Below are positions 1 through 64,000 of a DNA stretch of 64,000 bases, one piece after another. Below the pieces are notes generated by a model, which saw only the letters and a program-made list of their open reading frames with translations, was not told the DNA's origin and did not search any database. How positions within the stretch are numbered: the first letter of the stretch is position 1; every line of letters starts with the position of its first letter. A program made the translations under genes and the position numbers. Origin of the DNA: Spongiibacter thalassae (GTDB lineage Bacteria; Pseudomonadota; Gammaproteobacteria; Pseudomonadales; Spongiibacteraceae); assembly GCF_012272835.1 (NCBI RefSeq), contig NZ_JAAWWK010000002.1, forward strand, positions 711,451 through 775,450, read 5' to 3'.

Positions 1-1
1 C

Positions 2-1468
2 ATCGCCGCTGGTCGATGCGTTGAGCAGGGCATTCCCTATCTCTCTGCGGTGGGCAACGATGGTGATCAAGGCCATCGTTATGTGTTTCGCGACGCTAAC
101 CCCGTAGTAGATGAAAACGGCACCGAAAACGTGCCCACCGGCAACGACCTTCACAACTGGTCAGAGGAGGGGACAGACCCCTACCTTGAACTGACGTTGC
201 CGCCAAATTCCCAGCTGTATGTGGTTCTGAATTGGAACCAGCCCGGTGCGACGGTGCGCTCCGACCGTGGCGCGCAAATTGACCTTGACCTTTACGTCAC
301 CACAGAGCGAAGGGTGTCGTCGATGCAGAGCGGTCAACCCGGCTTTGTGGCCAGTAGCCGTGATCCCCAGGGGAGCACGGGTGCGCCCTCCGGCGACCCC
401 GTCGAGTGGGTTGAACTGGTTACCGAGGGTGCGCCAAAGACCTTTTACATAGCGGTAGAGCATTACAAAGGTCGGCAGGACACCATCCCTCAGCAGCCCT
501 CTGTACCCCTGGAATTTCGCCTGCTGTATACCGGCGCAGATGTGTTGGAGGCCAAGCCCGCCTTCAACTATGCCAGCAGCTGGGGCCATGCGCTTGCCCC
601 CGGTATTATCTCTGTCGCAGCGGTGCCCTGGTGGGAGTCGCCGGAATTTGTCCCGGAAAAATACACCACTGGCGCGATTGACCCTGAATCCTTCACCTCA
701 CGGGGGGGCGTTCAGCCGGTGCAGTTTGATCGCAATGGCAACTACCTGGTGTCGCAGCGTTATGCTCCGACCATCAGCGCTATCGACGGCAATAACAACA
801 CCTTTCTCGGTGGTTTAACCGGTACGCCACGGGAAAGTGGTGAGCACGATGAATTTCCCAATTTCTTTGGTACCTCTGCAGCAGCGCCCAACCTGGCGGC
901 TGCCCTGGCGATACTCAAGCAGACATTTCCGGCGGCAACCCTCGCCGATCTGCGGGCGGCGTTAGCGGATTCGGCGATTGACGTTACCGGGTTTCGGGCT
1001 GCGGCTGGCCCCGATGATGTTACAGGCGCTGGATTGATCGACGTAGATGCCGCCGCAGTGCTACTACAGGAGCGGGTTGGGCGCGACGGAGCACCGCCAG
1101 CTCCTGGCCCTGCTCCTGCACCGTCGGTGGGTAGTGGCGGTGGCGGGGGTGGCCCTTGTTTTATCGCCACCGCAGCCTATGGCAGCTTTCTGGCCGACGA
1201 AGTTTGGGTGCTTCGTAAGTTTCGCGACGAGGTGCTGCTCAGCTTCCCGCTGGGCCGTCATTTCGTCGAATTTTACTACCGCCACTCGCCGCCGCTGGCC
1301 AATGCCATTGCAGAATCGCCCTCGGCGCGGGCAGTGGTAAGGGTGGGCTTAAGCCCGTTGATAATGGCGATTAAATACCCCGCCACTGCACTTTGCCTGT
1401 TACTCGCTATGATAGGTGGTGGAGTGATTTACCTACAGCGCCGCCAAGTGCTGGAAAAAGCCAGCTAA
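2..1468 (+). CDS. S8 (subtilisin-like) serine protease with CFI-box C-terminus, 5' partial
   Basis: The frame is open from the window edge, so the N-terminus with the catalytic Asp and His lies upstream. Visible are the SAVGND segment, which carries the oxyanion-hole Asn of subtilases, and GTSAAAPNLAAALAI with the nucleophilic Ser. Between them sits about 150 residues resembling a beta-rich insert. After the protease comes a Pro/Gly-rich linker ending in six glycines, then CFIATAAYGS, the start of the CFI-box C-terminal domain, then a hydrophobic segment (about 25 residues) and a short basic tail. This layout fits an exported protease kept at the envelope. The protease call is firm; the substrate is unknown. 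Its C-terminal half is intact up to TAA at 1466. Confidence 0.88.
   Translation: MAAGRCVEQGIPYLSAVGNDGDQGHRYVFRDANPVVDENGTENVPTGNDLHNWSEEGTDPYLELTLPPNSQLYVVLNWNQPGATVRSDRGAQIDLDLYVTTERRVSSMQSGQPGFVASSRDPQGSTGAPSGDPVEWVELVTEGAPKTFYIAVEHYKGRQDTIPQQPSVPLEFRLLYTGADVLEAKPAFNYASSWGHALAPGIISVAAVPWWESPEFVPEKYTTGAIDPESFTSRGGVQPVQFDRNGNYLVSQRYAPTISAIDGNNNTFLGGLTGTPRESGEHDEFPNFFGTSAAAPNLAAALAILKQTFPAATLADLRAALADSAIDVTGFRAAAGPDDVTGAGLIDVDAAAVLLQERVGRDGAPPAPGPAPAPSVGSGGGGGGPCFIATAAYGSFLADEVWVLRKFRDEVLLSFPLGRHFVEFYYRHSPPLANAIAESPSARAVVRVGLSPLIMAIKYPATALCLLLAMIGGGVIYLQRRQVLEKAS
167..183 (+). repeat. Short interspersed palindrome, copy 1
   Basis: GAGGGGACAGACCCCTA, with AGGGG/CCCCT arms around ACAGA. It lies inside the protease gene and encodes the peptide EGTDPY. 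An identical 17-mer occurs at 2388-2404. Confidence 0.6.
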
Positions 1469-1472
1469 GACG

Positions 1473-1501
1473 TTGATTTTCGGGGGCTATGCTATTAGAC
1501 T
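1473..1501 (+). promoter_or_regulatory. Possible sigma-70 promoter of tRNA-Leu
   Basis: TTGATT at 1473-1478 and TAGACT at 1496-1501 are separated by 17 bases and followed by a GC-rich stretch, about 50 bases upstream of the tRNA. The match is moderate. Confidence 0.35.
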
Positions 1502-1554
1502 CCCGAACCTTCTCTACTGCCTTGAGCGCCTTTGCCCTCATTGCCAGCCCTTCC

Positions 1555-1641
1555 GCCCGGGTGGTGAAATCGGTAGACACAGGAGACTTAAAATCTCCCG
1601 ACAGCAATGTCGTGCCGGTTCAAGTCCGGCCCCGGGCACCA
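1555..1641 (+). tRNA. tRNA-Leu(TAA)
   Basis: The 87-base gene has acceptor arms GCCCGGG (1555-1561) and CCCGGGC (1631-1637), discriminator A and an encoded CCA. The anticodon loop CTTAAAA sits between GGAGA and TCTCC and gives anticodon TAA; the long variable arm is that of a class II tRNA, and the T-loop GGTTCAAGTCC is present. It decodes UUA. The rest of the 1469-1871 gap holds no gene I can support and no integrase or att-like duplication of the tRNA end. Confidence 0.97.
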
Positions 1642-1871
1642 ATAAGTTCCAGGCACTCTCTTGCCTTTCAATGCCGTTGCCTATTTTTGCCGTTTAATCC
1701 AATAGTAGACTTACTAGTAGACGGGCTGTTTGCCTCCGCTCCCCTTCGTTCTGGCGAGCCTGATCACATCAGATGTTATCGTGTGCTTTGTTGCGGGTGA
1801 CCTTTACCCATTCAGCACCGATTCAGTTCCCACCTCCCATACTGGCGCCAACTAATAGGGAGAGTCCCACA

Positions 1872-2546
1872 ATGAAAATTTCATCTTTTGTGTCTGCCGC
1901 TTGCCTTTGCCTAGCCACCGCTACGGCCACGGCGGGTCATTTGCATAGTCCTTCTTATTCCTCTCACCGGGATACCAGCATGTATTTATTTGGTGGTCTG
2001 GGATTGAGTGAGTTTGATTATCGTCGCGCGGATTTTCGTCATGGTTTTGGGGATGGCTCTTTGAGTGATATCGAGTTGGATACTGACTCGACCGCCGTAC
2101 GTTTTGGGGTGGGTCTGGTTATTACACCCAATGTGGCGGTTGAGTTTGGTATCGCCAGTCTGGGTGAAATTCACGCTGTGGCGCAGTCTGATGGCAGTCG
2201 ACGTGCGGCGAATGGCTACGCGGCGGGGGAGGTCGAGATGGACGGTGATGTCGGCGGCGGTTTTCTCGGGGTGAGGTTGCATTCGCCGCTTTCCGAGCCC
2301 GCAGCGGTGTTTACGCGCTTTGGTCTTTACGGCTGGTCGATGGACGGTCATGTTGAGGACAACGATCGGCGCGGTGAGTACACCATAGAGGGGACAGACC
2401 CCTATTTTGGGGTGGGTGTGATGATGCAGTTGTCGCGGGAGGCGTCACTGTCGCTGGCCTACGACTATTATATGCTGGACGACGACGAGCAGAGTTTCGA
2501 GTCGTCGGCAGATGTGCTGTCGATGGATATTGTGTTCAGGTTTTAG
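1872..2546 (+). CDS. Outer-membrane beta-barrel protein (OmpA-like/porin-fold family)
   Basis: The start at 1872 follows AGGGAGAG and gives a clear signal peptide (MKISSFVSAACLCLATATATAG, cleavage near residue 22). The mature part of about 200 residues is Gly- and aromatic-rich with alternating strands such as MYLFGGLGLSEFDY, AVRFGVGLVITPNVAVEFGIA, PYFGVGVMMQ and SLSLAYDYY, and ends in VFRF with the C-terminal Phe expected for barrel assembly by BAM. An eight-stranded barrel is likely. It is a stand-alone gene. No ligand is predicted. An in-frame extension upstream of 1872 has no signal-like start and is unlikely to be translated. Confidence 0.75.
   Translation: MKISSFVSAACLCLATATATAGHLHSPSYSSHRDTSMYLFGGLGLSEFDYRRADFRHGFGDGSLSDIELDTDSTAVRFGVGLVITPNVAVEFGIASLGEIHAVAQSDGSRRAANGYAAGEVEMDGDVGGGFLGVRLHSPLSEPAAVFTRFGLYGWSMDGHVEDNDRRGEYTIEGTDPYFGVGVMMQLSREASLSLAYDYYMLDDDEQSFESSADVLSMDIVFRF
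2388..2404 (+). repeat. Short interspersed palindrome, copy 2
   Basis: Same 17-mer as at 167-183, again in frame to encode EGTDPY, inside the beta-barrel gene, which is unrelated to the protease. Confidence 0.6.
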
Positions 2547-2658
2547 CCGTTAAATTAACGATATGTAATAGGTTTACAGTGACAACTTCGCCATAATCGT
2601 CGGTCTTGGCCGGCGAATTCTGTCCGGTTTTTGACATGTTGTAGTCCGGGGAGGGTAG

Positions 2659-3174
2659 ATGGCGAAGTTAGGTTTTACGCTGAATGGTCAGCCGTTGGAG
2701 GTGGATGTCGATCCCTCCATGCCACTGTTATGGCTGATTCGCGACGAATTGGCCATGACCGGCACCAAGTTTGGCTGCGGGTTGGGGCTGTGCGGTGCCT
2801 GCACGGTTCATCTGAATGGCTCGCCTATACGCAGTTGCAGCTTTCCCGTTCAGGCCGCTGCGGGCCAGGCGATCACCACCATTGAAGGTATTGCCAGCGA
2901 CTCGGCCTTGCATCCGGTTCAGCAGGCCTGGAAAGAACTGAATGTCGCCCAGTGCGGCTACTGTCAGTCCGGGCAAATCATGTCGGCGGTGGCGCTGTTG
3001 GCGAGCCAGCCTAACCCCTCTGATGCAGAAATCGACGCGGCTATGGCGGGCAATATTTGCCGCTGCGGCACTTACCCCCGTATTCGGCGAGCGATTCATC
3101 GCGCGGCCTCGCTGGCGGCAGTGCAGGTGTTCGACCCGGGCACTGGCACAGCTGTGCAGCAGGAGGTGGTGTGA
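2659..3174 (+). CDS. iorA: (2Fe-2S) subunit of a molybdenum hydroxylase, isoquinoline 1-oxidoreductase alpha type
   Basis: The 171-residue protein has the two-domain plan of small xanthine-oxidase-family subunits. A plant-type ferredoxin domain carries Cys40, Cys45, Cys48 and Cys60 ([15 protein letters not shown]). The helical domain carries [10 protein letters not shown] and [13 protein letters not shown]. It passes electrons from the molybdenum centre of the partner encoded directly downstream. The start at 2659 follows GGGAGGGTAG. The stop overlaps the next start as ATGA-type TGATG, so the pair is translationally coupled. The real substrate may be an aldehyde or an N-heterocycle; the ior name is by family only. 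Confidence 0.88.
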
Positions 3175-5336
3175 TGACCCTTAACCGCCGTAATTTTCTA
3201 AAGGGCACGGCGATTACTGCCGGTGCCCTTGTTGTGGGTGTGACGATGACCGGATGCGGGCGGATGCCCTTGCCCCATCGTAACGCTGAAGACCTGCAAC
3301 CCAGTGCTTATTTGCAGGTGACCCCGGATGGGCGCTTTATTCTGCAATTGGCCAAAGTCGAAATGGGGCAGGGCACCCTGACGGGAATGGCAACCCTGGT
3401 GGCGGAGGAGTTGAATATGCCGCCGTCGATGATCGTTGTTGAACACGCCCGCTATCACCCCGATTTTGCCGACCCTGAGTTTTACGCGATGATTACCGGC
3501 GGCAGTTCGTCGCTGCGTACCAGCTTTGAGCCGCTGCGCGAAGCCGGTGCAATGGTGTCGGCGCTGCTGAAGCAGGCCGCGGCCCAGCTCCACGGCATAG
3601 CCGCAACTGAGGTCGCGCTGATCGACGGCGTGTTAAGTTCGCCGAAGGGGACTGTCCCCTATGCTGAAGCAGTGTCGTTGGCGCGCACTTTGCCCAGGCC
3701 TGAGTCGCTTACCCTGCGAGCGCCCAGCGAATACCGGTTTATCGGCAAGAAAATGACTCGCCTCGACGGTGAGGAAAAGGTTACCGGCGCTGCGCAATAC
3801 GGTCTGGATATTCAATATCCCAATACCTTGACGGCGGTGATGGTACGCTGCCCACACTTTGGTGGCAGCCTCGAGTCCTACGATGCTCAGGCGGCACTGG
3901 CCACCAAAGGGGTGTCGCAAGTGCTGGAAATCGACGGTGCGCTGGCAGTGGTGGCAAAGGGCTACTGGGCGGCCAGACAGGCGGCAAACAAGATTAAGGT
4001 GACCTGGAAGGCGGGACCGCTGGAAGGTGTTGATAGTGCCGCGCTGCGGGCCGAGCGCCATCGCCTGGCCGACAGTGAGCCGGGGAAGAATGTCGAGGAG
4101 CGGGGCAGTGCGGAACTGGCCCGCGGAGAGCGCTTTGAGCAGCGCTACGATGTGCCCTTGCTGGCCCATGCCACCATGGAGCCACCCAATGCTCTGGCGG
4201 TCAGAACCGAGCGGGGAATGGAAATCTGGAGCGGCTGCCAGTCGCAGCAGTTTGTACAGGGAATGGTCGCTGATGCACTGGGTATTTCCGAGGACCAGGT
4301 CATTCTGCATAACCAGCTGCTTGGTGGTGGTTTCGGCCGGAAAATTGTTCCCGATTATATCGTAGAGGCGGCAAAAATTGCCCAGCGCTCCGGCGCGCCG
4401 ATTCGCTTGGTCTGGAGTCGTGAAGATGATATTCGCCACGACCTGTACCGGCCCTGTGCTACCGCGCTGATGACCGCGACCATAGACAATGGCAAGGTCA
4501 CCAGCCTGCAAAGCAAGGCGGTTGCGCCGAGTATTTTCGGTCAATTTATCCCATTGATGACGCAGAGCTTTATGCCCCGTTGGGTGCCCGATGCCACTCA
4601 CTCGACGATTGGCGGGCTGGCAGCTCCCTCTGATCCGTCGGCGACCGAGGGCTTGGCGAAGCAGCCCTATCAGTTCGACTACCAGCGCGCTGATTACGTG
4701 ATGCAAAAGCGCACTGCCCCGCTAGGGTATTGGCGGTCGGTGGGGCACTCGCAGAATGCCTTCTTTATGGAAAGCTTTATTGACGAGCTGGCCCACAAGG
4801 TGAAGAAAAATCCGCTGGACTTTCGGCTTGGTCAGCTCGACGAGGATTCGCGCTACGCCAAGGTATTGAAACTTGTCGCCGATAAGGCTGACTGGGGGAA
4901 TCCTCCGGCAGGGCAGTATCAGGGGATTGCCGTTCACGAGTCCTTCCGCACTGTGGTTGCCCAGGTGGTCAATGTGTCGGTAGAGGGTAAAACGATCCGC
5001 GTGCATAAAGTGGTGTGTGCGGTGGACTGCGGTCTGGCGGTGAATCCCGATATGGTGGTCGCGCAAATGGAAGGTGGCATTGTGTTCGGGCTGACCGCTG
5101 CCTTGAAGGGGGAAATTACCCTGAAAGACGGTGCTGTCGAGCAGAGTAATTTCCACGACTATCAAATGTTACGGCTGCCGGAGTCGCCAGATATAGAGGT
5201 CTATGTGTTACCCGCTCAGGACCGTCCAAGCGGGGTGGGTGAGCCGGCAGTGCCACCAGTGGCACCCGCCCTGGCCAACGCGGTATTTGCGGCAACCGGG
5301 CAGCGCCTGCGGGAATTACCCCTGCGACTGGTCTAG
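3174..5336 (+). CDS. iorB: Molybdopterin-binding subunit of a molybdenum hydroxylase, isoquinoline 1-oxidoreductase beta type
   Basis: This 720-residue protein begins [11 protein letters not shown], a twin-arginine signal, followed by a hydrophobic run and TMTGCG, so it is exported folded and may be lipidated at that Cys. Family marks include EMGQGTLTGMATLVAEEL, GGGFGRK in the cofactor region, GYWRSVGHSQNAFFMESFIDELA, and GEPAVPPVAPALANAVFAATG near the C-terminus, where the catalytic Glu of the xanthine oxidase family lies. It lacks an FAD subunit nearby, as is usual for IorAB types that give electrons to cytochromes. ATG at 3174 overlaps the iorA stop. Cofactor maturation genes are not in the window. 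A palindrome (3646-3661) lies inside the gene. Confidence 0.88.
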   Translation: MTLNRRNFLKGTAITAGALVVGVTMTGCGRMPLPHRNAEDLQPSAYLQVTPDGRFILQLAKVEMGQGTLTGMATLVAEELNMPPSMIVVEHARYHPDFADPEFYAMITGGSSSLRTSFEPLREAGAMVSALLKQAAAQLHGIAATEVALIDGVLSSPKGTVPYAEAVSLARTLPRPESLTLRAPSEYRFIGKKMTRLDGEEKVTGAAQYGLDIQYPNTLTAVMVRCPHFGGSLESYDAQAALATKGVSQVLEIDGALAVVAKGYWAARQAANKIKVTWKAGPLEGVDSAALRAERHRLADSEPGKNVEERGSAELARGERFEQRYDVPLLAHATMEPPNALAVRTERGMEIWSGCQSQQFVQGMVADALGISEDQVILHNQLLGGGFGRKIVPDYIVEAAKIAQRSGAPIRLVWSREDDIRHDLYRPCATALMTATIDNGKVTSLQSKAVAPSIFGQFIPLMTQSFMPRWVPDATHSTIGGLAAPSDPSATEGLAKQPYQFDYQRADYVMQKRTAPLGYWRSVGHSQNAFFMESFIDELAHKVKKNPLDFRLGQLDEDSRYAKVLKLVADKADWGNPPAGQYQGIAVHESFRTVVAQVVNVSVEGKTIRVHKVVCAVDCGLAVNPDMVVAQMEGGIVFGLTAALKGEITLKDGAVEQSNFHDYQMLRLPESPDIEVYVLPAQDRPSGVGEPAVPPVAPALANAVFAATGQRLRELPLRLV
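3646..3661 (+). repeat. Short palindrome AGGGGACTGTCCCCTA
   Basis: Perfect 7-bp arms (AGGGGAC/GTCCCCT) around one T, inside iorB. It resembles the copies at 167 and 2388. Confidence 0.5.
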
Positions 5337-5441
5337 CTAGGCACCGCTGACTCAAATTGCTTGGTGCCTGTTGTGGTTTTGCAGGCGCAGCAGTGCCGAT
5401 TCAATGGGTGTTAACAGACCTTGATAACGCGTTCTGCACAG

Positions 5442-5491
5442 ATTAGATCACTCCGTTGCGGGCCAATTAGATCACTCCGTTGCGGGCCAAT
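5442..5491 (+). repeat. 24-bp tandem direct repeat flanked by an inverted repeat; possible operator
   Basis: Two identical 24-bp units occupy 5442-5465 and 5466-5489, each containing TTAGATCACTCCGTTGCG. The pair is bracketed by GCACAGA (5436-5442) and TCTGTGC (5490-5496), a 7-bp inverted repeat. It ends about 50 bases before the MBL-fold gene, in a 204-base gap that holds nothing else obvious. Position and symmetry suggest a protein-binding site controlling 5541-8514; this is inference. Confidence 0.6.
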
Positions 5492-5540
5492 CTGTGCGAC
5501 ACTTGACGTTTTTCATGTTGCGGCGAGGTAGGCCGAGTTT

Positions 5541-6641
5541 ATGACTGCACTTTCAACCGAGTTGACGTATCCCTTTGACCATCCCCCCGAAGCGGGGCAG
5601 TGGTTGTCTGTCGCCGAGGGCATCTATTGGTTGCAGATGCCGTTGCCGATGGCCCTGGATCACATCAATCTCTATGTGCTTGAAGATGACGAGGGTTGGT
5701 ACATTGTCGATACCGGTATGGGCCTGCGCGATACCCAAAAATACTGGTTGCAACTGATTAATGGCCCTATGGCGGGCAAGCCATTAAAAGCGGTGATTTG
5801 CACCCACATGCACCCTGACCACTGTGGACAGGCCGGGTGGTTGTGCAATGAATGGCGGGTACCGCTGTATATGAGCGCCGCCGAGTATTTGTCTGCCCGG
5901 ACCTTTGGCGCGCCGTCGGAAGGTGGTATGTCCTGGACCGGCAAGGCCCATTATCTGCGCGCAGGGGTAGCCCCGGAAACCCTGGAGCGGCTGGCGTCGC
6001 GCCTGCGTGGATTCAGTAAAATTATCGAGCCTATGCCTCAGTCGTTTCGGCGAATGCGCGACGGTGACACCCTGTCTATCGGCGGTCGGGAGTGGCGAGT
6101 AATGACGGGTTCGGGGCATTCCCCTGAACATGTCAGCCTGTATTGTGAAGGCGATAAATTCCTGCTGTCGGGGGATCAGATTATTCCCCGTATCACCTCT
6201 AATGTCAGCGTTATGCCGGTGGAGCCGGATGGCAATCCATTGGCTGAGTGGCTGGATTCCCTGCACCGCTTCCGTAACGATATTCATGCCGATACCCTGG
6301 TATTGCCCGCGCACAATGCGCCGTTTTACGGGGTGCACCAGCGCCTCGACTATCTTGTTGCCCATCATCAGGGGCATTTGGCGGCGATAGAAAAGGCCTG
6401 CGAGACGCCGAAGGCGGCCATTGAATTATTTGACGTGCTGTTTGCACGTAAACTCGACGAAAGCCAATTGCCGTTGGCCCTGGGCGAAGCCATTGCCCAC
6501 CTGCATTATCTTTACTACCAAGGGCGGATGGAGCGCTTGATCGGCGACGATGGCATATGTCGCTACCGCAGCACTGACCCTGAGCATAGCCCGTATACCG
6601 GCGCTCCCTACGAGCCAGGAGATGCGCCCTTCGAAGTCTAG
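5541..6641 (+). CDS. MBL-fold metallo-hydrolase
   Basis: The 366-residue protein has the metallo-beta-lactamase fold signature HMHPDHCGQAGWL (HxHxDH; two metal sites), preceded by INLYVLEDDEGWYIVDTGMG and followed by the third-metal-ligand motif GSGHSPEHVSLY, the bridging Asp in LLSGDQIIP, and VLPAHNAPFYG. The C-terminal 90 residues form a helical domain often seen in thioester-hydrolase-like members of the family. The start at 5541 follows GAGGTAGG. It is first in a same-strand run with a HIT protein, an amidohydrolase and a SnoaL-like protein, hinting at catabolism of a CoA-linked or aromatic compound; the substrate is not known. Confidence 0.85.
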   Translation: MTALSTELTYPFDHPPEAGQWLSVAEGIYWLQMPLPMALDHINLYVLEDDEGWYIVDTGMGLRDTQKYWLQLINGPMAGKPLKAVICTHMHPDHCGQAGWLCNEWRVPLYMSAAEYLSARTFGAPSEGGMSWTGKAHYLRAGVAPETLERLASRLRGFSKIIEPMPQSFRRMRDGDTLSIGGREWRVMTGSGHSPEHVSLYCEGDKFLLSGDQIIPRITSNVSVMPVEPDGNPLAEWLDSLHRFRNDIHADTLVLPAHNAPFYGVHQRLDYLVAHHQGHLAAIEKACETPKAAIELFDVLFARKLDESQLPLALGEAIAHLHYLYYQGRMERLIGDDGICRYRSTDPEHSPYTGAPYEPGDAPFEV

Positions 6642-6660
6642 GATAGGCAAGGAGCCCGCC

Positions 6661-7077
6661 GTGACCGACTGTATTTTTTGCCAGATTATTGCCGGCAATG
6701 CCCCAGCCCACGAGATTTATCGAGACGATGAGCTGATCTGCTTTCTGGATATTGCACCCGCCACCCCGGGACACTGTCTGATTGTGCCCCTGCGTCATCA
6801 CGACGATATTTTCTCTATGAGTGAGGAGGAGGTTGCGCAGATCGGCAGATTCGCCCGGCGTTTTGCGCCGGTGTTGAAACAGGTTTGCGCGGCGGATGGC
6901 ATAGGGGTGCACCAGCTTAATGGCGCGGCCTCAGGGCAAACGGTGTTTCATTACCACTGCCACTTGATTCCTGGCTATACCGGTCAAACTCCGCGTATTC
7001 ACGGCCGCGAGCCCGCGTCAGCGGAGCAACTGGGCGAGCTGGCGGGGCGTTTGCGCAGGGCTTTTGCCGGCGAGTGA
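6661..7077 (+). CDS. HIT-family nucleotide hydrolase
   Basis: The GTG at 6661, preceded by AAGGAG, starts a 138-residue protein beginning with VTDCIFCQIIAG (read as Met), the usual start of Hint-like HIT proteins. CIFC is a likely zinc pair, GHCLIVPLRHHDDI is the central motif, and FHYHCHLIPGY contains the HxHxH triad whose middle His attacks the phosphate of AMP conjugates. Length is typical for the family. It lies 19 bases after the MBL gene. An in-frame ATG at 6550 lies inside the upstream gene and is an unlikely start. Confidence 0.88.
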   Translation: MTDCIFCQIIAGNAPAHEIYRDDELICFLDIAPATPGHCLIVPLRHHDDIFSMSEEEVAQIGRFARRFAPVLKQVCAADGIGVHQLNGAASGQTVFHYHCHLIPGYTGQTPRIHGREPASAEQLGELAGRLRRAFAGE

Positions 7078-7135
7078 CAGATCGCTGCCTGACCGAATTT
7101 GTGTATTGGCTGGCGTTTAATGCCATTGAGGGCGA

Positions 7136-7149
7136 GGGGTCAGACACCC
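7136..7149 (+). repeat. Variant palindrome GGGGTCAGACACCC
   Basis: Imperfect relative of the copies at 167 and 2388, here in the spacer before the amidohydrolase gene. Confidence 0.35.
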
Positions 7150-7186
7150 AGAATTAATAACAACAAAAAACGGGAGGAAGGGCGCT

Positions 7187-8056
7187 ATGCCAATGCCGAG
7201 TGATATCCAGGTTATCGACCTGATGCTGAGTGTGCCAGGTGAAGATAACAGCCAGTGGTATGAGTTTATGAAGCCGCTGCTGATGGACGAAGAAAGTAGG
7301 GAAATGTTCAAAATGCCCGCCCAGTATATGTTCAAGGACATTCCCGATACGGCGGACAAAGACGACTATATCGCCTACACCATCGAGCAGATGGACAAGC
7401 ACAATATTCAGCGTGCGATGCTGGGTATTGACGATCATAACGAGGTGGCCAAGGCTGCTGTGGCGCGCCACCCCGACAGGTTTTTTACCTCCCTTGAGGT
7501 CAACCCGAATAACGGCATGGACGAGGTGCGAAAAATCGTCCGTTTTCATCGTGACTACGGCATCAAGGCGGTCACCGGTTTCGCCTCGGGTCTGTGTCCG
7601 CAGGTGCCTTACAACGACAAGAAATGGTACCCGATCTACGCCAAGCTGGTGGAGCTGGATATTCCCTTTTGTCCCTGTGTCGGCGTGCCCGGGCCGCGCC
7701 TGCCCATGGCGCCACAAAAGGTGGAGCTTCTGGATGAAGTGTGTTGGTTCTTCCCTGAATTGAAAGTAGTGATGCGTCACGGCGCCGAGCCCTGGGAAAA
7801 GCTGGCGTGGAAGCTGATGTTGAAGTACCCCAACCTGTATTACATGACCAGCGCCTTTGCCCCCAAACATTACCCTGAGGAAATTGTGAATTTCGCTAAT
7901 TCACGTGGGTCCGACAAGGTGATGTATGCCGGCTATTTCCCCATGGGCTTGTCGTTGGATCGAATATTCCGCGATATGCCGGGCGTGCCCTTTAAAGATG
8001 ACGTATGGCCTAAATTCCTGCGCGACAATGCGCGCCGGGTGTTCAAGCTCGACTAG
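7187..8056 (+). CDS. Amidohydrolase-family (ACMSD-like TIM barrel) protein with degenerate metal site
   Basis: The 289-residue sequence follows the amidohydrolase-2 (COG2159) barrel: SLEVNPNNGMDEVRKIVRFHRDYGIKAV, IPFCPCVGVPG, LKVVMRHGAEPWEKLAW, and a C-terminal FLRDNARRVFKLD that matches the family's closing helix. However, the N-terminal metal motif HxH is replaced by IDLMLSVPG, and the late Asp of the usual GSDYP motif appears as YAGYFPMG. The protein may be metal-independent or bind metal differently. The start at 7187 follows CGGGAGGAAG; a second ATG at 7193 is possible. The stop is 14 bases before the SnoaL-like gene. Confidence 0.75.
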   Translation: MPMPSDIQVIDLMLSVPGEDNSQWYEFMKPLLMDEESREMFKMPAQYMFKDIPDTADKDDYIAYTIEQMDKHNIQRAMLGIDDHNEVAKAAVARHPDRFFTSLEVNPNNGMDEVRKIVRFHRDYGIKAVTGFASGLCPQVPYNDKKWYPIYAKLVELDIPFCPCVGVPGPRLPMAPQKVELLDEVCWFFPELKVVMRHGAEPWEKLAWKLMLKYPNLYYMTSAFAPKHYPEEIVNFANSRGSDKVMYAGYFPMGLSLDRIFRDMPGVPFKDDVWPKFLRDNARRVFKLD

Positions 8057-8070
8057 CAAGGGATACGCTG

Positions 8071-8514
8071 ATGAGCCTAAGTTTGCAGGAAATTTCGGAT
8101 CGCTTTGAAATTCAGGATCTGCTCTACCGCTATGCGGATATTATTGATCGGCGGGCGGTAGAGGAGTTGTCCGGGGTGTTTACCACTGACGCCCATATCG
8201 ACTATTCCGCCTTCGGGGGGAGTGTAGGCGACGTGGGCGAGACAATGGCCTTTCTGCGCGAGGCTCTGCCTGCGTTTTCCGACACCCAGCACCTGAATGC
8301 CAATATTCAGTTGTGGATTGACGGTGATAATGCCAGAGGACGGGTGATGTGTTTCAACCCTATGGTGATGCCGGCGGGTGGGGAAGAGGCGGTCTTTATG
8401 CTGGGCCTTTGGTACGCCGACGAGTATCGTCGCGAAAGCGACGGCTGGCGCATCAGCCGTCGCGTAGAAGAAAAAAGCTGGGTGTTCAATGCGCCGGAGT
8501 TTATGGCGCTGTAG
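8071..8514 (+). CDS. SnoaL-like/NTF2-superfamily protein
   Basis: The 147-residue protein starts with a helix, LQEISDRFEIQDLLYRYADIIDRRAVEEL, then FTTDAHIDYSAFGG, the typical opening of SnoaL-like alpha+beta barrels, and closes with DGWRISRRVEEKSWVFN. Members include small dehydratases, isomerases and ring-hydroxylating accessory proteins. Tight linkage to the amidohydrolase suggests the same pathway. Its stop lies six bases from the end of the convergent antiporter gene. The chemical role cannot be named. Confidence 0.75.
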   Translation: MSLSLQEISDRFEIQDLLYRYADIIDRRAVEELSGVFTTDAHIDYSAFGGSVGDVGETMAFLREALPAFSDTQHLNANIQLWIDGDNARGRVMCFNPMVMPAGGEEAVFMLGLWYADEYRRESDGWRISRRVEEKSWVFNAPEFMAL

Positions 8515-8520
8515 TCAGTG

Positions 8521-10371
8521 TCACTCTGGCAATGGCGATTCTCCCTGTTGGCCACTGAGCTTGCCATTGCCGGGTTGACGGGCTGCCTCGGCGGTTTTGT
8601 TCTCTGGAGGCACAAAACTGACCACCTTGTCCCCCGGCTGCAAGCGTCGGCTGCTCTGACTTAACCATTCCATTTTGCCGTTTTCCGGAATTACCGCGAG
8701 GCGCACCGCATCCTCTGGCAGGCTCGCCAGAAAGGCGGCTTCGTCGAAGTTTTCCGTAATATTGGTTTTGCGAAAACCCCATCCGCGAATCAGGCGAGTC
8801 CACAATTCAGCGTAGGACACATCGGCAGAAAAGGCGGTGATACCCCGGCGCATTTCTGCCACCCGGTGCTTGCCGTGCTCGCGGCCGGTATCGTAGGGCT
8901 GGTATACCCGATGGCGACCGATATGAGGGGCGTAATGGTTGCACACCATGGCGTTGTAGTGGTTGTTACCGGTGGCCGCCAGTACAGTGTAGATATTGTC
9001 CAGTGCCATGGCCTCGTCGGCCATGTCGGACAGCACTTCGCCGAACCAGGTTTCCAGCCCCTGCTGTCGCGCCGGTTGCAAGCGGCCCCATTCACTGTCG
9101 GCGATAATGACATCTTGGCCCAGCTTTTTCAGGTGCAGTGCGAGTTCAATCGTCCACGGCGACGCGCCGACAATCAATATGCGGCCCTTTCCAGGAGAGC
9201 CCAGTTTCAGCAAGCGCGTGAGAGGCCCCAGTGAGAAACCGTGGGCGATGACGGTGGTGAAAATCAGCATAAACACCGCTGGCACCAGGTATTTTGCATC
9301 TTCGAAGCCCGCGTCGATCAGCGCGGGGGCAAAGGCCCCCGCCGAGGCCGCCGCAACGACGCCGCGCGGTGCGATCCAGCCGATCAAGACGCGATCCTGC
9401 CACTGGCATTGGGTACCGATGGTGGCGAGATAGACCGCCAGCGGGCGCACCACAAACAGAAAGCCGAGAATCATCAACACCATGGAAAAGTGAATGGAGC
9501 GAATCGACTCCATGGTGAGTGAGGCGGTCAGGACAACGAATAGAAAAGACACCAGTATCAGGGTCAAATATTCCTTGAAGCGGCGCATTTCATCGAGGCT
9601 GCGCAGCCGCATATTGCCCATTACTATGCCCATCAGGGTGGTCGCGAGCAGGCCGGATTCATGCTGGACGAGGTCCGACAGGGCGTAGACTCCCAACACG
9701 ACAGCCGTTATAGACGGTGCCTTGAGGTATTCCGGTATCCAGCCGAGGCGAAAGCAGTAGCCAAGAGCATAGGCGAGGCCGCCACCCAGTGCCAGCGCGG
9801 CGACAATAGCCAGGCCGAGATTGCCCAGCACCTGGCCCAGAGCGGGGCCTTCACCGGAGTACAGCAGGTATTGGTAGACCAGTACCGCGAGCAATACTCC
9901 AATCGGGTCGTTGATAATGCCTTCCCATTTCAGGTAGGAGGCGGTGCGTCGATTGAGCTTCGCATGCTTGAGCAGCGGCATAATGACGGTCGGCCCGGTG
10001 ACCACCAGTATTGCCCCCAGTAGTGCGGCTATCCCCCAGCTTAGCTGACCCACCCAATGGGCCATTGCGGTGCCCAGCAGCCAGGCCAGAACAACACCGA
10101 TTGAGGTCAAACGGCGGGTCACTTTGGCAGTTTCTCGCAATTCGTGGAACTGGAGGTTCAAACCGCCCTCAAACAGAATAATAGCAACAAACAGTGAGGT
10201 GACCGCCTTCAGGCCATCGCCGAAATCCTGTTGCGGCTGAATAAGACCGGTTACTGGCCCCAGGGCGAGCCCGCCTGCGGCCAGCAGTACAATGGCAGGA
10301 AGACGAAAGCGCCACGCTAACCACTGACAAAAAATACCGACTGCGAGAATGGTCACTAACGACAGGGTCAT
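8521..10371 (-). CDS. Na+(K+)/H+ antiporter, NhaP-type CPA1, with C-terminal nucleotide-binding domain
   Basis: The 616-residue protein has about 390 residues of transmembrane helices followed by a cytoplasmic domain. WEGIINDPIGVLLAVLVY corresponds to the ion-binding NDP region of NhaP-like exchangers, LFVAIILFEGGLNL is the typical early helix, and IGWIAPRGVVAAASAGAFAP is the conserved R-containing helix. From residue about 395 GRILIVGASPWTIELALHLKKLGQDVIIAD is a Rossmann-like RCK/TrkA-N segment with an imperfect GxGxxG. It exchanges cations for protons at the inner membrane, in pH and salt balance. Monocistronic and convergent with the SnoaL-like gene. Confidence 0.87.
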   Translation of the reverse strand: MTLSLVTILAVGIFCQWLAWRFRLPAIVLLAAGGLALGPVTGLIQPQQDFGDGLKAVTSLFVAIILFEGGLNLQFHELRETAKVTRRLTSIGVVLAWLLGTAMAHWVGQLSWGIAALLGAILVVTGPTVIMPLLKHAKLNRRTASYLKWEGIINDPIGVLLAVLVYQYLLYSGEGPALGQVLGNLGLAIVAALALGGGLAYALGYCFRLGWIPEYLKAPSITAVVLGVYALSDLVQHESGLLATTLMGIVMGNMRLRSLDEMRRFKEYLTLILVSFLFVVLTASLTMESIRSIHFSMVLMILGFLFVVRPLAVYLATIGTQCQWQDRVLIGWIAPRGVVAAASAGAFAPALIDAGFEDAKYLVPAVFMLIFTTVIAHGFSLGPLTRLLKLGSPGKGRILIVGASPWTIELALHLKKLGQDVIIADSEWGRLQPARQQGLETWFGEVLSDMADEAMALDNIYTVLAATGNNHYNAMVCNHYAPHIGRHRVYQPYDTGREHGKHRVAEMRRGITAFSADVSYAELWTRLIRGWGFRKTNITENFDEAAFLASLPEDAVRLAVIPENGKMEWLSQSSRRLQPGDKVVSFVPPENKTAEAARQPGNGKLSGQQGESPLPE

Positions 10372-10444
10372 AACTCACCGAATTAATTGATAAAAGCACG
10401 TCACGTTCGCATGACTACTGCAGCAAGTAAAGACGATCACTGAG

Positions 10445-10486
10445 GCAAATGCCAATGCGTTCACGTCTTGCTGTTGGCGCATTTGC
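10445..10486. promoter_or_regulatory. Inverted repeat between divergent genes
   Basis: GCAAATGC (10445-10452) and GCATTTGC (10479-10486) form 8-bp arms, extendable with a two-base bulge through CAA/TTG. It lies between the divergent antiporter and lipoprotein genes, with no T-tract, so an operator or leader stem is more likely than a terminator. Confidence 0.4.
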
Positions 10487-10526
10487 GTAGTGGATTGGGC
10501 TGGGTGGGGGTTAAATGGGGGAGTAC

Positions 10527-12185
10527 ATGAAAGGCTTATTACAACGCAGCGGCATTGCCGTTTGCGGACTGGTATTGGCGGCAGCGCTTTTTGGGTGTGC
10601 CACCACCAGCAAGGATGTGGTGCTGGATGCAGAGGGACCCGCTGTCGCGCGGTTTAGCGGCGAGCTGCGTGGGGGAGTGCCCCGGCAAGGCCGGTTGCAT
10701 TTCGCCGACAGCGACGCGTATTTTATCGGCAGTTTTGATCGCGAGGGCTTCCCGGCTGAGGGCGAGCTTGTTCAACACTATATGGATGAGCAGGGCAAGC
10801 GTTTGTCTTTGCGCTTGAGTGGTCGTTTTAGCCATAGCGATCAGCAATTACGTTTTGCCGGTGGCTTTGTGATCGCCGACGCCGCCGGAAGCGTGCTGGC
10901 CGAGGCTGATCGCAGTGACTGGCTGACGGTTTATCCCGATGGGCAGTTTCTCGTGTCTCCCCATTTGTTTCAGCTCGATGGTCAGGTGCGTTATCGACAG
11001 TATCGGCATAGCATCAGCCCAGCCAAGGAGCCGCGGCAGTTCGTAAAAATCCACCGCCCCCTTAATGGCCCCTTTGATGTTGCCGTGCGGTATCGCAATG
11101 GTAAGCCTCGGGGAGTGGCGGTGATCAATGCGGCCCTGCGTGGTGGCAGCTATGTGGTGGAGCGGCAATATTTCAACTATGAAATCCCCCAGGGTGGCAT
11201 TCACTACTTTTATTTTGAGCCGGGCAGTTACCAGGATATCGCCTTGTTGGGGGGCTGCGAGAGGGCGCCAAATCTCACGGCACCCCAGGGCCTGATTCAC
11301 TTTTATGCCTACGACTGCGACGCTGAGCAATTTCTGGGGATGAGCGAAAAATACCCCGCAACGGTAATCGTTGTTGCCGCCGAGGATATCGATAACAGCG
11401 GCTATTTCCACCGATTGCGCCTGTTGCACCACGGCGAGGAGCGCAGTATGCAAATCGACAAGAGAGCGTTGGCACAGGGCGATCTGGTCGCAGCGGGATT
11501 GCAACTGGTATGGAAATACGGGGAATTGCGCCGGGCATTCTTTATGCGCGATGGGCAGCCCGCCGGCGTCGGTATTGATGCGCCAAAAGGCGTTGCTCCC
11601 CGCTACGTCTCCTATGCTGCCGACAGTCACGGCGGTGTGGCACCTAATGAGGTCTCCGTTGAGGTTTGGGCGCAGCACTTTGCGTCGGTGAGAGAGGCGC
11701 TCCACACGGCCTTCGCTAGGCTGCCGTCTTCGTCTGCAAGTGTAGACCAGTATCAGTCCGCCCTGAATCAAACGGTTCACACTGCGCCGCCAGCCCAATT
11801 TATGGCTCACTCCCGCGTTGATGCAATCTGGCGTGAATGGTTGGTTGATGCGCTCTCGCTGATTGATAGTGGTCGTTGGCAAGCCAGGGACGGCAGCGGC
11901 CCGGCCCGCTTGCAGAAAGCCTTGTCTGCGCGCCTTGATCGACTGGAAGAGGCGGGGCGGGAGATATTGACCAGTCTGGCGCAGCGCTATTGCGCAGAGC
12001 ATGGCCTGGAACTGCACGGCGTTCGCTGGGCCTGTGTGGCCTTGCCGCAGGACGCTATCGCGCGGCAGTGTCAAATTCACTTCGGCACTGCCGAGTGCGA
12101 TGCTATGGCCGAGCAATTGGCGGGAAACACGCCGCGCACCTTGTCGATTTCAGCCAGGGGCGGGGAGGCAGGTGCACAGGAATAA
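10527..12185 (+). CDS. Large lipoprotein of unknown function with MORN-like N-terminal segment
   Basis: The start at 10527 follows GGGGGAG; a start four codons earlier is possible. A lipoprotein signal is clear: MKGLLQRSGIAVCGLVLAAALFGC, with lipobox LFGC and Cys at 24. After it, repeats of the type GELRGGVPRQGRLHF and YFIGSFDREGFPAEGEL resemble MORN-like strands. The middle is beta-rich and carries two Cys pairs; the last 150 residues look helical. I do not recognise a family for the whole 552-residue protein. It likely sits at the outer membrane, on the periplasmic face. It is divergent from the antiporter and followed by rdgC. Confidence 0.7.
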   Translation: MKGLLQRSGIAVCGLVLAAALFGCATTSKDVVLDAEGPAVARFSGELRGGVPRQGRLHFADSDAYFIGSFDREGFPAEGELVQHYMDEQGKRLSLRLSGRFSHSDQQLRFAGGFVIADAAGSVLAEADRSDWLTVYPDGQFLVSPHLFQLDGQVRYRQYRHSISPAKEPRQFVKIHRPLNGPFDVAVRYRNGKPRGVAVINAALRGGSYVVERQYFNYEIPQGGIHYFYFEPGSYQDIALLGGCERAPNLTAPQGLIHFYAYDCDAEQFLGMSEKYPATVIVVAAEDIDNSGYFHRLRLLHHGEERSMQIDKRALAQGDLVAAGLQLVWKYGELRRAFFMRDGQPAGVGIDAPKGVAPRYVSYAADSHGGVAPNEVSVEVWAQHFASVREALHTAFARLPSSSASVDQYQSALNQTVHTAPPAQFMAHSRVDAIWREWLVDALSLIDSGRWQARDGSGPARLQKALSARLDRLEEAGREILTSLAQRYCAEHGLELHGVRWACVALPQDAIARQCQIHFGTAECDAMAEQLAGNTPRTLSISARGGEAGAQE

Positions 12186-12301
12186 AGATCTTGTTTCGGG
12201 GCCGCTCCCAGTTGTCGAATTGGCGGTGGAGTCTGGCGGCGAAACCGCTACAATGAAGCGCCTTGTTTGCGGATCTGTGTCCGCCCGATTGGAAAAGTTG
12301 A

Positions 12302-13252
12302 ATGTGGTTTAAAAACATTTTGTTATATCGATTTACCCGTCCGTTCACGACTTCAATTGAAGAATTGAACGAGAAACTCGAGGCGTCGGCGTTCAGCCCC
12401 TGTGGCAGTCAGGATCAACTGAGTTATGGCTGGGTGAAGCCCCTCGGCGATAGCGGATCGGAATATCTGCACGTTTGTAACGGCTATATTATGCTGTGTG
12501 CTAAACAGCAGGAAAAAGTGTTGCCTGCGGCGGTAGTGAATGAATTTCTCGATGAAAAAATTCGTGAAATCCAGGATCAGGATGGGCGGAAACCCGGTCG
12601 TAAAGAGCGCACTGAAATAAAGGAGCAGATCGTGTTTGAGCTGCTGCCCAGAGCATTTTCCCGTTCGAAAAAACTGTATGCCTACATCGATGTGGAACAG
12701 GGGCTGTTGTATGTGGACAGCTCCTCCTACAAGCGTGCTGAAGACCTGCTCGGCTTGCTTCGTGACACTTTGGGCAGCTTGCCTGTCATCCCCGTTAAGG
12801 CGAAAAATACCGCTCAGCATATGCTCAGTGACTGGGTGAAAAATGTCGCGCCGCAGGGCTTCGAGGTGGGCGGCGAATGTGAGCTGCGCGACAGTGCTGA
12901 TGAAACCGCCGTGATTCGAGCAAAGAATCAGGACCTGTCATCGGAACAGATTCAAAGCCACTTATCAGCCGGCATGTATGTCAGCAAGCTGGCAATGACC
13001 TGGACCGGCGGTATCGACTTTGTGGTGGACGACCAGCTGGCGATCAAACGTGTACAGTTTGGCGATTTGATTCGCGACAAGGCTGATGACATTAACGCTG
13101 AATCCGCCGCCGAGCAATTCGATGCGGATTTCAGCATTATGAGTGGGGAATTTGCCCGATTTATTCCTGCGGTTCTCGACGCCTTTGGTGGCGAAGACCT
13201 AAGCGATGTCGCCGGGGAAGCCGAGACAGGCGAGCAGCGTTTGTCAGCTTAA
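12302..13252 (+). CDS. rdgC: Recombination-associated protein RdgC
   Basis: The 316-residue protein starts MWFKNILLYRFTRPF and has SQDQLSYGWVKPLG, AKQQEKVLPAAVVNEFLDEKI and a long C-terminal half with LAMTWTGGIDFVVDDQLAIKRVQF, all typical of RdgC. RdgC is a toroidal DNA-binding protein of the nucleoid that limits RecA filament formation at replication forks. Length fits the family (about 300). It is a single gene followed by a strong hairpin terminator. Confidence 0.95.
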   Translation: MWFKNILLYRFTRPFTTSIEELNEKLEASAFSPCGSQDQLSYGWVKPLGDSGSEYLHVCNGYIMLCAKQQEKVLPAAVVNEFLDEKIREIQDQDGRKPGRKERTEIKEQIVFELLPRAFSRSKKLYAYIDVEQGLLYVDSSSYKRAEDLLGLLRDTLGSLPVIPVKAKNTAQHMLSDWVKNVAPQGFEVGGECELRDSADETAVIRAKNQDLSSEQIQSHLSAGMYVSKLAMTWTGGIDFVVDDQLAIKRVQFGDLIRDKADDINAESAAEQFDADFSIMSGEFARFIPAVLDAFGGEDLSDVAGEAETGEQRLSA

Positions 13253-13315
13253 AAGCGTAGTTTCAATGCGACCAACCTCTAAGTTCAGGCGCGTGGAAGC
13301 CGACGAATGAAACGC

Positions 13316-13346
13316 AAAATGGCCGAGGAAACTCGGCCATTTTTTA
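13316..13346. terminator. Bidirectional rho-independent terminator of rdgC and the cyclase gene
   Basis: AAAATGGCCGAG (13316-13327), GAAA tetraloop, CTCGGCCATTTT (13332-13343) then more T. The A-run upstream gives the same structure for minus-strand transcripts from the convergent cyclase gene. Confidence 0.9.
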
Positions 13347-13388
13347 TGGGTAAACGGTCAAAAAAGCGCAGCGAATAACGGTTTTCGC

Positions 13389-14402
13389 TTACAGACTGCT
13401 GGCGTGAATCAGAGTGTTGCGTCCGGCCTGTTTTGCGGCGTAGAGCGCGCGATCGGCTTCATTGAAACAGCCCAGCACGCCGAGGTCCTGCAGTGCCTCG
13501 GAATTGTCCAAGGTGATGATGCCGGCGGAAAAGGTCACTGGCGCATTGTCTTTGCCGGGGTTGGCTATCGCCAGGGAGCTGAAACGCTCGCGCATTTGTT
13601 CCACCACGATCTCCGCACCAGTGGCGGGGGTCATTGGCAGGATCAGTGCGAACTCCTCGCCGCCATAGCGGCAGGCTGCATCACCGGCTCGCTTGCACAC
13701 AGTGGTAATGACTTCCGCCAGACGGATAAGTACCGAATCGCCGGCAACATGACCTGCGGAGTCGTTGAAAGCCTTGAAATAGTCTACGTCTAGCATGGCG
13801 AAACTGATGGGGGTCTTCAAGCGAATCGCCCGACGCCATTCTTCCTTCGCGTGCTGCTCCATATAGCGGCGATTGAACATCTGGGTCAGTGGATCGCGAA
13901 TGCTCAATGCCCGCATGATCAGGCTGTCTTCAATCAGGCGGCCGTAGTCGTTGAGCACCTTTTTGATTTCGTCGTTTGCTTCGGGGCCACCCTGGCCAAA
14001 AAACAGCGAAAACGAACCGACAACCCGGTTGTCGGGGCCAAATACCGGTACGCCAAAGTAGCTTTCAACGACCACGTCACTGGCACCGGGTACCGATGCC
14101 AGCCAGCTGCCCAGGTCGGGTTGCTGCTTTACAACAATGTCCTGCTGGGCGTAGGTTTTTTCGCACAGGGGCGAGGCTTGAATGGGGGTGCCCATGTCTG
14201 CCCCCGCCAGCGCCAGTATCGCCGAACCGCCGCGTATGGGCACCGAGAAACTGGTGTAAAGCGCGCCGGTTGCCTTTCGCGCGAGGTCGAGTATGCGGTA
14301 GATATTGTAGTCTTTGTCGTCGGCGCTGAAGCCGAAGCGTTCCATGGCGATACGCCGCGCTTCAACAACTGTCAGTGCCTGATCACCGTCCCGGTGTCGC
14401 AT
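13389..14402 (-). CDS. Diguanylate cyclase with GAF sensor domain
   Basis: This 337-residue cytoplasmic protein has an N-terminal GAF domain (about residues 25-165, including LARKATGALYTSFSVPI, SYFGVPVFGPDNRVVGSFSLF) and a GGDEF domain (about 170-335). The active motif is RYGGEEFALILP, and RAGD five residues upstream is the RxxD inhibitory site, so product feedback is expected. It makes cyclic-di-GMP from two GTP, presumably in response to a small ligand or redox cue bound by GAF. No transmembrane helix is present. The start at 14402 follows AGGA with 7-base spacing. Confidence 0.92.
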   Translation of the reverse strand: MRHRDGDQALTVVEARRIAMERFGFSADDKDYNIYRILDLARKATGALYTSFSVPIRGGSAILALAGADMGTPIQASPLCEKTYAQQDIVVKQQPDLGSWLASVPGASDVVVESYFGVPVFGPDNRVVGSFSLFFGQGGPEANDEIKKVLNDYGRLIEDSLIMRALSIRDPLTQMFNRRYMEQHAKEEWRRAIRLKTPISFAMLDVDYFKAFNDSAGHVAGDSVLIRLAEVITTVCKRAGDAACRYGGEEFALILPMTPATGAEIVVEQMRERFSSLAIANPGKDNAPVTFSAGIITLDNSEALQDLGVLGCFNEADRALYAAKQAGRNTLIHASSL

Positions 14403-14521
14403 GTATTCGTCCTGTATGTCTGTGGGATGAATTTTTTGATAAATATAACACCAGAGTGCTGTGGTGGAATACCTTCGCCTTGCGGCTGCTAACCAAATAC
14501 GTCCTTGCGGAACCGCTGAGG

Positions 14522-14550
14522 AAAAAAAACCCCAGCGTGTGCCGGGGTTT
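14522..14550 (-). terminator. Terminator of gltA
   Basis: On the minus strand AAACCCC (14550-14544), a GC-containing loop, GGGGTTT (14533-14527), then a run of T to 14522. It is 30 bases past the gltA stop. Confidence 0.88.
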
Positions 14551-14581
14551 ACGCTGCCAGCGTGTGGATGGATCTGGCGAT

Positions 14582-15865
14582 TTAGTCGCGATCTTCCAGT
14601 TTGACAAAGTCCCGTTGCTCGGGGCCGGTATACAGTTGGCGCGGCCGGCCAATGCGCGAGGCGCTGGCGTGCATTTCGCTCCAGTGAGCAATCCAGCCAG
14701 GCGTGCGGCCCAGAGCAAAAATCACGGTAAACATACTGGTTGGAATACCGATTGCCTTGAGGATAATGCCTGAATAGAAGTCTACGTTGGGGTAGAGTTT
14801 CTTCTCGACAAAGTAGGGGTCTTCCAGCGCAATTTGCTCCAGGCGCTTGGCAACTTTCAGCAGTGGATCGTCGATGCCCAGCTCGCCCAGCACTTCGTCA
14901 GCAACCTGCTTCATTACCTTGGCGCGAGGATCGAAGTTTTTGTATACCCGGTGGCCGAAGCCCATCAGGCGGAAGGGGTCGTTCTTGTCCTTGGCGCGAG
15001 CGACGCAGGCGTCAACATTTGATTCGTCGCCGATTTCTTCCAGCATATTCAGTACGGCTTCGTTGGCGCCGCCGTGAGACGGTCCCCACAGTGCGGCAAT
15101 ACCCGCTGAAATACAGGCGAAGGGGTTGGCACCGGTAGAGCCAGCAAGGCGAACTGTTGAGGTCGATGCGTTCTGCTCGTGGTCTGCATGCAACAGGAAG
15201 ATGGTGTCCATCGCCTTGGCAAGCACAGGATTAACATTGCTGGGTTCGCAGGGGTTGCCGAACATCATGTGCAGGAAGTTCTCAGAGTAGCTGAGGTGGT
15301 TCTGCGGGTACATGAAAGGCTGACCAATAGTGTACTTGTAGGTCATTGCGGCCAGGGTGGGCATTTTCGCAATCAGGCGGATCGCCGAAATTTCCCGGTG
15401 CTTCTCGTCTGCGATATCCAGCGAGTCGTGGTAGAAGGCAGACAGAGCGCCAACTACGCCACACATGATGGCCATGGGGTGTGCGTCGCGGCGGAAGCCC
15501 TTGAAGAAGGTGCTCATCTGGTCGTTGACCATGGTGTGCATGCGCACTTTGTTTACAAAGGTCTCTTTTTCTGTGGAGTTGGGCAGCTTGCCGTAGAGCA
15601 GCAGGTAGCAGGTTTCCAGGTAGTCAGACTGCTCGGCCAGTTGCTCGATGGGGTAGCCACCGTGTAACAGAATGCCCGCATTGCCATCGATGTAAGTGAT
15701 TTTTGACTCGCAGGCTGCGGTGGAGACAAAACCGGGGTCGTAGGTGAAGTATCCATTACCCGTCAGGGCGCCAACTTCTATGACGTCCGGGCCAATGGTG
15801 CCGGAATGAACATTTAATTCCAGCGTTTTGCCATCGATACTCAGACTGGCTTTCTTCTCGCTCAT
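14582..15865 (-). CDS. gltA: Citrate synthase (type II)
   Basis: The 427-residue enzyme condenses acetyl-CoA and oxaloacetate. Landmarks are [44 protein letters not shown] with a substrate-binding His, and [18 protein letters not shown] with the second active-site His and an oxaloacetate-binding Arg. Length and the N-terminal beta domain ([16 protein letters not shown]) fit the hexameric, NADH-inhibited gammaproteobacterial form. The start [12 protein letters not shown] at 15865 follows AGGAG; a longer in-frame start upstream is not supported. It is divergent from sdhCDAB-suc across 510 bases. Confidence 0.97.
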
Positions 15866-15979
15866 GTGACGGGCTCCTGTTTCTTCTTTACTAGGCTTGT
15901 GGCGGTGATTTCCATGGTCTGGCATGGGCGTGGTAGTGCCTGAGCCAACCGTGGAAAGGTCCCCATTAGGGGAGAGACA

Positions 15980-16007
15980 AATATAGAGAGCTGAAACGTT
16001 TTGTCAA
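15980..16007 (-). promoter_or_regulatory. Sigma-70 promoter of gltA
   Basis: On the minus strand TTGACA (16007-16002), 16-base spacer, TATATT (15985-15980). A small CCCC/GGGG hairpin lies in the leader downstream. The remaining 16010-16200 of the gltA-sdhC gap is AT-rich with no gene. Confidence 0.7.
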
Positions 16008-16203
16008 CGCTGCGCACATTTTACAGTGCCGGAGCGCTTTAGGGAATTGCAAAGGTCCAAGTTCTTCCGAGGGGGTGAATGAGTGAAAATGGTGCACCAC
16101 TGTTGTGCGTATGTTTTTTTATGGCGTCATAATGGTGCGAAATAGTGAGTTAAGCTATTGATATTCGGAAAATTTAAGGCAGGGTGTGGCGATTTTTCGG
16201 GGT

Positions 16204-16232
16204 TTGTATTTGCCTATTGATAGCCCTATAAT
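16204..16232 (+). promoter_or_regulatory. Sigma-70 promoter of the sdh-suc cluster
   Basis: TTGTAT (16204-16209), 17-base spacer, TATAAT (16227-16232), followed by a GC-rich start region. It leaves a leader of about 135 bases before sdhC. Confidence 0.7.
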
Positions 16233-16238
16233 GCGCGG

Positions 16239-16375
16239 CGTTTCTTCAAGGGTCCTTGCGCCCCCTCTTTCTAAAAGGATGGAGAAGCCCCGGGAGGAGA
16301 GCCCGGGTAGCTAAAAGATCCACTTCCGTTGAACCGCCCGTATCACAAAGGGCCAGAAATAAAGTGTGGAATACC
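16239..16375 (+). promoter_or_regulatory. Structured sdhC leader with GGA motifs (possible CsrA/RsmA target)
   Basis: AAAAGGATGGAG (from 16274) contains ARGGAUG, the core of the CsrA/RsmA consensus. Just after it CCCGGG-AGGAGAG-CCCGGG forms a hairpin that displays GGA in the loop. Paired sites of this kind are typical of CsrA control; binding itself is inferred. Confidence 0.4.
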
Positions 16376-16750
16376 GTGAACGATAAACGACCTGTGAACC
16401 TGGATATCGGGACAATCGCACTGCCGATTACCGCATATACCTCTATATTGCACCGCGTCAGCGGCGTGTTTCTTGTGGCCGGTATGGCCGTGTTGTTCTG
16501 GTTGCTGGGCACCAGTCTAAGTGGTCCGGAAGGCTTTGAGCAGGCGAAAGAATGTCTGTCTTCGTTCTGGGGCAAGTTGATTATCTGGGCTGTGCTGATC
16601 GGTCTGAGCTATCACTCTGCAGCGGGTGTTAAGCATTTGGTAATGGATGCCGGTCTCGGTGAATCCATGCAGGGCGGTGAAACTGGCTCCAAACTGGTGC
16701 TGGTGGCAACGGCGGTTTTGGTTGTTCTGACGGGGTTATGGGTATGGTAA
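16376..16750 (+). CDS. sdhC: Succinate dehydrogenase cytochrome b556 subunit
   Basis: From GTG at 16376 the protein begins VNDKRPVNLDIGTIALPITAYTSILHRVSGVFL, matching the SdhC pattern RPVNLD...SILHR(I/V)SG, where Ser and Arg contribute to the quinone site. Three membrane helices follow, and the haem-ligand His lies in LSYHSAAGVKHLVMDAG. At 124 residues it has the usual length. It anchors SdhAB at the inner membrane with SdhD. A start 12 bases upstream (GTG at 16364) is possible. The last bases overlap sdhD. Confidence 0.92.
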   Translation: MNDKRPVNLDIGTIALPITAYTSILHRVSGVFLVAGMAVLFWLLGTSLSGPEGFEQAKECLSSFWGKLIIWAVLIGLSYHSAAGVKHLVMDAGLGESMQGGETGSKLVLVATAVLVVLTGLWVW

Positions 16751-17112
16751 GGGCAGTGACTAATTTTGGCCGCAGCGGCCTGTCTGACTGGTTGGTGCAG
16801 CGCGTCACAGGTGTTGTGCTGCTAGCCTATTTTGTAGTGGTTGGTGTGTACCTGTTCTGCGAAGGTTCCAGCCTTGATTACGCACAGTGGAGCGGCTTCT
16901 TTAGTAGCACATTTATGCGTGTATTCAGCACTGCGGCAGTGCTGTCGGTTGTCGCCCACGCGTGGATTGGGCTGTGGGCAGTTTCCACAGATTATTTGAC
17001 CGAACGTTTGATGGGTAGCACTGGCAATGTCCTGCGCCTGGCGTTTCAAGCTGCATCGGCAGTTGTCCTGTTCACCTACCTCGTTTGGGGCATCCAGATT
17101 CTGTGGAGTTAA
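16744..17112 (+). CDS. sdhD: Succinate dehydrogenase membrane anchor subunit
   Basis: The 122-residue, three-helix protein has RSGLSDWLVQRVTGVVLLAYF at the N-terminus and VVAHAWIGLWAVSTDYL with the His of the haem site and the D-Y pair near the quinone site. ATG at 16744 gives the standard MVRAVTNFGRSG start and overlaps the sdhC stop by seven bases; ATG at 16738 is an alternative. The gene ends three bases before sdhA, so translation of the four sdh genes is closely coupled. Confidence 0.92.
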   Translation: MVRAVTNFGRSGLSDWLVQRVTGVVLLAYFVVVGVYLFCEGSSLDYAQWSGFFSSTFMRVFSTAAVLSVVAHAWIGLWAVSTDYLTERLMGSTGNVLRLAFQAASAVVLFTYLVWGIQILWS

Positions 17113-17115
17113 GTA

Positions 17116-18888
17116 ATGGCTAATATTCGCACAATAAGCTTTGACGGCGTTATCGTTGGTGGCGGCGGCGCAGGTATGCGCGCAGCCCTGCAGCTGGCGC
17201 AGTCCGGTTACAAAACAGCGGTAATTTCCAAGGTATTTCCAACCCGTTCGCACACTGTTTCGGCCCAGGGTGGTATCACCTGCGCCATCGCCAGTGCTGA
17301 TCCCCAGGATCAGTGGCAGTGGCACATGTACGATACGGTCAAGGGTTCAGACTACATTGGCGATCAGGAAGCGATCGAATACATGTGTAGCGTTGGTCCC
17401 GAGGCGGTATTTGAACTCGATCACATGGGTATGCCGTTTTCGCGTACCGAAGAAGGTCGTATTTACCAGCGTCCTTTCGGTGGTCAGTCCAAAAATTTCG
17501 GTGAGGGCGGTCAGGCCGCTCGTACCTGTGCTGCAGCTGACCGCACCGGTCACGCACTGCTGCACACCCTGTATCAGGGCAACCTGAAAAACAACACTGT
17601 GTTCTTCAACGAGTGGTACGCCACCGATATCGTGAAGAACCAGGACGGTGCCGTTGTCGGCGTAATGGCCATTTGCATCGAAACCGGTGAAGTAGTTTAC
17701 GTTAAATCCAAGGCTACTGTTTTTGCTACCGGCGGTGCTGGCAGGATCTATGCATCTACCACCAATGCGCATATCAATACCGGTGACGGTGTTGGTATGG
17801 CTCTGCGCGCGGGTTTCCCGGTGCAGGACATTGAAATGTGGCAGTTCCATCCCACCGGTATCGCCGGCGCGGGTGTTCTGGTTACAGAGGGCTGTCGCGG
17901 AGAGGGTGGTTACCTGATTAACAAAGACGGCGAGCGCTTCATGGAGCGTTACGCTCCGAACGCCAAAGACCTTGCGGGTCGCGACGTTGTTGCCCGCTCG
18001 ATGACTCTGGAAATTCTGGAAGGTCGCGGCTGTGGTCCCAATGGCGATCACGTCTATCTGAAACTCGATCACCTGGGTGAAGAAGTGCTGGAAAGCCGTC
18101 TGCCCGGTATTTGTGAGCTGTCCCGAACCTTTGCACATGCCGACCCGGTGAAAGAGCCAGTGCCGGTTGTGCCGACCTGTCACTATATGATGGGTGGTAT
18201 TCCCACCAACGTTCACGGTCAGGCGCTGACCGTCGATGCCAACGGCAACGACCAGGTGATTCCAGGTCTGTATGCCTGCGGTGAAGTGGCTTGCGTATCT
18301 GTTCACGGCGCCAACCGTCTGGGCGGTAACTCGCTGCTGGATCTGGTGGTATTTGGTCGCGCTTCGGGTCTATTCATCGAGAAGGCGCTGCGTGAAGGTG
18401 TAGAAATGCGCGATGCTTCCGAGAGCGACATCGAGCAAGCCAGCGCACGTCTGAACCGGGTGAACAACAGCACCGGTGGCGAGAAAGTTGCCGACCTGCG
18501 CACTGAGCTGCAAAACGTTATGCAGAATCACTTCGGCGTATTCCGCCGTGGCGATTACATGCAGGAAGGTATTCGCAAGCTGGCAGATCTGCGTGGCCGC
18601 ATTGAAAATGCCCATCTGGAAGACAAGAGCAGCGCCTACAACACAGCGCGTATCGAAGCGCTTGAGCTGCATAACCTGTTTGAAGTTGCCGAGGCGACCG
18701 CCATTGCCGCTGAAGAGCGCAAGGAAAGCCGTGGTGCTCACGCTCGCGACGATTTCCAGGAGCGCGACGATGAGAACTGGCTGTGTCACTCTCTGTACTT
18801 CCCCGGCGAGAAACGCGTTGCCAAGCGCGCGGTGAACTTTACACCGAAAACTCGCGAAGCCTTTGCACCTAAAGTGCGTACCTACTGA
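17116..18888 (+). CDS. sdhA: Succinate dehydrogenase flavoprotein subunit
   Basis: The 590-residue subunit oxidises succinate to fumarate. It has the FAD motif [19 protein letters not shown], the covalent-flavin motif [11 protein letters not shown] with the linking His, the substrate segment [23 protein letters not shown], the catalytic-Arg region [30 protein letters not shown], and the C-terminal cap ending [16 protein letters not shown]. Length and motifs are standard for complex II. Confidence 0.98.
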
Positions 18889-18905
18889 TCTGGGGAGAAG
18901 AGAAA

Positions 18906-19622
18906 ATGTTGAAAGTCAGTCTCTATCGCTACAATCCTGAGGTCGATCAGGAGCCGTACATGCAAGACGTCGAGCTGGATACCGGGGGCAAAGACCTCAT
19001 GGTTCTCGACGTGCTTGAGCTGCTGAAAGCCAAAGACCCAACCCTGAGCTATCGCCGCTCATGCCGCGAAGGGGTTTGTGGCTCCGACGGCATGAATATC
19101 AATGGTAAAAACGGTCTGGCCTGTGTGACACCGATTTCAGAAGCACTGAAAAACGGTAAGGGCGGCAACACTCTGGTGCTGCGTCCGCTGCCCGGTCTGC
19201 CGGTCATTCGCGACCTCGTTATCGACATGAGTTTGTTCTACAAGCAGTATGAAAAGATCAAACCCTATCTGATTAACGATACGCCTGCCCCCGCAATTGA
19301 GCGGTTGCAGTCGCCTGAGGACCGTGAAAAACTCGACGGACTGTACGAGTGCATTCTGTGTGCCTGCTGTTCGACGGCGTGTCCGTCGTTCTGGTGGAAC
19401 CCGGATCGCTTTGTTGGGCCGAGCGGTCTGTTGCAGGCATACCGCTTTCTGGCCGATAGCCGTGACACCGCCACCGAGCAACGGTTGAGCGAACTGGATG
19501 ATCCATTCAGCGTATTCCGCTGCCATGGCATCCAAAACTGTGTCAACGTTTGCCCTAAAGGTCTGAACCCGACCAAGGCAATCGGTCATATTCGGAACAT
19601 GTTGCTGAGCCGCGCAAGCTAA
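18906..19622 (+). CDS. sdhB: Succinate dehydrogenase iron-sulfur subunit
   Basis: The 238-residue protein holds three clusters: [2Fe-2S] by CREGVCGSDGMNINGKNGLAC, [4Fe-4S] by CILCACCSTACPSFWW, and [3Fe-4S] by CHGIQNCVNVCPKGLNP. It carries electrons from SdhA to the quinone. The start at 18906 follows GGGGAGAAGAG. It ends 280 bases before sucA, and that gap has no U-tract terminator, so read-through into suc genes is likely. Confidence 0.98.
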   Translation: MLKVSLYRYNPEVDQEPYMQDVELDTGGKDLMVLDVLELLKAKDPTLSYRRSCREGVCGSDGMNINGKNGLACVTPISEALKNGKGGNTLVLRPLPGLPVIRDLVIDMSLFYKQYEKIKPYLINDTPAPAIERLQSPEDREKLDGLYECILCACCSTACPSFWWNPDRFVGPSGLLQAYRFLADSRDTATEQRLSELDDPFSVFRCHGIQNCVNVCPKGLNPTKAIGHIRNMLLSRAS

Positions 19623-19648
19623 TTGCGTTTCATCAGTAACACATATAA

Positions 19649-19826
19649 GCCCCGCGTCAGACGGGGCGTGATATCTGCGCGTATTGTGTCCTTTGGTGCC
19701 ACTGCGGTGGCACCGGAACAACTTACACTCGGTGCTTACCGGCACTAGCGAGAAAAATCGTATTGAGGGCCCGGGCTTCGGCCAGTGGTGTAGATCGGCC
19801 CTAAAGCGTACACTTAACGCTTTAGG
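19649..19826 (+). promoter_or_regulatory. Structured sucA leader
   Basis: Three strong inverted repeats lie in the 280-base sdhB-sucA gap: GCCCCG/CGGGGC (19649-19667), GGTGCCAC-TGCG-GTGGCACC (19695-19714, perfect 8 bp) and CCTAAAGCG/CGCTTTAGG (19800-19826, perfect 9 bp, 9-base loop). None has a T-tract. Structured sucA leaders (sucA and sucA-II RNA motifs) are known in other proteobacteria; I cannot say whether this is one of them. Confidence 0.5.
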
Positions 19827-19902
19827 CGTATAACAGATGCCAAGCGCCTTATCGGGCGAAGCCGCATCCGATGACCACTCCCTCGTTATCAGGTGGACAG
19901 GA

Positions 19903-22740
19903 ATGCAGAAAGCGTCAATGGAGCTTCTATGGAAGAGCTCCCATATATCCGGTGGCAATGCAGGCTATGTAGAAGACCTGTATGAAACCTACCTCAGTGA
20001 CCCCAACGCCGTTCCCGAAGAGTGGCGTAACTATTTTCAGCAATTGCCCCGCGTCAGCGAAACGGCAATTCGCGACATCCCCCACAGCCCCATCCGCGAC
20101 CACTTCGCCCATTTGGCCAAGCAGCAGCTGGTGCGCGCGACAAGCTCGACAAGCACCGATTTCAGCGACCATGAGCGCAAGCAGGTTCGCGTTATTCAGC
20201 TCGTCAGTGCCTACCGGCAGCGGGGCCACCAGGAGGCCCAGTTGGACCCTCTGGGGTTGTGGCAACGTCCGGGTGTGCCTGACTTAGAGTTGCAATACCA
20301 CCAGTTGAGCGAAGCGGATTACGACACCGTCTTCCAGACGGGTAGTTTGTATATCGGCAAAGACCAGGCGACGTTGCGCGAGATATACGATTCCCTGCGT
20401 CAGACCTATTGCCGCAGCATCGGTGCAGAGTTCATGCACATTGTCGATACCCGAGAGCGGGCTTGGATTCAGCAGCGAATGGAGAGCGTGCGCTCCAAGC
20501 CGGAATATGGCTTTGAGGCCCGCAGCCACCTGCTGGAGCGTCTGACCGCCGCCGAAGGGCTGGAAAAATCGCTGGGCTCAAAATACCCCGGCACCAAGCG
20601 CTTTGGTCTGGAGGGCGGCGAAAGCCTGATCCCGATGATGGATGCAATGATCCAGCGTGCGGGTGAATACGGCGCCAAAGAGATTGTCATTGGTATGGCC
20701 CACCGCGGCCGTTTGAACCTGCTGGTCAACATTCTCGGGAAAAATCCTGCAGAGCTGTTCGACGAGTTTGAAGGCAAGGTGAAATACCAGGGCTCTGCCG
20801 ACGTGAAGTACCACCAGGGCTTTTCGTCGAATGTGATGACCTCCGGTGGCGAAGTCCATCTGGCATTGGCGTTCAACCCCTCACACCTGGAGATTGTATC
20901 TCCTGTGGTCGAAGGCTCGGTACGCGCTCGCCAGGATCGCCGTAACGATCCTATCGGTGACCGGGTTGTGCCCATCGTGCTGCACGGTGACGCGGCCTTT
21001 GCTGGACAGGGTGTGGTCATGGAAACCTTCCAGATGTCCCAGACCCGCGGCTACAAAACCGGCGGTACGGTGCATGTTGTCATTAACAACCAGGTTGGTT
21101 TCACCACCAGCTTGCAGGAAGATGCGCGCTCTACCGAATACTGTACCGATGTTGCCAAAATGGTTCAGGCGCCGATTTTCCACGTAAACGGTGATGACCC
21201 CGAGGCGGTGCTGTTTGTGTCCCAGCTTGCCGCTGACTTCCGCCAGGAATTCAAAAAAGACGTGGTAGTAGACCTGATCTGCTATCGCCGTCGCGGCCAC
21301 AATGAGGCCGATGAGCCTTCGGGCACGCAGCCGCTGATGTACAAGCAGATTGCCAAACAGAAGAGCACCCGCGAACTGTATGTCGCGCGCTTGCTGGACG
21401 AAGGGGTGATCGACCAGGAGCTGGCAGACAAAATGGCCGCCGACTACCGCCAGGCCCTTGAAGATGGCGAGCATGTTGCCAAGAGTCTGGTGAAAGAACC
21501 CAATACCGAACTGTTTGTTGACTGGACGCCCTACCTCGGCCACGAGTGGGATGTCGCCGGTGACACGTCGATTACCGCCAAGGAACTGAAGGATATCGCC
21601 GAGGCGATAAACCACGTCCCCGAAGGTTTCAGTGTTCAGCGCCAGGTCGCCAAGATTTACGAAGACCGCCGCAAAATGGCTGCAGGGGCTATGCCGATCA
21701 ACTGGGGCTTCGCTGAAACCCTGGCCTACGGAACGCTGCTGCGCGCGGGTCACCCGGTGCGTTTGACCGGTCAGGATGTCGGTCGGGGTACCTTCTCCCA
21801 CCGTCATGCGGTATTGCACAATCAGAACGACGCAGGCCGCTATGTGCCTCTGCAGCACATTTCAGAGTCGCAGCCGGCGTTTGATATTTACGATTCGCTG
21901 CTGTCAGAGGAGGCTGTACTGGCTTTCGAGTACGGCTATGCCACCACCCAACCCAAGGCTCTGGTCATCTGGGAAGCCCAGTTTGGTGACTTCGCTAACG
22001 GTGCCCAGGTGGTGATCGACCAGTTTATCAGTAGCGGTGAACTCAAGTGGGGTCGCCTCTGTGGTCTGACCATGCTGTTGCCCCACGGCTACGAAGGGCA
22101 AGGGCCAGAGCATTCCTCTGCGCGTCTGGAGCGCTTCCTGCAACTGTGTGCTGAGCACAATATTCAGGTTTGTGTGCCATCAACACCGGCGCAAGTATTC
22201 CATATGCTGCGCCGTCAGGTAGTGCGTCCGCTGCGTCGGCCGCTGGTGGTAATGTCGCCCAAGAGCCTGCTTCGCCATAAAGAGGCCGTCTCAACCTTGG
22301 AAGAACTCACCGTAGGGCAATTCCAGAACGTTATTGACGAGACCGACGATATTGATATGTCCAAGGTCACACGACTGATCCTGTGCAGCGGCAAGGTGTA
22401 TTACGACCTGCGTGCAGCCCGTCGCGAGCATGGTAAAGACTCCATCGCCATTGTTCGTCTTGAGCAGCTGTATCCGTTCCCCTACGATGACTTGCGCAAT
22501 GTTATCGCCCAGTACCCCAACCTGAAAAAGGTGGTGTGGTGCCAGGAAGAGCCGCGTAACCAGGGGGCGTGGTACAACAGTCGCCATCGTATGGCTCGGG
22601 TGATTCGCAGTTTCAAACCCGAGAAAAATCTTCTGCTCGGCTATGTTGGCCGCGAGCCCTCGGCGTCTCCCGCTGCGGGATATATGGCGCTGCACCTCAA
22701 GCAGCAGGAAGAGTTCATCAGTCAGGCACTCAAACTCTGA
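19903..22740 (+). CDS. sucA: 2-oxoglutarate dehydrogenase E1 component
   Basis: The thiamine-diphosphate enzyme decarboxylates 2-oxoglutarate and loads succinyl on SucB. Its start MQKASMELLWKSSHISGGNAGYVEDLYETYL matches Pseudomonas SucA; an in-frame ATG 66 bases upstream is not conserved in character. GMAHRGRLNLLVNILGK, HGDAAFAGQGVVMETFQMSQTRGY and VINNQVGFTTS mark the cofactor site, and the C-terminal domain has WCQEEPRNQGAWYNSRHR. At 945 residues it is full length. It follows sdhB and is 55 bases before sucB. Confidence 0.97.
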   Translation: MQKASMELLWKSSHISGGNAGYVEDLYETYLSDPNAVPEEWRNYFQQLPRVSETAIRDIPHSPIRDHFAHLAKQQLVRATSSTSTDFSDHERKQVRVIQLVSAYRQRGHQEAQLDPLGLWQRPGVPDLELQYHQLSEADYDTVFQTGSLYIGKDQATLREIYDSLRQTYCRSIGAEFMHIVDTRERAWIQQRMESVRSKPEYGFEARSHLLERLTAAEGLEKSLGSKYPGTKRFGLEGGESLIPMMDAMIQRAGEYGAKEIVIGMAHRGRLNLLVNILGKNPAELFDEFEGKVKYQGSADVKYHQGFSSNVMTSGGEVHLALAFNPSHLEIVSPVVEGSVRARQDRRNDPIGDRVVPIVLHGDAAFAGQGVVMETFQMSQTRGYKTGGTVHVVINNQVGFTTSLQEDARSTEYCTDVAKMVQAPIFHVNGDDPEAVLFVSQLAADFRQEFKKDVVVDLICYRRRGHNEADEPSGTQPLMYKQIAKQKSTRELYVARLLDEGVIDQELADKMAADYRQALEDGEHVAKSLVKEPNTELFVDWTPYLGHEWDVAGDTSITAKELKDIAEAINHVPEGFSVQRQVAKIYEDRRKMAAGAMPINWGFAETLAYGTLLRAGHPVRLTGQDVGRGTFSHRHAVLHNQNDAGRYVPLQHISESQPAFDIYDSLLSEEAVLAFEYGYATTQPKALVIWEAQFGDFANGAQVVIDQFISSGELKWGRLCGLTMLLPHGYEGQGPEHSSARLERFLQLCAEHNIQVCVPSTPAQVFHMLRRQVVRPLRRPLVVMSPKSLLRHKEAVSTLEELTVGQFQNVIDETDDIDMSKVTRLILCSGKVYYDLRAARREHGKDSIAIVRLEQLYPFPYDDLRNVIAQYPNLKKVVWCQEEPRNQGAWYNSRHRMARVIRSFKPEKNLLLGYVGREPSASPAAGYMALHLKQQEEFISQALKL

Positions 22741-22795
22741 GTACGGACTACGCATATTACAGACGCTTGCAGCGATATAAACGACAGGATGAAAG

Positions 22796-23992
22796 ATGAG
22801 TACTGAAATCAAAGCGCCAACTTTTCCGGAGTCTGTGGCCGATGGTTCAATAGCAACCTGGCACAAACAGGTCGGAGAATCTGTTAAACGCGACGAACCC
22901 TTGGTGGATATTGAAACCGACAAGGTTGTTCTTGAAGTCGTGGCACCCGCCGACGGCGTGTTGAAGGAAATTATTCACGCCGAAGGCAGCACCGTACTGA
23001 GCGACGAGCTGATAGCCCTGTTTGACGAGGGTGCCGCTGGTGCGGACGCGCCGGCAGCAGCTCCTGCCGCTGAAGCACCTGCCAGCAGCGATGATCTCAA
23101 AGTAAGCCCAGCTGCACGCAAAGCTGCGGAAGAAAAGGGGATTGATGTCAGTGTGATTGCCGGTAGTGGCAAGGGTGGACTGATCACCAAAGAAGACGTA
23201 ATGAATTACAAGGCGCCCGCGGCGCCAAGTAAAACCGAGCCAGCAGCCAAAGCCGCTCCGGCTCCGGCGGTCGATGTGCCAGCCGGCGACCGCGTTGAAA
23301 AGCGTGTGCCCATGACGCGCCTGCGCAAGCGAGTGGCCGAGCGTCTGCTCGAAGCCACAAGCACCACGGCAATGCTGACAACCTTTAATGAAGTCAACAT
23401 GAAGCCGATGATGGAGCTGCGCAGTCAGTACAAGGAGCTGTTTGAAAAGAGCCACAACGGCACGCGACTGGGCTTTATGGGGCTGTTTGTCAAAGCGGCC
23501 TGTGAAGCACTGAAGCGCTTCCCCGCAGTGAACGCCTCAATCGACGGCGACGACATCGTTTATCACGGTTACCAGGATATCGGTGTTGCGGTATCGACTG
23601 AAAAAGGTCTGGTTGTGCCGGTTTTGCGCGATGCGGATCAAATGAGTATTGCCAAGGTCGAGGACCGGGTTCGCGATTTTGGTCTGCGCGCCCGCGACGG
23701 TAAACTGGGTATCGATGAGATGACCGGAGGCACCTTTACCATCACTAATGGTGGGGTATTCGGTTCCTTGCTCTCTACGCCGATTCTCAATCCACCGCAA
23801 ACAGCGATTCTGGGTATGCACAAAATTCAGGACCGTCCGATGGCCGTGAATGGCGAAGTCGTGATTCTGCCGATGATGTACCTCGCGCTGTCCTATGACC
23901 ACCGTTTAATCGACGGTAAGGACGCGGTGCAGTTCCTGGTGACGATCAAGGACTTGATCGAGGATCCTGCACGTATTCTGCTGGAAATCTGA
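22796..23992 (+). CDS. sucB: 2-oxoglutarate dehydrogenase E2 (dihydrolipoyl succinyltransferase)
   Basis: The 398-residue core enzyme has an N-terminal lipoyl domain (1-77; lipoyl Lys in [15 protein letters not shown]), an Ala/Pro linker, a peripheral-subunit-binding domain ([33 protein letters not shown]), a second linker, and the catalytic domain from about 165 ending with [15 protein letters not shown] (HxxxDG). The start at 22796 follows AGGATGAAAG. It transfers succinyl to CoA inside the multienzyme complex with SucA and Lpd. Confidence 0.97.
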
Positions 23993-24003
23993 TCCGGGAA
24001 TAG

Positions 24004-25497
<1,494 letters not shown>

Positions 25498-25498
25498 A

Positions 25499-25547
25499 TT
25501 TGCGGTAGTCCGCAAAATTGGGGAAAATGCAGTCCCGAATTTTGCGG
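25499..25547 (+). promoter_or_regulatory. Mutually exclusive hairpins in the sucC leader
   Basis: Stem A pairs TTTGCGG (25499-25505) with CCGCAAA (25510-25516). Stem B pairs CCGCAAAATT (25510-25519) with AATTTTGCGG (25538-25547), a perfect 10-bp arm extended inward by GGG/CCC. The two stems share 25510-25516 and cannot form together. Further downstream, GTGC/GCAC and AGCGG/CCGCT arms continue to about 25612. No T-tract follows. A cis-acting leader RNA is the simplest reading. Confidence 0.55.
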
Positions 25548-25639
25548 CAACATCGCAATGTGCAAAGGGAGCGGGCCAATCGCACTGACAGGGATTCAGT
25601 CCGCTTAACACTTCCACAGACCGAGATGGTAATTCCAAC

Positions 25640-26806
25640 ATGAACCTTCACGAGTACCAAGGCAAACAACTGTTTGCTGAATACGGGCTGCCTGTGTCCA
25701 AAGGCTATGCCTGCGACACCCCGGAAGAGGCCGCAGCAGCAGCGGAAAAAATTGGCGGAGACAAGTGGGTTGTAAAAGCCCAGGTTCACGCCGGTGGCCG
25801 CGGTAAAGCTGGTGGCGTCAAACTGGTGAGCAGCACCGACGAGATCAAGGCCTTTGCCGAGAACTGGTTGGGCAAGAATCTGGTCACGTATCAGACAGAC
25901 GAAAATGGCCAACCCGTTTCCAAGATTCTGGTTGAGTCGTGCACAGATATCGACAAAGAGTTGTATCTGGGTGCAGTTGTCGATCGCGGTACCCGTCGCA
26001 TCGTTTTCATGGCGTCCACCGAAGGTGGCGTAGAGATCGAAAAAGTCGCCGAAGAGACTCCAGAGAAGATTCTCAAAGCGGTTATCGATCCCCTGACTGG
26101 CGCTCAGCCATACCAGGGCCGTGAGTTGGCGTTCCAGCTGGGCCTGAACCAGACCCAGGTGAAGCAGTTCGTCAATATCTTCATGGGACTGGCGAAAATG
26201 TTCCAGGAGAAAGACCTGGCGCTGCTCGAAATCAACCCGCTGGTTATCACCTCTGAAGGTAATCTGCACTGCCTGGACGCGAAAATCGTCATCGACGGCA
26301 ATGCAATTTACCGCCACAAAGACCTGCAAGCCATGCACGATCCCTCACAGGAAGACGAGCGTGAAGCACGTGCGGCTGAGTGGGACCTGAACTACGTTGC
26401 CCTGACCGGTAACATCGGTTGTATGGTAAACGGTGCTGGCCTGGCCATGGGCACCATGGACATCGTTTCTCTCCACGGTGGTTTCCCCGCTAACTTCCTC
26501 GACGTAGGCGGCGGCGCGACCAAAGAGCGTGTTACTGAAGCCTTCAAAATCATCCTCGAAGACAGCAACGTAAAAGCCGTGCTGGTTAACATCTTCGGCG
26601 GTATTGTGCGCTGTGACCTGATTGCCGAAGGCATCATCGGTGCAGTGAAGGAAGTAGGCGTCAGCGTACCCGTTGTGGTTCGTCTGGAAGGTAACAACGC
26701 TGAGCTGGGCTCAAAACTGTTGTCAGAATCAGGCCTCGACATTATTGCGGCCACCAGCCTGACCGACGCGGCTCAGCAAGCTGTTAAAGCAGCGGGGGGT
26801 AAATAA
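25640..26806 (+). CDS. sucC: Succinyl-CoA ligase, beta subunit
   Basis: The 388-residue ATP-grasp subunit begins [23 protein letters not shown] and has [20 protein letters not shown], the nucleotide-binding segment, and [18 protein letters not shown] plus [18 protein letters not shown] in the CoA-ligase domain. With SucD it converts succinyl-CoA to succinate with substrate-level phosphorylation. TAA overlaps the sucD ATG (TAATG), a sign of coupled translation for an equimolar complex. Confidence 0.98.
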
Positions 26807-27678
26807 TGGCTATTCTGATTAATAAAGACACGAAGGTAATCTGCCAGGGTTTCACTGGTGGTCAGGGTACTTTCCACTCAGAGCAGGCGATTGCCTACGG
26901 TACTAAAATGGTCGGCGGTGTTACCCCGGGCAAAGGCGGTACCGAGCATCTGGGCCTGCCGGTTTTCAACACCGTGAAAGAAGCGGTTGATGCAACCGGT
27001 GCGGAAGCCTCTGTTATCTACGTGCCCGCAGCATTCTGTAAGGATTCTATCCTGGAAGCTGCTAACGCAGGTATCAAACTGATCGTCTGCATCACTGAGC
27101 ACATTCCGGTTATGGATATGCTTGAGTGCAAAGTGAAGTGTGACGAGCTGGGTGTGCGCCTGATCGGGCCAAACTGCCCCGGTGTTATCACTCCCGGTGA
27201 ATGTAAAATCGGCATCATGCCTGGTCACATCCACCTGCCTGGCAAAGTGGGTATCGTTTCCCGCTCCGGTACACTGACCTACGAAGCGGTCAAGCAGACC
27301 ACTGACTTCGGTTTTGGCCAGTCTACCTGTGTCGGTATCGGCGGTGACCCGATTCCCGGTTCTAACTTCATCGACATTCTGGAAATGTTCGAGAAAGATC
27401 CCGCGACTGAAGCCATCGTTATGATCGGTGAAATCGGCGGATCTGCTGAAGAAGAAGCGGCGGCCTACATCAAGGCTAACGTGACCAAGCCTGTTGTGTC
27501 TTACATTGCCGGTGTAACCGCACCTGCAGGTAAGCGTATGGGCCACGCTGGTGCCATCATCTCCGGTGGTAAAGGTACTGCCGATGAGAAGTTTGCCGCT
27601 CTGGAAGACGCTGGTGTTAAAACCGTGCGTTCACTGGCGCAAATTGGCGATGCATTGAAAGAAGTTACTGGCTGGTAA
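26806..27678 (+). CDS. sucD: Succinyl-CoA ligase, alpha subunit
   Basis: The 290-residue subunit has the CoA-binding Rossmann domain ([18 protein letters not shown]), [20 protein letters not shown], and the phosphorylated His in [25 protein letters not shown]. It ends the TCA cluster and is followed by a strong terminator. Confidence 0.98.
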
Positions 27679-27695
27679 TTCCGGCCTGACTTGAG

Positions 27696-27721
27696 AAAGG
27701 CGGCTTTGGCCGCCTTTTTTT
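27696..27721 (+). terminator. Terminator of the TCA cluster
   Basis: AAAGGCGGC (27696-27704), TTTG loop, GCCGCCTTT (27709-27717) and further T, 17 bases after the sucD stop. Confidence 0.93.
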
Positions 27722-27808
27722 ATGTCTGTTGATCCGCACAGCGAGGTTTTACAATGCTGGTATTGGGTCAATAACTGAATTAGTATTCACATCTTGATAG
27801 AGGCCGGA

Positions 27809-28420
27809 ATGGTTTACCGAGAAACCCCTGATATCGCGCGTCGCAAGGCAGAATTGCGCGAACGGCTGCTGCAGAGTGCAGAGAGTCTGGTTCGCTCCGG
27901 TGGCTTCAAGGCACTGACCATACAAGCCCTGGCGGCCGATGCGGGGGTGAGTGTTGGCTCGGTATACCGTTATTTCAAGAACAAGGATCAGCTGGCAACA
28001 GAGGTTTTTGAGCATGCGACTCGCCGTGAATTGCGCGCGGTCGCGGCGGCGCTGACATCGGCAGAGAGCCCGGCGAGCTGCATCGCTGCCGGAACAAGGG
28101 TGTTTGCCGAGCGGGCATTTATGGCCCCTCGCTTCGCCTGGGCATTGATCGCAGAGCCTGTTGATGCGGCGGTCGATGTGGCACGGCTGGAATATCGCCG
28201 CAGTTACACTGCCTTGTTTGAGCGTGTCGTTGCTCGAGGGGTGGAACAGGGGCAGTTTGCCCCCCAGCGACCGGGTGTGACCGCTGCGGCCTTGGTAGGT
28301 GCGCTGGCAGAGAGTCTGCTTGGGCCACTGCGGGCCTCGGAAGAACAAAGTGAAGCGGAATTAATCAACGAATTGTGTCGTCTTTCGCTGCGAGCTGTGG
28401 GGGGCGACCCCCAGCCGTGA
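27809..28420 (+). CDS. TetR-family transcriptional regulator
   Basis: The 203-residue protein has an N-terminal helix-turn-helix in FKALTIQALAADAGVSVGSVYRYFKNKDQLATEVF, the TetR consensus; the C-terminal ligand domain starts near residue 70. ATG at 27809 has AGAGG just upstream; TTG at 27794 is an alternative. It ends 13 bases before an AidB-like dehydrogenase and probably controls it, perhaps in response to an acyl-CoA or fatty acid. Confidence 0.87.
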   Translation: MVYRETPDIARRKAELRERLLQSAESLVRSGGFKALTIQALAADAGVSVGSVYRYFKNKDQLATEVFEHATRRELRAVAAALTSAESPASCIAAGTRVFAERAFMAPRFAWALIAEPVDAAVDVARLEYRRSYTALFERVVARGVEQGQFAPQRPGVTAAALVGALAESLLGPLRASEEQSEAELINELCRLSLRAVGGDPQP

Positions 28421-28433
28421 AAGGAGTTGTACC

Positions 28434-30101
28434 ATGTCTGACCAGGACGCCCCCAACACCACTGATACCCACGCTGTGTTCAATCAGTCACAGCCTCTGC
28501 AAGACTATAATCTTCTCTATGCCGATACTGCCCTGAAAGGACTTCTGAGCCACTTTGCCCCAGAGGTAGACCTGACACCATTATCGGCCTATGCCAGCCG
28601 CTGTGGCAGCGCCGAGGTCATTGGCTGGGGTTTTGATGCCAACGAGTTCAAGCCTCAATTTGATAGCCACGACCGCTTTGGGCACCGCGTAGACGCAGTG
28701 CGTTTTCATCCTGCTTACCACGATTTAATGGCGATGGCCCTGGGGGAGGGGTTGCACGCCAAGCCATGGGATGGCAGCGAGGGTAAGCATGGCCATGTGC
28801 TTCGCGCCGCCTATAGCTACTTTCAAAGCCAGGTAGAGGCCGGACATGGCTGTCCACTGACCATGACCTTTGCCGCTGTACCCACCCTGAAGCTGACCCC
28901 GGCTATCGCCAGGGAGTGGCTGCCCAAGGTGCTGAACAAAGCCTATGACCCGCGTAATAAACCGTATTTTGAAAAAGACGCGGTGACCATCGGTATGGGT
29001 ATGACCGAGAAGCAGGGTGGATCGGATGTTCGCGCCAACACCACCAGGGCCGAGCCCGTCGCTGGAGAGGGGCCTGGGGAGCTTTATGCCCTGACCGGTC
29101 ACAAATGGTTTCTGTCGGCGCCGATGTGCGATGCCTTTTTGATGCTCGCCCAGGCGCCTGGGGGGTTGAGCTGCTTTCTGGTGCCCCGGTGGCGGCCGGA
29201 TGGTCAAAAAAACGGACTGTATGTTCAGCGCCTGAAAAACAAAATGGGCAATGTTTCCAATGCCTCCTCGGAGGTAGAGCTGCGCGCCGCTCAGGGCTGG
29301 ATGGTCGGCGAGGAGGGGCGGGGTGTCCCGGCGATCATTGAAATGGTCGCTCTGACCCGCTTCGATTGTATGGTGGGGTCTACTGCGGGCCAGCGCCAGG
29401 CGGTGGTGCAGGCGGTGCATCACGCCAGTCAGCGCTCGGCCTTTGGGCGGCCGTTGCTGGATCAGCCATTAATGCGCAATGTGCTGGCGGATCTACAGTT
29501 GGAGGTTGAAGGCTCGCTGGCAATGACCCTGCGTATGGCGGCGGCACTGGATGGCGGCACTGAAGCCGACCAGCTGTTGCTGCGCCTGGGTAGTGCTGTG
29601 GGTAAATTCTGGATCTGCAAGCGCACGCCGGGGCATGCCTATGAAGCCATGGAGTGCCTCGGCGGTAATGGTGTGATCGAGAACTGCATTATGCCGCGTT
29701 TGTACCGCGAAGCGCCGATCAATGCTATCTGGGAAGGGTCGGGTAATATCCAGGCACTTGATGTGCTGCGGGCCTTTAAAAAATCTCCCGAGGTACAGCA
29801 GCGCTGGTTTGCGGAAATGGCCCTCAGTGAAGGTAAGTCGCCAACTCTGGATGGGGCAATCGCCGCGCTGAAGGCTGATTTGGCAGATCACGGCGGCGCA
29901 GAGTTTTCCGCCAGGCGGCTGGTGGAGCGTATGGCGGTCTGTTTCCAGGCGGCTATGTTGCAGCAATACGCCATACCGGCGGTGGCCGAAGCGTTTATCG
30001 CGTCCCGGGTCGCTTCAGGCCACAGCATGTACGGTTGTTTGCCTGACTCCTGTGATATCGAGGCCATACTGAGTCGCGCTTTGGTGGTCGGCCACCCTTG
30101 A
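28434..30101 (+). CDS. aidB: AidB-like acyl-CoA dehydrogenase family protein
   Basis: The 555-residue flavoprotein matches the AidB type along its length: HAVFNQSQPLQDYNLLYADTAL at the start, VDAVRFHPAYHDLM, QVEAGHGCPLTMTFAAVPTL, the flavin segment IGMGMTEKQGGSDVRANTTRAE, GHKWFLSAPMCDAFLMLAQ, and LYREAPINAIWEGSGNIQALDVLR. In E. coli AidB is part of the Ada alkylation response and binds DNA. Here there is no Ada; pairing with a TetR regulator suggests a metabolic role. The C-terminal 100 residues are less conserved. The stop lies inside the -35 element of the htpG promoter. Confidence 0.85.
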   Translation: MSDQDAPNTTDTHAVFNQSQPLQDYNLLYADTALKGLLSHFAPEVDLTPLSAYASRCGSAEVIGWGFDANEFKPQFDSHDRFGHRVDAVRFHPAYHDLMAMALGEGLHAKPWDGSEGKHGHVLRAAYSYFQSQVEAGHGCPLTMTFAAVPTLKLTPAIAREWLPKVLNKAYDPRNKPYFEKDAVTIGMGMTEKQGGSDVRANTTRAEPVAGEGPGELYALTGHKWFLSAPMCDAFLMLAQAPGGLSCFLVPRWRPDGQKNGLYVQRLKNKMGNVSNASSEVELRAAQGWMVGEEGRGVPAIIEMVALTRFDCMVGSTAGQRQAVVQAVHHASQRSAFGRPLLDQPLMRNVLADLQLEVEGSLAMTLRMAAALDGGTEADQLLLRLGSAVGKFWICKRTPGHAYEAMECLGGNGVIENCIMPRLYREAPINAIWEGSGNIQALDVLRAFKKSPEVQQRWFAEMALSEGKSPTLDGAIAALKADLADHGGAEFSARRLVERMAVCFQAAMLQQYAIPAVAEAFIASRVASGHSMYGCLPDSCDIEAILSRALVVGHP

Positions 30102-30124
30102 AAAATCCTCACCTGTCCCCATAA
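30097..30124 (+). promoter_or_regulatory. Heat-shock (sigma-32) promoter of htpG
   Basis: CTTGAAA (30097-30103), 13-base spacer, CCCCATAA (30117-30124). This fits CTTGAAA-N11-16-CCCCATNT in 14 of 15 specified positions. It starts inside the aidB stop region, 53 bases from the htpG ATG. Confidence 0.85.
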
Positions 30125-30176
30125 CCCTGTCAGGTCCTGAAGAGACCGCTGATTTCAGACTTTACAGGTGATAACA

Positions 30177-32094
30177 ATGTCGACAGTTGAGAAAGAGACT
30201 CTCGGGTTTCAGACTGAAGCAAAACAAATGCTGCAGTTGATGATCCACTCCATGTACAGCAACAAGGAAATTTTCCTTCGCGAGTTGGTATCCAACGCCT
30301 CAGACGCCGCCGACAAGCTTCGCTTTGAAGCACTGGCCGACGGCAGCCTGTTTGAAAATGACCCCGATTTGCGTGTGCGCATCGATATTGACGAAGACGC
30401 GAGCACGATCAGTATCAGCGACAATGGCATTGGTATGTCGCGGGACGAGGTGATTGCCAATCTCGGTACGATAGCTCGTTCCGGCACGGCAGAGTTTCTG
30501 AAAAATCTGGCGGGGGACAAGAAGAAGGACTCCCAGCTGATTGGCCAATTCGGGGTCGGGTTCTACTCGGCATTTATCGTTGCTGATCGGGTTGAGGTAT
30601 TCACCCGTCGCGCCGGGGCGCCCGCCGATCAGGGCGTGCATTGGGAATCCACTGGCGAGGCCGACTTCTCCATTGAAAGCTGCACCCGTGAAGAGCGCGG
30701 CACTACGGTAGTATTGCATCTGCGTGACGACGACAAGGAATTTGCCAACGACTGGCGGGTGCGCAGCATTATTAAAAAGTACTCGGACCACATCGGTATT
30801 CCAGTACAGATGCTGAAGAAAGACGCTGCCGAGGACAAAGAGGAGGATGCAGAGTCAGAGGCGAAGGCGCCGGAATTCGAAACCATTAACTCTGCGACGG
30901 CGCTATGGACACGTTCGCGTAATGACGTCAGCGACGACGAATACAAGGCCTTTTACAAGCACGTTAGCCACGACTTTGTCGACCCGCTGACCTGGAGTCA
31001 CAACAAAGTGGAAGGCAAGCTGGAATACACCAGCCTGTTGTACCTGCCGACCCAGCCGCCAATGGATATGTGGAACCGCGATGCCGCCCGCGGGCTTAAG
31101 CTCTATGTCCAGCGCACCTTTATTATGGACGACGCGGAGCAGTTCCTGCCGCTGTACTTGCGCTTTGTAAAAAGGGGTGGTGGACTCCAACGACCTGTCA
31201 CTGAACGTGTCCCGTGAGATTCTGCAGCAGGACCCCGCCGTTGACGCGATGAAATCGGCCCTGACCAAGCGCGTTCTCGACATGCTGGCCAAATTGGCCA
31301 AGAACGACAGCGAAAAATATCAGACCTTCTGGAAAGCCTTTGGCCAGATCCTCAAGGAAGGTCCGGCTGAGGATTTCAGCAACCGGGAAAAAATCGCCAA
31401 ATTGCTGCGCTTTGCGACCAGCCACGACGACAAGCCCGAGCAGACCCATTCGCTGGAGGACTACGTCAGCCGAATGAAGGAAGGGCAGAAAGATATCTAC
31501 TACGTTGTTGCAGAAAACCACCGCACCGCCGCCAGCAGCCCGCACCTGGAAGTGTTCCGCAAAAAGGGCATCGAAGTGCTGCTGTTGTCTGACCGTGTCG
31601 ACGACTGGCTGATGAACCACCTGTCTGAGTTTGACGGTAAGGCCTTCAAGGACGTTGGTCGTGGCCAGCTGGACCTGGGTGACCTGGAAGACGAAGCGGA
31701 GAAAAAGGCGAAGGAAACCCTGGCCGAAGAGCACAAGGACCTTATTGAACGGGTAAGCAAGGTACTTGAGACCAAGGTGCAGGAAGTGCGTGCCACGGCT
31801 CGCCTGACCGAGTCTCCCGCGTGTCTGGTGGTTGGTGACCACGACATGGGTGCACAAATGCGCCGTATCCTCGAAGCGGCAGGCCAGGCCGTGCCGGAGA
31901 GCAAGCCTATTTTTGAGCTGAACCCCGAGCACCCGCTGGTGCAGAAGCTGGACAATGAACCCGACGAGGATCGCTTTGCCGATCTGGTGGGAATTCTGTT
32001 CAGCCAGGCTCATCTGGCCGAGGGCGCACAGTTGGATGACCCCGCTGATTACGTGCACAAACTGAATAAGTTACTGTTGGAATTGAGCGCGTAG
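30177..32094 (+). pseudogene. htpG: Chaperone HtpG (Hsp90), interrupted by a +1 frameshift
   Basis: Two frames together give one complete HtpG of about 638 residues. The first (ATG at 30177, AGGTGA upstream) has the GHKL ATPase domain: [47 protein letters not shown]. It runs correctly to LPLYLRFVK, then at about 31169-31178 the sequence GTAAAAAGGGG shifts frame. The second frame resumes exactly with the Hsp90 middle-domain motif [16 protein letters not shown] and continues to the normal C-terminus. Removing one A from the A5 run restores [11 protein letters not shown]. As read, the product stops at 31217 after about 346 residues. A sequencing or assembly error in the homopolymer is as likely as a true mutation, since both halves and the promoter are otherwise intact. 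Confidence 0.93.
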
Positions 32095-32116
32095 CATTCC
32101 CTGTTTGCAGGACTCG

Positions 32117-32141
32117 AGGCGGCAGATTTGCCGCCTTTTTT
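32117..32141 (+). terminator. Terminator of htpG
   Basis: AGGCGGCA (32117-32124), GATT, TGCCGCCT (32129-32136), then T-run. Confidence 0.92.
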
Positions 32142-32187
32142 GTTTGTGCGATGATAAACTTGCGAAAAGCATAACGAAGGGATGACC

Positions 32188-33210
32188 ATGACGGGAAAAC
32201 ATCGTGTAGCAATATTGGGCGGCGGCAGTTTTGGCACCGCGATTGCAAATATTATCGCCGACAAAGGACATGACGTTTGTTTGTGGATGCGCAACCCGGA
32301 ACGCGTCGAGGAAGTGAATCAGCAGCACACCAACAGTGCCTATCTACCGGATATTCCCCTGCACCCTGGGTTGAAGGCGAACAGCGATCTGGCACAGACC
32401 GTGGCCGGCTGCGATGTGGTTTTTATGGCAGTGCCGAGCAAGTCGTCGCGGGACGTGGCGCGGCAGGTTGCACCGCTGTTGGCTGAGGGCACGATGGTGG
32501 TCAGTACCACCAAGGGTATCGAGAGCGGCACTAACAAGTTGATGAGCGAGGTTCTGGCGGAGGAGTTGGGAGACGTGCTCATCGGGGTAATGAGTGGTCC
32601 CAATCTGGCGAAAGAACTCGCCGCAAAGGAAATCACCGGTACGGTCATTGCCAGCAAGAGCGAAGCGTTGACCAGCTGTATCCAGGACCTCTTACAGAGC
32701 GCCTATTTTCGTGTGTACGCCGGTGGCGATGTCTACGGGGTGGAACTGGCCGGGGCACTGAAAAACGTTTACGCCATTGTTGCCGGTATGGCTGCGGCCC
32801 TTGGTGTTGGCCACAATACCATCAGTATGCTGGTAACCCGTAGCCTCGCGGAGATGAGCCGCTATGCGGTACACCAGGGGGCCGACCCCCTGACCTTTCT
32901 TGGCCTCGCCGGGGTGGGTGATTTATTTGTTACCTGTACTTCGCCATTGAGCCGCAATTACCGGGTTGGTTTTGCCCTTGGTCAGGGGCGCGATCTCAAC
33001 GAAGTCGTCGCCGAACTGGGGCAAGTAGCCGAAGGGGTCAATACCCTGCGTCTGCTCAAGGAGCAGGCCGACGAGCTCGACATCTATATGCCGCTGGTGC
33101 AAAGCCTTTACGGCATTATCTACGAGGGCAAAACCCTGTCCGAAGTCATCGGCGGGATGATGTGGGCGGAGCAAAACCGCGATGTTGAATTTACGATGCG
33201 GCAGGATTAA
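32188..33210 (+). CDS. gpsA: Glycerol-3-phosphate dehydrogenase [NAD(P)+]
   Basis: The 340-residue enzyme reduces dihydroxyacetone phosphate to sn-glycerol 3-phosphate for phospholipids. It has the dinucleotide motif VAILGGGSFGTAIANIIADKG, STTKGIESGTNKLMSE, LAGALKNVYAIVAGMAAALG with the catalytic Lys, and GLAGVGDLFVTCTSPLSRNYRVG. ATG at 32188 lies six bases after GAAGGG; ATG at 32182 is possible. The stop overlaps the sixA start (TAATG). Confidence 0.96.
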   Translation: MTGKHRVAILGGGSFGTAIANIIADKGHDVCLWMRNPERVEEVNQQHTNSAYLPDIPLHPGLKANSDLAQTVAGCDVVFMAVPSKSSRDVARQVAPLLAEGTMVVSTTKGIESGTNKLMSEVLAEELGDVLIGVMSGPNLAKELAAKEITGTVIASKSEALTSCIQDLLQSAYFRVYAGGDVYGVELAGALKNVYAIVAGMAAALGVGHNTISMLVTRSLAEMSRYAVHQGADPLTFLGLAGVGDLFVTCTSPLSRNYRVGFALGQGRDLNEVVAELGQVAEGVNTLRLLKEQADELDIYMPLVQSLYGIIYEGKTLSEVIGGMMWAEQNRDVEFTMRQD

Positions 33211-33686
33211 TGGAAATTGTATTACTCAGACACGGTGCGGCCTCCTGGGATGCTCCGACCGATATGGAGCGGGAACTCACCGAGCGCGGAAGGGCTGAAG
33301 TGGAGGCCGCCAGCCAGTGGTTGACAGAGGGCGACTGGCGTCCCGATGAGCTATGGGTGAGTCCCTATCGCCGGGCCCAGCAAACGGCCGAAATCGTCAA
33401 CGCCCGGTGGCAGTGCCCGCAGCGTAGCAAGGCGTCGTTGACCCCGGACAATCCGGTGGCGGACCTGGACCCGTTATTGGCGACCTTTCGAGGTGAACGA
33501 CTGCTGCTGGTCGGACACAATCCCTTGCTCAGCAACGCCATTGCCCACTGGGAAGGGGAGCGAGCCTCCTACTGGGGGCTGCAGACTGCCAGTATGGCCC
33601 GTATCGACGCCGACGTTCCGGCGCGGGGGTGTGGCACGCTGGTGTGGCTGCGCCACTATCCCAACTACCAGCACAACGGGCGCTGA
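33210..33686 (+). CDS. sixA: Phosphohistidine phosphatase SixA
   Basis: The 158-residue protein is a short histidine-phosphatase: LLRHGAASWD carries the RHG catalytic motif, VSPYRRAQQTAEIV the second Arg, and LLVGHNPLLSN the second His. SixA dephosphorylates phosphohistidine on PTS/phosphorelay proteins. Its coupling to gpsA is common in Pseudomonas-like genomes. Confidence 0.9.
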   Translation: MEIVLLRHGAASWDAPTDMERELTERGRAEVEAASQWLTEGDWRPDELWVSPYRRAQQTAEIVNARWQCPQRSKASLTPDNPVADLDPLLATFRGERLLLVGHNPLLSNAIAHWEGERASYWGLQTASMARIDADVPARGCGTLVWLRHYPNYQHNGR

Positions 33687-33691
33687 GCGGC

Positions 33692-34552
33692 GTGTCTGAT
33701 GTAGTGAATTCCCCGCAGATGTGTCGTTACACCGTCGAGGGCTTATCTATCGCCGGGAAAATGTGGGGCGATGGTTATCCAACGATTGCCCTGCACGGTT
33801 GGCTCGATAACGCGGCGAGCTTTGATGCCGTGGGAGAGGCTCAATCCGGCCTGCAATTATTGGCTTTGGATCTGCCGGGCCACGGCCTGAGCGACCACAA
33901 ACCCCCTGCGGGCAGTTACGCCATCTGGGATGATCTGCGGATCATCGTTGGTGTCGCCAACGCCCTTGGGTGGGAAAAATTTGCCGTTGTCGGCCATTCC
34001 CGTGGCGCGATGATTGCGACATTGCTCGCCGCGACGCTGCCGAATCGAGTGACGAGTCTGAGCTGTATTGATGGTCTCCTTGCCGGGGGCAATCTCGACG
34101 ACAAGGCGATTAGCCAATTGTCGCGCTATGTGCGTGACTACACCGCCGAACCAGGGGTGGCACGCACGTTCTCCGGGCTGGATGAGGCTGTTGCTGCGCG
34201 CCGTCGTTCAATGCCGATGCAGGAAAGCTCGGCCCGAAGGATCGTTGAACGGGGCACCGTAGCTGACGAAAATGGCGGATTGCGCTGGCGCAGTGACCGC
34301 CGTTTGACGATGGCATCACCGTTGAAGTTAAGCGGCGAAGATTGGCGTCAGGTGATCGTGGCGCTGGTGTGTCCGGCGCAATTTCTCGGTGCCGAGCAGG
34401 GCATGGCAGAGCGTATCGTTTCGGTCTTTCCCGAGATCGAACAGTTTTTTTCCTGCCGTCGTTTTCCCGGAGACCATCACGGCCATATGGATGTTGGTGC
34501 GGAGTGTGTTGCTGCAGCTCTGGTGGAGCATATTCTGGGGGCAAGTTCTTAA
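33692..34552 (+). CDS. Alpha/beta-hydrolase
   Basis: Core motifs are IALHGWLDNAASFD (oxyanion HGW), LLALDLPGHGLSDH, VVGHSRGAMIATLLAA with the nucleophilic Ser in GHSRG, and DHHGHMD with the catalytic His near the end. About 287 residues. The start is uncertain: GTG at 33692 lies just after the sixA stop, while ATG at 33719 is the first Met near the domain. Substrate unknown. Confidence 0.82.
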   Translation: MSDVVNSPQMCRYTVEGLSIAGKMWGDGYPTIALHGWLDNAASFDAVGEAQSGLQLLALDLPGHGLSDHKPPAGSYAIWDDLRIIVGVANALGWEKFAVVGHSRGAMIATLLAATLPNRVTSLSCIDGLLAGGNLDDKAISQLSRYVRDYTAEPGVARTFSGLDEAVAARRRSMPMQESSARRIVERGTVADENGGLRWRSDRRLTMASPLKLSGEDWRQVIVALVCPAQFLGAEQGMAERIVSVFPEIEQFFSCRRFPGDHHGHMDVGAECVAAALVEHILGASS

Positions 34553-34643
34553 CGGGCCAGCCAGGGTAGCGGGCCAGAGTGGCGAGCCAAGGTGGGCCAG
34601 GCCGCAGCAGCGCAATGCTGAGACGGCCTTGACCAGCCAGGTT

Positions 34644-35186
34644 TTACTTGCCGATCAGCGCCAGAAATTCTGCGCGGGTGGCCTGGTTGTCCTTGAATAC
34701 GCCGAGCATGGCGCTGGTACGCATCACCGAGTTTTGCTTCTCCACGCCGCGCATCATCATGCACATATGGCGGGCTTCAATAATTACCGCCACACCCTCG
34801 GCGCCGGTTACCTTTTGCACAGTATTGGCAATCTGCGTGGTCAGGCCTTCCTGTATCTGCAGGCGGCGAGCATACAGGTCAACAATTCTGGCGACCTTGG
34901 ACAGACCCAGCACTTTGCCATTGGGAATGTAAGCCACGTGGCACTTGCCAATAAAGGGCAGCAAGTGGTGCTCGCAGAGCGAGTAAAGCTCGATGTCCGA
35001 AACCACGACCATTTCGTTGGCGTCAGATTCAAACAGGGCGTCGTTGACAACCTGGTCGATAGAGAGGCGATAGCCTTCGGTTAAAAACTCAAAGGCTTTT
35101 GCCGCCCGTTTGGGCGTGTCGAGAAGGCCGTCGCGGGTCGGGTCTTCACCAATTTTATCAATGATGTCTGCGAATGCTTTTTCCAC
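34644..35186 (-). CDS. folE: GTP cyclohydrolase I
   Basis: The 180-residue enzyme makes dihydroneopterin triphosphate from GTP, the first step to folate and pterins. Zinc ligands are in [19 protein letters not shown] and in [37 protein letters not shown] is the typical N-terminal stretch. GTG at 35186 follows AAAGAG and gives [16 protein letters not shown]; the longer frame upstream looks non-coding. It is convergent with the hydrolase. phhB, a pterin-recycling gene, is at 56.2 kb. Confidence 0.94.
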
Positions 35187-35394
35187 CGGAATCTCTTTAT
35201 TCGTGAACGTGTAGGGGCGCAATGGTAGCAAATGCCAATGGGGATAACCAAGTGTCATTCATTTTTGCAGCCAATTGTTGTGTCAGCGGGGCGCCAGGCG
35301 GGCTTGGGTGCGGGTCGCTGTGAGTGTAAACTGCCACGCTTTCGTTCTACGCGCACCAGCCTGTTAGTCGCGCTCAGCCAGCAAGGGGAACACC

Positions 35395-36300
35395 GTGGTC
35401 GATACCGCCGTCAGCCAGTATCTTGAGACACTTCGCGACTATATTCGCTGGGGGAGCAGCGAGTTCAGTCGCGCCGGCCTGTTCTTTGGCCACGGCACCG
35501 ATAACCCCCTGGATGAGGCGCGCTTATTGGTGATGCACGCCGTGGCGCTGCCCTTTGACAGTCCAGACAGCCTGCTGGATGCGCGGTTGACGCCGGTGGA
35601 GCGGGAAGGGATTCTGGAGCTGTTTCGCCGGCGCATACAAGAGCGCCTGCCCGCCGCTTACCTGATCGGGGAGGCCTGGTTTGCCGGCTTACCCTTTGCT
35701 GTGGACGAGCGAGTGCTGGTGCCCCGTTCACCCATTGCTGAATTGATTGAACAGAGTTTTCACCCCTGGCTGGACGAAGACCCGGAATGGATTCTCGATC
35801 TGTGCACTGGCAGCGGCTGTATCGGCATTGCCTGCGCTTACGCCTTTGAGGACGCCGTGGTGGATTTAGTGGATATTTCCACCGATGCGCTGGCGGTTGC
35901 GCGGGAAAATATTCGTCGCCACGAGCTGGAGGAGCGGGTCTTTGCGATTGAGTCTGATGTTTTCAGCGGGCTCAACGGCAAATGCTACGACCTGATTGTC
36001 AGCAACCCACCCTATGTCGATGCCCGTGACCTGGCGGAGATGCCGGAGGAATATCGCCGCGAGCCGGCCATTGGCCTGGCCTCCGGCGATGATGGCCTCG
36101 ATCTGACCCGGCAAATTCTGCGCGAAGCGGCCAACCATCTTAACCCCGGTGGCCAACTTGTGGTGGAAGTAGGTAATAGCTGGGTGGCCCTTGAGGAGGC
36201 CTTTCCCGAACTGGCCTTTACCTGGCTGGATTTTGAGCGGGGCGGGCACGGTGTATTCGTCCTCAGCCGCGAGCAGCTGGTGGAGGCGGACTTGCTCTGA
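35395..36300 (+). CDS. prmB: Ribosomal protein L3 N5-glutamine methyltransferase
   Basis: The 301-residue enzyme has the PrmB/HemK N-terminal helical domain ([38 protein letters not shown]) and a SAM domain with [18 protein letters not shown] and the glutamine-binding [11 protein letters not shown]. Substrate assignment rests on the LP..D..L1 spacing and the [11 protein letters not shown] segment typical of PrmB rather than PrmC. GTG at 35395 follows AAGGGG. aroC follows, as in many gammaproteobacteria. Confidence 0.93.
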
Positions 36301-36325
36301 CGCAGGCCGCCGTTTCACGTATAAT
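36297..36325 (+). promoter_or_regulatory. Possible promoter of aroC
   Basis: CTGACG (36297-36302), 17-base spacer, TATAAT (36320-36325), overlapping the prmB stop and 32 bases before aroC. Confidence 0.5.
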
Positions 36326-36357
36326 CCGCCACGACGTTTACCTATTCGAGAAGTCCC

Positions 36358-37458
36358 ATGTCCGGAAATACCATTGGCAAGTTATTCACCGTCACCACCT
36401 TTGGCGAGAGCCACGGCCTTGCGCTGGGTGCAATTATTGACGGTTGCCCTCCCGGACTGGCGCTGAGTGAGGCGGATTTGCAGCGCGACCTTGATCGCCG
36501 CAAACCCGGTACCTCGCGCTATACCACCCAGCGTCGGGAAGCCGACGAAGTGAAGATTCTCTCCGGTGTGTTCGAGGGAAAAACCACCGGTACGTCAATA
36601 GGCCTGCTGATCGAAAATCAGGATCAGCGCTCCAAGGATTACAGCAAGATCAAAGACCGTTTCCGCCCGATGCACGCCGATTACAGTTACGAGCAGAAGT
36701 ACGGATTGCGTGATTACCGTGGTGGCGGGCGCTCTTCGGCCCGGGAAACGGCCATGCGTGTGGCGGCCGGTGCCGTGGCCAAAAAATACCTGGCAGAGAA
36801 ACACGGGGTCGAGGTGAGGGGCTATTTGTCCCAGCTGGGGCCGATTAAAGCGGAAAAAGTTGATTGGGATGTGGTTGAAACCAACCCCTTCTTTTGTCCC
36901 GATCCGGATAAAATTCCGGAGATGGAAACCTTTATGCAGGCCCTGCGCAAGTCCGGGGATTCCATCGGTGCACGGCTCACGGTGGTTGCCAGCAAGGTGC
37001 CGGTGGGCCTGGGTGAGCCGGTATTCGATCGCCTGGACGCGGATATCGCCCACGCTCTTATGGGTATTAACGCCGTCAAGGGCGTGGAAATCGGCGCGGG
37101 CTTCGACTGTGTGGAGGCCCGCGGCAGCGAGCACCGTGATGAACTGACTCCTCAGGGCTTTACCTCGAATAATGCCGGTGGGGTGCTGGGGGGTATCTCC
37201 AGTGGACAGGATATTGTCGCCCATATCGCTCTGAAGCCAACCTCCAGTATTTTGATTCCCGGCGCCACCATCGACCAGCAGGGGCAGCCAGTCGACGTGA
37301 TTACCACTGGCCGTCACGACCCCTGTGTGGGCATTCGCGCGATTCCGATTGCTGAGGCGATGCTGGCCATTGTGTTGATGGACCATCTGTTGCGCAATCG
37401 CGGCCAGAACGCCGATGTGCACTGCTCAACCCCGGTCATTCCCGCTTCGCGAAACTGA
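36358..37458 (+). CDS. aroC: Chorismate synthase
   Basis: The 366-residue enzyme makes chorismate from EPSP using reduced FMN. Signatures: [19 protein letters not shown] (signature 1), [21 protein letters not shown] (signature 2) and [20 protein letters not shown] (signature 3). It is full length and followed within seven bases by an MFS transporter. Confidence 0.98.
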
Positions 37459-37464
37459 TTGCTG

Positions 37465-38643
37465 ATGGCGGGAAGTATTCCCTACTGGCGGCTATCGGGC
37501 TTTTATTTTTTCTATTTCGCGTTGCTGGGCACCTGGTTGCCCTATTGGTCTCTGTACCTGAAATCGCTGGGCTACAGCTCCGGCGAAATCGGTGTGCTTT
37601 CGGCGCTGGTCATGATAACCAAAGTCGTTGCCCCCAGTCTGTGGGGATGGCTTGCTGACACCTACCACTGCCGTACCCGGATTATTCGTCTAGGCAGTTT
37701 TCTTGCTGCGGTGGCCTTTGCCCTGGTCTATATCAGCCAGGACTTCTGGTGGTTGGCGTTGGTGGTGGTGAGCTACAGCTTTTTCTGGAACGCGGTGCTG
37801 TCCCAATTTGATGTATTGACCCTGAGCCACTTGCCGGGGCGCTACGGTGAATACTCCCGCATCCGCGTGTGGGGCTCGATAGGTTTTATCATTGCGGTAA
37901 TGGCCGCAGGGGCATGGTTCGACCACCACCCCATCGTACATCTGCTTTATCTTATTTCCCTGCTGTTGGCGGCCATCTGGCTGTCGAGCCTGTTGGTCGG
38001 AGAAAAGTCCGACCCGGTAAAAAACACTGATGACGGGGCGGAGAGCCTTGTGAAACTGGTGATGAAACCGGCGGTGCTGTGTTTCTTCGCCACCAGTATG
38101 CTGCTGCAGTTTTCCCACGGCCCGTATTACACCTTTTTCAGTATTTACCTCGAAAGCCAGGGCCACAGTAAATCGGTGACCGGTATGCTGTGGTCGCTGG
38201 CAGTGGTCGCAGAGGTGGTGTTGTTTATTTTTATGCATCGCGTACTGGCCCGTTATACCTTGCGCACACTACTGGTGGTGAGCTTGCTGCTCAGCGCCCT
38301 GCGCTGGGCACTTATCGCCGCCTTTGCCGAGGTGTTGCCGGTGCTGGTGTTTGCCCAGTGTCTGCATGCTGCCAGTTTTGGCAGTGCCCATGCGGTGGCG
38401 GTGGAGGTGATTCGTCGCTTTTTTACCTCCCACCACGGCCAGGGCATGGCCCTGTATAGCGGTCTGAGTTTTGGTGCCGGTGGCGCGGCGGGGGCACTGT
38501 TCAGTGGCGGCTTTTGGGACACCTATCCGGTGGGATGTTTTTGGGTGGCGACATTGGCAGCAACCATTGCCGGAGTATTGGCCTGGCGCTATTTCGAGAT
38601 GCCTGCCACAACTGCAGCTGACGACAGTCGCCAGCGCGTCTAA
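37465..38643 (+). CDS. Major facilitator transporter, HcaT/LacY-like (MFS_1_like)
   Basis: The 392-residue protein has 12 predicted helices. FYFFYFALLGTWLPYWSLYLKSLGYSSGEIGVL is the typical first hairpin of the 3-phenylpropionate transporter-like group and GRYGEYSRIRVWGSIGFI is the helix-4/5 motif. Inner membrane; substrate unknown, perhaps an organic acid or sugar. ATG at 37465 has no strong ribosome site, so coupling to aroC is likely. Confidence 0.85.
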   Translation: MAGSIPYWRLSGFYFFYFALLGTWLPYWSLYLKSLGYSSGEIGVLSALVMITKVVAPSLWGWLADTYHCRTRIIRLGSFLAAVAFALVYISQDFWWLALVVVSYSFFWNAVLSQFDVLTLSHLPGRYGEYSRIRVWGSIGFIIAVMAAGAWFDHHPIVHLLYLISLLLAAIWLSSLLVGEKSDPVKNTDDGAESLVKLVMKPAVLCFFATSMLLQFSHGPYYTFFSIYLESQGHSKSVTGMLWSLAVVAEVVLFIFMHRVLARYTLRTLLVVSLLLSALRWALIAAFAEVLPVLVFAQCLHAASFGSAHAVAVEVIRRFFTSHHGQGMALYSGLSFGAGGAAGALFSGGFWDTYPVGCFWVATLAATIAGVLAWRYFEMPATTAADDSRQRV

Positions 38644-38723
38644 GCCTGGGCTAGACTGTTGTCGACGATCCAAACCAAGTGTTGGCACGTCATTGTTTTT
38701 GTGTGGATTTAGCAGGGGAAAAC

Positions 38724-39155
38724 ATGGCGCAGGAATCTGTGGTATACGGTTGTATTACTGATATGTCGTTTGTCGGTGACGCCGAAGACATTCAGCTCCG
38801 TCGTGAGGTGAATAGCCAAATCACCGACACCCTGCCCGGGGTTGAAGACTGGCCATTACTGTGTCGAGAGATGTTCTCCATGCCCCGTCGGGCATTGGAA
38901 TTTGGCGACTGCCAAACTGACGTAATTCACTTTGGTAGCTCCTATAAAGCCATTGAGCATGAATGGGATCAGTGGCTGCGTTTGTTTGAGCGCATGTTGA
39001 CCAAAATGTATTGGGTGTCGGCGACGGTTCATCTGCAAACTGCCTACAATGGCAGCCATACCTTTGTATGGCAGTCAGAGAAGGACTATCATGCGCCAGG
39101 AGAGGAGCTCGGCCACCTGCGCTGTGAATGGGTTCGTGAAGACAGTTTCGCCTAA
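38724..39155 (+). CDS. Conserved hypothetical protein, 143 residues
   Basis: ATG at 38724 follows AGGGGAAAAC. The soluble protein has no signal or membrane segment; it is Trp- and aromatic-rich (EHEWDQWLRLFERMLTKMYWVSATVHLQ) and acidic. I do not recognise a family. The nearest neighbours are an MFS gene and a small membrane protein, which gives no functional hint. Confidence 0.65.
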   Translation: MAQESVVYGCITDMSFVGDAEDIQLRREVNSQITDTLPGVEDWPLLCREMFSMPRRALEFGDCQTDVIHFGSSYKAIEHEWDQWLRLFERMLTKMYWVSATVHLQTAYNGSHTFVWQSEKDYHAPGEELGHLRCEWVREDSFA

Positions 39156-39188
39156 TCGCGCCCGACTGGGGACGTAAGGATCTTGAAT

Positions 39189-39410
39189 TTGTTTGCCGAC
39201 TATCTGGCAAAGTTTAAACGCTACCGCACCCCGGTACTTGCGGTGCTGGCGACAGTGATGCTGGTATGTTCTGCGGTGTGGAGCTTTGATGTACCGTGGT
39301 CGGAAATTATCGGCTACTTAATCGCCTGTCTGCTCGGTGTAACCGTCATAGTGATAAGCGCTGCTCTGGTGGTGTTTCTGTTCAAATGGGTGCAGGGCAG
39401 AGGGCGCTGA
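39189..39410 (+). CDS. Small two-helix membrane protein
   Basis: A TTG at 39189, eight bases after AAGGA, gives about 73 residues; TTG at 39183 is too close to that site. Two hydrophobic segments, TPVLAVLATVMLVCSAVW and IIGYLIACLLGVTVIVISAA, are linked by a short loop, with a basic C-terminus (KWVQGRGR). Function unknown. Confidence 0.55.
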   Translation: MFADYLAKFKRYRTPVLAVLATVMLVCSAVWSFDVPWSEIIGYLIACLLGVTVIVISAALVVFLFKWVQGRGR

Positions 39411-39437
39411 GCCGCCCCGCACCGGGGACACGCTGGC

Positions 39438-39962
39438 TTATTTCGGCTCTATGTCGATATCGATACTGAGCAATTCCGCAATTTCTTCCAGGGCTTCTTC
39501 CAGCTCGTCAATATCACAGCCCGGCGGCATATCCGCTTTGACATAGGCCTCGAACAGGGCCTCGCCGGTCATCGGTGCGCTGGTGATATTGGAGTTTAAT
39601 TCGGTCACATTGATCTTGCGTAGCTTCAGCGCGCGGCTCACCTCCCGGACGATACCGGGACGGTCGTTGCCCAGAATGTGCATCTGGCAGCTGCCCTGTT
39701 CGAGTGGTGCAGGTGGCTCGGATTCACTGTCGTCGAAGCTGACAATAATGCCTTCTCCGCTGAGGCTGGAAAGACTGTCACGAACGGCGGCCAGCTTGGT
39801 GGCGGGCAGGCTCAGGCGGCCAATGCCGGCGAATTGGCCCGCCAATTGAATCATGCGGCTTTCCTGCCAACTGCCGTCGTGCTCGGCAATGCGCTCGGAA
39901 AGGGCTTCGACCAGGCCGGGGCGATCCTTGCTGATAAAGGTAAAAACCAGGGAGGTGTTCAA
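39438..39962 (-). CDS. gcvR: Glycine cleavage system regulator GcvR-like, double ACT domain
   Basis: The 174-residue protein has two ACT domains: SLVFTFISKDRPGLVEALSERIAEHDGSW (1-85) and CQMHILGNDRPGIVREVSRALKLRKINV (95-170). GcvR-like proteins sense glycine and restrain GcvA; the target here is not in the window. The start is a TTG at 39962 after AAGG. The acidic C-terminus (DIDELEEALEEIAELLSIDIDIEP) is characteristic. Confidence 0.82.
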   Translation of the reverse strand: MNTSLVFTFISKDRPGLVEALSERIAEHDGSWQESRMIQLAGQFAGIGRLSLPATKLAAVRDSLSSLSGEGIIVSFDDSESEPPAPLEQGSCQMHILGNDRPGIVREVSRALKLRKINVTELNSNITSAPMTGEALFEAYVKADMPPGCDIDELEEALEEIAELLSIDIDIEPK

Positions 39963-40103
39963 TGTTGTCGCCTTTTTGTCAGGTTCTCGGTGGGGTAGTT
40001 ATCGGTGCTACCCGAGATATTGTTGTAACGATACGATATCTTTAACGTCAAATCACCCGTGTGCGCTGACCGCGTACAAAAATAGCCAAGGGGGAGGGGA
40101 GAG

Positions 40104-40424
40104 ATGTTTATCCATGTGGATTTCTGTGTGATACCGCTCGGCACCACGCCGTCCTTTGGCGAATATATCGCAGAGTGCCATCGTATATTACGCGCCCGGG
40201 GCCTGAGCTTTCAGCTCCATGCCTACGGGACGAATATCGAGGGGGAGTGGGATGAGGTGATGGCGGCGATCAAGGACTGCCACGAACGCCTGCACGCGAT
40301 GGGCGCGCCGCGAATTCACACCCAGCTCAAGATTGGTAGCCGCACCGACCGCTCCCAGTCATTGCAGGATAAAATTGACAGTGTTCAACAACATTTACAG
40401 GACGATGATCGTGCGCCGAATTAA
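40104..40424 (+). CDS. MTH1187/YkoF-family thiamine-binding protein
   Basis: The 106-residue protein begins MFIHVDFCVIPLGTTPSFGEYIAECHRILRARGLSFQLHAYGTNIEGEWDEVMAAIKDCHERLHAMGAPR; the VIPLGT, GTNIEGEWDEV and KDCHE.LH elements are typical of MTH1187-like ferredoxin-fold proteins that bind thiamine. AGGGGAGAG lies upstream. The 3' end overlaps the methyltransferase start by 20 bases. No TPP riboswitch is visible upstream. Confidence 0.85.
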   Translation: MFIHVDFCVIPLGTTPSFGEYIAECHRILRARGLSFQLHAYGTNIEGEWDEVMAAIKDCHERLHAMGAPRIHTQLKIGSRTDRSQSLQDKIDSVQQHLQDDDRAPN

Positions 40425-41223
40425 CTACGCTGTAACCGCGCTGCTGCTTTTCAGTCAGCTCGTCTGGGCCGATACCCCTTCGCTGGACTGGTCGGCGGCG
40501 CTGTCGGGAGAGCATCGCTCCGAGGCCGCTCGGCAGCGGGATCAGTACCGCCACCCCAGACAAACCCTGTCCTTCTTCGGAGTGAAACCCTGCGATACCG
40601 TAGTGGAGCTGTGGCCCGGTGGCGGCTGGTATACCGAAGTGCTCGCGCCGGCACTGCGTGATTGTGGCAAACTGGTGGCCGCTCATTTTGCCGCCGACAG
40701 TCCGGTGGCTTTCTACCGGCGCTCGCGGGGGCAGTACGATGCCATGTTGGCCGGTGATCCGGCCCGCTATGATCGGGTGCGGGTCACCGCCCTGGAGCCG
40801 CCAGAGCATGTGCAACTGATTGACGCTGAAACGGCCGATAGTGTGCTGACCTTCCGCAACGTTCATAACTGGTTAAAGGCAGGCACGGCTTCGGCAGTAT
40901 TTTCAGCGGCCTACCAGGCGCTCAAGCCCGGCGGCATATTTGGTGTAGTGGAACACCGTGCACACCCCGGCACGTCCCTTGAGAGGATGGTGAGTTCCGG
41001 CTATGTTACCGAGGAGCTGGTGATAGAGCTCGCCAGGAACGCCGGGTTTTTGCTGTTGTCCTCCAGCGAGATCAATGCCAATCCCAAGGACAGCCGCGAC
41101 CACCCCAAGGGGGTGTGGACATTGCCGCCCAGCCTGCGCCTCGGCGACCGGCAGCGGGAGTATTATCAGGGAATTGGCGAGAGTGATCGCATGACCCTGA
41201 AATTTATCAAGCCCATCATGTAG
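40405..41223 (+). CDS. Exported class I SAM-dependent methyltransferase-like protein
   Basis: From ATG at 40405 (or GTG at 40411, better spaced from AGGA) the protein starts with a signal peptide (NYAVTALLLFSQLVWA-DTPS). The body has KPCDTVVELWPGGGWYTEVLAPAL, a SAM-binding-like motif, and ALKPGGIFGVVEHRAHPGT, typical of a family of periplasmic methyltransferase-fold proteins found in marine proteobacteria. Since SAM is scarce in the periplasm, true catalytic activity is doubtful. Length 272 residues. Confidence 0.8.
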   Translation: MIVRRINYAVTALLLFSQLVWADTPSLDWSAALSGEHRSEAARQRDQYRHPRQTLSFFGVKPCDTVVELWPGGGWYTEVLAPALRDCGKLVAAHFAADSPVAFYRRSRGQYDAMLAGDPARYDRVRVTALEPPEHVQLIDAETADSVLTFRNVHNWLKAGTASAVFSAAYQALKPGGIFGVVEHRAHPGTSLERMVSSGYVTEELVIELARNAGFLLLSSSEINANPKDSRDHPKGVWTLPPSLRLGDRQREYYQGIGESDRMTLKFIKPIM

Positions 41224-41269
41224 TCGTGTGGCAGCATGATGGCCCGAACATTTTCCCGGAAACGATGTA

Positions 41270-41491
41270 ATGAGTGACTTTGTAGAAATTCCCTGGCAAA
41301 AACTGAGCGACGATGCGTTTCAGGGCATGCTCGAGGAAATGGTCAGTCGTGACGGTACCGACTACGGCGAGGTTGAGCTGAGTAGCGAGCAAAAGATTGC
41401 CCAGCTGCGCAGGGCGCTGGAGAAAGGCCAGGCGTATATCGCTTTCTGTACCGAAACCGAGAGTTGGTCGATTCTGCCACGGGATTCGTAG
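41270..41491 (+). CDS. YheU-family protein
   Basis: The 73-residue protein has [56 protein letters not shown], matching YheU (IPW..LS, EFV.REGTDYGE, KV..V..QL..GEA). YheU is widespread in gammaproteobacteria with no established function. It is 75 bases before tusA. Confidence 0.85.
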
Positions 41492-41565
41492 CGGTTGGCG
41501 GCCCTTGCAATTCCGGCCGAGCTGGGGACAATAGGGCGCTTTGTAGCTTCCGCGCAGGTAGGGAA

Positions 41566-41805
41566 ATGACGAAACCAGTTGATGCAGACCACCACCTCGA
41601 TACCAGCGGTCTGACATGCCCTGAGCCGGTAATGCTGCTGCACAACAAAATCCGCGACATCGCCCTGGGCGAGGTGCTGGAAATTCTTGCCACTGACCCG
41701 GCGACCACTCGGGATATTCCCAAATTTTGCAATTTTCTCGGACACGAACTGCTTGCGCAGGACGACGCCGACGGCGAGTACCGTTACTGGGTGCGCAAGG
41801 CCTGA
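41566..41805 (+). CDS. tusA: Sulfur carrier protein TusA
   Basis: ATG at 41566 after AGGTAGGGA gives 79 residues. The active Cys is in [21 protein letters not shown], the SirA/TusA CPxP-type motif. TusA accepts sulfur from IscS and passes it to TusD in tRNA 2-thiolation; tusBCD are at 58.7-59.6 kb. An open in-frame extension to 41464 overlaps yheU and is not needed. Confidence 0.92.
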
Positions 41806-41809
41806 GTTA

Positions 41810-42502
41810 TCAGGGATGCAGCAACTTGTTCAGCGCGCGGGTGCTCATTGCGCCGCCATTCTTTATCTGATTGGCTATGTGGTATTGGAAGTAGTAGCGG
41901 AAGCCACTGTTGTCCTGGGCAGCGTAAAGGCAGGGGTCCCCCGCCAATACCGGTAGCTGGGTGATTTTTTTCGGGTCGGCGAGCATGGCCTTCATCTCGC
42001 CGTTGTCGCAAAGCTGCCAGCTGACCACCGATTCGAGCACGTATTCCTGCTCGTCGTTGAGGATGGCCGCGTGACTGCCGATCATATCGGGAATTTCCTG
42101 AACTGCTTGACTATTGGTAGTTCGGCTTGGCGGAGCGTTTTCCAGTACGGTGTCCAGCGCCGTAATATGGTGATTTGGCACCGCGGAATAACAGCGCTCG
42201 GTTTTGGGGTCGTAGTAGCCGCTGGCCTGCCCGGTTTGAGGGTTGTCGAGGTCTATACAGCGGGAGACGCCACCGAGCCAGGGCACCAGGGCCACGGTGC
42301 GGCCATCGGCCAGACGTGCCCAGCAAAGAATGCGGATGGCGTAGAGCTTTTCACTGGACAGGGCCTGATGTTTGTAAAGCAGACACTGGCCATCGTACTC
42401 GGGGGAGAGTCGTAAAATTTTGCGTTGCTCCGTTTTGGAGCGTTGTGCAGGAAAGGGGAGAATCTTCGCCGTCGAAGAAGGGCCGGGGTTACGTGGAGTC
42501 AT
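41810..42502 (-). CDS. Conserved hypothetical protein, 230 residues
   Basis: Soluble, no signal peptide. The N-terminal 30 residues are Pro/Lys-rich. Then come ILRLSPEYDGQCLLYKHQALSSEKLYAIRILCWARLADGRTVALVPWLGGVSRC, and a C-terminal SGFRYYFQYHIANQIKNGGAMSTRALNKLL. I do not recognise the family. It is convergent with tusA (four-base gap) and divergent from the cyclotransferase gene. Confidence 0.65.
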   Translation of the reverse strand: MTPRNPGPSSTAKILPFPAQRSKTEQRKILRLSPEYDGQCLLYKHQALSSEKLYAIRILCWARLADGRTVALVPWLGGVSRCIDLDNPQTGQASGYYDPKTERCYSAVPNHHITALDTVLENAPPSRTTNSQAVQEIPDMIGSHAAILNDEQEYVLESVVSWQLCDNGEMKAMLADPKKITQLPVLAGDPCLYAAQDNSGFRYYFQYHIANQIKNGGAMSTRALNKLLHP

Positions 42503-42617
42503 AGCATTTCCTCACGTAGCGGGGCAATCCACCTGGCGGCGCGGGATGCGACAACCAGTGCGGTGGTATCCCTTTCTGATAAAATTACCTTCACTTTCGC
42601 TATTTGCCAAGTTTTTA

Positions 42618-43124
42618 ATGACAAGTTTTCAGAATAAGCCCTGTTATTTCGCCTACGGCTCGAATATGAATCCGGCGCGGATGCGTGCACGTGGCTTGCA
42701 TTTCGTCCATGCCGAGGCAGCCTCGCTGCGGGGCTATGCGCTGCGGTTTAACAAGCATTCCCATTCCTGCCCGGGGGTGGCCTATGCCAATGTTGTGGCG
42801 GCTACCGGTGGTGGTGTCGAGGGGGTGTTGTACACACTGAGTGATGACGCTGAACTGGATAAAATGGATGTATTTGAAGGGACTCCGGTGCGTTACAGCC
42901 GCGAGCGGATGCTGGTCGATACCGCCGCTGGGGCGGTGGCCACCTGGATTTATGTGGCCAACCCGGCCTTTGTGTGTGCCGGGTTACTTCCCGAAGACCG
43001 CTATCTGGCCCATTTATTAGCAGGAGCCGAATTTCTCAGCCCGAGTTATCTCCAGTGGTTGGGTGAGCAGCCCTGCCAGCCCGCGGCGGAGTCGGGTAAA
43101 TGCGGACTGTTATACAATGATTAA
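42618..43124 (+). CDS. Gamma-glutamylcyclotransferase-fold protein
   Basis: ATG at 42618 gives 168 residues. CYFAYGSNMNPARMRARGL is the YGSN motif of the GGCT/AIG2 fold; the catalytic Glu is likely in YTLSDDAELDKMDVFEGTPVRYSRE. It would release 5-oxoproline from gamma-glutamyl amines or peptides. The upstream open frame to 42420 is unlikely to be coding. It overlaps epmC by eight bases. Confidence 0.85.
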   Translation: MTSFQNKPCYFAYGSNMNPARMRARGLHFVHAEAASLRGYALRFNKHSHSCPGVAYANVVAATGGGVEGVLYTLSDDAELDKMDVFEGTPVRYSRERMLVDTAAGAVATWIYVANPAFVCAGLLPEDRYLAHLLAGAEFLSPSYLQWLGEQPCQPAAESGKCGLLYND

Positions 43125-43704
43125 TCAGTGTGCCGCGAACGGGCTGTTGCAGGAAGCCGTCAGCGAGTTGGCGCAGTGCCGCCACATCGAGGCGGTGTTT
43201 AACGACTGCTTTCGACAGCGCTATCGCTGTGAACTGGTGGGTGGGGCCGATGAACCCTATTACCAGCCAGGGGAGGCGGGCGACCTTCACCGGGTCTACT
43301 ATCGCGAAGATTTTCCCCGCAGTGCCCTGCACGAGGCCGCCCACTGGTGTGTGGCGGGCGAGCAGCGTCGGCAGCTCGCCGACTATGGTTACTGGTATGA
43401 GCCCGATGGCCGTTCAGTCGAGCGGCAGCGGGAATTTGAACGGGTGGAGGCAACACCTCAGGCGATAGAGTGGTTTTTCGCTCTGGCGGCCGGCCTCGAC
43501 TTCCAGGTCAGTATCGACAACCTGGGCGCGGGGAAACGGGATGAATTTCCTTTCAAACTGGCGGTCTGGCAGCGGGCTAAAGCCTATCAGCGGGTGGGCT
43601 TGCCGCCCAGGGCGGAGCAGTTGTTCCGCGCCCTCTGCGCCGCCAATGGCGTCTCACTGAACGCCGTGATGCAGGGCATAAGCCTGCGCGCGCTGTGCCG
43701 ATGA
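43117..43704 (+). CDS. epmC: Elongation factor P hydroxylase
   Basis: From ATG at 43117 the 195-residue protein has ADEPYYQPGE, FPRSALHEAAHWCVAGEQRRQLADYGYWYEPDGRS, FERVEATPQAIEWFFALAAG and VSIDNLG, aligning with EpmC (YfcM). The HExxH-like motif (HEAAHW) with a later Glu forms the metal centre. EpmC hydroxylates the beta-lysyl-lysine on EF-P; epmA and epmB are not in the window. Stop and the next start overlap (ATGA). Confidence 0.9.
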   Translation: MINQCAANGLLQEAVSELAQCRHIEAVFNDCFRQRYRCELVGGADEPYYQPGEAGDLHRVYYREDFPRSALHEAAHWCVAGEQRRQLADYGYWYEPDGRSVERQREFERVEATPQAIEWFFALAAGLDFQVSIDNLGAGKRDEFPFKLAVWQRAKAYQRVGLPPRAEQLFRALCAANGVSLNAVMQGISLRALCR

Positions 43705-44606
43705 CGGCGCCCAGACTCTACTGCCTGGATGCATCGATCTATATTTTTCGGGCGTATTTTTCCCGTAGCAGCGACTTTGTCAGCCCCGAGGGTTTTGGCC
43801 TCAATGCGGTGGAGGGCTTTATCGATACCGTGTTGTCGCTGCTGCGTCAGCGCAAGCCCGACCATCTAATGGCGGCCTTTGACGAGAGTCTGGGCAGCGG
43901 CTTTCGCGAGGCCCTCTATCCTGAATACAAATCGCGTCGCGCCTTGCCGGACGAGGCCCTGGCCTTTCAGTTGGCATGCTGTCGGCGAGTGGCGGAACTG
44001 CTGGGTATTCCCTGCTTCTCCAGCGCTGAATTTGAGGCTGATGACCTGATTGCCAGCGCGGCAGCGGTGGCTCAGAACATGGACTGGCCGGTAACCGTGA
44101 TCAGTCGAGACAAGGATCTGGCCCAGGTCTTGACTGGAGATAGCGACGAGCTGTGGCATATTGGCGAGCCGCCCCGAAGTCGCGCCCTGTGGCAACAGGA
44201 ACGGCAACTCGATTGTGCGCGACTGGCGGATTATCTAGCTGTATTGGGCGATGCCAGCGACGATATTCCCGGCCTGAAGGGAGTGGGTGAGAAGACCGCC
44301 AAGGCGATATTCCAGCGGTTCTCCTCACTGGAGGATATCTATGGGCAGTTGGATCAATTGGCCCTGCTACCGGTGCGCGGCGCGGCGACACTGGCGGCGA
44401 AATTCGCCAGTCAGCGCAGCGAAGTGTTTCTCTACCGCGAGCTCACCCGATTGCGACGGGATGTCGCAGTGGCGGGGTGCCCGGAAGAGCTGGCCCGGCG
44501 TCCGGTAGATAGCGAAGGGCTGCGAGCGTTTTGCCTTGAGGTCGGGTTTTCCAGGGACTACCAGCAACGCTTGCTGCGCCGCTGTGCGCAGATTTCAGCA
44601 GAATGA
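43701..44606 (+). CDS. xni: 5'-3' exonuclease/flap endonuclease, Xni-like
   Basis: The 301-residue protein matches the 5'-nuclease domain of DNA polymerase I without polymerase: YCLDASIYIFRAYFS, MAAFDESLGSGFREALYPEYKSRRALPDE, EADDLIASAAAVAQ and VISRDKDLAQVL (acidic metal sites), and the H3TH motif ASDDIPGLKGVGEKTAKAIFQRF. It processes flap or Okazaki ends. ATG at 43701 is inside the epmC stop region. Confidence 0.9.
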   Translation: MTAPRLYCLDASIYIFRAYFSRSSDFVSPEGFGLNAVEGFIDTVLSLLRQRKPDHLMAAFDESLGSGFREALYPEYKSRRALPDEALAFQLACCRRVAELLGIPCFSSAEFEADDLIASAAAVAQNMDWPVTVISRDKDLAQVLTGDSDELWHIGEPPRSRALWQQERQLDCARLADYLAVLGDASDDIPGLKGVGEKTAKAIFQRFSSLEDIYGQLDQLALLPVRGAATLAAKFASQRSEVFLYRELTRLRRDVAVAGCPEELARRPVDSEGLRAFCLEVGFSRDYQQRLLRRCAQISAE

Positions 44607-44617
44607 GGTTTTAGGGT

Positions 44618-45748
44618 GTGAATATACTTGTCGATGAAAATATCCCGATGGCCGAGGCGTTCTTCAGCCGATTTGGCAGCGTCGTCACCTTTGCCGGCCG
44701 GGGTCTGTCCCCGGAGGCATTGGTCGATACCGATGTGCTGATTGTCCGCTCGGTAACCCGGGTCAATGCCGCCTTGCTTGCCAAGGCGACAAAGCTGCGC
44801 TTTGTCGGCTCCTGCACCATTGGCAGTGACCATCTGGATATTGAGTATTTAGAGTCGCGCTCTATTAATTGGTGTACAGCACCAGGCAGTAATGCAGATT
44901 CTGTCGTGGATTATGTCGTCTGCTCGCTGTGCGCGGTCGATGACTACATGGCCCGGCTGCTGGGGGGAGGACGCTTGGGGATCATTGGTTACGGTAATGT
45001 CGGGCGACGGCTGGCCGAGCGGGTGTCGGGCCTGGGTATCGGCTGTGTCGCCTATGATCCGCTGATCGATGCCCAAAGTGACCCACGTCTGGTGGGCATC
45101 GACGAAGTACTTCATTGTGATGTGCTGTGCCTGCACGCGCCGTTGACCCGCACCGGGCCATTTCCCAGCTATCACCTGCTGTCGTTGGAACAGTTGCTGA
45201 GACTGCCAAAGGGTGCCCTGCTGCTGAATGCCGGGCGCGGAGAGGTAGTGGCCACCGGCGTGTTGCTGGAGTTAGCTGCCCTGAGGCCGGATATTCAGCT
45301 GGTGCTGGATGTGTGGGAGGGGGAGCCTGTGGTGTCCGCCGAACTGGCGGCGCGCTGTGCCATCGCCACACCACATATCGCCGGCTACAGCCTCGACGGC
45401 AAGTTCAAGGGCGCGGCGATGGTGGCTGAGGCGCTGGCGAATGTGCTTGGGGTGAGCGAAGAACAGAGCTGGCCGTCAGAAGTCGCTGCGGCATTAACCG
45501 CGCCGCAGGTGTCGGTGCAGGATTGTGGGGAACCCTGGCAGGCGGCGGCCTTGTCGGCCTACAACCCGAAGGAGGATCATCAACGTTTTCTGGCCAGCCT
45601 GGGGGCAGATGACCCCGGTGGGGCTTTCGATGCCCTGCGCAAGCACTATCCGCCGCGTCGGGAGTTGAGTCGTTGTGAGTTTGTATTCGATGGGGCTGTC
45701 GATAAGGCTCAGCTTAATGTCCTGAGCGCCTTGCAAGGACACAGATAA
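44618..45748 (+). CDS. pdxB: Erythronate-4-phosphate dehydrogenase
   Basis: The 376-residue enzyme of vitamin B6 synthesis starts at GTG 44618 (MNILVDENIPMAEAFFSRFG). It has the NAD motif LGIIGYGNVGRRLAERV, LLNAGRGEVVATGVLLE, LDVWEGEP and TPHIAGYSLDGKFKGA with the catalytic His, and the PdxB dimerisation domain at the C-terminus (ELSRCEFVFDGAVDKAQLNVLSALQ). PdxB is characteristic of gammaproteobacteria. Confidence 0.95.
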   Translation: MNILVDENIPMAEAFFSRFGSVVTFAGRGLSPEALVDTDVLIVRSVTRVNAALLAKATKLRFVGSCTIGSDHLDIEYLESRSINWCTAPGSNADSVVDYVVCSLCAVDDYMARLLGGGRLGIIGYGNVGRRLAERVSGLGIGCVAYDPLIDAQSDPRLVGIDEVLHCDVLCLHAPLTRTGPFPSYHLLSLEQLLRLPKGALLLNAGRGEVVATGVLLELAALRPDIQLVLDVWEGEPVVSAELAARCAIATPHIAGYSLDGKFKGAAMVAEALANVLGVSEEQSWPSEVAAALTAPQVSVQDCGEPWQAAALSAYNPKEDHQRFLASLGADDPGGAFDALRKHYPPRRELSRCEFVFDGAVDKAQLNVLSALQGHR

Positions 45749-45935
45749 ACTCGTCATTGCTGCCAGCCAATGCCTGCAAGCATTTGTCTATGGCGTCGTT
45801 ACTGATGGGGATTTCCCGACCGTCGTCATCGACCAGAGAGGCACCGTAGCGCTGTTGAAACACATGCTGGGCAAGGCAGGGCGCTTTTTTCAGCTCTGCC
45901 AGGTCGGTGCTGAGTAATTGAAAGTATGACGCCAT
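45714..45935 (-). CDS. Small hypothetical protein, 73 residues
   Basis: ATG at 45935 has AGGGGA six bases upstream on the minus strand. The sequence MASYFQLLSTDLAELKKAPCLAQHVFQQRYGASLVDDDGREIPISNDAIDKCLQAL looks like a folded helical protein with Cys residues at 20 and 52. Its 3' end overlaps the pdxB end by 35 bases. Family not recognised. Confidence 0.6.
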   Translation of the reverse strand: MASYFQLLSTDLAELKKAPCLAQHVFQQRYGASLVDDDGREIPISNDAIDKCLQALAGSNDEFICVLARRSGH

Positions 45936-45947
45936 AGTGTTCCCCTG

Positions 45948-46046
45948 ATGCCGCGATGGGTAAAAACAAAGGAGGAGTTTTTACCCTATGGGTTCAGTGA
46001 AGACCAGTGGGCGAATATTTACCAGCGCAAAGGGGTAAGTAATTGA
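45948..46046 (+). CDS. Candidate 32-residue small protein
   Basis: An ATG at 45948 opens a 32-codon frame whose translation contains VKTKEEFLPYGFSEDQWANI and ends QRKGVSN. Composition is protein-like (mixed charge, aromatics, no low complexity). It is divergent from the 45935 gene with 12 bases between starts. No clear ribosome site precedes the ATG; a strong AAGGAGG lies inside the frame, so an internal start or chance is possible. Confidence 0.3.
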   Translation: MPRWVKTKEEFLPYGFSEDQWANIYQRKGVSN

Positions 46047-46097
46047 TCGTATATGTTGGAGGTTTCATGGTTGTTATGTCCTTAACGGAGAGCAAAG

Positions 46098-47276
46098 GTG
46101 TTTAAGCTCGGGCTTATCGTCAACCCTTACGCCGGGCTGGGCGGACCGGAGGGTTTCAAGGGCAGCGACGATCTGCCGGCTGAGCTGAAGGCCGGCGCGA
46201 TCAGTCGCGCCGGTGAACGTGCGCAGCGTTGCTTGAGCCTGATTGCCCAGCGCCACGGCGGGCGTGTTGGAGTGTATGGCTTTGACGGCGCAATGGCCGG
46301 CGAGTGGGCACGGGCAGCGGCCTTGTCCTTTACCGCCCTTGGGCAAGCGCAGGACGAACCGAGCACTGCCGCAGACAGTCGGCGTGCGGCTCAGGCGCTA
46401 CAGGGGCATGGGGTTGATCTGGTGTTGTTTGTCGGTGGGGATGGCACCGCGCGGGATATTTGCTCGGCGGTCGGCGAACAGCAAGCAGTGCTCGGCCTTC
46501 CCGCGGGGGTAAAGATGCACTCAGGGGTGTATGCGGTGAGTCCGGAGGCCGCCGCGGAAATTGTTGATGCACTGATCCGCGGTGGTCTGGTTGAAGTCGC
46601 CTCTGCCGAGGTTCGGGATATTGACGAGGCAGCTTTCCGCCGGGGGCAGGTGCGGGCAAAGCATTACGGTGAAATGCAGGTGCCGAGGTTGGGCGGCTTT
46701 CTCCAGCAGGTCAAACAAGGGGGGCGCGAGGTCGAGGAGCTGGTGTTGGCGGATATCGCCGAGGATTTTCTGGAAAATATCGACGATGACGCCCTGTATA
46801 TTATCGGTCCCGGGAGCACCACCGAGTGTCTGATGGAGGCTATGGGCTTGCCCAACACGCTGTTGGGTTTTGACCTGGTGAAGGGCGGGAAGTGCCTGGT
46901 CAGTGACGCTAACGCTGCGCAAATTGCCGCGGCGCTGGACGCTCATCATGGCGAGGTGTACGCCTATATCACCGCGATCGGTGGACAGGGGCATATTCTC
47001 GGGCGTGGCAACCAACAACTTACCCCCGGCTTAATCCGGCGTATCGGTCGAGATCGCTTTCGTGTAGTGGCCAGCAAAAGCAAGCTGAGCCGCCTTGAGG
47101 GGCGCCCCCTGTTGGTGGACACCAACGACCCTCAGCTGGATTGCGAGTGGCGTGGGTATATTCCGGTAATTACCGGCTATCGGGATCAGGTGATGTATCG
47201 CGTCGGTCTGGAATTCGGCGATGACGAACAGTCGGCGGACACCGCGACTCCGATTTCGAATACACAACAGGATTGA
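46098..47276 (+). CDS. ATP-NAD kinase-like protein
   Basis: The 392-residue protein has LGLIVNPYAGLGGPEGFKGSD, typical of the AcoX/ATP-NAD kinase group, and LVLFVGGDGTARDICSAVGEQQAVLGLPAGVKMHSGVYAVSPEAA, the GGDGT phosphate loop and catalytic Asp. Later YIIGPGSTTECLMEAMGLPNTLLGFDLVKGGK and ITAIGGQGHILGRGNQQL follow. GTG at 46098 is preceded by GGAGAG. It may phosphorylate NAD or a related nucleotide; the specificity is not certain. The next gene starts two bases after its stop. Confidence 0.85.
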   Translation: MFKLGLIVNPYAGLGGPEGFKGSDDLPAELKAGAISRAGERAQRCLSLIAQRHGGRVGVYGFDGAMAGEWARAAALSFTALGQAQDEPSTAADSRRAAQALQGHGVDLVLFVGGDGTARDICSAVGEQQAVLGLPAGVKMHSGVYAVSPEAAAEIVDALIRGGLVEVASAEVRDIDEAAFRRGQVRAKHYGEMQVPRLGGFLQQVKQGGREVEELVLADIAEDFLENIDDDALYIIGPGSTTECLMEAMGLPNTLLGFDLVKGGKCLVSDANAAQIAAALDAHHGEVYAYITAIGGQGHILGRGNQQLTPGLIRRIGRDRFRVVASKSKLSRLEGRPLLVDTNDPQLDCEWRGYIPVITGYRDQVMYRVGLEFGDDEQSADTATPISNTQQD

Positions 47277-47278
47277 CT

Positions 47279-48238
47279 ATGAGTGACAGTATTATTACTC
47301 CGCCGACCTTCGACGATTTTGCCGAACTGGCGAGGGTGGAAGACTGGTCGTCGATATTTTCCGAAGCGCCGGAGGCGACACGGCTGTTTCATGGGCGGGG
47401 CCAGTGTTATCCCGGGTTGGAGTGGTTGACGGTCGATTATTTTTCGCCAGTGCTGTGGATCGTGCTGTATCGACAGCCACCGGAAGCATTTTGGGGGGAG
47501 TTTTGTCATCAGCTTAAAGCACGATTTGGCGGTGTTGTGGATGCGGCTCTGGTGCAACACCGCTATCTCCGTGGCAATGACTGTGAGCCGCTCTGGGGTG
47601 ATGTGCCCGATGAGATGTACGCTGTCGAGAACGGCCTGCGCTTTGAGCTGAGTCTGGGTGGGCAGCAGAATATTGGCTATTTCATGGATATGCAGCCCGC
47701 CCGCCGTTGGTTGGCGGAGCGGGCGGAAGGGGCGCGGCTACTTAATCTGTTTTCCTACACCTGTGCGTTTTCCGTTGCCGCCCACGCCGCCAGGGCCGAT
47801 GGCGTGGTCAATATCGACATGAGCAAGGCGGCCCTGCGTCGAGGCAAGCGCAACCATGAACTTAATGGGGTTGAGGAGGGCGACACCATCTATCTGGGAC
47901 ACGATATTTTCCGCTCCTGGGGACGGCTCCGTCGCGAAGGCCCCTTCGACATTGTGATCTGCGATCCGCCCTCGCGACAGCCGGGCAGCTTTGATGCGGC
48001 AAAGGACTACGCCCGCCTGGCGCGCAAACTGCCTGAACTGTGCCGTGAAGGGGGAGATATTCTGGCCTGCCTCAATTCTCCACTAATGCCCGAGCAGTTC
48101 CTGCGCGAGGTGATGGCGGCGGAGTGCCCGTCAGCGCGTCTGGTAGCGCGCCTGCCGGGGAGAGCAGATTTTCCCGACAAGAGCGCCGACGGCGCACTGA
48201 AAGTGCTGCACTATCGGCTTGAGGGCGAGACTAGCTGA
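47279..48238 (+). CDS. SAM-dependent methyltransferase, RlmI/RlmK-like
   Basis: From ATG at 47279 the 319-residue protein has an N-terminal EEHD-like segment (NGLRFELSLGGQQNIGYFMDMQPARRWLAE), the SAM motif LLNLFSYTCAFSVAAHAARA, and FDIVICDPPSRQPGSF with the DPP motif. This is the fold of rRNA cytosine-C5 methyltransferases, but the PUA domain is absent, so the target may differ. Its last eight bases overlap alaA on the other strand. Confidence 0.85.
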   Translation: MSDSIITPPTFDDFAELARVEDWSSIFSEAPEATRLFHGRGQCYPGLEWLTVDYFSPVLWIVLYRQPPEAFWGEFCHQLKARFGGVVDAALVQHRYLRGNDCEPLWGDVPDEMYAVENGLRFELSLGGQQNIGYFMDMQPARRWLAERAEGARLLNLFSYTCAFSVAAHAARADGVVNIDMSKAALRRGKRNHELNGVEEGDTIYLGHDIFRSWGRLRREGPFDIVICDPPSRQPGSFDAAKDYARLARKLPELCREGGDILACLNSPLMPEQFLREVMAAECPSARLVARLPGRADFPDKSADGALKVLHYRLEGETS

Positions 48239-49463
48239 CCGCGCGGAGTTTGCGACGGTAGCCCTTGAGGAAGTTGGCAAAGCGCTCGATCGCGTCGGCC
48301 AGGTCGAGCTTGTTGGGCAGGAAGACAATGCGGACATGGTCCGGGGTCGGCCAGTTAAAGCCGCTGCCCTGTACCAGCAGAATTTTCTCCTGATTGAGCA
48401 AATCCAGTACCAGCTGTTCGTCATTGGCCACCGGGTAAACCTCGGGGTCGAGCCTGGGAAACATATACAGTGCGCCCGCGGGCTTGGTGCAGCTGACGCC
48501 GGGAATGTCGTTGAGCATTTTCCAGGCGAGATCGCGCTGCTCAAGCAGCCTGCCGCCGGGAAGAATCAGCTCGTTGATACTTTGGTAGCCGCCGAGCGCG
48601 GTTTGAATCGCGTGCTGGGCAGGAACATTGGCGCACAGGCGCATCGAAGACAGCATATTAAGCCCTTCAATATAGTCTTCTGCCTGATCCTTGGCGCCGG
48701 ACACGATCATCCAGCCACTGCGGAAACCCGCCAGGCGATAGGCCTTGGACAGGCCGTTAAAGGTCAGGCACAGCACATTCTGATTCAAGCTGCCCAGGGG
48801 AATATGCACGGCATCGTCGTAGAGGATTTTGCTGTAAATCTCATCGGCGAATACCACCAGGCCAAATTCCTCGGCGATAGTCACCAGCTCGATCAGCATC
48901 TCCCGGCTATAAACTGCGCCGGTGGGGTTGTTCGGGTTGATAATGACAATTGCCCGGGTTTTGTCGGTGATCTTGCTGCGAATATCTTCCAGCGAGGGCT
49001 GCCAGTCGTTGTCTTCGTCGCAGAGGTAATGCACGGGTTTAGCGCCGCTCAGGGAGACCACTGCGGTCCACAGCGGGTAATCCGGTGCGGGAATCAAGAC
49101 TTCGTCGCCGATATTCAGCAGGGCCTGGGTTGCCATGGTAATCAGTTCACTGCAGCCGTTACCCAGGTAAATGTCATTGACTTCAACGCCGGGAATGCCC
49201 ACCTTCTGGCATTCCTGCATCACCGCCTTGCGCGCTGAATACAGACCTTTGGAGTCGCTGTAACCCTCGCTTTCCGGCAGCATATGAATCACGTCCTGGA
49301 TAATTTCGTCCGGGGCGTTAAAACCAAAGGGGGCCGGGTTGCCGATATTCAGCTTCAGAATACGGTAGCCTTCTTCTTCCAGTTCGTTCGCGCGCTGTAA
49401 CACCGGTCCGCGAATGTCGTAGCATACATCGCTGAGCTTACTGGACTTGTAGTAACGAGACAT
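48231..49463 (-). CDS. alaA: Alanine-synthesising aminotransferase AlaA
   Basis: The 410-residue class I aminotransferase has SDVCYDIRGPVLQRANELEEEGYRILKLNIGNPAPFGF, VIINPNNPTGAVYS, ADEIYSKILYDD and NGLSKAYRLAGFRSGWM with the PLP-binding Lys. This pattern is that of AlaA, the main glutamate-pyruvate aminotransferase in enteric and related bacteria. The C-terminal VRIVFLPN fits. It is a single gene. Confidence 0.95.
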   Translation of the reverse strand: MSRYYKSSKLSDVCYDIRGPVLQRANELEEEGYRILKLNIGNPAPFGFNAPDEIIQDVIHMLPESEGYSDSKGLYSARKAVMQECQKVGIPGVEVNDIYLGNGCSELITMATQALLNIGDEVLIPAPDYPLWTAVVSLSGAKPVHYLCDEDNDWQPSLEDIRSKITDKTRAIVIINPNNPTGAVYSREMLIELVTIAEEFGLVVFADEIYSKILYDDAVHIPLGSLNQNVLCLTFNGLSKAYRLAGFRSGWMIVSGAKDQAEDYIEGLNMLSSMRLCANVPAQHAIQTALGGYQSINELILPGGRLLEQRDLAWKMLNDIPGVSCTKPAGALYMFPRLDPEVYPVANDEQLVLDLLNQEKILLVQGSGFNWPTPDHVRIVFLPNKLDLADAIERFANFLKGYRRKLRAVS

Positions 49464-49595
49464 AATAGCCTTCTTGCAAACATGCTTGGGTTACCCGCGT
49501 TCACGTGCGGGCAGGGCAGTGTGCCGACGGAAAAAATCGTCGGCTATTCAGAAGCATAGTGTACCCTTTGGCAAACCGACAATGGAGTGATTTTG

Positions 49596-49994
49596 ATGGA
49601 AAAAGTCGTTAAAACAGCGGACGAGTGGCGGGAGCTTCTCGGTGCCGACGCCTACCACGTGTGCCGGGAGAAGGGCACCGAGCGCGCCTTTACCGGTGAG
49701 TATTACAACGAGCATTCTCCGGGCAAATATCTGTGTCGGTGTTGCGGAGAGGTGCTGTTCGATGCCGCCACCAAATACGACTCCGGCTCGGGTTGGCCCA
49801 GTTTCTATCAGCCGGTCGCGGAGGAGGTCGTTGCAGTAAACAGGGATACCAGTCACGGTATGGTGAGGGAAGAGGTGGTCTGCGCCCGCTGCGATGCCCA
49901 TCTTGGCCATGTGTTTCCCGATGGACCAGCGCCCACAGGGCTGCGTTACTGTATTAACTCCCTGTCGCTGTCACTGGATAAAGACGAAGATTGA
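49596..49994 (+). CDS. msrB: Peptide-methionine (R)-S-oxide reductase
   Basis: ATG at 49596 is eight bases after GGAG. The 132-residue protein has the zinc pairs CRCCGEVLF and [26 protein letters not shown], and RYCINSLSL with the catalytic Cys. It repairs oxidised Met residues. Divergent from alaA. Confidence 0.96.
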
Positions 49995-50075
49995 CGAAAA
50001 TCTGTGCAGTTTGCGTAAAAAACAAACGGATTTAACTTAAATTTAAAATATTTCACCTCCGCGACAAAAAGCGAC

Positions 50076-50104
50076 TTGACGGGGGCGGCCTGGCTCCCTA
50101 AAAT
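50076..50104 (+). promoter_or_regulatory. Promoter of tRNA-Glu copy 1
   Basis: TTGACG (50076-50081), 17-base spacer, TAAAAT (50099-50104), then a GC-rich discriminator, typical of growth-rate-controlled stable RNA promoters. An AT-rich stretch just upstream (about 50028-50052) could act as an UP element. Confidence 0.88.
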
Positions 50105-50154
50105 TCGCGCCACTTTCAGGCAACAAGTGACTCGCGGCCTGAAAGGTTTGCGGC

Positions 50155-50230
50155 GTCCCCTTCGTCTAGTGGCCTAGGACACTGCCCTTTCACGGCAGTA
50201 ACAGGGGTTCGAGTCCCCTAGGGGACGCCA
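50155..50230 (+). tRNA. tRNA-Glu(TTC), copy 1
   Basis: GTCCCCT (50155-50161) pairs with AGGGGAC; the anticodon loop CTTTCAC between CTGCC and GGCAG reads TTC; GGTTCGAGTCC T-arm; CCA encoded. 76 bases. Confidence 0.98.
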
Positions 50231-50328
50231 TTTATTTCGCACTATCGGAGCTGACGGTCCGGTAATGCCGGGGAGAAGAAGCCATACTTTTCCCCAGCCG
50301 AATGCGGTTGATTTTGGCTATTCAGTCC

Positions 50329-50357
50329 TTGACGATGTCAGGGGAGATATCTAAAAT
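50329..50357 (+). promoter_or_regulatory. Promoter of tRNA-Glu copy 2
   Basis: TTGACG (50329-50334), 17-base spacer, TAAAAT (50352-50357), GC-rich discriminator. Same elements and spacing as copy 1 with a diverged spacer. Confidence 0.88.
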
Positions 50358-50400
50358 TGCCGCCGCTTTCAGCCGCTAACACGGTTGGGAGGTTTGCGGC

Positions 50401-50476
50401 GTCCCCTTCGTCTAGTGGCCTAGGACACTGCCCTTTCACGGCAGTAACAGGGGTTCGAGTCCCCTAGGGGACGCCA
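50401..50476 (+). tRNA. tRNA-Glu(TTC), copy 2
   Basis: Identical to copy 1 over all 76 bases. The 11 bases before it and about nine after are also conserved, so the repeat unit of 246 bases includes promoter and flanks. Confidence 0.98.
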
Positions 50477-50541
50477 TTTATTCAGCACTGTCGACGATGT
50501 GCGGCAAGGCGACTAAAGGCGTCAGACAGGTGTTAAGCCTG

Positions 50542-50570
50542 TTGACACGTGAATTTACCGGAATTATTAT
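50542..50570 (+). promoter_or_regulatory. Promoter of tRNA-Gly
   Basis: TTGACA (50542-50547), 17-base spacer, TATTAT (50565-50570), about 80 bases before the tRNA. Confidence 0.75.
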
Positions 50571-50648
50571 TCCGTGCCATAAAAGGCAGTAAATTCAAAA
50601 AGATAGTCAGGTGTAGCGCAGGTGTGTTCACCGGAAAAGTGTTAAAAC

Positions 50649-50724
50649 GCGGGATTAGCTCAGTTGGTAGAGCGGTACCTTGCCAAGGTACAGGTCGTCG
50701 GTTCGAACCCGATATCCCGCTCCA
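50649..50724 (+). tRNA. tRNA-Gly(GCC)
   Basis: GCGGGAT/ATCCCGC acceptor arms, loop TTGCCAA giving anticodon GCC, T-arm GGTTCGAACCC, encoded CCA. 76 bases; followed by a terminator. Confidence 0.98.
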
Positions 50725-50727
50725 AAT

Positions 50728-50760
50728 AAAAAACGAAGCTCTATAGCTTCGTTTTTTTTT
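50728..50760 (+). terminator. Terminator of the tRNA island
   Basis: AAAAAACGAAGCT (50728-50740), CTAT, AGCTTCGTTTTTT (50745-50757), then T. The symmetric A- and T-runs could serve both strands, including the gene ending at 50805. Confidence 0.95.
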
Positions 50761-50804
50761 GTCCGGAAAAAATGGATGCCAGCTCCGAGGGGAGTTGCGG
50801 GGCC

Positions 50805-51194
50805 TCAGTGGAGGCCAAAGGTTTGGGCGCGAAGATTGCGATAGAGACCGTCGTCGCCATCACTGCCGGCTTCATAGTAGCGCTCTTCCAGCAGCTGATA
50901 TTTGTCCAACTCCTCGTCGCTCAGATAGTGGAGGCAGTCGCCGCCAAAAAACCACAGCAGGTCGCGGTGCATTTGCGGGGTGATAAGCGGAAAGCTGGCG
51001 ACGATCTGACTCAGTAATGCCTGTCCCTCCTGGGCGCTGTCGGGGTCGCCGAGGGAAGACTGCAGAGTGCGCACCCGGTTGAGGAATTCTGCAGTATCGC
51101 TGCCCTCCGGTGCATAATCGCTCAGCTGGTTTACGCAGACCAGGCACAGTTCATCGTATAAATTCTGGTAGTATCGGTGTCGGCTTGTAGTCAC
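50805..51194 (-). CDS. Conserved hypothetical protein, possibly PA2817-like
   Basis: The 129-residue acidic, soluble protein has RHRYYQNLYDELCLVCVNQLSDYAPEGSDTAEFLNRVRTLQ, then FPLITPQMHRDLLWFFGGDCLHYLSDEELDKYQLLEERYYEA. The gene order with the next ABC pair recalls the PA2811-PA2817 area of Pseudomonas, where a hypothetical of this size occurs; the match is from memory of the family and is tentative. Function unknown. Confidence 0.65.
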   Translation of the reverse strand: MTTSRHRYYQNLYDELCLVCVNQLSDYAPEGSDTAEFLNRVRTLQSSLGDPDSAQEGQALLSQIVASFPLITPQMHRDLLWFFGGDCLHYLSDEELDKYQLLEERYYEAGSDGDDGLYRNLRAQTFGLH

Positions 51195-51300
51195 GGTAGG
51201 TCCAATCAGTGTTAACAGGCTTTAGTGTATTCGATCCGGCCACCGTGGCAAAATACGCCCCCGTGCTTTTCTGTCTGTTACATAATATTGGGAATTCATT

Positions 51301-52215
51301 ATGAGCAAAGCCCTGGAAATCAAGGGATTGCGCAAAACCTATGGCAATGGTTTCGAGGCTCTGAAGGGCATCGACCTCGATGTGAACGAAGGTGATTTTT
51401 TTGCCTTGCTCGGCCCGAATGGCGCGGGAAAGTCGACTACCATTGGCATTATCTGTTCACTGGTGAAAAAGACTTCCGGCGAAGTAAGGGTATTTGGTAA
51501 ATCGATTGACGATGACCTCGCCAATGCCAAAAAAGACATTGGCGTGGTGCCCCAGGAGTTCAATTTTTCCAGCTTTGAAACCGTGTGGGATATCGTTGTC
51601 AATCAGGCAGGCTATTACGGTCTGAGCCGTTCTCTCGCCGCTGAACGGGCCGAGGCCTATCTGAGGCAACTGGATCTGTGGGACAAGCGCAAGGTCGCCT
51701 CGCGCATGCTGTCGGGTGGGATGAAGCGTCGGTTGATGATCGCCCGGGCACTGGTACACGAGCCGCGCCTGCTGATACTCGACGAGCCGACGGCCGGGGT
51801 GGATATTGAGCTGCGCCGGTCGATGTGGACCTTTCTGGCAGATATTAACCGCCGCGGTACCACCATCATTCTGACTACCCACTACCTCGAAGAAGCCGAA
51901 AGTCTGTGCCGTAACATCGCCATTATTGACAGTGGCGAAATCGCGGAAAACACCAATATGAAGGCGCTGTTGAAACAGCTCCACCGGGAGGTGTTTATTC
52001 TCGATAGCACGGCGTGCCTGCCCGAGGCGCTGTCGCTGCCCGGTTATGCAGTGGAGCGAGTGGACGACCATATGCTGGAGGTGGCCTTGGAAAAGGGCGG
52101 TTCGCTGAACGAGGTGTTCCGCCTGCTTAGTGAGCAGGGCATTGAAATCAGCAGTATGCGTAATAAAGCCAACCGACTGGAAGAGCTGTTCGTGTCTCTT
52201 TTGGCAAAGAAGTAA
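51301..52215 (+). CDS. ABC-2 transporter ATP-binding protein
   Basis: The 304-residue subunit has Walker A GPNGAGKSTT, Q-loop VPQEFNF, signature LSGGMKRRL, Walker B LLILDEPTAGVD and switch His in LTTHYLEEAE. The C-terminal 90 residues form the accessory domain of DrrA/NatA-like exporters. It pairs with the permease 24 bases downstream. Substrate unknown. Confidence 0.93.
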   Translation: MSKALEIKGLRKTYGNGFEALKGIDLDVNEGDFFALLGPNGAGKSTTIGIICSLVKKTSGEVRVFGKSIDDDLANAKKDIGVVPQEFNFSSFETVWDIVVNQAGYYGLSRSLAAERAEAYLRQLDLWDKRKVASRMLSGGMKRRLMIARALVHEPRLLILDEPTAGVDIELRRSMWTFLADINRRGTTIILTTHYLEEAESLCRNIAIIDSGEIAENTNMKALLKQLHREVFILDSTACLPEALSLPGYAVERVDDHMLEVALEKGGSLNEVFRLLSEQGIEISSMRNKANRLEELFVSLLAKK

Positions 52216-52239
52216 CACCGACCAGAGGGATAAATCGAC

Positions 52240-53013
52240 ATGACCGCTGCAGAACAATGGATCGCCTTTGTCACCATCGTGCGCAAGGAAGTGCGTCGTT
52301 TTCTACGCATCTGGATGCAAACCCTGCTGCCTCCGGCCATCACAATGTCGCTGTATTTTGTGATATTCGGCACCTTGATTGGCTCGCGCATTGGCACAAT
52401 GGGTGGCTTCACCTATATGGAGTTCGTGGTTCCCGGACTGATTATGATGGCAGTGATTACCAATGCCTATTCCAACGTTGTGTCGTCCTTTTTCGGCGCC
52501 AAATTTCAGCGATTTGTTGAGGAAATTCTGGTCTCGCCCATGTCGAACAACACCGTGCTGTGGGGCTTTGTCCTCGGTGGTGTGGCCCGAGGCTTGCTGG
52601 TTGGCCTGATCGTGACGCTGTTGTCGCTGTTTTTCACCGACCTGAATATTCAGCATATCGGTGTCACCATAACTATTGTGCTGATGACCTCTGTCATGTT
52701 TTCGCTGGCGGGGTTTATTAACGCGGTGTTTGCCAATAATTTCGATGATGTCTCCATCGTGCCGGTGTTTGTGCTGACACCGCTGACCTACCTGGGAGGT
52801 GTATTTTACTCCATCGATATGCTGCCGGAGTTCTGGGCCGACGTGTCGCGGCTGAACCCCATGCTTTATATTGTTAATGCCTTCCGCTATGGCGTGCTCG
52901 GTGTATCAGACGTCAATATTGGTGTTGCCTTCGCGATGGTCGGGGTCTTTACGGTGCTGGCCTATGCCTACTGTATGTATTTGTTGCGCAGCGGCACGCG
53001 TCTGCGGCAGTAG
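52240..53013 (+). CDS. ABC-2 transporter permease
   Basis: The 257-residue protein has six predicted helices and the ABC-2 signature region NPMLYIVNAFRYGVLGVSD, plus PLTYLGGVFYSIDMLPEFW. It forms the membrane channel of the exporter with the preceding ATPase. It ends 12 bases before queF. Confidence 0.92.
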   Translation: MTAAEQWIAFVTIVRKEVRRFLRIWMQTLLPPAITMSLYFVIFGTLIGSRIGTMGGFTYMEFVVPGLIMMAVITNAYSNVVSSFFGAKFQRFVEEILVSPMSNNTVLWGFVLGGVARGLLVGLIVTLLSLFFTDLNIQHIGVTITIVLMTSVMFSLAGFINAVFANNFDDVSIVPVFVLTPLTYLGGVFYSIDMLPEFWADVSRLNPMLYIVNAFRYGVLGVSDVNIGVAFAMVGVFTVLAYAYCMYLLRSGTRLRQ

Positions 53014-53025
53014 GAGATACGAGTA

Positions 53026-53853
53026 ATGGAGCACATCAGTCACGGCCCGTTGGGGGAGAGTGTCAGCTACCCGGAGCAATACCGGCCGGAAATTCTCCAC
53101 CCGATTCCCCGTTTCACTGGGCGCGATATACTCGGTATTGGCGCGGTGTTGCCCTTCGACGGGGTAGATATCTGGAATGCCTATGAGCTGTCCTGGCTTA
53201 ATTCCCGGGGCAAGCCTCAGGTGGCCTGTGCGGAGTTTCGCTTTCCCGCATCTTCCAGCCATATTGTCGAGTCAAAGTCGTTCAAATTGTATCTCAACTC
53301 CTTTAACCAGCATCGCCTCGATAATGTAGAGTCTTTGCGGGAGGTGTTGGCCAAGGACCTGTCAGCGGCTTGTGGCGCCCCTGTTGAGGTGAGTGTGTAT
53401 ACCCCGGCTGGATGGGGCGAGGATTTGCCGTTGCAGTCCCTGTCGGGTGTGTGTCTTGACCGGCTTGATATCGACGTTGACTGCTATTCGCCAAATGCGG
53501 GGCTGCTGGCGTTGGCCGGCGGCAGTGGCCAGCAGCGCTATTTCAGTGATCTGCTGCGCTCTCGCTGTCCGGTCACTGCGCAGCCGGATTGGGCAAGTGT
53601 TGCTATCGAACTTAATGGCCCCATGCTCGACGAGGAGGGCTTGCTGCGTTACCTGATTGCCTTTCGTCAGAAGAACGACTTTCACGAGCAGTGCGTGGAA
53701 CAAATTTTCTGCGACATCATCAATCTGGCCGGAGACTGCGAATTGACCGTTTATGCTCGGTACCTGCGTCGAGGCGGTCTGGATATCAATCCCTGGCGCA
53801 GTAATTGCCGCCCGTCACTGCAGGCTGAAAACCTGCGACTGCCGCGGCAATAA
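53026..53853 (+). CDS. queF: NADPH-dependent 7-cyano-7-deazaguanine reductase
   Basis: The 275-residue protein is the long two-domain (YqcD-like) form. ESKSFKLYLNSFNQHR is the QueF motif, and RCPVTAQPDWASVAIELNGP contains the catalytic Cys and Asp. It reduces preQ0 to preQ1 in queuosine synthesis for tRNA wobble positions. Other queuosine genes are not in the window. Confidence 0.95.
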   Translation: MEHISHGPLGESVSYPEQYRPEILHPIPRFTGRDILGIGAVLPFDGVDIWNAYELSWLNSRGKPQVACAEFRFPASSSHIVESKSFKLYLNSFNQHRLDNVESLREVLAKDLSAACGAPVEVSVYTPAGWGEDLPLQSLSGVCLDRLDIDVDCYSPNAGLLALAGGSGQQRYFSDLLRSRCPVTAQPDWASVAIELNGPMLDEEGLLRYLIAFRQKNDFHEQCVEQIFCDIINLAGDCELTVYARYLRRGGLDINPWRSNCRPSLQAENLRLPRQ

Positions 53854-53864
53854 GCCGTTTTTTT
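53845..53864 (+). terminator. Probable terminator overlapping the queF stop
   Basis: CGGC-AATAA-GCCG followed by seven T; the loop contains the TAA stop. The stem is short. Confidence 0.5.
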
Positions 53865-53960
53865 CGCCATACGCGGAGTCCGGTAGGTAGTACAACGGAT
53901 AGCAAATGTGGCCGCGAAAGCGAACAATCAGGGCATGTTTTGTTGGTGGAAGAATATGCC

Positions 53961-54281
53961 ATGTTGGTCGCGAGTTATTTAATTGGGTACGACGATAACG
54001 GCGTTGTCGGGCATTTGGGGCTCGACCGGGCGTTTCCGACTCATCTTGAGGCGGCCGAGTTTGAACTGTGCGAGCGTGAAGGCACCCACGGCGGTGTGGC
54101 CTACGATCTGATGGTGATCTTTCCTTACGCAGAGTCTCCCCGGAATATGATTTGTCTGTTGGACCTGCCCCCTGCACTGGTGTCCTCTCTCGCCAACGGT
54201 GGCACGGTGCCCATCGTTGATTTTTCCTGCGGGCGCCTGCTGCGATGCAGTCTCGGGCAGGTCGTTGAGCGCTGCGCTTGA
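53961..54281 (+). CDS. Hypothetical protein, about 106 residues
   Basis: ATG at 53961 follows GGAAG at good distance; a TTG at 53940 is also open. The soluble, acidic protein has SYLIGYDDNGVVGHLGLDRAFPTHLEAAEFELCEREG and YDLMVIFPYAESPRNM. No family recognised, no membrane segment. Confidence 0.55.
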   Translation: MLVASYLIGYDDNGVVGHLGLDRAFPTHLEAAEFELCEREGTHGGVAYDLMVIFPYAESPRNMICLLDLPPALVSSLANGGTVPIVDFSCGRLLRCSLGQVVERCA

Positions 54282-54311
54282 GAGAGTGCTCTTATCTCAG
54301 AGGTTAGAGTT

Positions 54312-54542
54312 ATGTGGCAGCCCCGTATAAACCGGTGTAAACGTTATTCCATGCACGGCCCCGCATCGTCAGTGGTGCTTATTCCCGAGCAGGATAGGGT
54401 GGTCTACGGTGGAAATTTTGAAGCCCAGTTACCCAATGTTATTCGTCAGCGAGTAGAGCGCGATATGCGTAAAAGTGTTGATCTCAAGGTGATGGGTTAT
54501 CTGATGGTGTTGGGGAACCGCTATCGTCCTGCGAAGTCCTGA
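54312..54542 (+). CDS. Small basic hypothetical protein, 76 residues
   Basis: ATG at 54312 with AGAGGTTAG upstream. Rich in Arg/Lys (MWQPRINRCKRYSMHG, VIRQRVERDMRKSVDLKVMG). It could bind nucleic acid, but there is no recognised motif. The following 227 bases before the dUTPase hold no other feature I can support. Confidence 0.5.
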   Translation: MWQPRINRCKRYSMHGPASSVVLIPEQDRVVYGGNFEAQLPNVIRQRVERDMRKSVDLKVMGYLMVLGNRYRPAKS

Positions 54543-54769
54543 TTGACTGCCGATTTTATATCCGCGGTGCCTTGCGGTGAAATATACTGGCTTAATGCGG
54601 CAGGTACTCAGGGTAACCCCCAACTTTTTGCTGGATCAGGCTTGCCTCGCCGGAGTCCAAGGCAACACGTAACAGCCTGTCAGGCACCCTCCAAAAAACA
54701 CAAACCTTCTGTATCGCCTGCGTCCATGCTTGTATGATGGAGCCCATTTCTTTTGATCAGGAGCGGGCA

Positions 54770-55405
54770 GTGTCTCATCAACAATACCTTCAAGCCTTTA
54801 CCACCATGCTCGAAATGCAGGATCGGATGAACCAGCGCGTGCATCCCGAATGGCCTGCGCAGAACTTCGAGTGGTATCGCGCGGTGTGGATAGAATGCGC
54901 AGAGTTGATGGATCACCAGGGTTATAAATGGTGGAAAAAGCAGCACGCTGACATCGAACAGGTGCAAATGGAAGTGGTTGATATCTGGCACTTTGGTATG
55001 AGCGCCCTGATTCGTCCGGGCGTGGCGGCGGCGGAGATTGCTCAGGAAATGATCGATGAACTTGACGCGAGCCCGCGCCCCCATGCTGCGAATGTGTTGC
55101 TTGCCACCGAGGCCCTCGCCGCCGATGCGCTGTCGCGAAAAAGCTTTTCCGTTGTTGTGTTTCGGGATTTGCTGCACGCGGTGGATCTGGATTTTACCAG
55201 TCTGTACCGCCAATACGTGGGCAAGAACGTGCTCAACTTCTTCCGCCAGGATCACGGCTATAAAGACGGCAGCTACATCAAAATCTGGCAGGGACGTGAA
55301 GACAATGTCCACCTTGTCGAGGTGTTAGCCAGTCTGGACCCCTCTGCACAGGACTATGCCGATGCCGTCTATCGCGGGCTCAAGGCCCGCTACCCGGCGG
55401 TGTGA
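54770..55405 (+). CDS. Dimeric dUTPase (all-alpha NTP pyrophosphatase family)
   Basis: A GTG at 54770 is six bases after AGGAG; upstream ATGs at 54734 and 54737 lack a ribosome site. The 211-residue protein has the metal motifs IECAELMDHQGYKWWKK (ExxE-like) and VQMEVVDIWHFGMSAL (ExxD), with GREDNVHLVEVLA near the end, matching the dimeric dUTPase/dUDPase family of kinetoplastids, phages and some bacteria. It would remove dUTP; no trimeric dut gene is in the window. Confidence 0.85.
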   Translation: MSHQQYLQAFTTMLEMQDRMNQRVHPEWPAQNFEWYRAVWIECAELMDHQGYKWWKKQHADIEQVQMEVVDIWHFGMSALIRPGVAAAEIAQEMIDELDASPRPHAANVLLATEALAADALSRKSFSVVVFRDLLHAVDLDFTSLYRQYVGKNVLNFFRQDHGYKDGSYIKIWQGREDNVHLVEVLASLDPSAQDYADAVYRGLKARYPAV

Positions 55406-55409
55406 TACG

Positions 55410-56240
55410 ATGGCTCGGGATGGTCTCTCGACATCGGCACTGGCGCGTTTACTTGAGCTGCCACTGCAACAGCTGTTTGCCACTCTCAAGGACTATGGCT
55501 GGATACGCAATGTTGATAACACCTGGGAGTTAACCGCGAAGGGTGAATTCGAAGGGGGGCGCTATGTCAACAGCAAGCGCTATGGGCGCTATATCGTTTG
55601 GCCGGCGACCATTGTGGACCACCCGCTGTTGCGCGCAATGGAAAGCCAGCGCAGCCTTGCTCCTGCTGATATTGGCCGCAGCCTGTCGGTCAGTGCCCGC
55701 CAGGTCAATCGCTACCTGAGTGTGATGGGGTGGATTCGCTCGGGACGCCGGGGGTGGGAACCGACGCCGGCCGGGGTCAAACACGGCGCGCAGCTGTATG
55801 AAAATCCGCAATCCGGTCAAGTCTATGTTATGTGGCCGGAGGATATTATTCAGCAACCGGCGTTGCTCACCTTGAGAAAACGGGACAATATTGACCTCAG
55901 TGATCCTTCCACCTGGTGCAGTATTGATGGCAATCGCCACGACAGCTATGGTCGCACCGTCGTCGCAAACTGGCTGTTTCTCGCTGGGCTGCGTTATGCG
56001 GTAGAGTTTCCACTGGGTGCCGCCAATTCCGTGTGCGATTTTTACCTGCCGGAGGCCACGGCGAGTATCGAGTTGTGGAGCGGCCAGGAACATGCTGACC
56101 AGCTCGCCGCTCGGCTTGAGCGTGAAAAACACTGTAAAGCGCACAATATCGCCGTGGTGGATGTCCACCCTGAAGAGCTCGAGGTGCTGGACGACTACCT
56201 CAGCAGGCGCCTGACCGAGCTGGGGGTGGCGGTACTGTGA
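55410..56240 (+). CDS. Duplicated winged-helix protein with PD-(D/E)XK-like C-terminal domain
   Basis: The 276-residue protein starts four bases after the dUTPase stop. It has two homologous modules: residues about 6-70 (LARLLELPLQQLFATLKDYGWIR ... YGRYIVWP...DHPLL) and about 83-150 (IGRSLSVSARQVNRYLSVMGWIR ... SGQVYVMWP...QQPAL), each a predicted winged helix plus a strand pair ending V/I-x-WP. The C-terminal 90 residues read YAVEFPLGAANSVCDFYLPE, IELWSG and NIAVVDVHPEELEVLDDYL, the E...D...E plan of PD-(D/E)XK/DUF559-like nucleases, with Leu-Trp where a catalytic x-Lys is usual. Function unknown; DNA binding is inferred. Confidence 0.7.
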   Translation: MARDGLSTSALARLLELPLQQLFATLKDYGWIRNVDNTWELTAKGEFEGGRYVNSKRYGRYIVWPATIVDHPLLRAMESQRSLAPADIGRSLSVSARQVNRYLSVMGWIRSGRRGWEPTPAGVKHGAQLYENPQSGQVYVMWPEDIIQQPALLTLRKRDNIDLSDPSTWCSIDGNRHDSYGRTVVANWLFLAGLRYAVEFPLGAANSVCDFYLPEATASIELWSGQEHADQLAARLEREKHCKAHNIAVVDVHPEELEVLDDYLSRRLTELGVAVL

Positions 56241-56247
56241 GTAGTGC

Positions 56248-56532
56248 CTAAGGTGCTTCCCGGTTTATCGCTTCCGCCAGTGCCAGGTCACGGGGGGTGA
56301 GGCCACCCACGTCGTGGGTGGTAAGTGAAATAACCACTTTATTGTACGAGTTTGACCAATTGGGATGATGGTCAATTTTTTCGGCGCAAATGGCGACTTT
56401 CGTCATAAAGGCAAAGGCGTCGAGAAAGTTTTTGAACTGGAATTCCCGCCGCAAGGTGTCGCCCTCACGCTGCCAGTTCGGTAGCTTTTTCAACGCGTCT
56501 TCTATTTCATGTTCTGTCAGCTTGACGGGCAT
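56248..56532 (-). CDS. phhB: 4a-hydroxytetrahydrobiopterin dehydratase (PCD/DCoH)
   Basis: The 94-residue protein has the active-site pattern [38 protein letters not shown], with the His pair and the Trp of the family. It recycles the pterin cofactor of phenylalanine hydroxylase. phhA is not adjacent. Its start overlaps the trmA 3' end by 16 bases. Confidence 0.93.
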
Positions 56533-57629
56533 AGCTCATCTCTTTCAGTCAGTAAAACGCCGCACTCAAGGTGTTCAGTGTAGGGGAACTGGTCAAACAT
56601 CGCGAGCTGCTCGCAATGGTGGGTTTTGTGTAATTGTTGCAAGTCCCGATGCAGGGTGTGCGGGTTACATGAGATGTACAGAATACGTTTAAAGCGGGCG
56701 ACCAGGGCGCGGGTGGCGTCGTCGAGGCCCGCCCGTGGGGGATCGACAAGAATGGTGTCGAGGGTGTAGTCCGCAAGATTGATATTCTCCAGACGGCGAA
56801 ACTCCCGCTCGCCATTTAATGCCGCAGTAAATTCCTCGCTGGACATGCGCAGGATCTCCACATTGTCGATGTGGTTCAGTGCAAAATTTTCCCGGGCGGC
56901 CTTGACTGAAGTTTTCGATATTTCTGTCGCCAACACGCGGCGGAAAGCCCCGGCAAGAGGGGCGGTAAAGTTGCCATTCCCGCAGTACAGCTCGACGAGG
57001 TCACGGGACTCGCTGCCCGCCAGATGGGCCAGAGCCCACTCAATCATCGCGCAATTGATGTGTGCATTGGGCTGAGTAAAGCCGCCCTCGTACTGACGGT
57101 AGTGATACTCCCGGCCAGCGATCGGCAGGCATTCCTCGACATAGTCACGACTTAGTACCAGCTTTTGTTTGCGGCTGCGTCCGATGATGGTGATGTTCAG
57201 ATCCTGTGCAAGACCCTCGGCTGCGGCCTGCCAGGTGTCGTCAAGTTTGCGGTGATAAATCAGTGTAACCATCATGTCGCCGCTGAGTGTGCTGAGAAAC
57301 TCAATCTGAAACAGCCGGTGGCGCAGATGTTCGTTATTTTGCAAGGCTTGGCGTAGCACCGGCATCAACCTGCATATGCTGGCGGAGGCGGTGGGAAAAT
57401 AATCGATTCGCACCGGAATTTTCGGCTGGGCGGGATCGAACATCGCGTAGTACAGCTCGTCGTTGTCGTGCCAGATACGAAATTCCGCGCGCATGCGGTA
57501 ATGCTCAGCCGGGGAGGGATGAACCTTTGGGGCAGGAAGTCCAAGGTCGGCAAATAAACTGGCGAAGTCGCTGACTTTATCTGCCAGCAACTGCGGATAT
57601 GCCTCGGGCTGAATAGGGGTAATGCTCAT
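56517..57629 (-). CDS. trmA: tRNA (uracil-5)-methyltransferase TrmA
   Basis: The 370-residue enzyme makes m5U54 in tRNA. It has [32 protein letters not shown] (SAM site), [21 protein letters not shown], and [18 protein letters not shown] with the catalytic Cys, and no 4Fe-4S cluster motif, as expected for TrmA rather than RlmD. The N-terminal [20 protein letters not shown] is typical. Confidence 0.96.
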
Positions 57630-57631
57630 TA

Positions 57632-58624
57632 TCAGTTGCTCGTTTGAAGGCGCTGCAGATCTCGGTTCTGCCAGATTTCAGCGGCCTGTTGCAGGCATTC
57701 ATCGGGCGAACAGTCGGGGTTTCGCAGTTGCAGGACAATCGCGATGGTGCCGAGAATGGCGTTATGGCCATAGTCGCTGAGGTCGTTGTGGCACCAGGCT
57801 GCGCGCAGGGTGCCCACATCCAGCTGTTCCTGCCAGGGCTGGCGCCCCTCCAACAACCGCGGCCACTCACACTCGCTGAGTTCGCCGTTGTGTACATATT
57901 TAACGGTGCAGGTGGCTTCGGGTTTGCGCTCGGCTTCCCCTGCCTCCCCCTTGAAGACCGCCGCATGAGCTTGCCCGAGCAGTTGCGCCGCGCGTTGGTG
58001 GCTGTCGCCGTAGGCAGGATGGAAAATACTTTGCACAGAGTAGGGGGCGTTAAGCGGATTCAGCAGCCGCGAGAGAGTGTGTACAGGGGAGCGCAGACCG
58101 AACAGGTTGCGTAATTCGATAATATCTTGCAGCGGCGCAGAAACCTGACGGAGGGGAACATAGGCGAAGCGGCGCTCGGCAACCGCCACCGCGCAGTCTT
58201 CCCAGTTGTCGGTCACTGTCTCGCCCAGCTCCCGCAGCAGGTGTTCGCTGTACACGCGGTCAGCGGTATGGCCCGCGGCGCCGTGCATGACGATTTTCAA
58301 TCCGCTATCGGCCAGTGCGAGGGCTGCTAATAAATACCAGGGGTGTTGGCGACGTTTGCCGGCATAGCTGGCCCAGTCGAGGTCGATGGCAATTTCCGGA
58401 GCGTTGCAGTGGCTGCGTACGGCTGTGACAAAGCCCGCCAGTTCCTCGGCGCTTTCTTCCTTGACCCGCAATAACATCAGAAATGCACCCAGCTGCACTG
58501 GATCGACCTCGCCGCGCAGAATCATGCCCATCGCGATATTGGCCTCCTCGCGGGTCAGCGAACGGGCGCCGGACTTGCCCTTGCCGAGAATACGCACATA
58601 GGGGGCGAAGGGATGTTCTGTCAT
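57632..58624 (-). CDS. TrpD2/YbiB-like glycosyltransferase-family protein
   Basis: ATG at 58624 gives 330 residues with the anthranilate phosphoribosyltransferase-like fold: LTREEANIAMGMILRGEVDPVQLGAFLMLLRVKEESAEELAGFVTA. The PRPP-binding motif of true TrpD is degenerate (MHGAAGHTADRVYSEHLL). YbiB of E. coli is a nucleic-acid-binding relative. In Pseudomonas-like genomes this gene follows tusDCBE; here tusE is missing. It ends two bases before trmA begins on the same strand. Confidence 0.85.
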   Translation of the reverse strand: MTEHPFAPYVRILGKGKSGARSLTREEANIAMGMILRGEVDPVQLGAFLMLLRVKEESAEELAGFVTAVRSHCNAPEIAIDLDWASYAGKRRQHPWYLLAALALADSGLKIVMHGAAGHTADRVYSEHLLRELGETVTDNWEDCAVAVAERRFAYVPLRQVSAPLQDIIELRNLFGLRSPVHTLSRLLNPLNAPYSVQSIFHPAYGDSHQRAAQLLGQAHAAVFKGEAGEAERKPEATCTVKYVHNGELSECEWPRLLEGRQPWQEQLDVGTLRAAWCHNDLSDYGHNAILGTIAIVLQLRNPDCSPDECLQQAAEIWQNRDLQRLQTSN

Positions 58625-58674
58625 AGAGTTGTCCAATCCTGGGGTAGTTAAAGCGATAGTGCGAGGGAGGGATT

Positions 58675-58938
58675 CTACCAGCTCAAGCAATGGCTGTGCT
58701 GTTCGCAAAGGTCGATCAGTACGGAATAATCGATGGCTTTAATCCCCGAGTGGGGGGCAATGGAGAATTCCTCGAGCTCTGTGGCAAGGGCGTAAACAGA
58801 CCTGCCCAGGCAGTCGAGGGTCGTCGGATGATTGAGCAGGGTGACCGCCTCTCCGAGTAGCGCCAGTGTATCGTCTTCGGCGAATAACGCTAGGCCGCGA
58901 CGGAACCCCTCGGAAGACTGGATAATATGCAATATCAA
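58675..58938 (-). CDS. tusB: Sulfurtransferase complex subunit TusB
   Basis: The 87-residue DsrH-like protein has MILHIIQSSEGFRRGLALFAEDDTLALLGEAVTLL and YSVLIDLCEQHSHCLSW, typical of TusB. It is part of the TusBCD hexamer that relays sulfur for 2-thiouridine at tRNA position 34. One base separates it from the tusC stop. Confidence 0.88.
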   Translation of the reverse strand: MILHIIQSSEGFRRGLALFAEDDTLALLGEAVTLLNHPTTLDCLGRSVYALATELEEFSIAPHSGIKAIDYSVLIDLCEQHSHCLSW

Positions 58939-58939
58939 G

Positions 58940-59239
58940 TCAAAAGGCCTCTATGCGGTCGCTCGCGAGTATCTTACTGCGAAGCTCTTCTGCGGACAGG
59001 GGTAAAAGACGGAGCGGTGCAACGCTGTCCTCCGTCGATGTGCTCTCGCCGGGTAAGGAAAGGATGTAGAGCTGGTCGATACCAAATTCAGCAAGTCGCG
59101 TCGTGATTTCCTGCTGATGCAGGGCTTCCAGAGCGGCAGACCAGAGCACGAGGTCGACGGTCTCGCCAAAGGCGATGGCGGTCAACGCAAGGTCCGCTGC
59201 CGGTTTGGCCAGTTTCGCCTGGCTTATCAGAATAAGCAT
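58940..59239 (-). CDS. tusC: Sulfurtransferase complex subunit TusC
   Basis: ATG at 59239 gives 99 residues: MLILISQAKLAKPAADLALTAIAFGETVDLVLWSAALEAL and GIDQLYILSLPGES. It is DsrF-like by fold, but the usual N-terminal SxxPYG is absent, as the family is variable. The start overlaps the tusD stop. A longer in-frame ATG at 59290 lies inside tusD. Confidence 0.87.
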   Translation of the reverse strand: MLILISQAKLAKPAADLALTAIAFGETVDLVLWSAALEALHQQEITTRLAEFGIDQLYILSLPGESTSTEDSVAPLRLLPLSAEELRSKILASDRIEAF

Positions 59240-59616
59240 CAAGCCCCCAGTCTGAGGGTTCGAGTGGCGGTCGATGCGGCGGCCTGCCATTGGGCCAGAC
59301 CTCCAATGACGAAGCCCTCCCGCAACGTGGCTTGTGCCAAACCCTGCCGGCGGGCGGAAGGGGTGTCTAGAATATTTCTCTCATTGGCGCTGCCGCTGCA
59401 CACCACCAATTCGCAGTGCGCTTGTTCAGCCAGCGCTCGCCACTGGTCGCTGAGGGGGGTGTCGCGGCGGTTGTCGGCAATGTTGGCGCCATCGTGAATG
59501 AAAAACACCATCGCCAGAGAGTGGCCTCCAGCGGAGGCCGCGCGGGCCAGTTGCAGGGCATGAAGACTGGCTCGATCGTTGGGATGAGCGCTGACCATCA
59601 GTGCAAAGACAGACAT
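59239..59616 (-). CDS. tusD: Sulfurtransferase complex subunit TusD
   Basis: ATG at 59616 gives 125 residues: MSVFALMVSAHPNDRASLHALQLARAASAGGHSLAMVFFIHDGAN, and ELVVCSGSANERNILD with the conserved catalytic Cys of TusD/DsrE, the acceptor of sulfur from TusA. The C-terminal GFVIGGLAQWQAAASTATRTLRLG is typical. Confidence 0.92.
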   Translation of the reverse strand: MSVFALMVSAHPNDRASLHALQLARAASAGGHSLAMVFFIHDGANIADNRRDTPLSDQWRALAEQAHCELVVCSGSANERNILDTPSARRQGLAQATLREGFVIGGLAQWQAAASTATRTLRLGA

Positions 59617-59664
59617 GGGAGAAAGAGGGGGAGTCCCCACCCCATGACGGGGTGGGGTGGGGCC

Positions 59665-60339
59665 TTAGTCGTCGCTGCCGAAAATACCGAGAAGGTGCAG
59701 CAAATGGACGAACAGGTTGTAAATATCGAGGTACAGCGCGACGGTGGCGCGGATATAGTTGGTCTCACCGCCGTGGATGATACGGCTGGTGTCAAACAGG
59801 ATCAGGCCGGACATAATGAAGACCGCTGCTGCTGAAATAGCCAGGGAAACCGCTGGTACCGCAAAAAAGATGTTGGCAATACTCGCGACTACCACAACAA
59901 GCAGTCCGACCATCAAAAAGCCGCCGAGGAAGGAGAAGTCCTTGCGGGTGGTCAGGGCATAGGCAGACAAGCCAAAAAAGACCAATGCGGTGCCGCCGAG
60001 GGCTTGCATTACCAGTTCTGCGCCGTTGGGCAGTGCCAGATACATTTGCAGCATCGGGCCAATGGAGGCACCCATCAAGGCGGTGAAAACAAAGATGGCG
60101 GCGAGGCCCTTGCTGGAGTTGGCCGTGGCGTTTACCACGAACAGCATAGCGAAACCGAGCAGAGACAATACCAGCGCGGTGCCGCGGCCGAGGTTCAGAG
60201 CCATTGCAATGGCTGAAAACGCAGCGCTGTTAAGCAGCGTCAAACCGAGCAGCATATAGGTGTTGCGCAGTACCTTGCTGATTTCAACAGACTGCTGGCC
60301 TATTGCGGCGGTCGATTGAAATACTGATTTCTCTTGCAT
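59665..60339 (-). CDS. Bax inhibitor-1/YccA-family membrane protein
   Basis: The 224-residue protein has seven predicted helices: KVLRNTYMLLGLTLLNSAAFSAIAMAL, then successive Ala/Leu/Val segments, and the C-terminal SRIIHGGETNYIRATVALYLDIYNLFVHLLHLLGIF with the family Asp residues. YccA interacts with FtsH in E. coli; calcium/pH leak is described for BI-1 relatives. GGAGAT precedes the start. Confidence 0.92.
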   Translation of the reverse strand: MQEKSVFQSTAAIGQQSVEISKVLRNTYMLLGLTLLNSAAFSAIAMALNLGRGTALVLSLLGFAMLFVVNATANSSKGLAAIFVFTALMGASIGPMLQMYLALPNGAELVMQALGGTALVFFGLSAYALTTRKDFSFLGGFLMVGLLVVVVASIANIFFAVPAVSLAISAAAVFIMSGLILFDTSRIIHGGETNYIRATVALYLDIYNLFVHLLHLLGIFGSDD

Positions 60340-60540
60340 GTTGATCTCCGTAGTGAAAGAGCCTTTCAGAAGTCTATATAGTCTGTCACCGGGGGGCTTA
60401 AATCAAGCGTTACCCACGGGCTGCCAGTACTACTTATAGATATTCATTAGATGGGGGCAGAAGCTGAAAATTCAATATGGGGGTGATGGTGTTGACGTTG
60501 AATTTACGCTGAGCGAGAGGGGTATTGAAAGGGGATTAAA

Positions 60541-60628
60541 TGGCGGAGGGGCAGGGATTCGAACCCTGGGACGGTCGCCCGTCGCCGGTTTTCAAGACCG
60601 GTGCTTTCGACCACTCAGCCACCCCTCC
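60541..60628 (-). tRNA. tRNA-Ser(TGA)
   Basis: On the minus strand from 60628: GGAGGGG acceptor arm pairing with CCCCTCC, loop CTTGAAA between CCGGT and ACCGG giving anticodon TGA, long variable arm, GGTTCGAATCC T-arm, encoded CCA. 88 bases. Confidence 0.98.
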
Positions 60629-60641
60629 GCAGAAGCCCGAG

Positions 60642-60669
60642 ATTATACATAGGTTTATTTCCGAAACAA
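60642..60669 (-). promoter_or_regulatory. Promoter of tRNA-Ser
   Basis: On the minus strand TTGTTT (60669-60664), 16-base spacer, TATAAT (60647-60642), then CTCGGGC, 14 bases before the tRNA. Confidence 0.65.
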
Positions 60670-60723
60670 GCGGTATTGCAAAAAAGACTTATAAATCAGT
60701 TTGATGTGGCGAAATTTTGAGCG

Positions 60724-60748
60724 AAAAAACCCGGCGCTGGGCCGGGTT
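60724..60748 (-). terminator. Terminator of rne
   Basis: On the minus strand AACCCGGC (60748-60741), five-base loop, GCCGGGTT (60735-60728) and more T to 60724. Confidence 0.9.
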
Positions 60749-60809
60749 CGGGTAGCGGCGCAGTCCGTGGCGAGTGCCGCGAACTACGCTTGCTGAGGTC
60801 GCGACTCGA

Positions 60810-63746
60810 TCAGTTTCTGGGATCGTTGGCGGCCCGTGGCATTTTCGGACGATTGGGGTCCGGCTGCGCCATCACATTGGGGTCCAGAACCGGTGGCTGA
60901 GGACTGCCGGTGTCAATTTTGACCTCGGTAATCGGTTTGGGGGCGACCCTTGGATCATTGGCCGCGCGGCCTTCCGGGCGCACAAGTTCGGCCTTGCCGG
61001 GCTGTTCCCCTTGATTTTGCAGGGTGACCTTGGCAGCAGGTGCCGGCTTACGGGCTTCGACAGCGGGACTGTCATTGACCGCTTCCGGCAGGGCTTCTTT
61101 CTTCTTGGGCTCCGCTGGTGCGGCCTGCTCCTGAGGAACTTCTGCTACCGTCTCGGGCTCGCTGGCTGGAGCCGGCGCTTCCTCGTCAGCAGCCGCTGCT
61201 TCCTCGGTTTCGGCAGGCTTGGGAGCTTCGACGGGCTTGGGGGCTTCTGGCGCTGCGGCAGCCTCGGTGGGCTTGTCAGTAGCGGCGTTCGGCGCTTCCT
61301 TTGCTTCGGCGGCTGGTGTTGCTGCCGAGGCAGGGGTCTCGTCTACCTTGCTGCTGGCAACGCTTTCAGCTCCGTCCTGCGTCAGTGCTGATGCCTTGGG
61401 TTGCTGGTCGCGGTTGTCGGCGGCGGTGTTTTGTTTCACCTCAGCCTTGCTTTCCTGTGCGCGCTCAGCTTGAGGCGCTTGCCCGGCATCGTTGGGGGCG
61501 TTGTTGGTTTCGGTACTATCCTCAACCGGTGCCGCCGTGCGCTTGCGCTCTTGCGGGCCGCGTGGCTTGCGGTTACCACGGCGTTTGGGGCGATTGCCGC
61601 CAGAGCTGTTCTCGCTATTGCCGGTGTCGTTGCTGTTACCGGTGTCGGTGTTGTCTACTTTGGTTTCGTTGCTATTGTCGTTGCGCTCGTTGCGATTGCC
61701 TTTGTCCTGGCGGTTGTCATTATTGCGTGGACGGCGCTCTCCGCGACTGTTGTTGCGTCCTTCGTTGCGCTCGTCGCCAGATTTGTTGCGGCTTTCGTTA
61801 CGCCCTTCGTTGCCGGCATTGCCGGATTTGTCACTCTGGCGGTTATCAACAATTTCGTCATTGTCACGGCGGTTGCCGCGTTGGCGCTGGTCGCCACCTG
61901 GGCGACGATTGCGATTGCGGTTGCGGTTGTTACCGCCGCGATTGCCGTTGTTGTTGCCGCCGCGATTGCGGGGCGCGGGCTTGGGTTCTGGTTTGACTTC
62001 CGGTTCGGGGGCGGGCTCTTCCCCTTTAAAGAAGGCTGCCAGCCCTTTGCCGAGTTTGCTGAAAAAGCCGGGCTGCTGCGGGGTTTCTGTCGCGGCAACA
62101 GGTGCCTCCGGGGCGCTTGCGGCGGGTGTGGGGGCAGGAGCCTTGGGTGCGAGTGTTCTCACTACTGCGGCTGGGGCAGCGGGTGCTGCGCCGAGTTCAT
62201 TGGCGTGGACTTCTTCTGCTGTTTCCGCTTCGGGAGCCATTTTGTAGCTGACTTCGCTCTCGCCTTCGATATCGTTCTCGCGCAGGCGCATCACTTCAAA
62301 ATGGGGAGTATCCAGGTGCGGCGCGGGGATTACGACGACGCGAACATTGGAGCGCTGTTCAACGGCGTAGATAGCGGTGCGTTTCTCATTAAGCAGATAG
62401 GACGCCACGTTAACCGGGACAACCGCGCGTATTTCTGCGCTTTTTTCCTTGTTGGCTTCTTCTTCAACCAGGCGGAGAATAGAAAGTGCAAGGGATTTGG
62501 TGTCGCGAATTGTGCCTTGACCGCTGCAGCGAGGGCAGACTTTGGCACTGGTTTCACCCAGAGAGGGGCGCAACCGCTGACGTGACATTTCCAGCAGGCC
62601 GAAGCGTGAAATGCGCCCGATCTGGATACGTGCGCGGTCGGCTTCCATGGCATCGCGAATGCGGTTTTCCACTTCGCGCTGATTTTTTGCCGCCATCATG
62701 TCGATGAAATCGACGACGATCAGGCCGCCTATGTCCCGCAATCGCAACTGTCGGGCGATTTCGTCCGCGGCTTCGAGATTGGTCTGCAGGGCGGTTTCTT
62801 CGATATCGCCACCCTTGGTTGCGCGGGCGGAGTTGATGTCGATCGATACCAGAGCTTCAGTGGGGTCGATAACGATAGAGCCGCCGCTGGGCAGGGAAAC
62901 TTCGCGCTGGAAGGCCGACTCGATCTGCGATTCGATCTGGTAGCGATTGAACAGGGGGACCGCGTCCTGATAGCGCCGTACTTTGTTCTTGAAGTGTGGC
63001 ATGACCTGTTCGACGAAGTGCATGGCTTCGTCGTAGGATTCGTCGGAATCAATCAGTACCTGGTCGATATCGTCGCGTAAATAGTCGCGAATGGCGCGGA
63101 TAATGACGTTGCTTTCCTGCAGGATCAGCACCGGTGCCTTGCGGTCTTCGCCGGCTTGCTTGATGGCTGACCAGAGGTGAAGGAGGTAATCCAGGTCCCA
63201 TTGCAGCTCCTCGGAGCTGCGACCGATACCCGCGGTGCGCACGATAACGCCCATGCTTTCCGGGATATTAATGCTGTTGAGTGCGTCGCGCAGGGAGGCG
63301 CGTTCTTCGCCCTCAATGCGACGTGAGATGCCGCCCGCGCGGGGGTTATTGGGCATCAGCACCATATAGCGGCCGGCAAGACTGATAAACGTGGTCAGTG
63401 CAGCGCCTTTGTTACCGCGCTCTTCTTTTTCGACCTGAACAATAACCTCAGTGCCTTCCTTGACCAGATCCTTGATTTTGGCGCGGCCATTAACGTCGGA
63501 GGGGGCGCGGTAAAAGTATTCGCGGGAAATTTCTTTGAGGGGGAGGAAACCGTGACGCTCGGCGCCAAAATCAACAAAGGCGGCTTCAAGGCTGGGTTCT
63601 ACGCGGGTGATCTTGCCTTTATAGACGTTGGCCTTTTTTTGTACGCGGGTGCGGTTTTCTATATCCAGATCGTAAAGACGCTGCCCGTCAACGAGGGCAA
63701 CACGCAACTCTTCTGGTTGAGTCGCGTTGATTAACATTCTTTTCAT
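60810..63746 (-). CDS. rne: Ribonuclease E
   Basis: The 978-residue endonuclease starts [30 protein letters not shown]. The S1 domain (35-125) holds [23 protein letters not shown]; the catalytic core continues with the acidic metal site [11 protein letters not shown] and [11 protein letters not shown], and the zinc link CPRCSGQG near 405. From about residue 510 the C-terminal half is disordered, first Ala/Pro, then an Arg/Asn/Gly-rich RNA-binding tract ([20 protein letters not shown]), then Ala/Glu/Pro repeats. This is the scaffold that holds degradosome partners. It initiates mRNA decay and rRNA/tRNA processing at the inner membrane. Confidence 0.97.
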
Positions 63747-63751
63747 GAGCT

Positions 63752-63775
63752 AAAAAATCCCAAAAGCCGGGATTT
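63752..63775 (-). promoter_or_regulatory. Terminator-like hairpin just before the rne start
   Basis: On the minus strand AAATCCC (63775-63769), seven-base loop, GGGATTT (63761-63755) and a T-run to 63752, five bases before the ATG. The hairpin covers the place of the ribosome site. The remaining 63776-64000 is rne leader with at least one more small hairpin (GCTCA/TGAGC near 63783) and no gene. Confidence 0.6.
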
Positions 63776-64000
63776 AACAGGCCGCTCATGTGATTGAGCA
63801 TCTATAAGCGTTGCAATGAGTTGCGCGCGCCTTTTGGGCGGCTGGCCAATGTTGGCAGTGTTCTCATTGGTTTGCGGCGTTCTTTTGCCGCTCTTACTCG
63901 GCGCGACTTCGCGCTGATCGTCGTTCGTCTAATACAGTAGGCACCAGGGTATACGCGCCAAATATCGGTAACGTCTTATGTACGTCGCTTTAACAGAGTT

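Follow-up and report, generated by a model that had tools for sequence, protein, structure and literature searches.

A putative internal promoter overlapped by a predicted hairpin of read-through RNA in the lpd–sucC gap of Spongiibacter thalassae

The sdh and suc genes of Spongiibacter thalassae stand in the order sdhA, sdhB, sucA, sucB, lpd, sucC, sucD (NCBIfam), within a window of 64,000 nucleotides (contig NZ_JAAWWK010000002.1), which is the whole stretch of DNA that was analysed. From the lpd stop at 25497 to the sucC ATG at 25640 there is a gap of 142 bases (25498-25639), and it is this gap that concerns us (Table 1). A scan of 25000-28000 found five terminator-like sites, against 2.8 in shuffles: one lies 3' of sucD on the plus strand (27693-27720), and none lies on the plus strand in the lpd–sucC gap. 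On the minus strand, a 7-bp stem discussed below scored as terminator-like (25516-25499). Further along, htpG appears as two overlapping ORFs (30168-31217 and 31177-32094) that cover HtpG profile positions 2-308 and 310-614; this split is an apparent frameshift, either real or a sequencing error.

Table 1. Genes and predicted elements in and around the lpd–sucC gap (positions in the window)
Feature	Position	Strand	Basis
lpd, dihydrolipoyl dehydrogenase	24025..25497	+	TIGR01350, 526 bits; ORF as listed, true start maybe further in
Predicted -35 TTGCGG; also opens the rod at its 5' end and supplies most of the 7-bp stem's first arm	25500..25505	+	TTGCGG in 28/29 loci, TTGCGC in 1; invariant in alignment A1
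Rod 5' arm; runs from the -35 across the spacer to the first -10 base	25500..25523	+	pairs with 25534-25558; co-varies
Predicted -10 GAAAAT, 17 bp past the -35; first base closes the 5' arm, the rest lies in the hairpin loop	25523..25528	+	NANAAT at 17 bp in 28/29 loci
Predicted transcription-start region of promoter-born sucC mRNA, about 25535	25532..25538	+	placed from the -10 position
Rod 3' arm, at and after the predicted start	25534..25558	+	25498-25562 is predicted to fold with 23 bp at -30.3 kcal/mol
Second hairpin, CACTGACAG in its loop; 5' UTR of both transcripts	25569..25606 (25569-25576 with 25599-25606)	+	predicted fold, pair counts
Probable ribosome-binding region CGAGATGGTAAT, upstream of the sucC start codon (ATG, 25640)	25622..25633	+	relatives carry a GGTAA-type motif at this position; putative binding
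sucC, succinate-CoA ligase beta subunit	25640..26806	+	NF001913, 609 bits

Twenty-one genomes represent the family of the window (f1); the gap was matched in 20 of them, the exception being a genome that is 70% complete (G020). The 20 loci reduce to 15 distinct leaders, 13 from the window's genus and two from a sister genus, which together form alignment A1. By sequence identity (96%) the closest sucC belongs to Spongiibacter pelagi KMU-158, among 80 named loci from which records very near the window were possibly omitted; its leader (L066) is identical to L016, from a member of the window's genus. The sister family (f226) has a sucC match in nine of ten genomes, and two of its leaders recur in named records: L164 is identical to L096 (a Spongiibacteraceae MAG), and L214 to L082 (a Cellvibrionales MAG). 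The 15 aligned leaders share one layout: they open with an invariant ATTTGCGGT, followed by a variable stretch, a near-invariant GGGAAAAT and a second variable arm. When a covariance model of this leader (R1) was run on 390 genomes from the order, 25 matched at E <= 0.1, 18 in the window's family and 7 in the sister family, all at sucC leaders; the search filters are strict and weak copies may escape, and two footprint-bearing genomes of the sister family (G507, G629) went unmatched. A second match, seen in seven genomes only, is in each case the palindrome read on its other strand.

One feature unites the two families, and it is promoter-like. The pattern TTGCGN-N17-NANAA(T/G) is present in 29 of 29 loci (20 of the window's family, 9 of the sister family), always at 17 bp. 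The -10 hexamer in the window's family is GAAAAT in 18 loci, GACAAT in one and GAAAAG in one (L018); in the sister family it is GAGAAT in five, GAAAAT in two, CAAAAT in one and CAGAAT in one. The sequence between the two hexamers varies among relatives. Certain leaders of the sister family keep the footprint with an incomplete hairpin: TTGCGG...GAGAAT is retained in L214/L082, where the 3' arm is absent, and the footprint is retained in L166 and L211, whose 5' arm has its GGG disrupted. Hexamers 16-18 bp apart and conserved in relatives are one mark of a σ70-type promoter, and the gap contains such a pair; a good match to the consensus hexamers is another, and here the match to the E. coli consensus is weak, 3/6 at the -35 and 4/6 at the -10, and a consensus promoter scan of 25000-28000 returned no promoter-like site. 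The footprint points to a probable internal sucC promoter at 25500-25528, its activity presumed. With the -10 at 25523-25528, transcription would be expected to start near 25535. Across the window's own genome, the motif on the -10 side at three or fewer mismatches occurs at 30 places including the sucC site, versus 17 for the reversed control, a comparison that tells little. A literature search, judged by titles, returned no internal sucC promoter from this order.

Similar footprints occur outside the two families. Among 132 distinct lpd–sucC leaders from elsewhere, TTG-N17-GANAAT was found in eight (shuffled mean 0.31; none of 300 shuffles reached eight); at a spacing of 18 the same leaders gave three, all from one genus (2/300 shuffles), at 15 they gave two (19/300), and at 16 and 19 none. 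The eight divide into seven of 67 in one leader subset (0/300) and one of 53 named leaders (L072; 43/300 shuffles had as many), and the pattern was found in none of the 12 leaders that carry the described sucC RNA, RF01759. They span six families (f4, f14 twice, f30 twice, f37, f224 and the family of HTCC2143), and five of the eight had already been spotted when the pattern was settled. The 58 leaders gathered after the pattern was first used gave three at spacing 17 and three at spacing 18, each reached by none of 300 shuffles; among these later leaders, L251 and L254 come from families already seen. A preference for 17-18 bp is as expected of a σ70-type promoter. The spacing background is not perfectly clean: in a 68-leader set, with L072 added by hand and spacings of 10-25 scored, spacings 10, 12, 15 and 24 each gave two leaders, which 4-9 of 300 shuffles equalled. 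A leader of another family, L028 (f2), has ATTTGCGGACCTGGTCCGCTCTAGGGATAGC, with the same -35, a 17-bp spacer and GATAGC, which falls outside the strict pattern; no matching long hairpin was seen there by eye.

The preliminary description of this DNA had drawn attention to the RNA of the gap instead, and to two stems in particular: TTTGCGG (25499-25505) with CCGCAAA (25510-25516), and CCGCAAAATT (25510-25519) with AATTTTGCGG (25538-25547). Both stems are where it placed them, fold predictions agree that one arm is common to both so that they are mutually exclusive, and the further arms it noted before the sucC ribosome site are those of the second hairpin in Table 1. The predicted fold of the whole gap has an energy of -50.7 kcal/mol, where shuffled sequences average -36.27 (SD 3.73; z -3.87; 0 of 200 shuffles as good). 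In these models the two stems are not evenly matched: taken by itself the 7-bp stem is worth -9.3 kcal/mol, whereas the longer one reaches -21.6 and, once extended outwards (together, the rod), -30.3; pair probability in the full gap is 0.0 for the 7-bp stem and 0.98-1.0 for the long stem except at its single mismatch. Compensatory changes had been expected in both stems. The long stem does co-vary, as set out below; the 7-bp stem shows no pair in which both sides have changed, and its first arm is invariant in the 15 aligned leaders. It is beyond the reach of co-variation because that arm never varies.

A shared arm suggested an attenuator or riboswitch, in which the 7-bp and longer stems would be two ligand-dependent folds controlling sucC. 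Besides the mutual exclusion, this reading can draw on the short stem being the first to appear in predicted folds of short transcript prefixes, on six or seven of its seven pairs being possible, with G-U allowed, in every distinct leader of the window's family (15), and on a probability of 0.58 in one distant relative, L072. The folds of the family itself speak otherwise: the probability of the short stem is 0.00 in 14 of its 15 leaders and 0.09 in the remaining one, no pair is doubly changed, and in the eight distinct leaders of the sister family just five or six of the seven pairs can form at all. A riboswitch of the usual design needs a terminator or a sequestered ribosome site; no terminator-like site was found on the plus strand of the gap, and no large hairpin covers its ribosome site. 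No Rfam family matches the gap (window searched at the gathering cut-offs; 25300-25800 at E <= 10). The first arm and the shared arm moreover coincide with the promoter-like footprint. A start near 25535 would leave the whole of the 7-bp stem upstream of it, together with the 5' arm of the 10-bp stem. A transcription start downstream of 25547 had been named in advance as grounds against a switch; the predicted one falls short of that point, and by lying between the stem arms it would have the same consequence. The switch design proposed at the outset thus finds little in the leaders to sustain it: a metabolite-sensing reading is unlikely, no metabolite sensing is needed, and two ligand-dependent folds built from these particular stems seem to us quite improbable.

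The suggestion that a sucC-associated motif exists in Pseudomonas was sound: RF01759 is found in the lpd–sucC gap of Pseudomonas canadensis (L074, 83.7 bits). Whether the gap of the window is that same motif was put to a covariance-model search, and there was no match to RF01759 in 25300-25800 even at E <= 10, although the gap is likewise directly upstream of sucC; the gathering cut-off, 50 bits, was not reached in the window. Searches of seven related loci at E <= 10, of 57 relatives and of 14 control genomes also returned no match. Among 390 genomes of the order, 15 exceeded the cut-off, all in one family (f21), and the element lies there in the lpd–sucC gap; in 369 genomes of the class none did, with one weak partial match. 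The window and the tested relatives being without a match, the two lineages therefore have different leaders at the same place. That the gap holds a diverged member of RF01759 is barely credible, for all that it shares the same gap, the same order and a similar stretch (GACGGUAA / GAUGGUAA) before the ATG: the hairpins and conserved blocks differ, and no intermediate between the two kinds of leader was recognised among those compared.

The rod is another matter. For the 65 bases around it, z lies between -2.9 and -8.2 in every one of the 15 distinct leaders from the window's family; z is -2 or below in one of eight distinct leaders of the sister family (L212, -3.1), and not in L072. In pair counts on the alignment, 90% of cells in the inner stem are paired and two pairs are doubly changed (A-U to G-C, A-U to U-A). 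The pair-count control is mixed: the covariation score of the whole structure was reached by 6 of 500 shuffles, and its four doubly changed pairs by 104 of 500. A second test swapped arms between species. Arms folded with their own partners gave -31.27 kcal/mol versus -26.36 when swapped, and 4 of 20,000 permutations were as good, in 10 representatives drawn from 14 distinct arm pairs, the clade-mates of L007 omitted; the corresponding counts are 60 of 20,000 within the genus (8 representatives) and 0 of 20,000 with all 14 distinct arm pairs. By part, the inner and outer portions gave 43 and 33 of 20,000, and within the genus 226 and 962. Set arm against arm, 22-23 of 24 positions pair in four of the seven equal-length representatives and 19-20 in the others, a count that omits the window's own arms, which are unequal in length. 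This co-variation supports selection on pairing; it rests on few independent events, and template-switch mutation could mimic it.

Two other accounts of the rod have to be weighed here. One locates its function in the DNA, as an operator: a dimeric repressor or activator would bind the arms around the -10 and control the sucC promoter, and RNA pairing would be incidental. The repeat is indeed centred on the -10/start region, and several leaders of the sister family keep AAATTCGG...CCGAATTT; however, the arms change together instead of holding one recognition sequence, the distance between them varies (L002 versus L007), and the exact palindrome occurs in 6 of 57 genomes, once in each, so that no regulon is visible at that stringency. 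Those exact copies are at sucC in five genomes of the window's family and at one place in G041; the other genomes of the family, the window's included, have none. The G041 copy (L300), in a genome outside the window's family, reads AAATTCGG-N11-CCGAATTT. We regard an operator as unlikely.

The other account grants function to the promoter alone. The hairpin would have arisen by inverted-repeat mutation (template switching) and would be kept near-perfect by mutation, not selection. Quasi-palindromes are known to be corrected by template switching, and confinement of the strong rod to one family, with mostly a short version or none in the sister family, is compatible with it. Yet a rod that is strong in every one of the 15 leaders of its family is, in our judgement, more persistent than would be expected of a neutral by-product, and this explanation too has a low probability.

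If the promoter is where the footprint puts it, the two transcripts of sucC would differ. A start between the arms of the 10-bp stem means that promoter-born sucC mRNA, which holds the 3' arm only, would therefore form neither of the two hairpins first reported; in the model, the paired structure can only form in RNA reading through from lpd. Predicted folds of the promoter-born 5' UTR are not unusually structured in the leaders scored from the window's genus (z -1.6 to 0.0 in 8 scored of 13) or the sister genus (both -1.7); in the sister family z runs from -4.0 to 0.0 (8 scored). Pairing that straddles the start was compared along 25 leaders, and the share of positions as strong as the predicted start ranged from 0.01 to 0.96: it was 0.15 or below in six leaders of the genus, in f4, both f30, f224 and one of three f13 leaders, and above 0.15 in the sister genus (L019, L020), the sister family, L072, f14, f37 and the other two f13. 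We make no claim from this that start-straddling hairpins recur. By eye, L248 (f224) and L254 (f14) have terminator-like hairpins with T-runs directly 3' of the predicted sucC -10, reading GGCGC...GCGCC-TTTTTT and CGCGCC...GGCGCG-TTTTTT; in L248 the 5' arm starts inside the -10, and the full hairpin would thus be possible only in read-through RNA. In L030 and L251 (f30) the predicted -10, GACAAT, sits within a hairpin 5' arm (GACAAT...GTTGTC); these two hairpins differ in sequence yet remain paired, with the strongest cross-start pairing three or fewer bases from the predicted start.

These features are best brought together by treating the lpd–sucC gap as a composite operon boundary: an internal sucCD promoter, overlapped by a hairpin that exists in read-through RNA only and is probably a boundary for mRNA processing or stability. 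We hold this reading to be somewhat more probable than its negation. That is, a σ70-type promoter (25500-25528, start about 25535) would allow sucCD to be transcribed apart from sdh–sucAB–lpd; in the window's family the DNA from -35 to -10 would double as the 5' arm of the rod, with the 3' arm starting at about the start site; only RNA reading through from lpd would hold both arms and fold into the rod; promoter-born sucC mRNA, starting between the arms, would be rod-free; and on read-through mRNA the rod would most probably govern how the message is processed or stabilised, by an RNase III-type cut or by protection of the 3' end, so that the output of SucAB–Lpd would be set apart from that of SucCD. 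Promoter activity, start site, read-through, processing role and nuclease are all things that we infer. Processing hairpins of the RNase III type have some 20 or more nearly continuous RNA base pairs, and the predicted fold of 25498-25562 has 23.

A further step would make the overlap of promoter and hairpin a regulatory device that marks sucC mRNA by its origin, the read-through message being cut or stabilised at the rod and the promoter-born one escaping. This is a tentative and rather doubtful extension. If it is true, the ratio of SucCD to SucAB–Lpd follows the balance of two transcription routes, without a ligand or a protein regulator. Other families of the order, in which a hairpin or terminator overlaps the predicted sucC start, may have come to the same logic independently.

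Downstream of the rod, the leader is plainer. The loop of the second hairpin holds CACTGACA, invariant in the 15 aligned leaders; 98% of cells are standard over the seven pairs counted, and two pairs are doubly changed. As a co-varying RNA element it was rejected, as the arm-swap test gave no signal within the genus (10061 of 20,000) and a weak one when the sister genus was included (1316 of 20,000). Several leaders of the sister family have, by eye, hairpins of other sequence at about this position. The second hairpin is most simply a 5' UTR stem. In the fold of the gap neither large hairpin pairs the ribosome site, and only a 3-bp hairpin is nearby. A small ORF of 16 codons (ATG TGC AAA ... 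TAA, 25558-25608) lies within the sucC leader; a leader peptide was considered and set aside, since neither frame nor length is kept in the 20 loci of the family (9-23 codons; the ATG is absent in L019 and L020).

The wider interest of the gap is of several kinds. It corrects a tempting reading, in which stems that share an arm are taken for a riboswitch, and it indicates a probable internal promoter, shared by a whole family, in an operon of central metabolism. Should the overlap prove functional, it would be a simple route by which read-through and promoter-born mRNA are treated differently. It is also a warning for RNA-motif scans: conserved, co-varying intergenic stems can contain promoter elements.

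Among known systems, the sucA and sucA-II motifs are similar to the element described here in being candidate cis RNAs of Proteobacteria named after the adjoining gene; the sucA RNA motif is RF01070. The sucA-II motif is RF01758, entered for Pseudomonadales in PMC2864571. Both differ from the present case in being named for sucA, not sucC, and have no match in the gap of the window. Table 1 of PMC2864571 marks the sucC RNA, RF01759, as certainly an RNA (Y), as cis-regulatory (Y) and as ambiguous for riboswitch status (?), from gamma-Proteobacteria. Like our leader, it is a cis element between lpd and sucC in the same order, with a hairpin 5' of the sucC ribosome site; it differs in hairpin and conserved blocks, its covariance model finds no match in the window, and it was not found in the window's family. 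A parallel in operon kind is sdhCDAB-sucABCD of E. coli. There the junction concerned is sdhB–sucA, not lpd–sucC, where the relevant portion of PMC6393394 describes an internal promoter, termination, and processing by RNase III and RNase E, and that of PMC5371410 describes an RNase III cut 5' of sucA; both cite Cunningham and Guest (1998). The promoter is not described in those portions as lying within a hairpin arm, and processing in the window is putative. The likeness is that the same kind of operon has, by these accounts (PMC6393394, PMC5371410), an additional internal promoter together with RNA processing, and because of this precedent processing or 3'-end protection would, by analogy, be the likeliest role of the rod.
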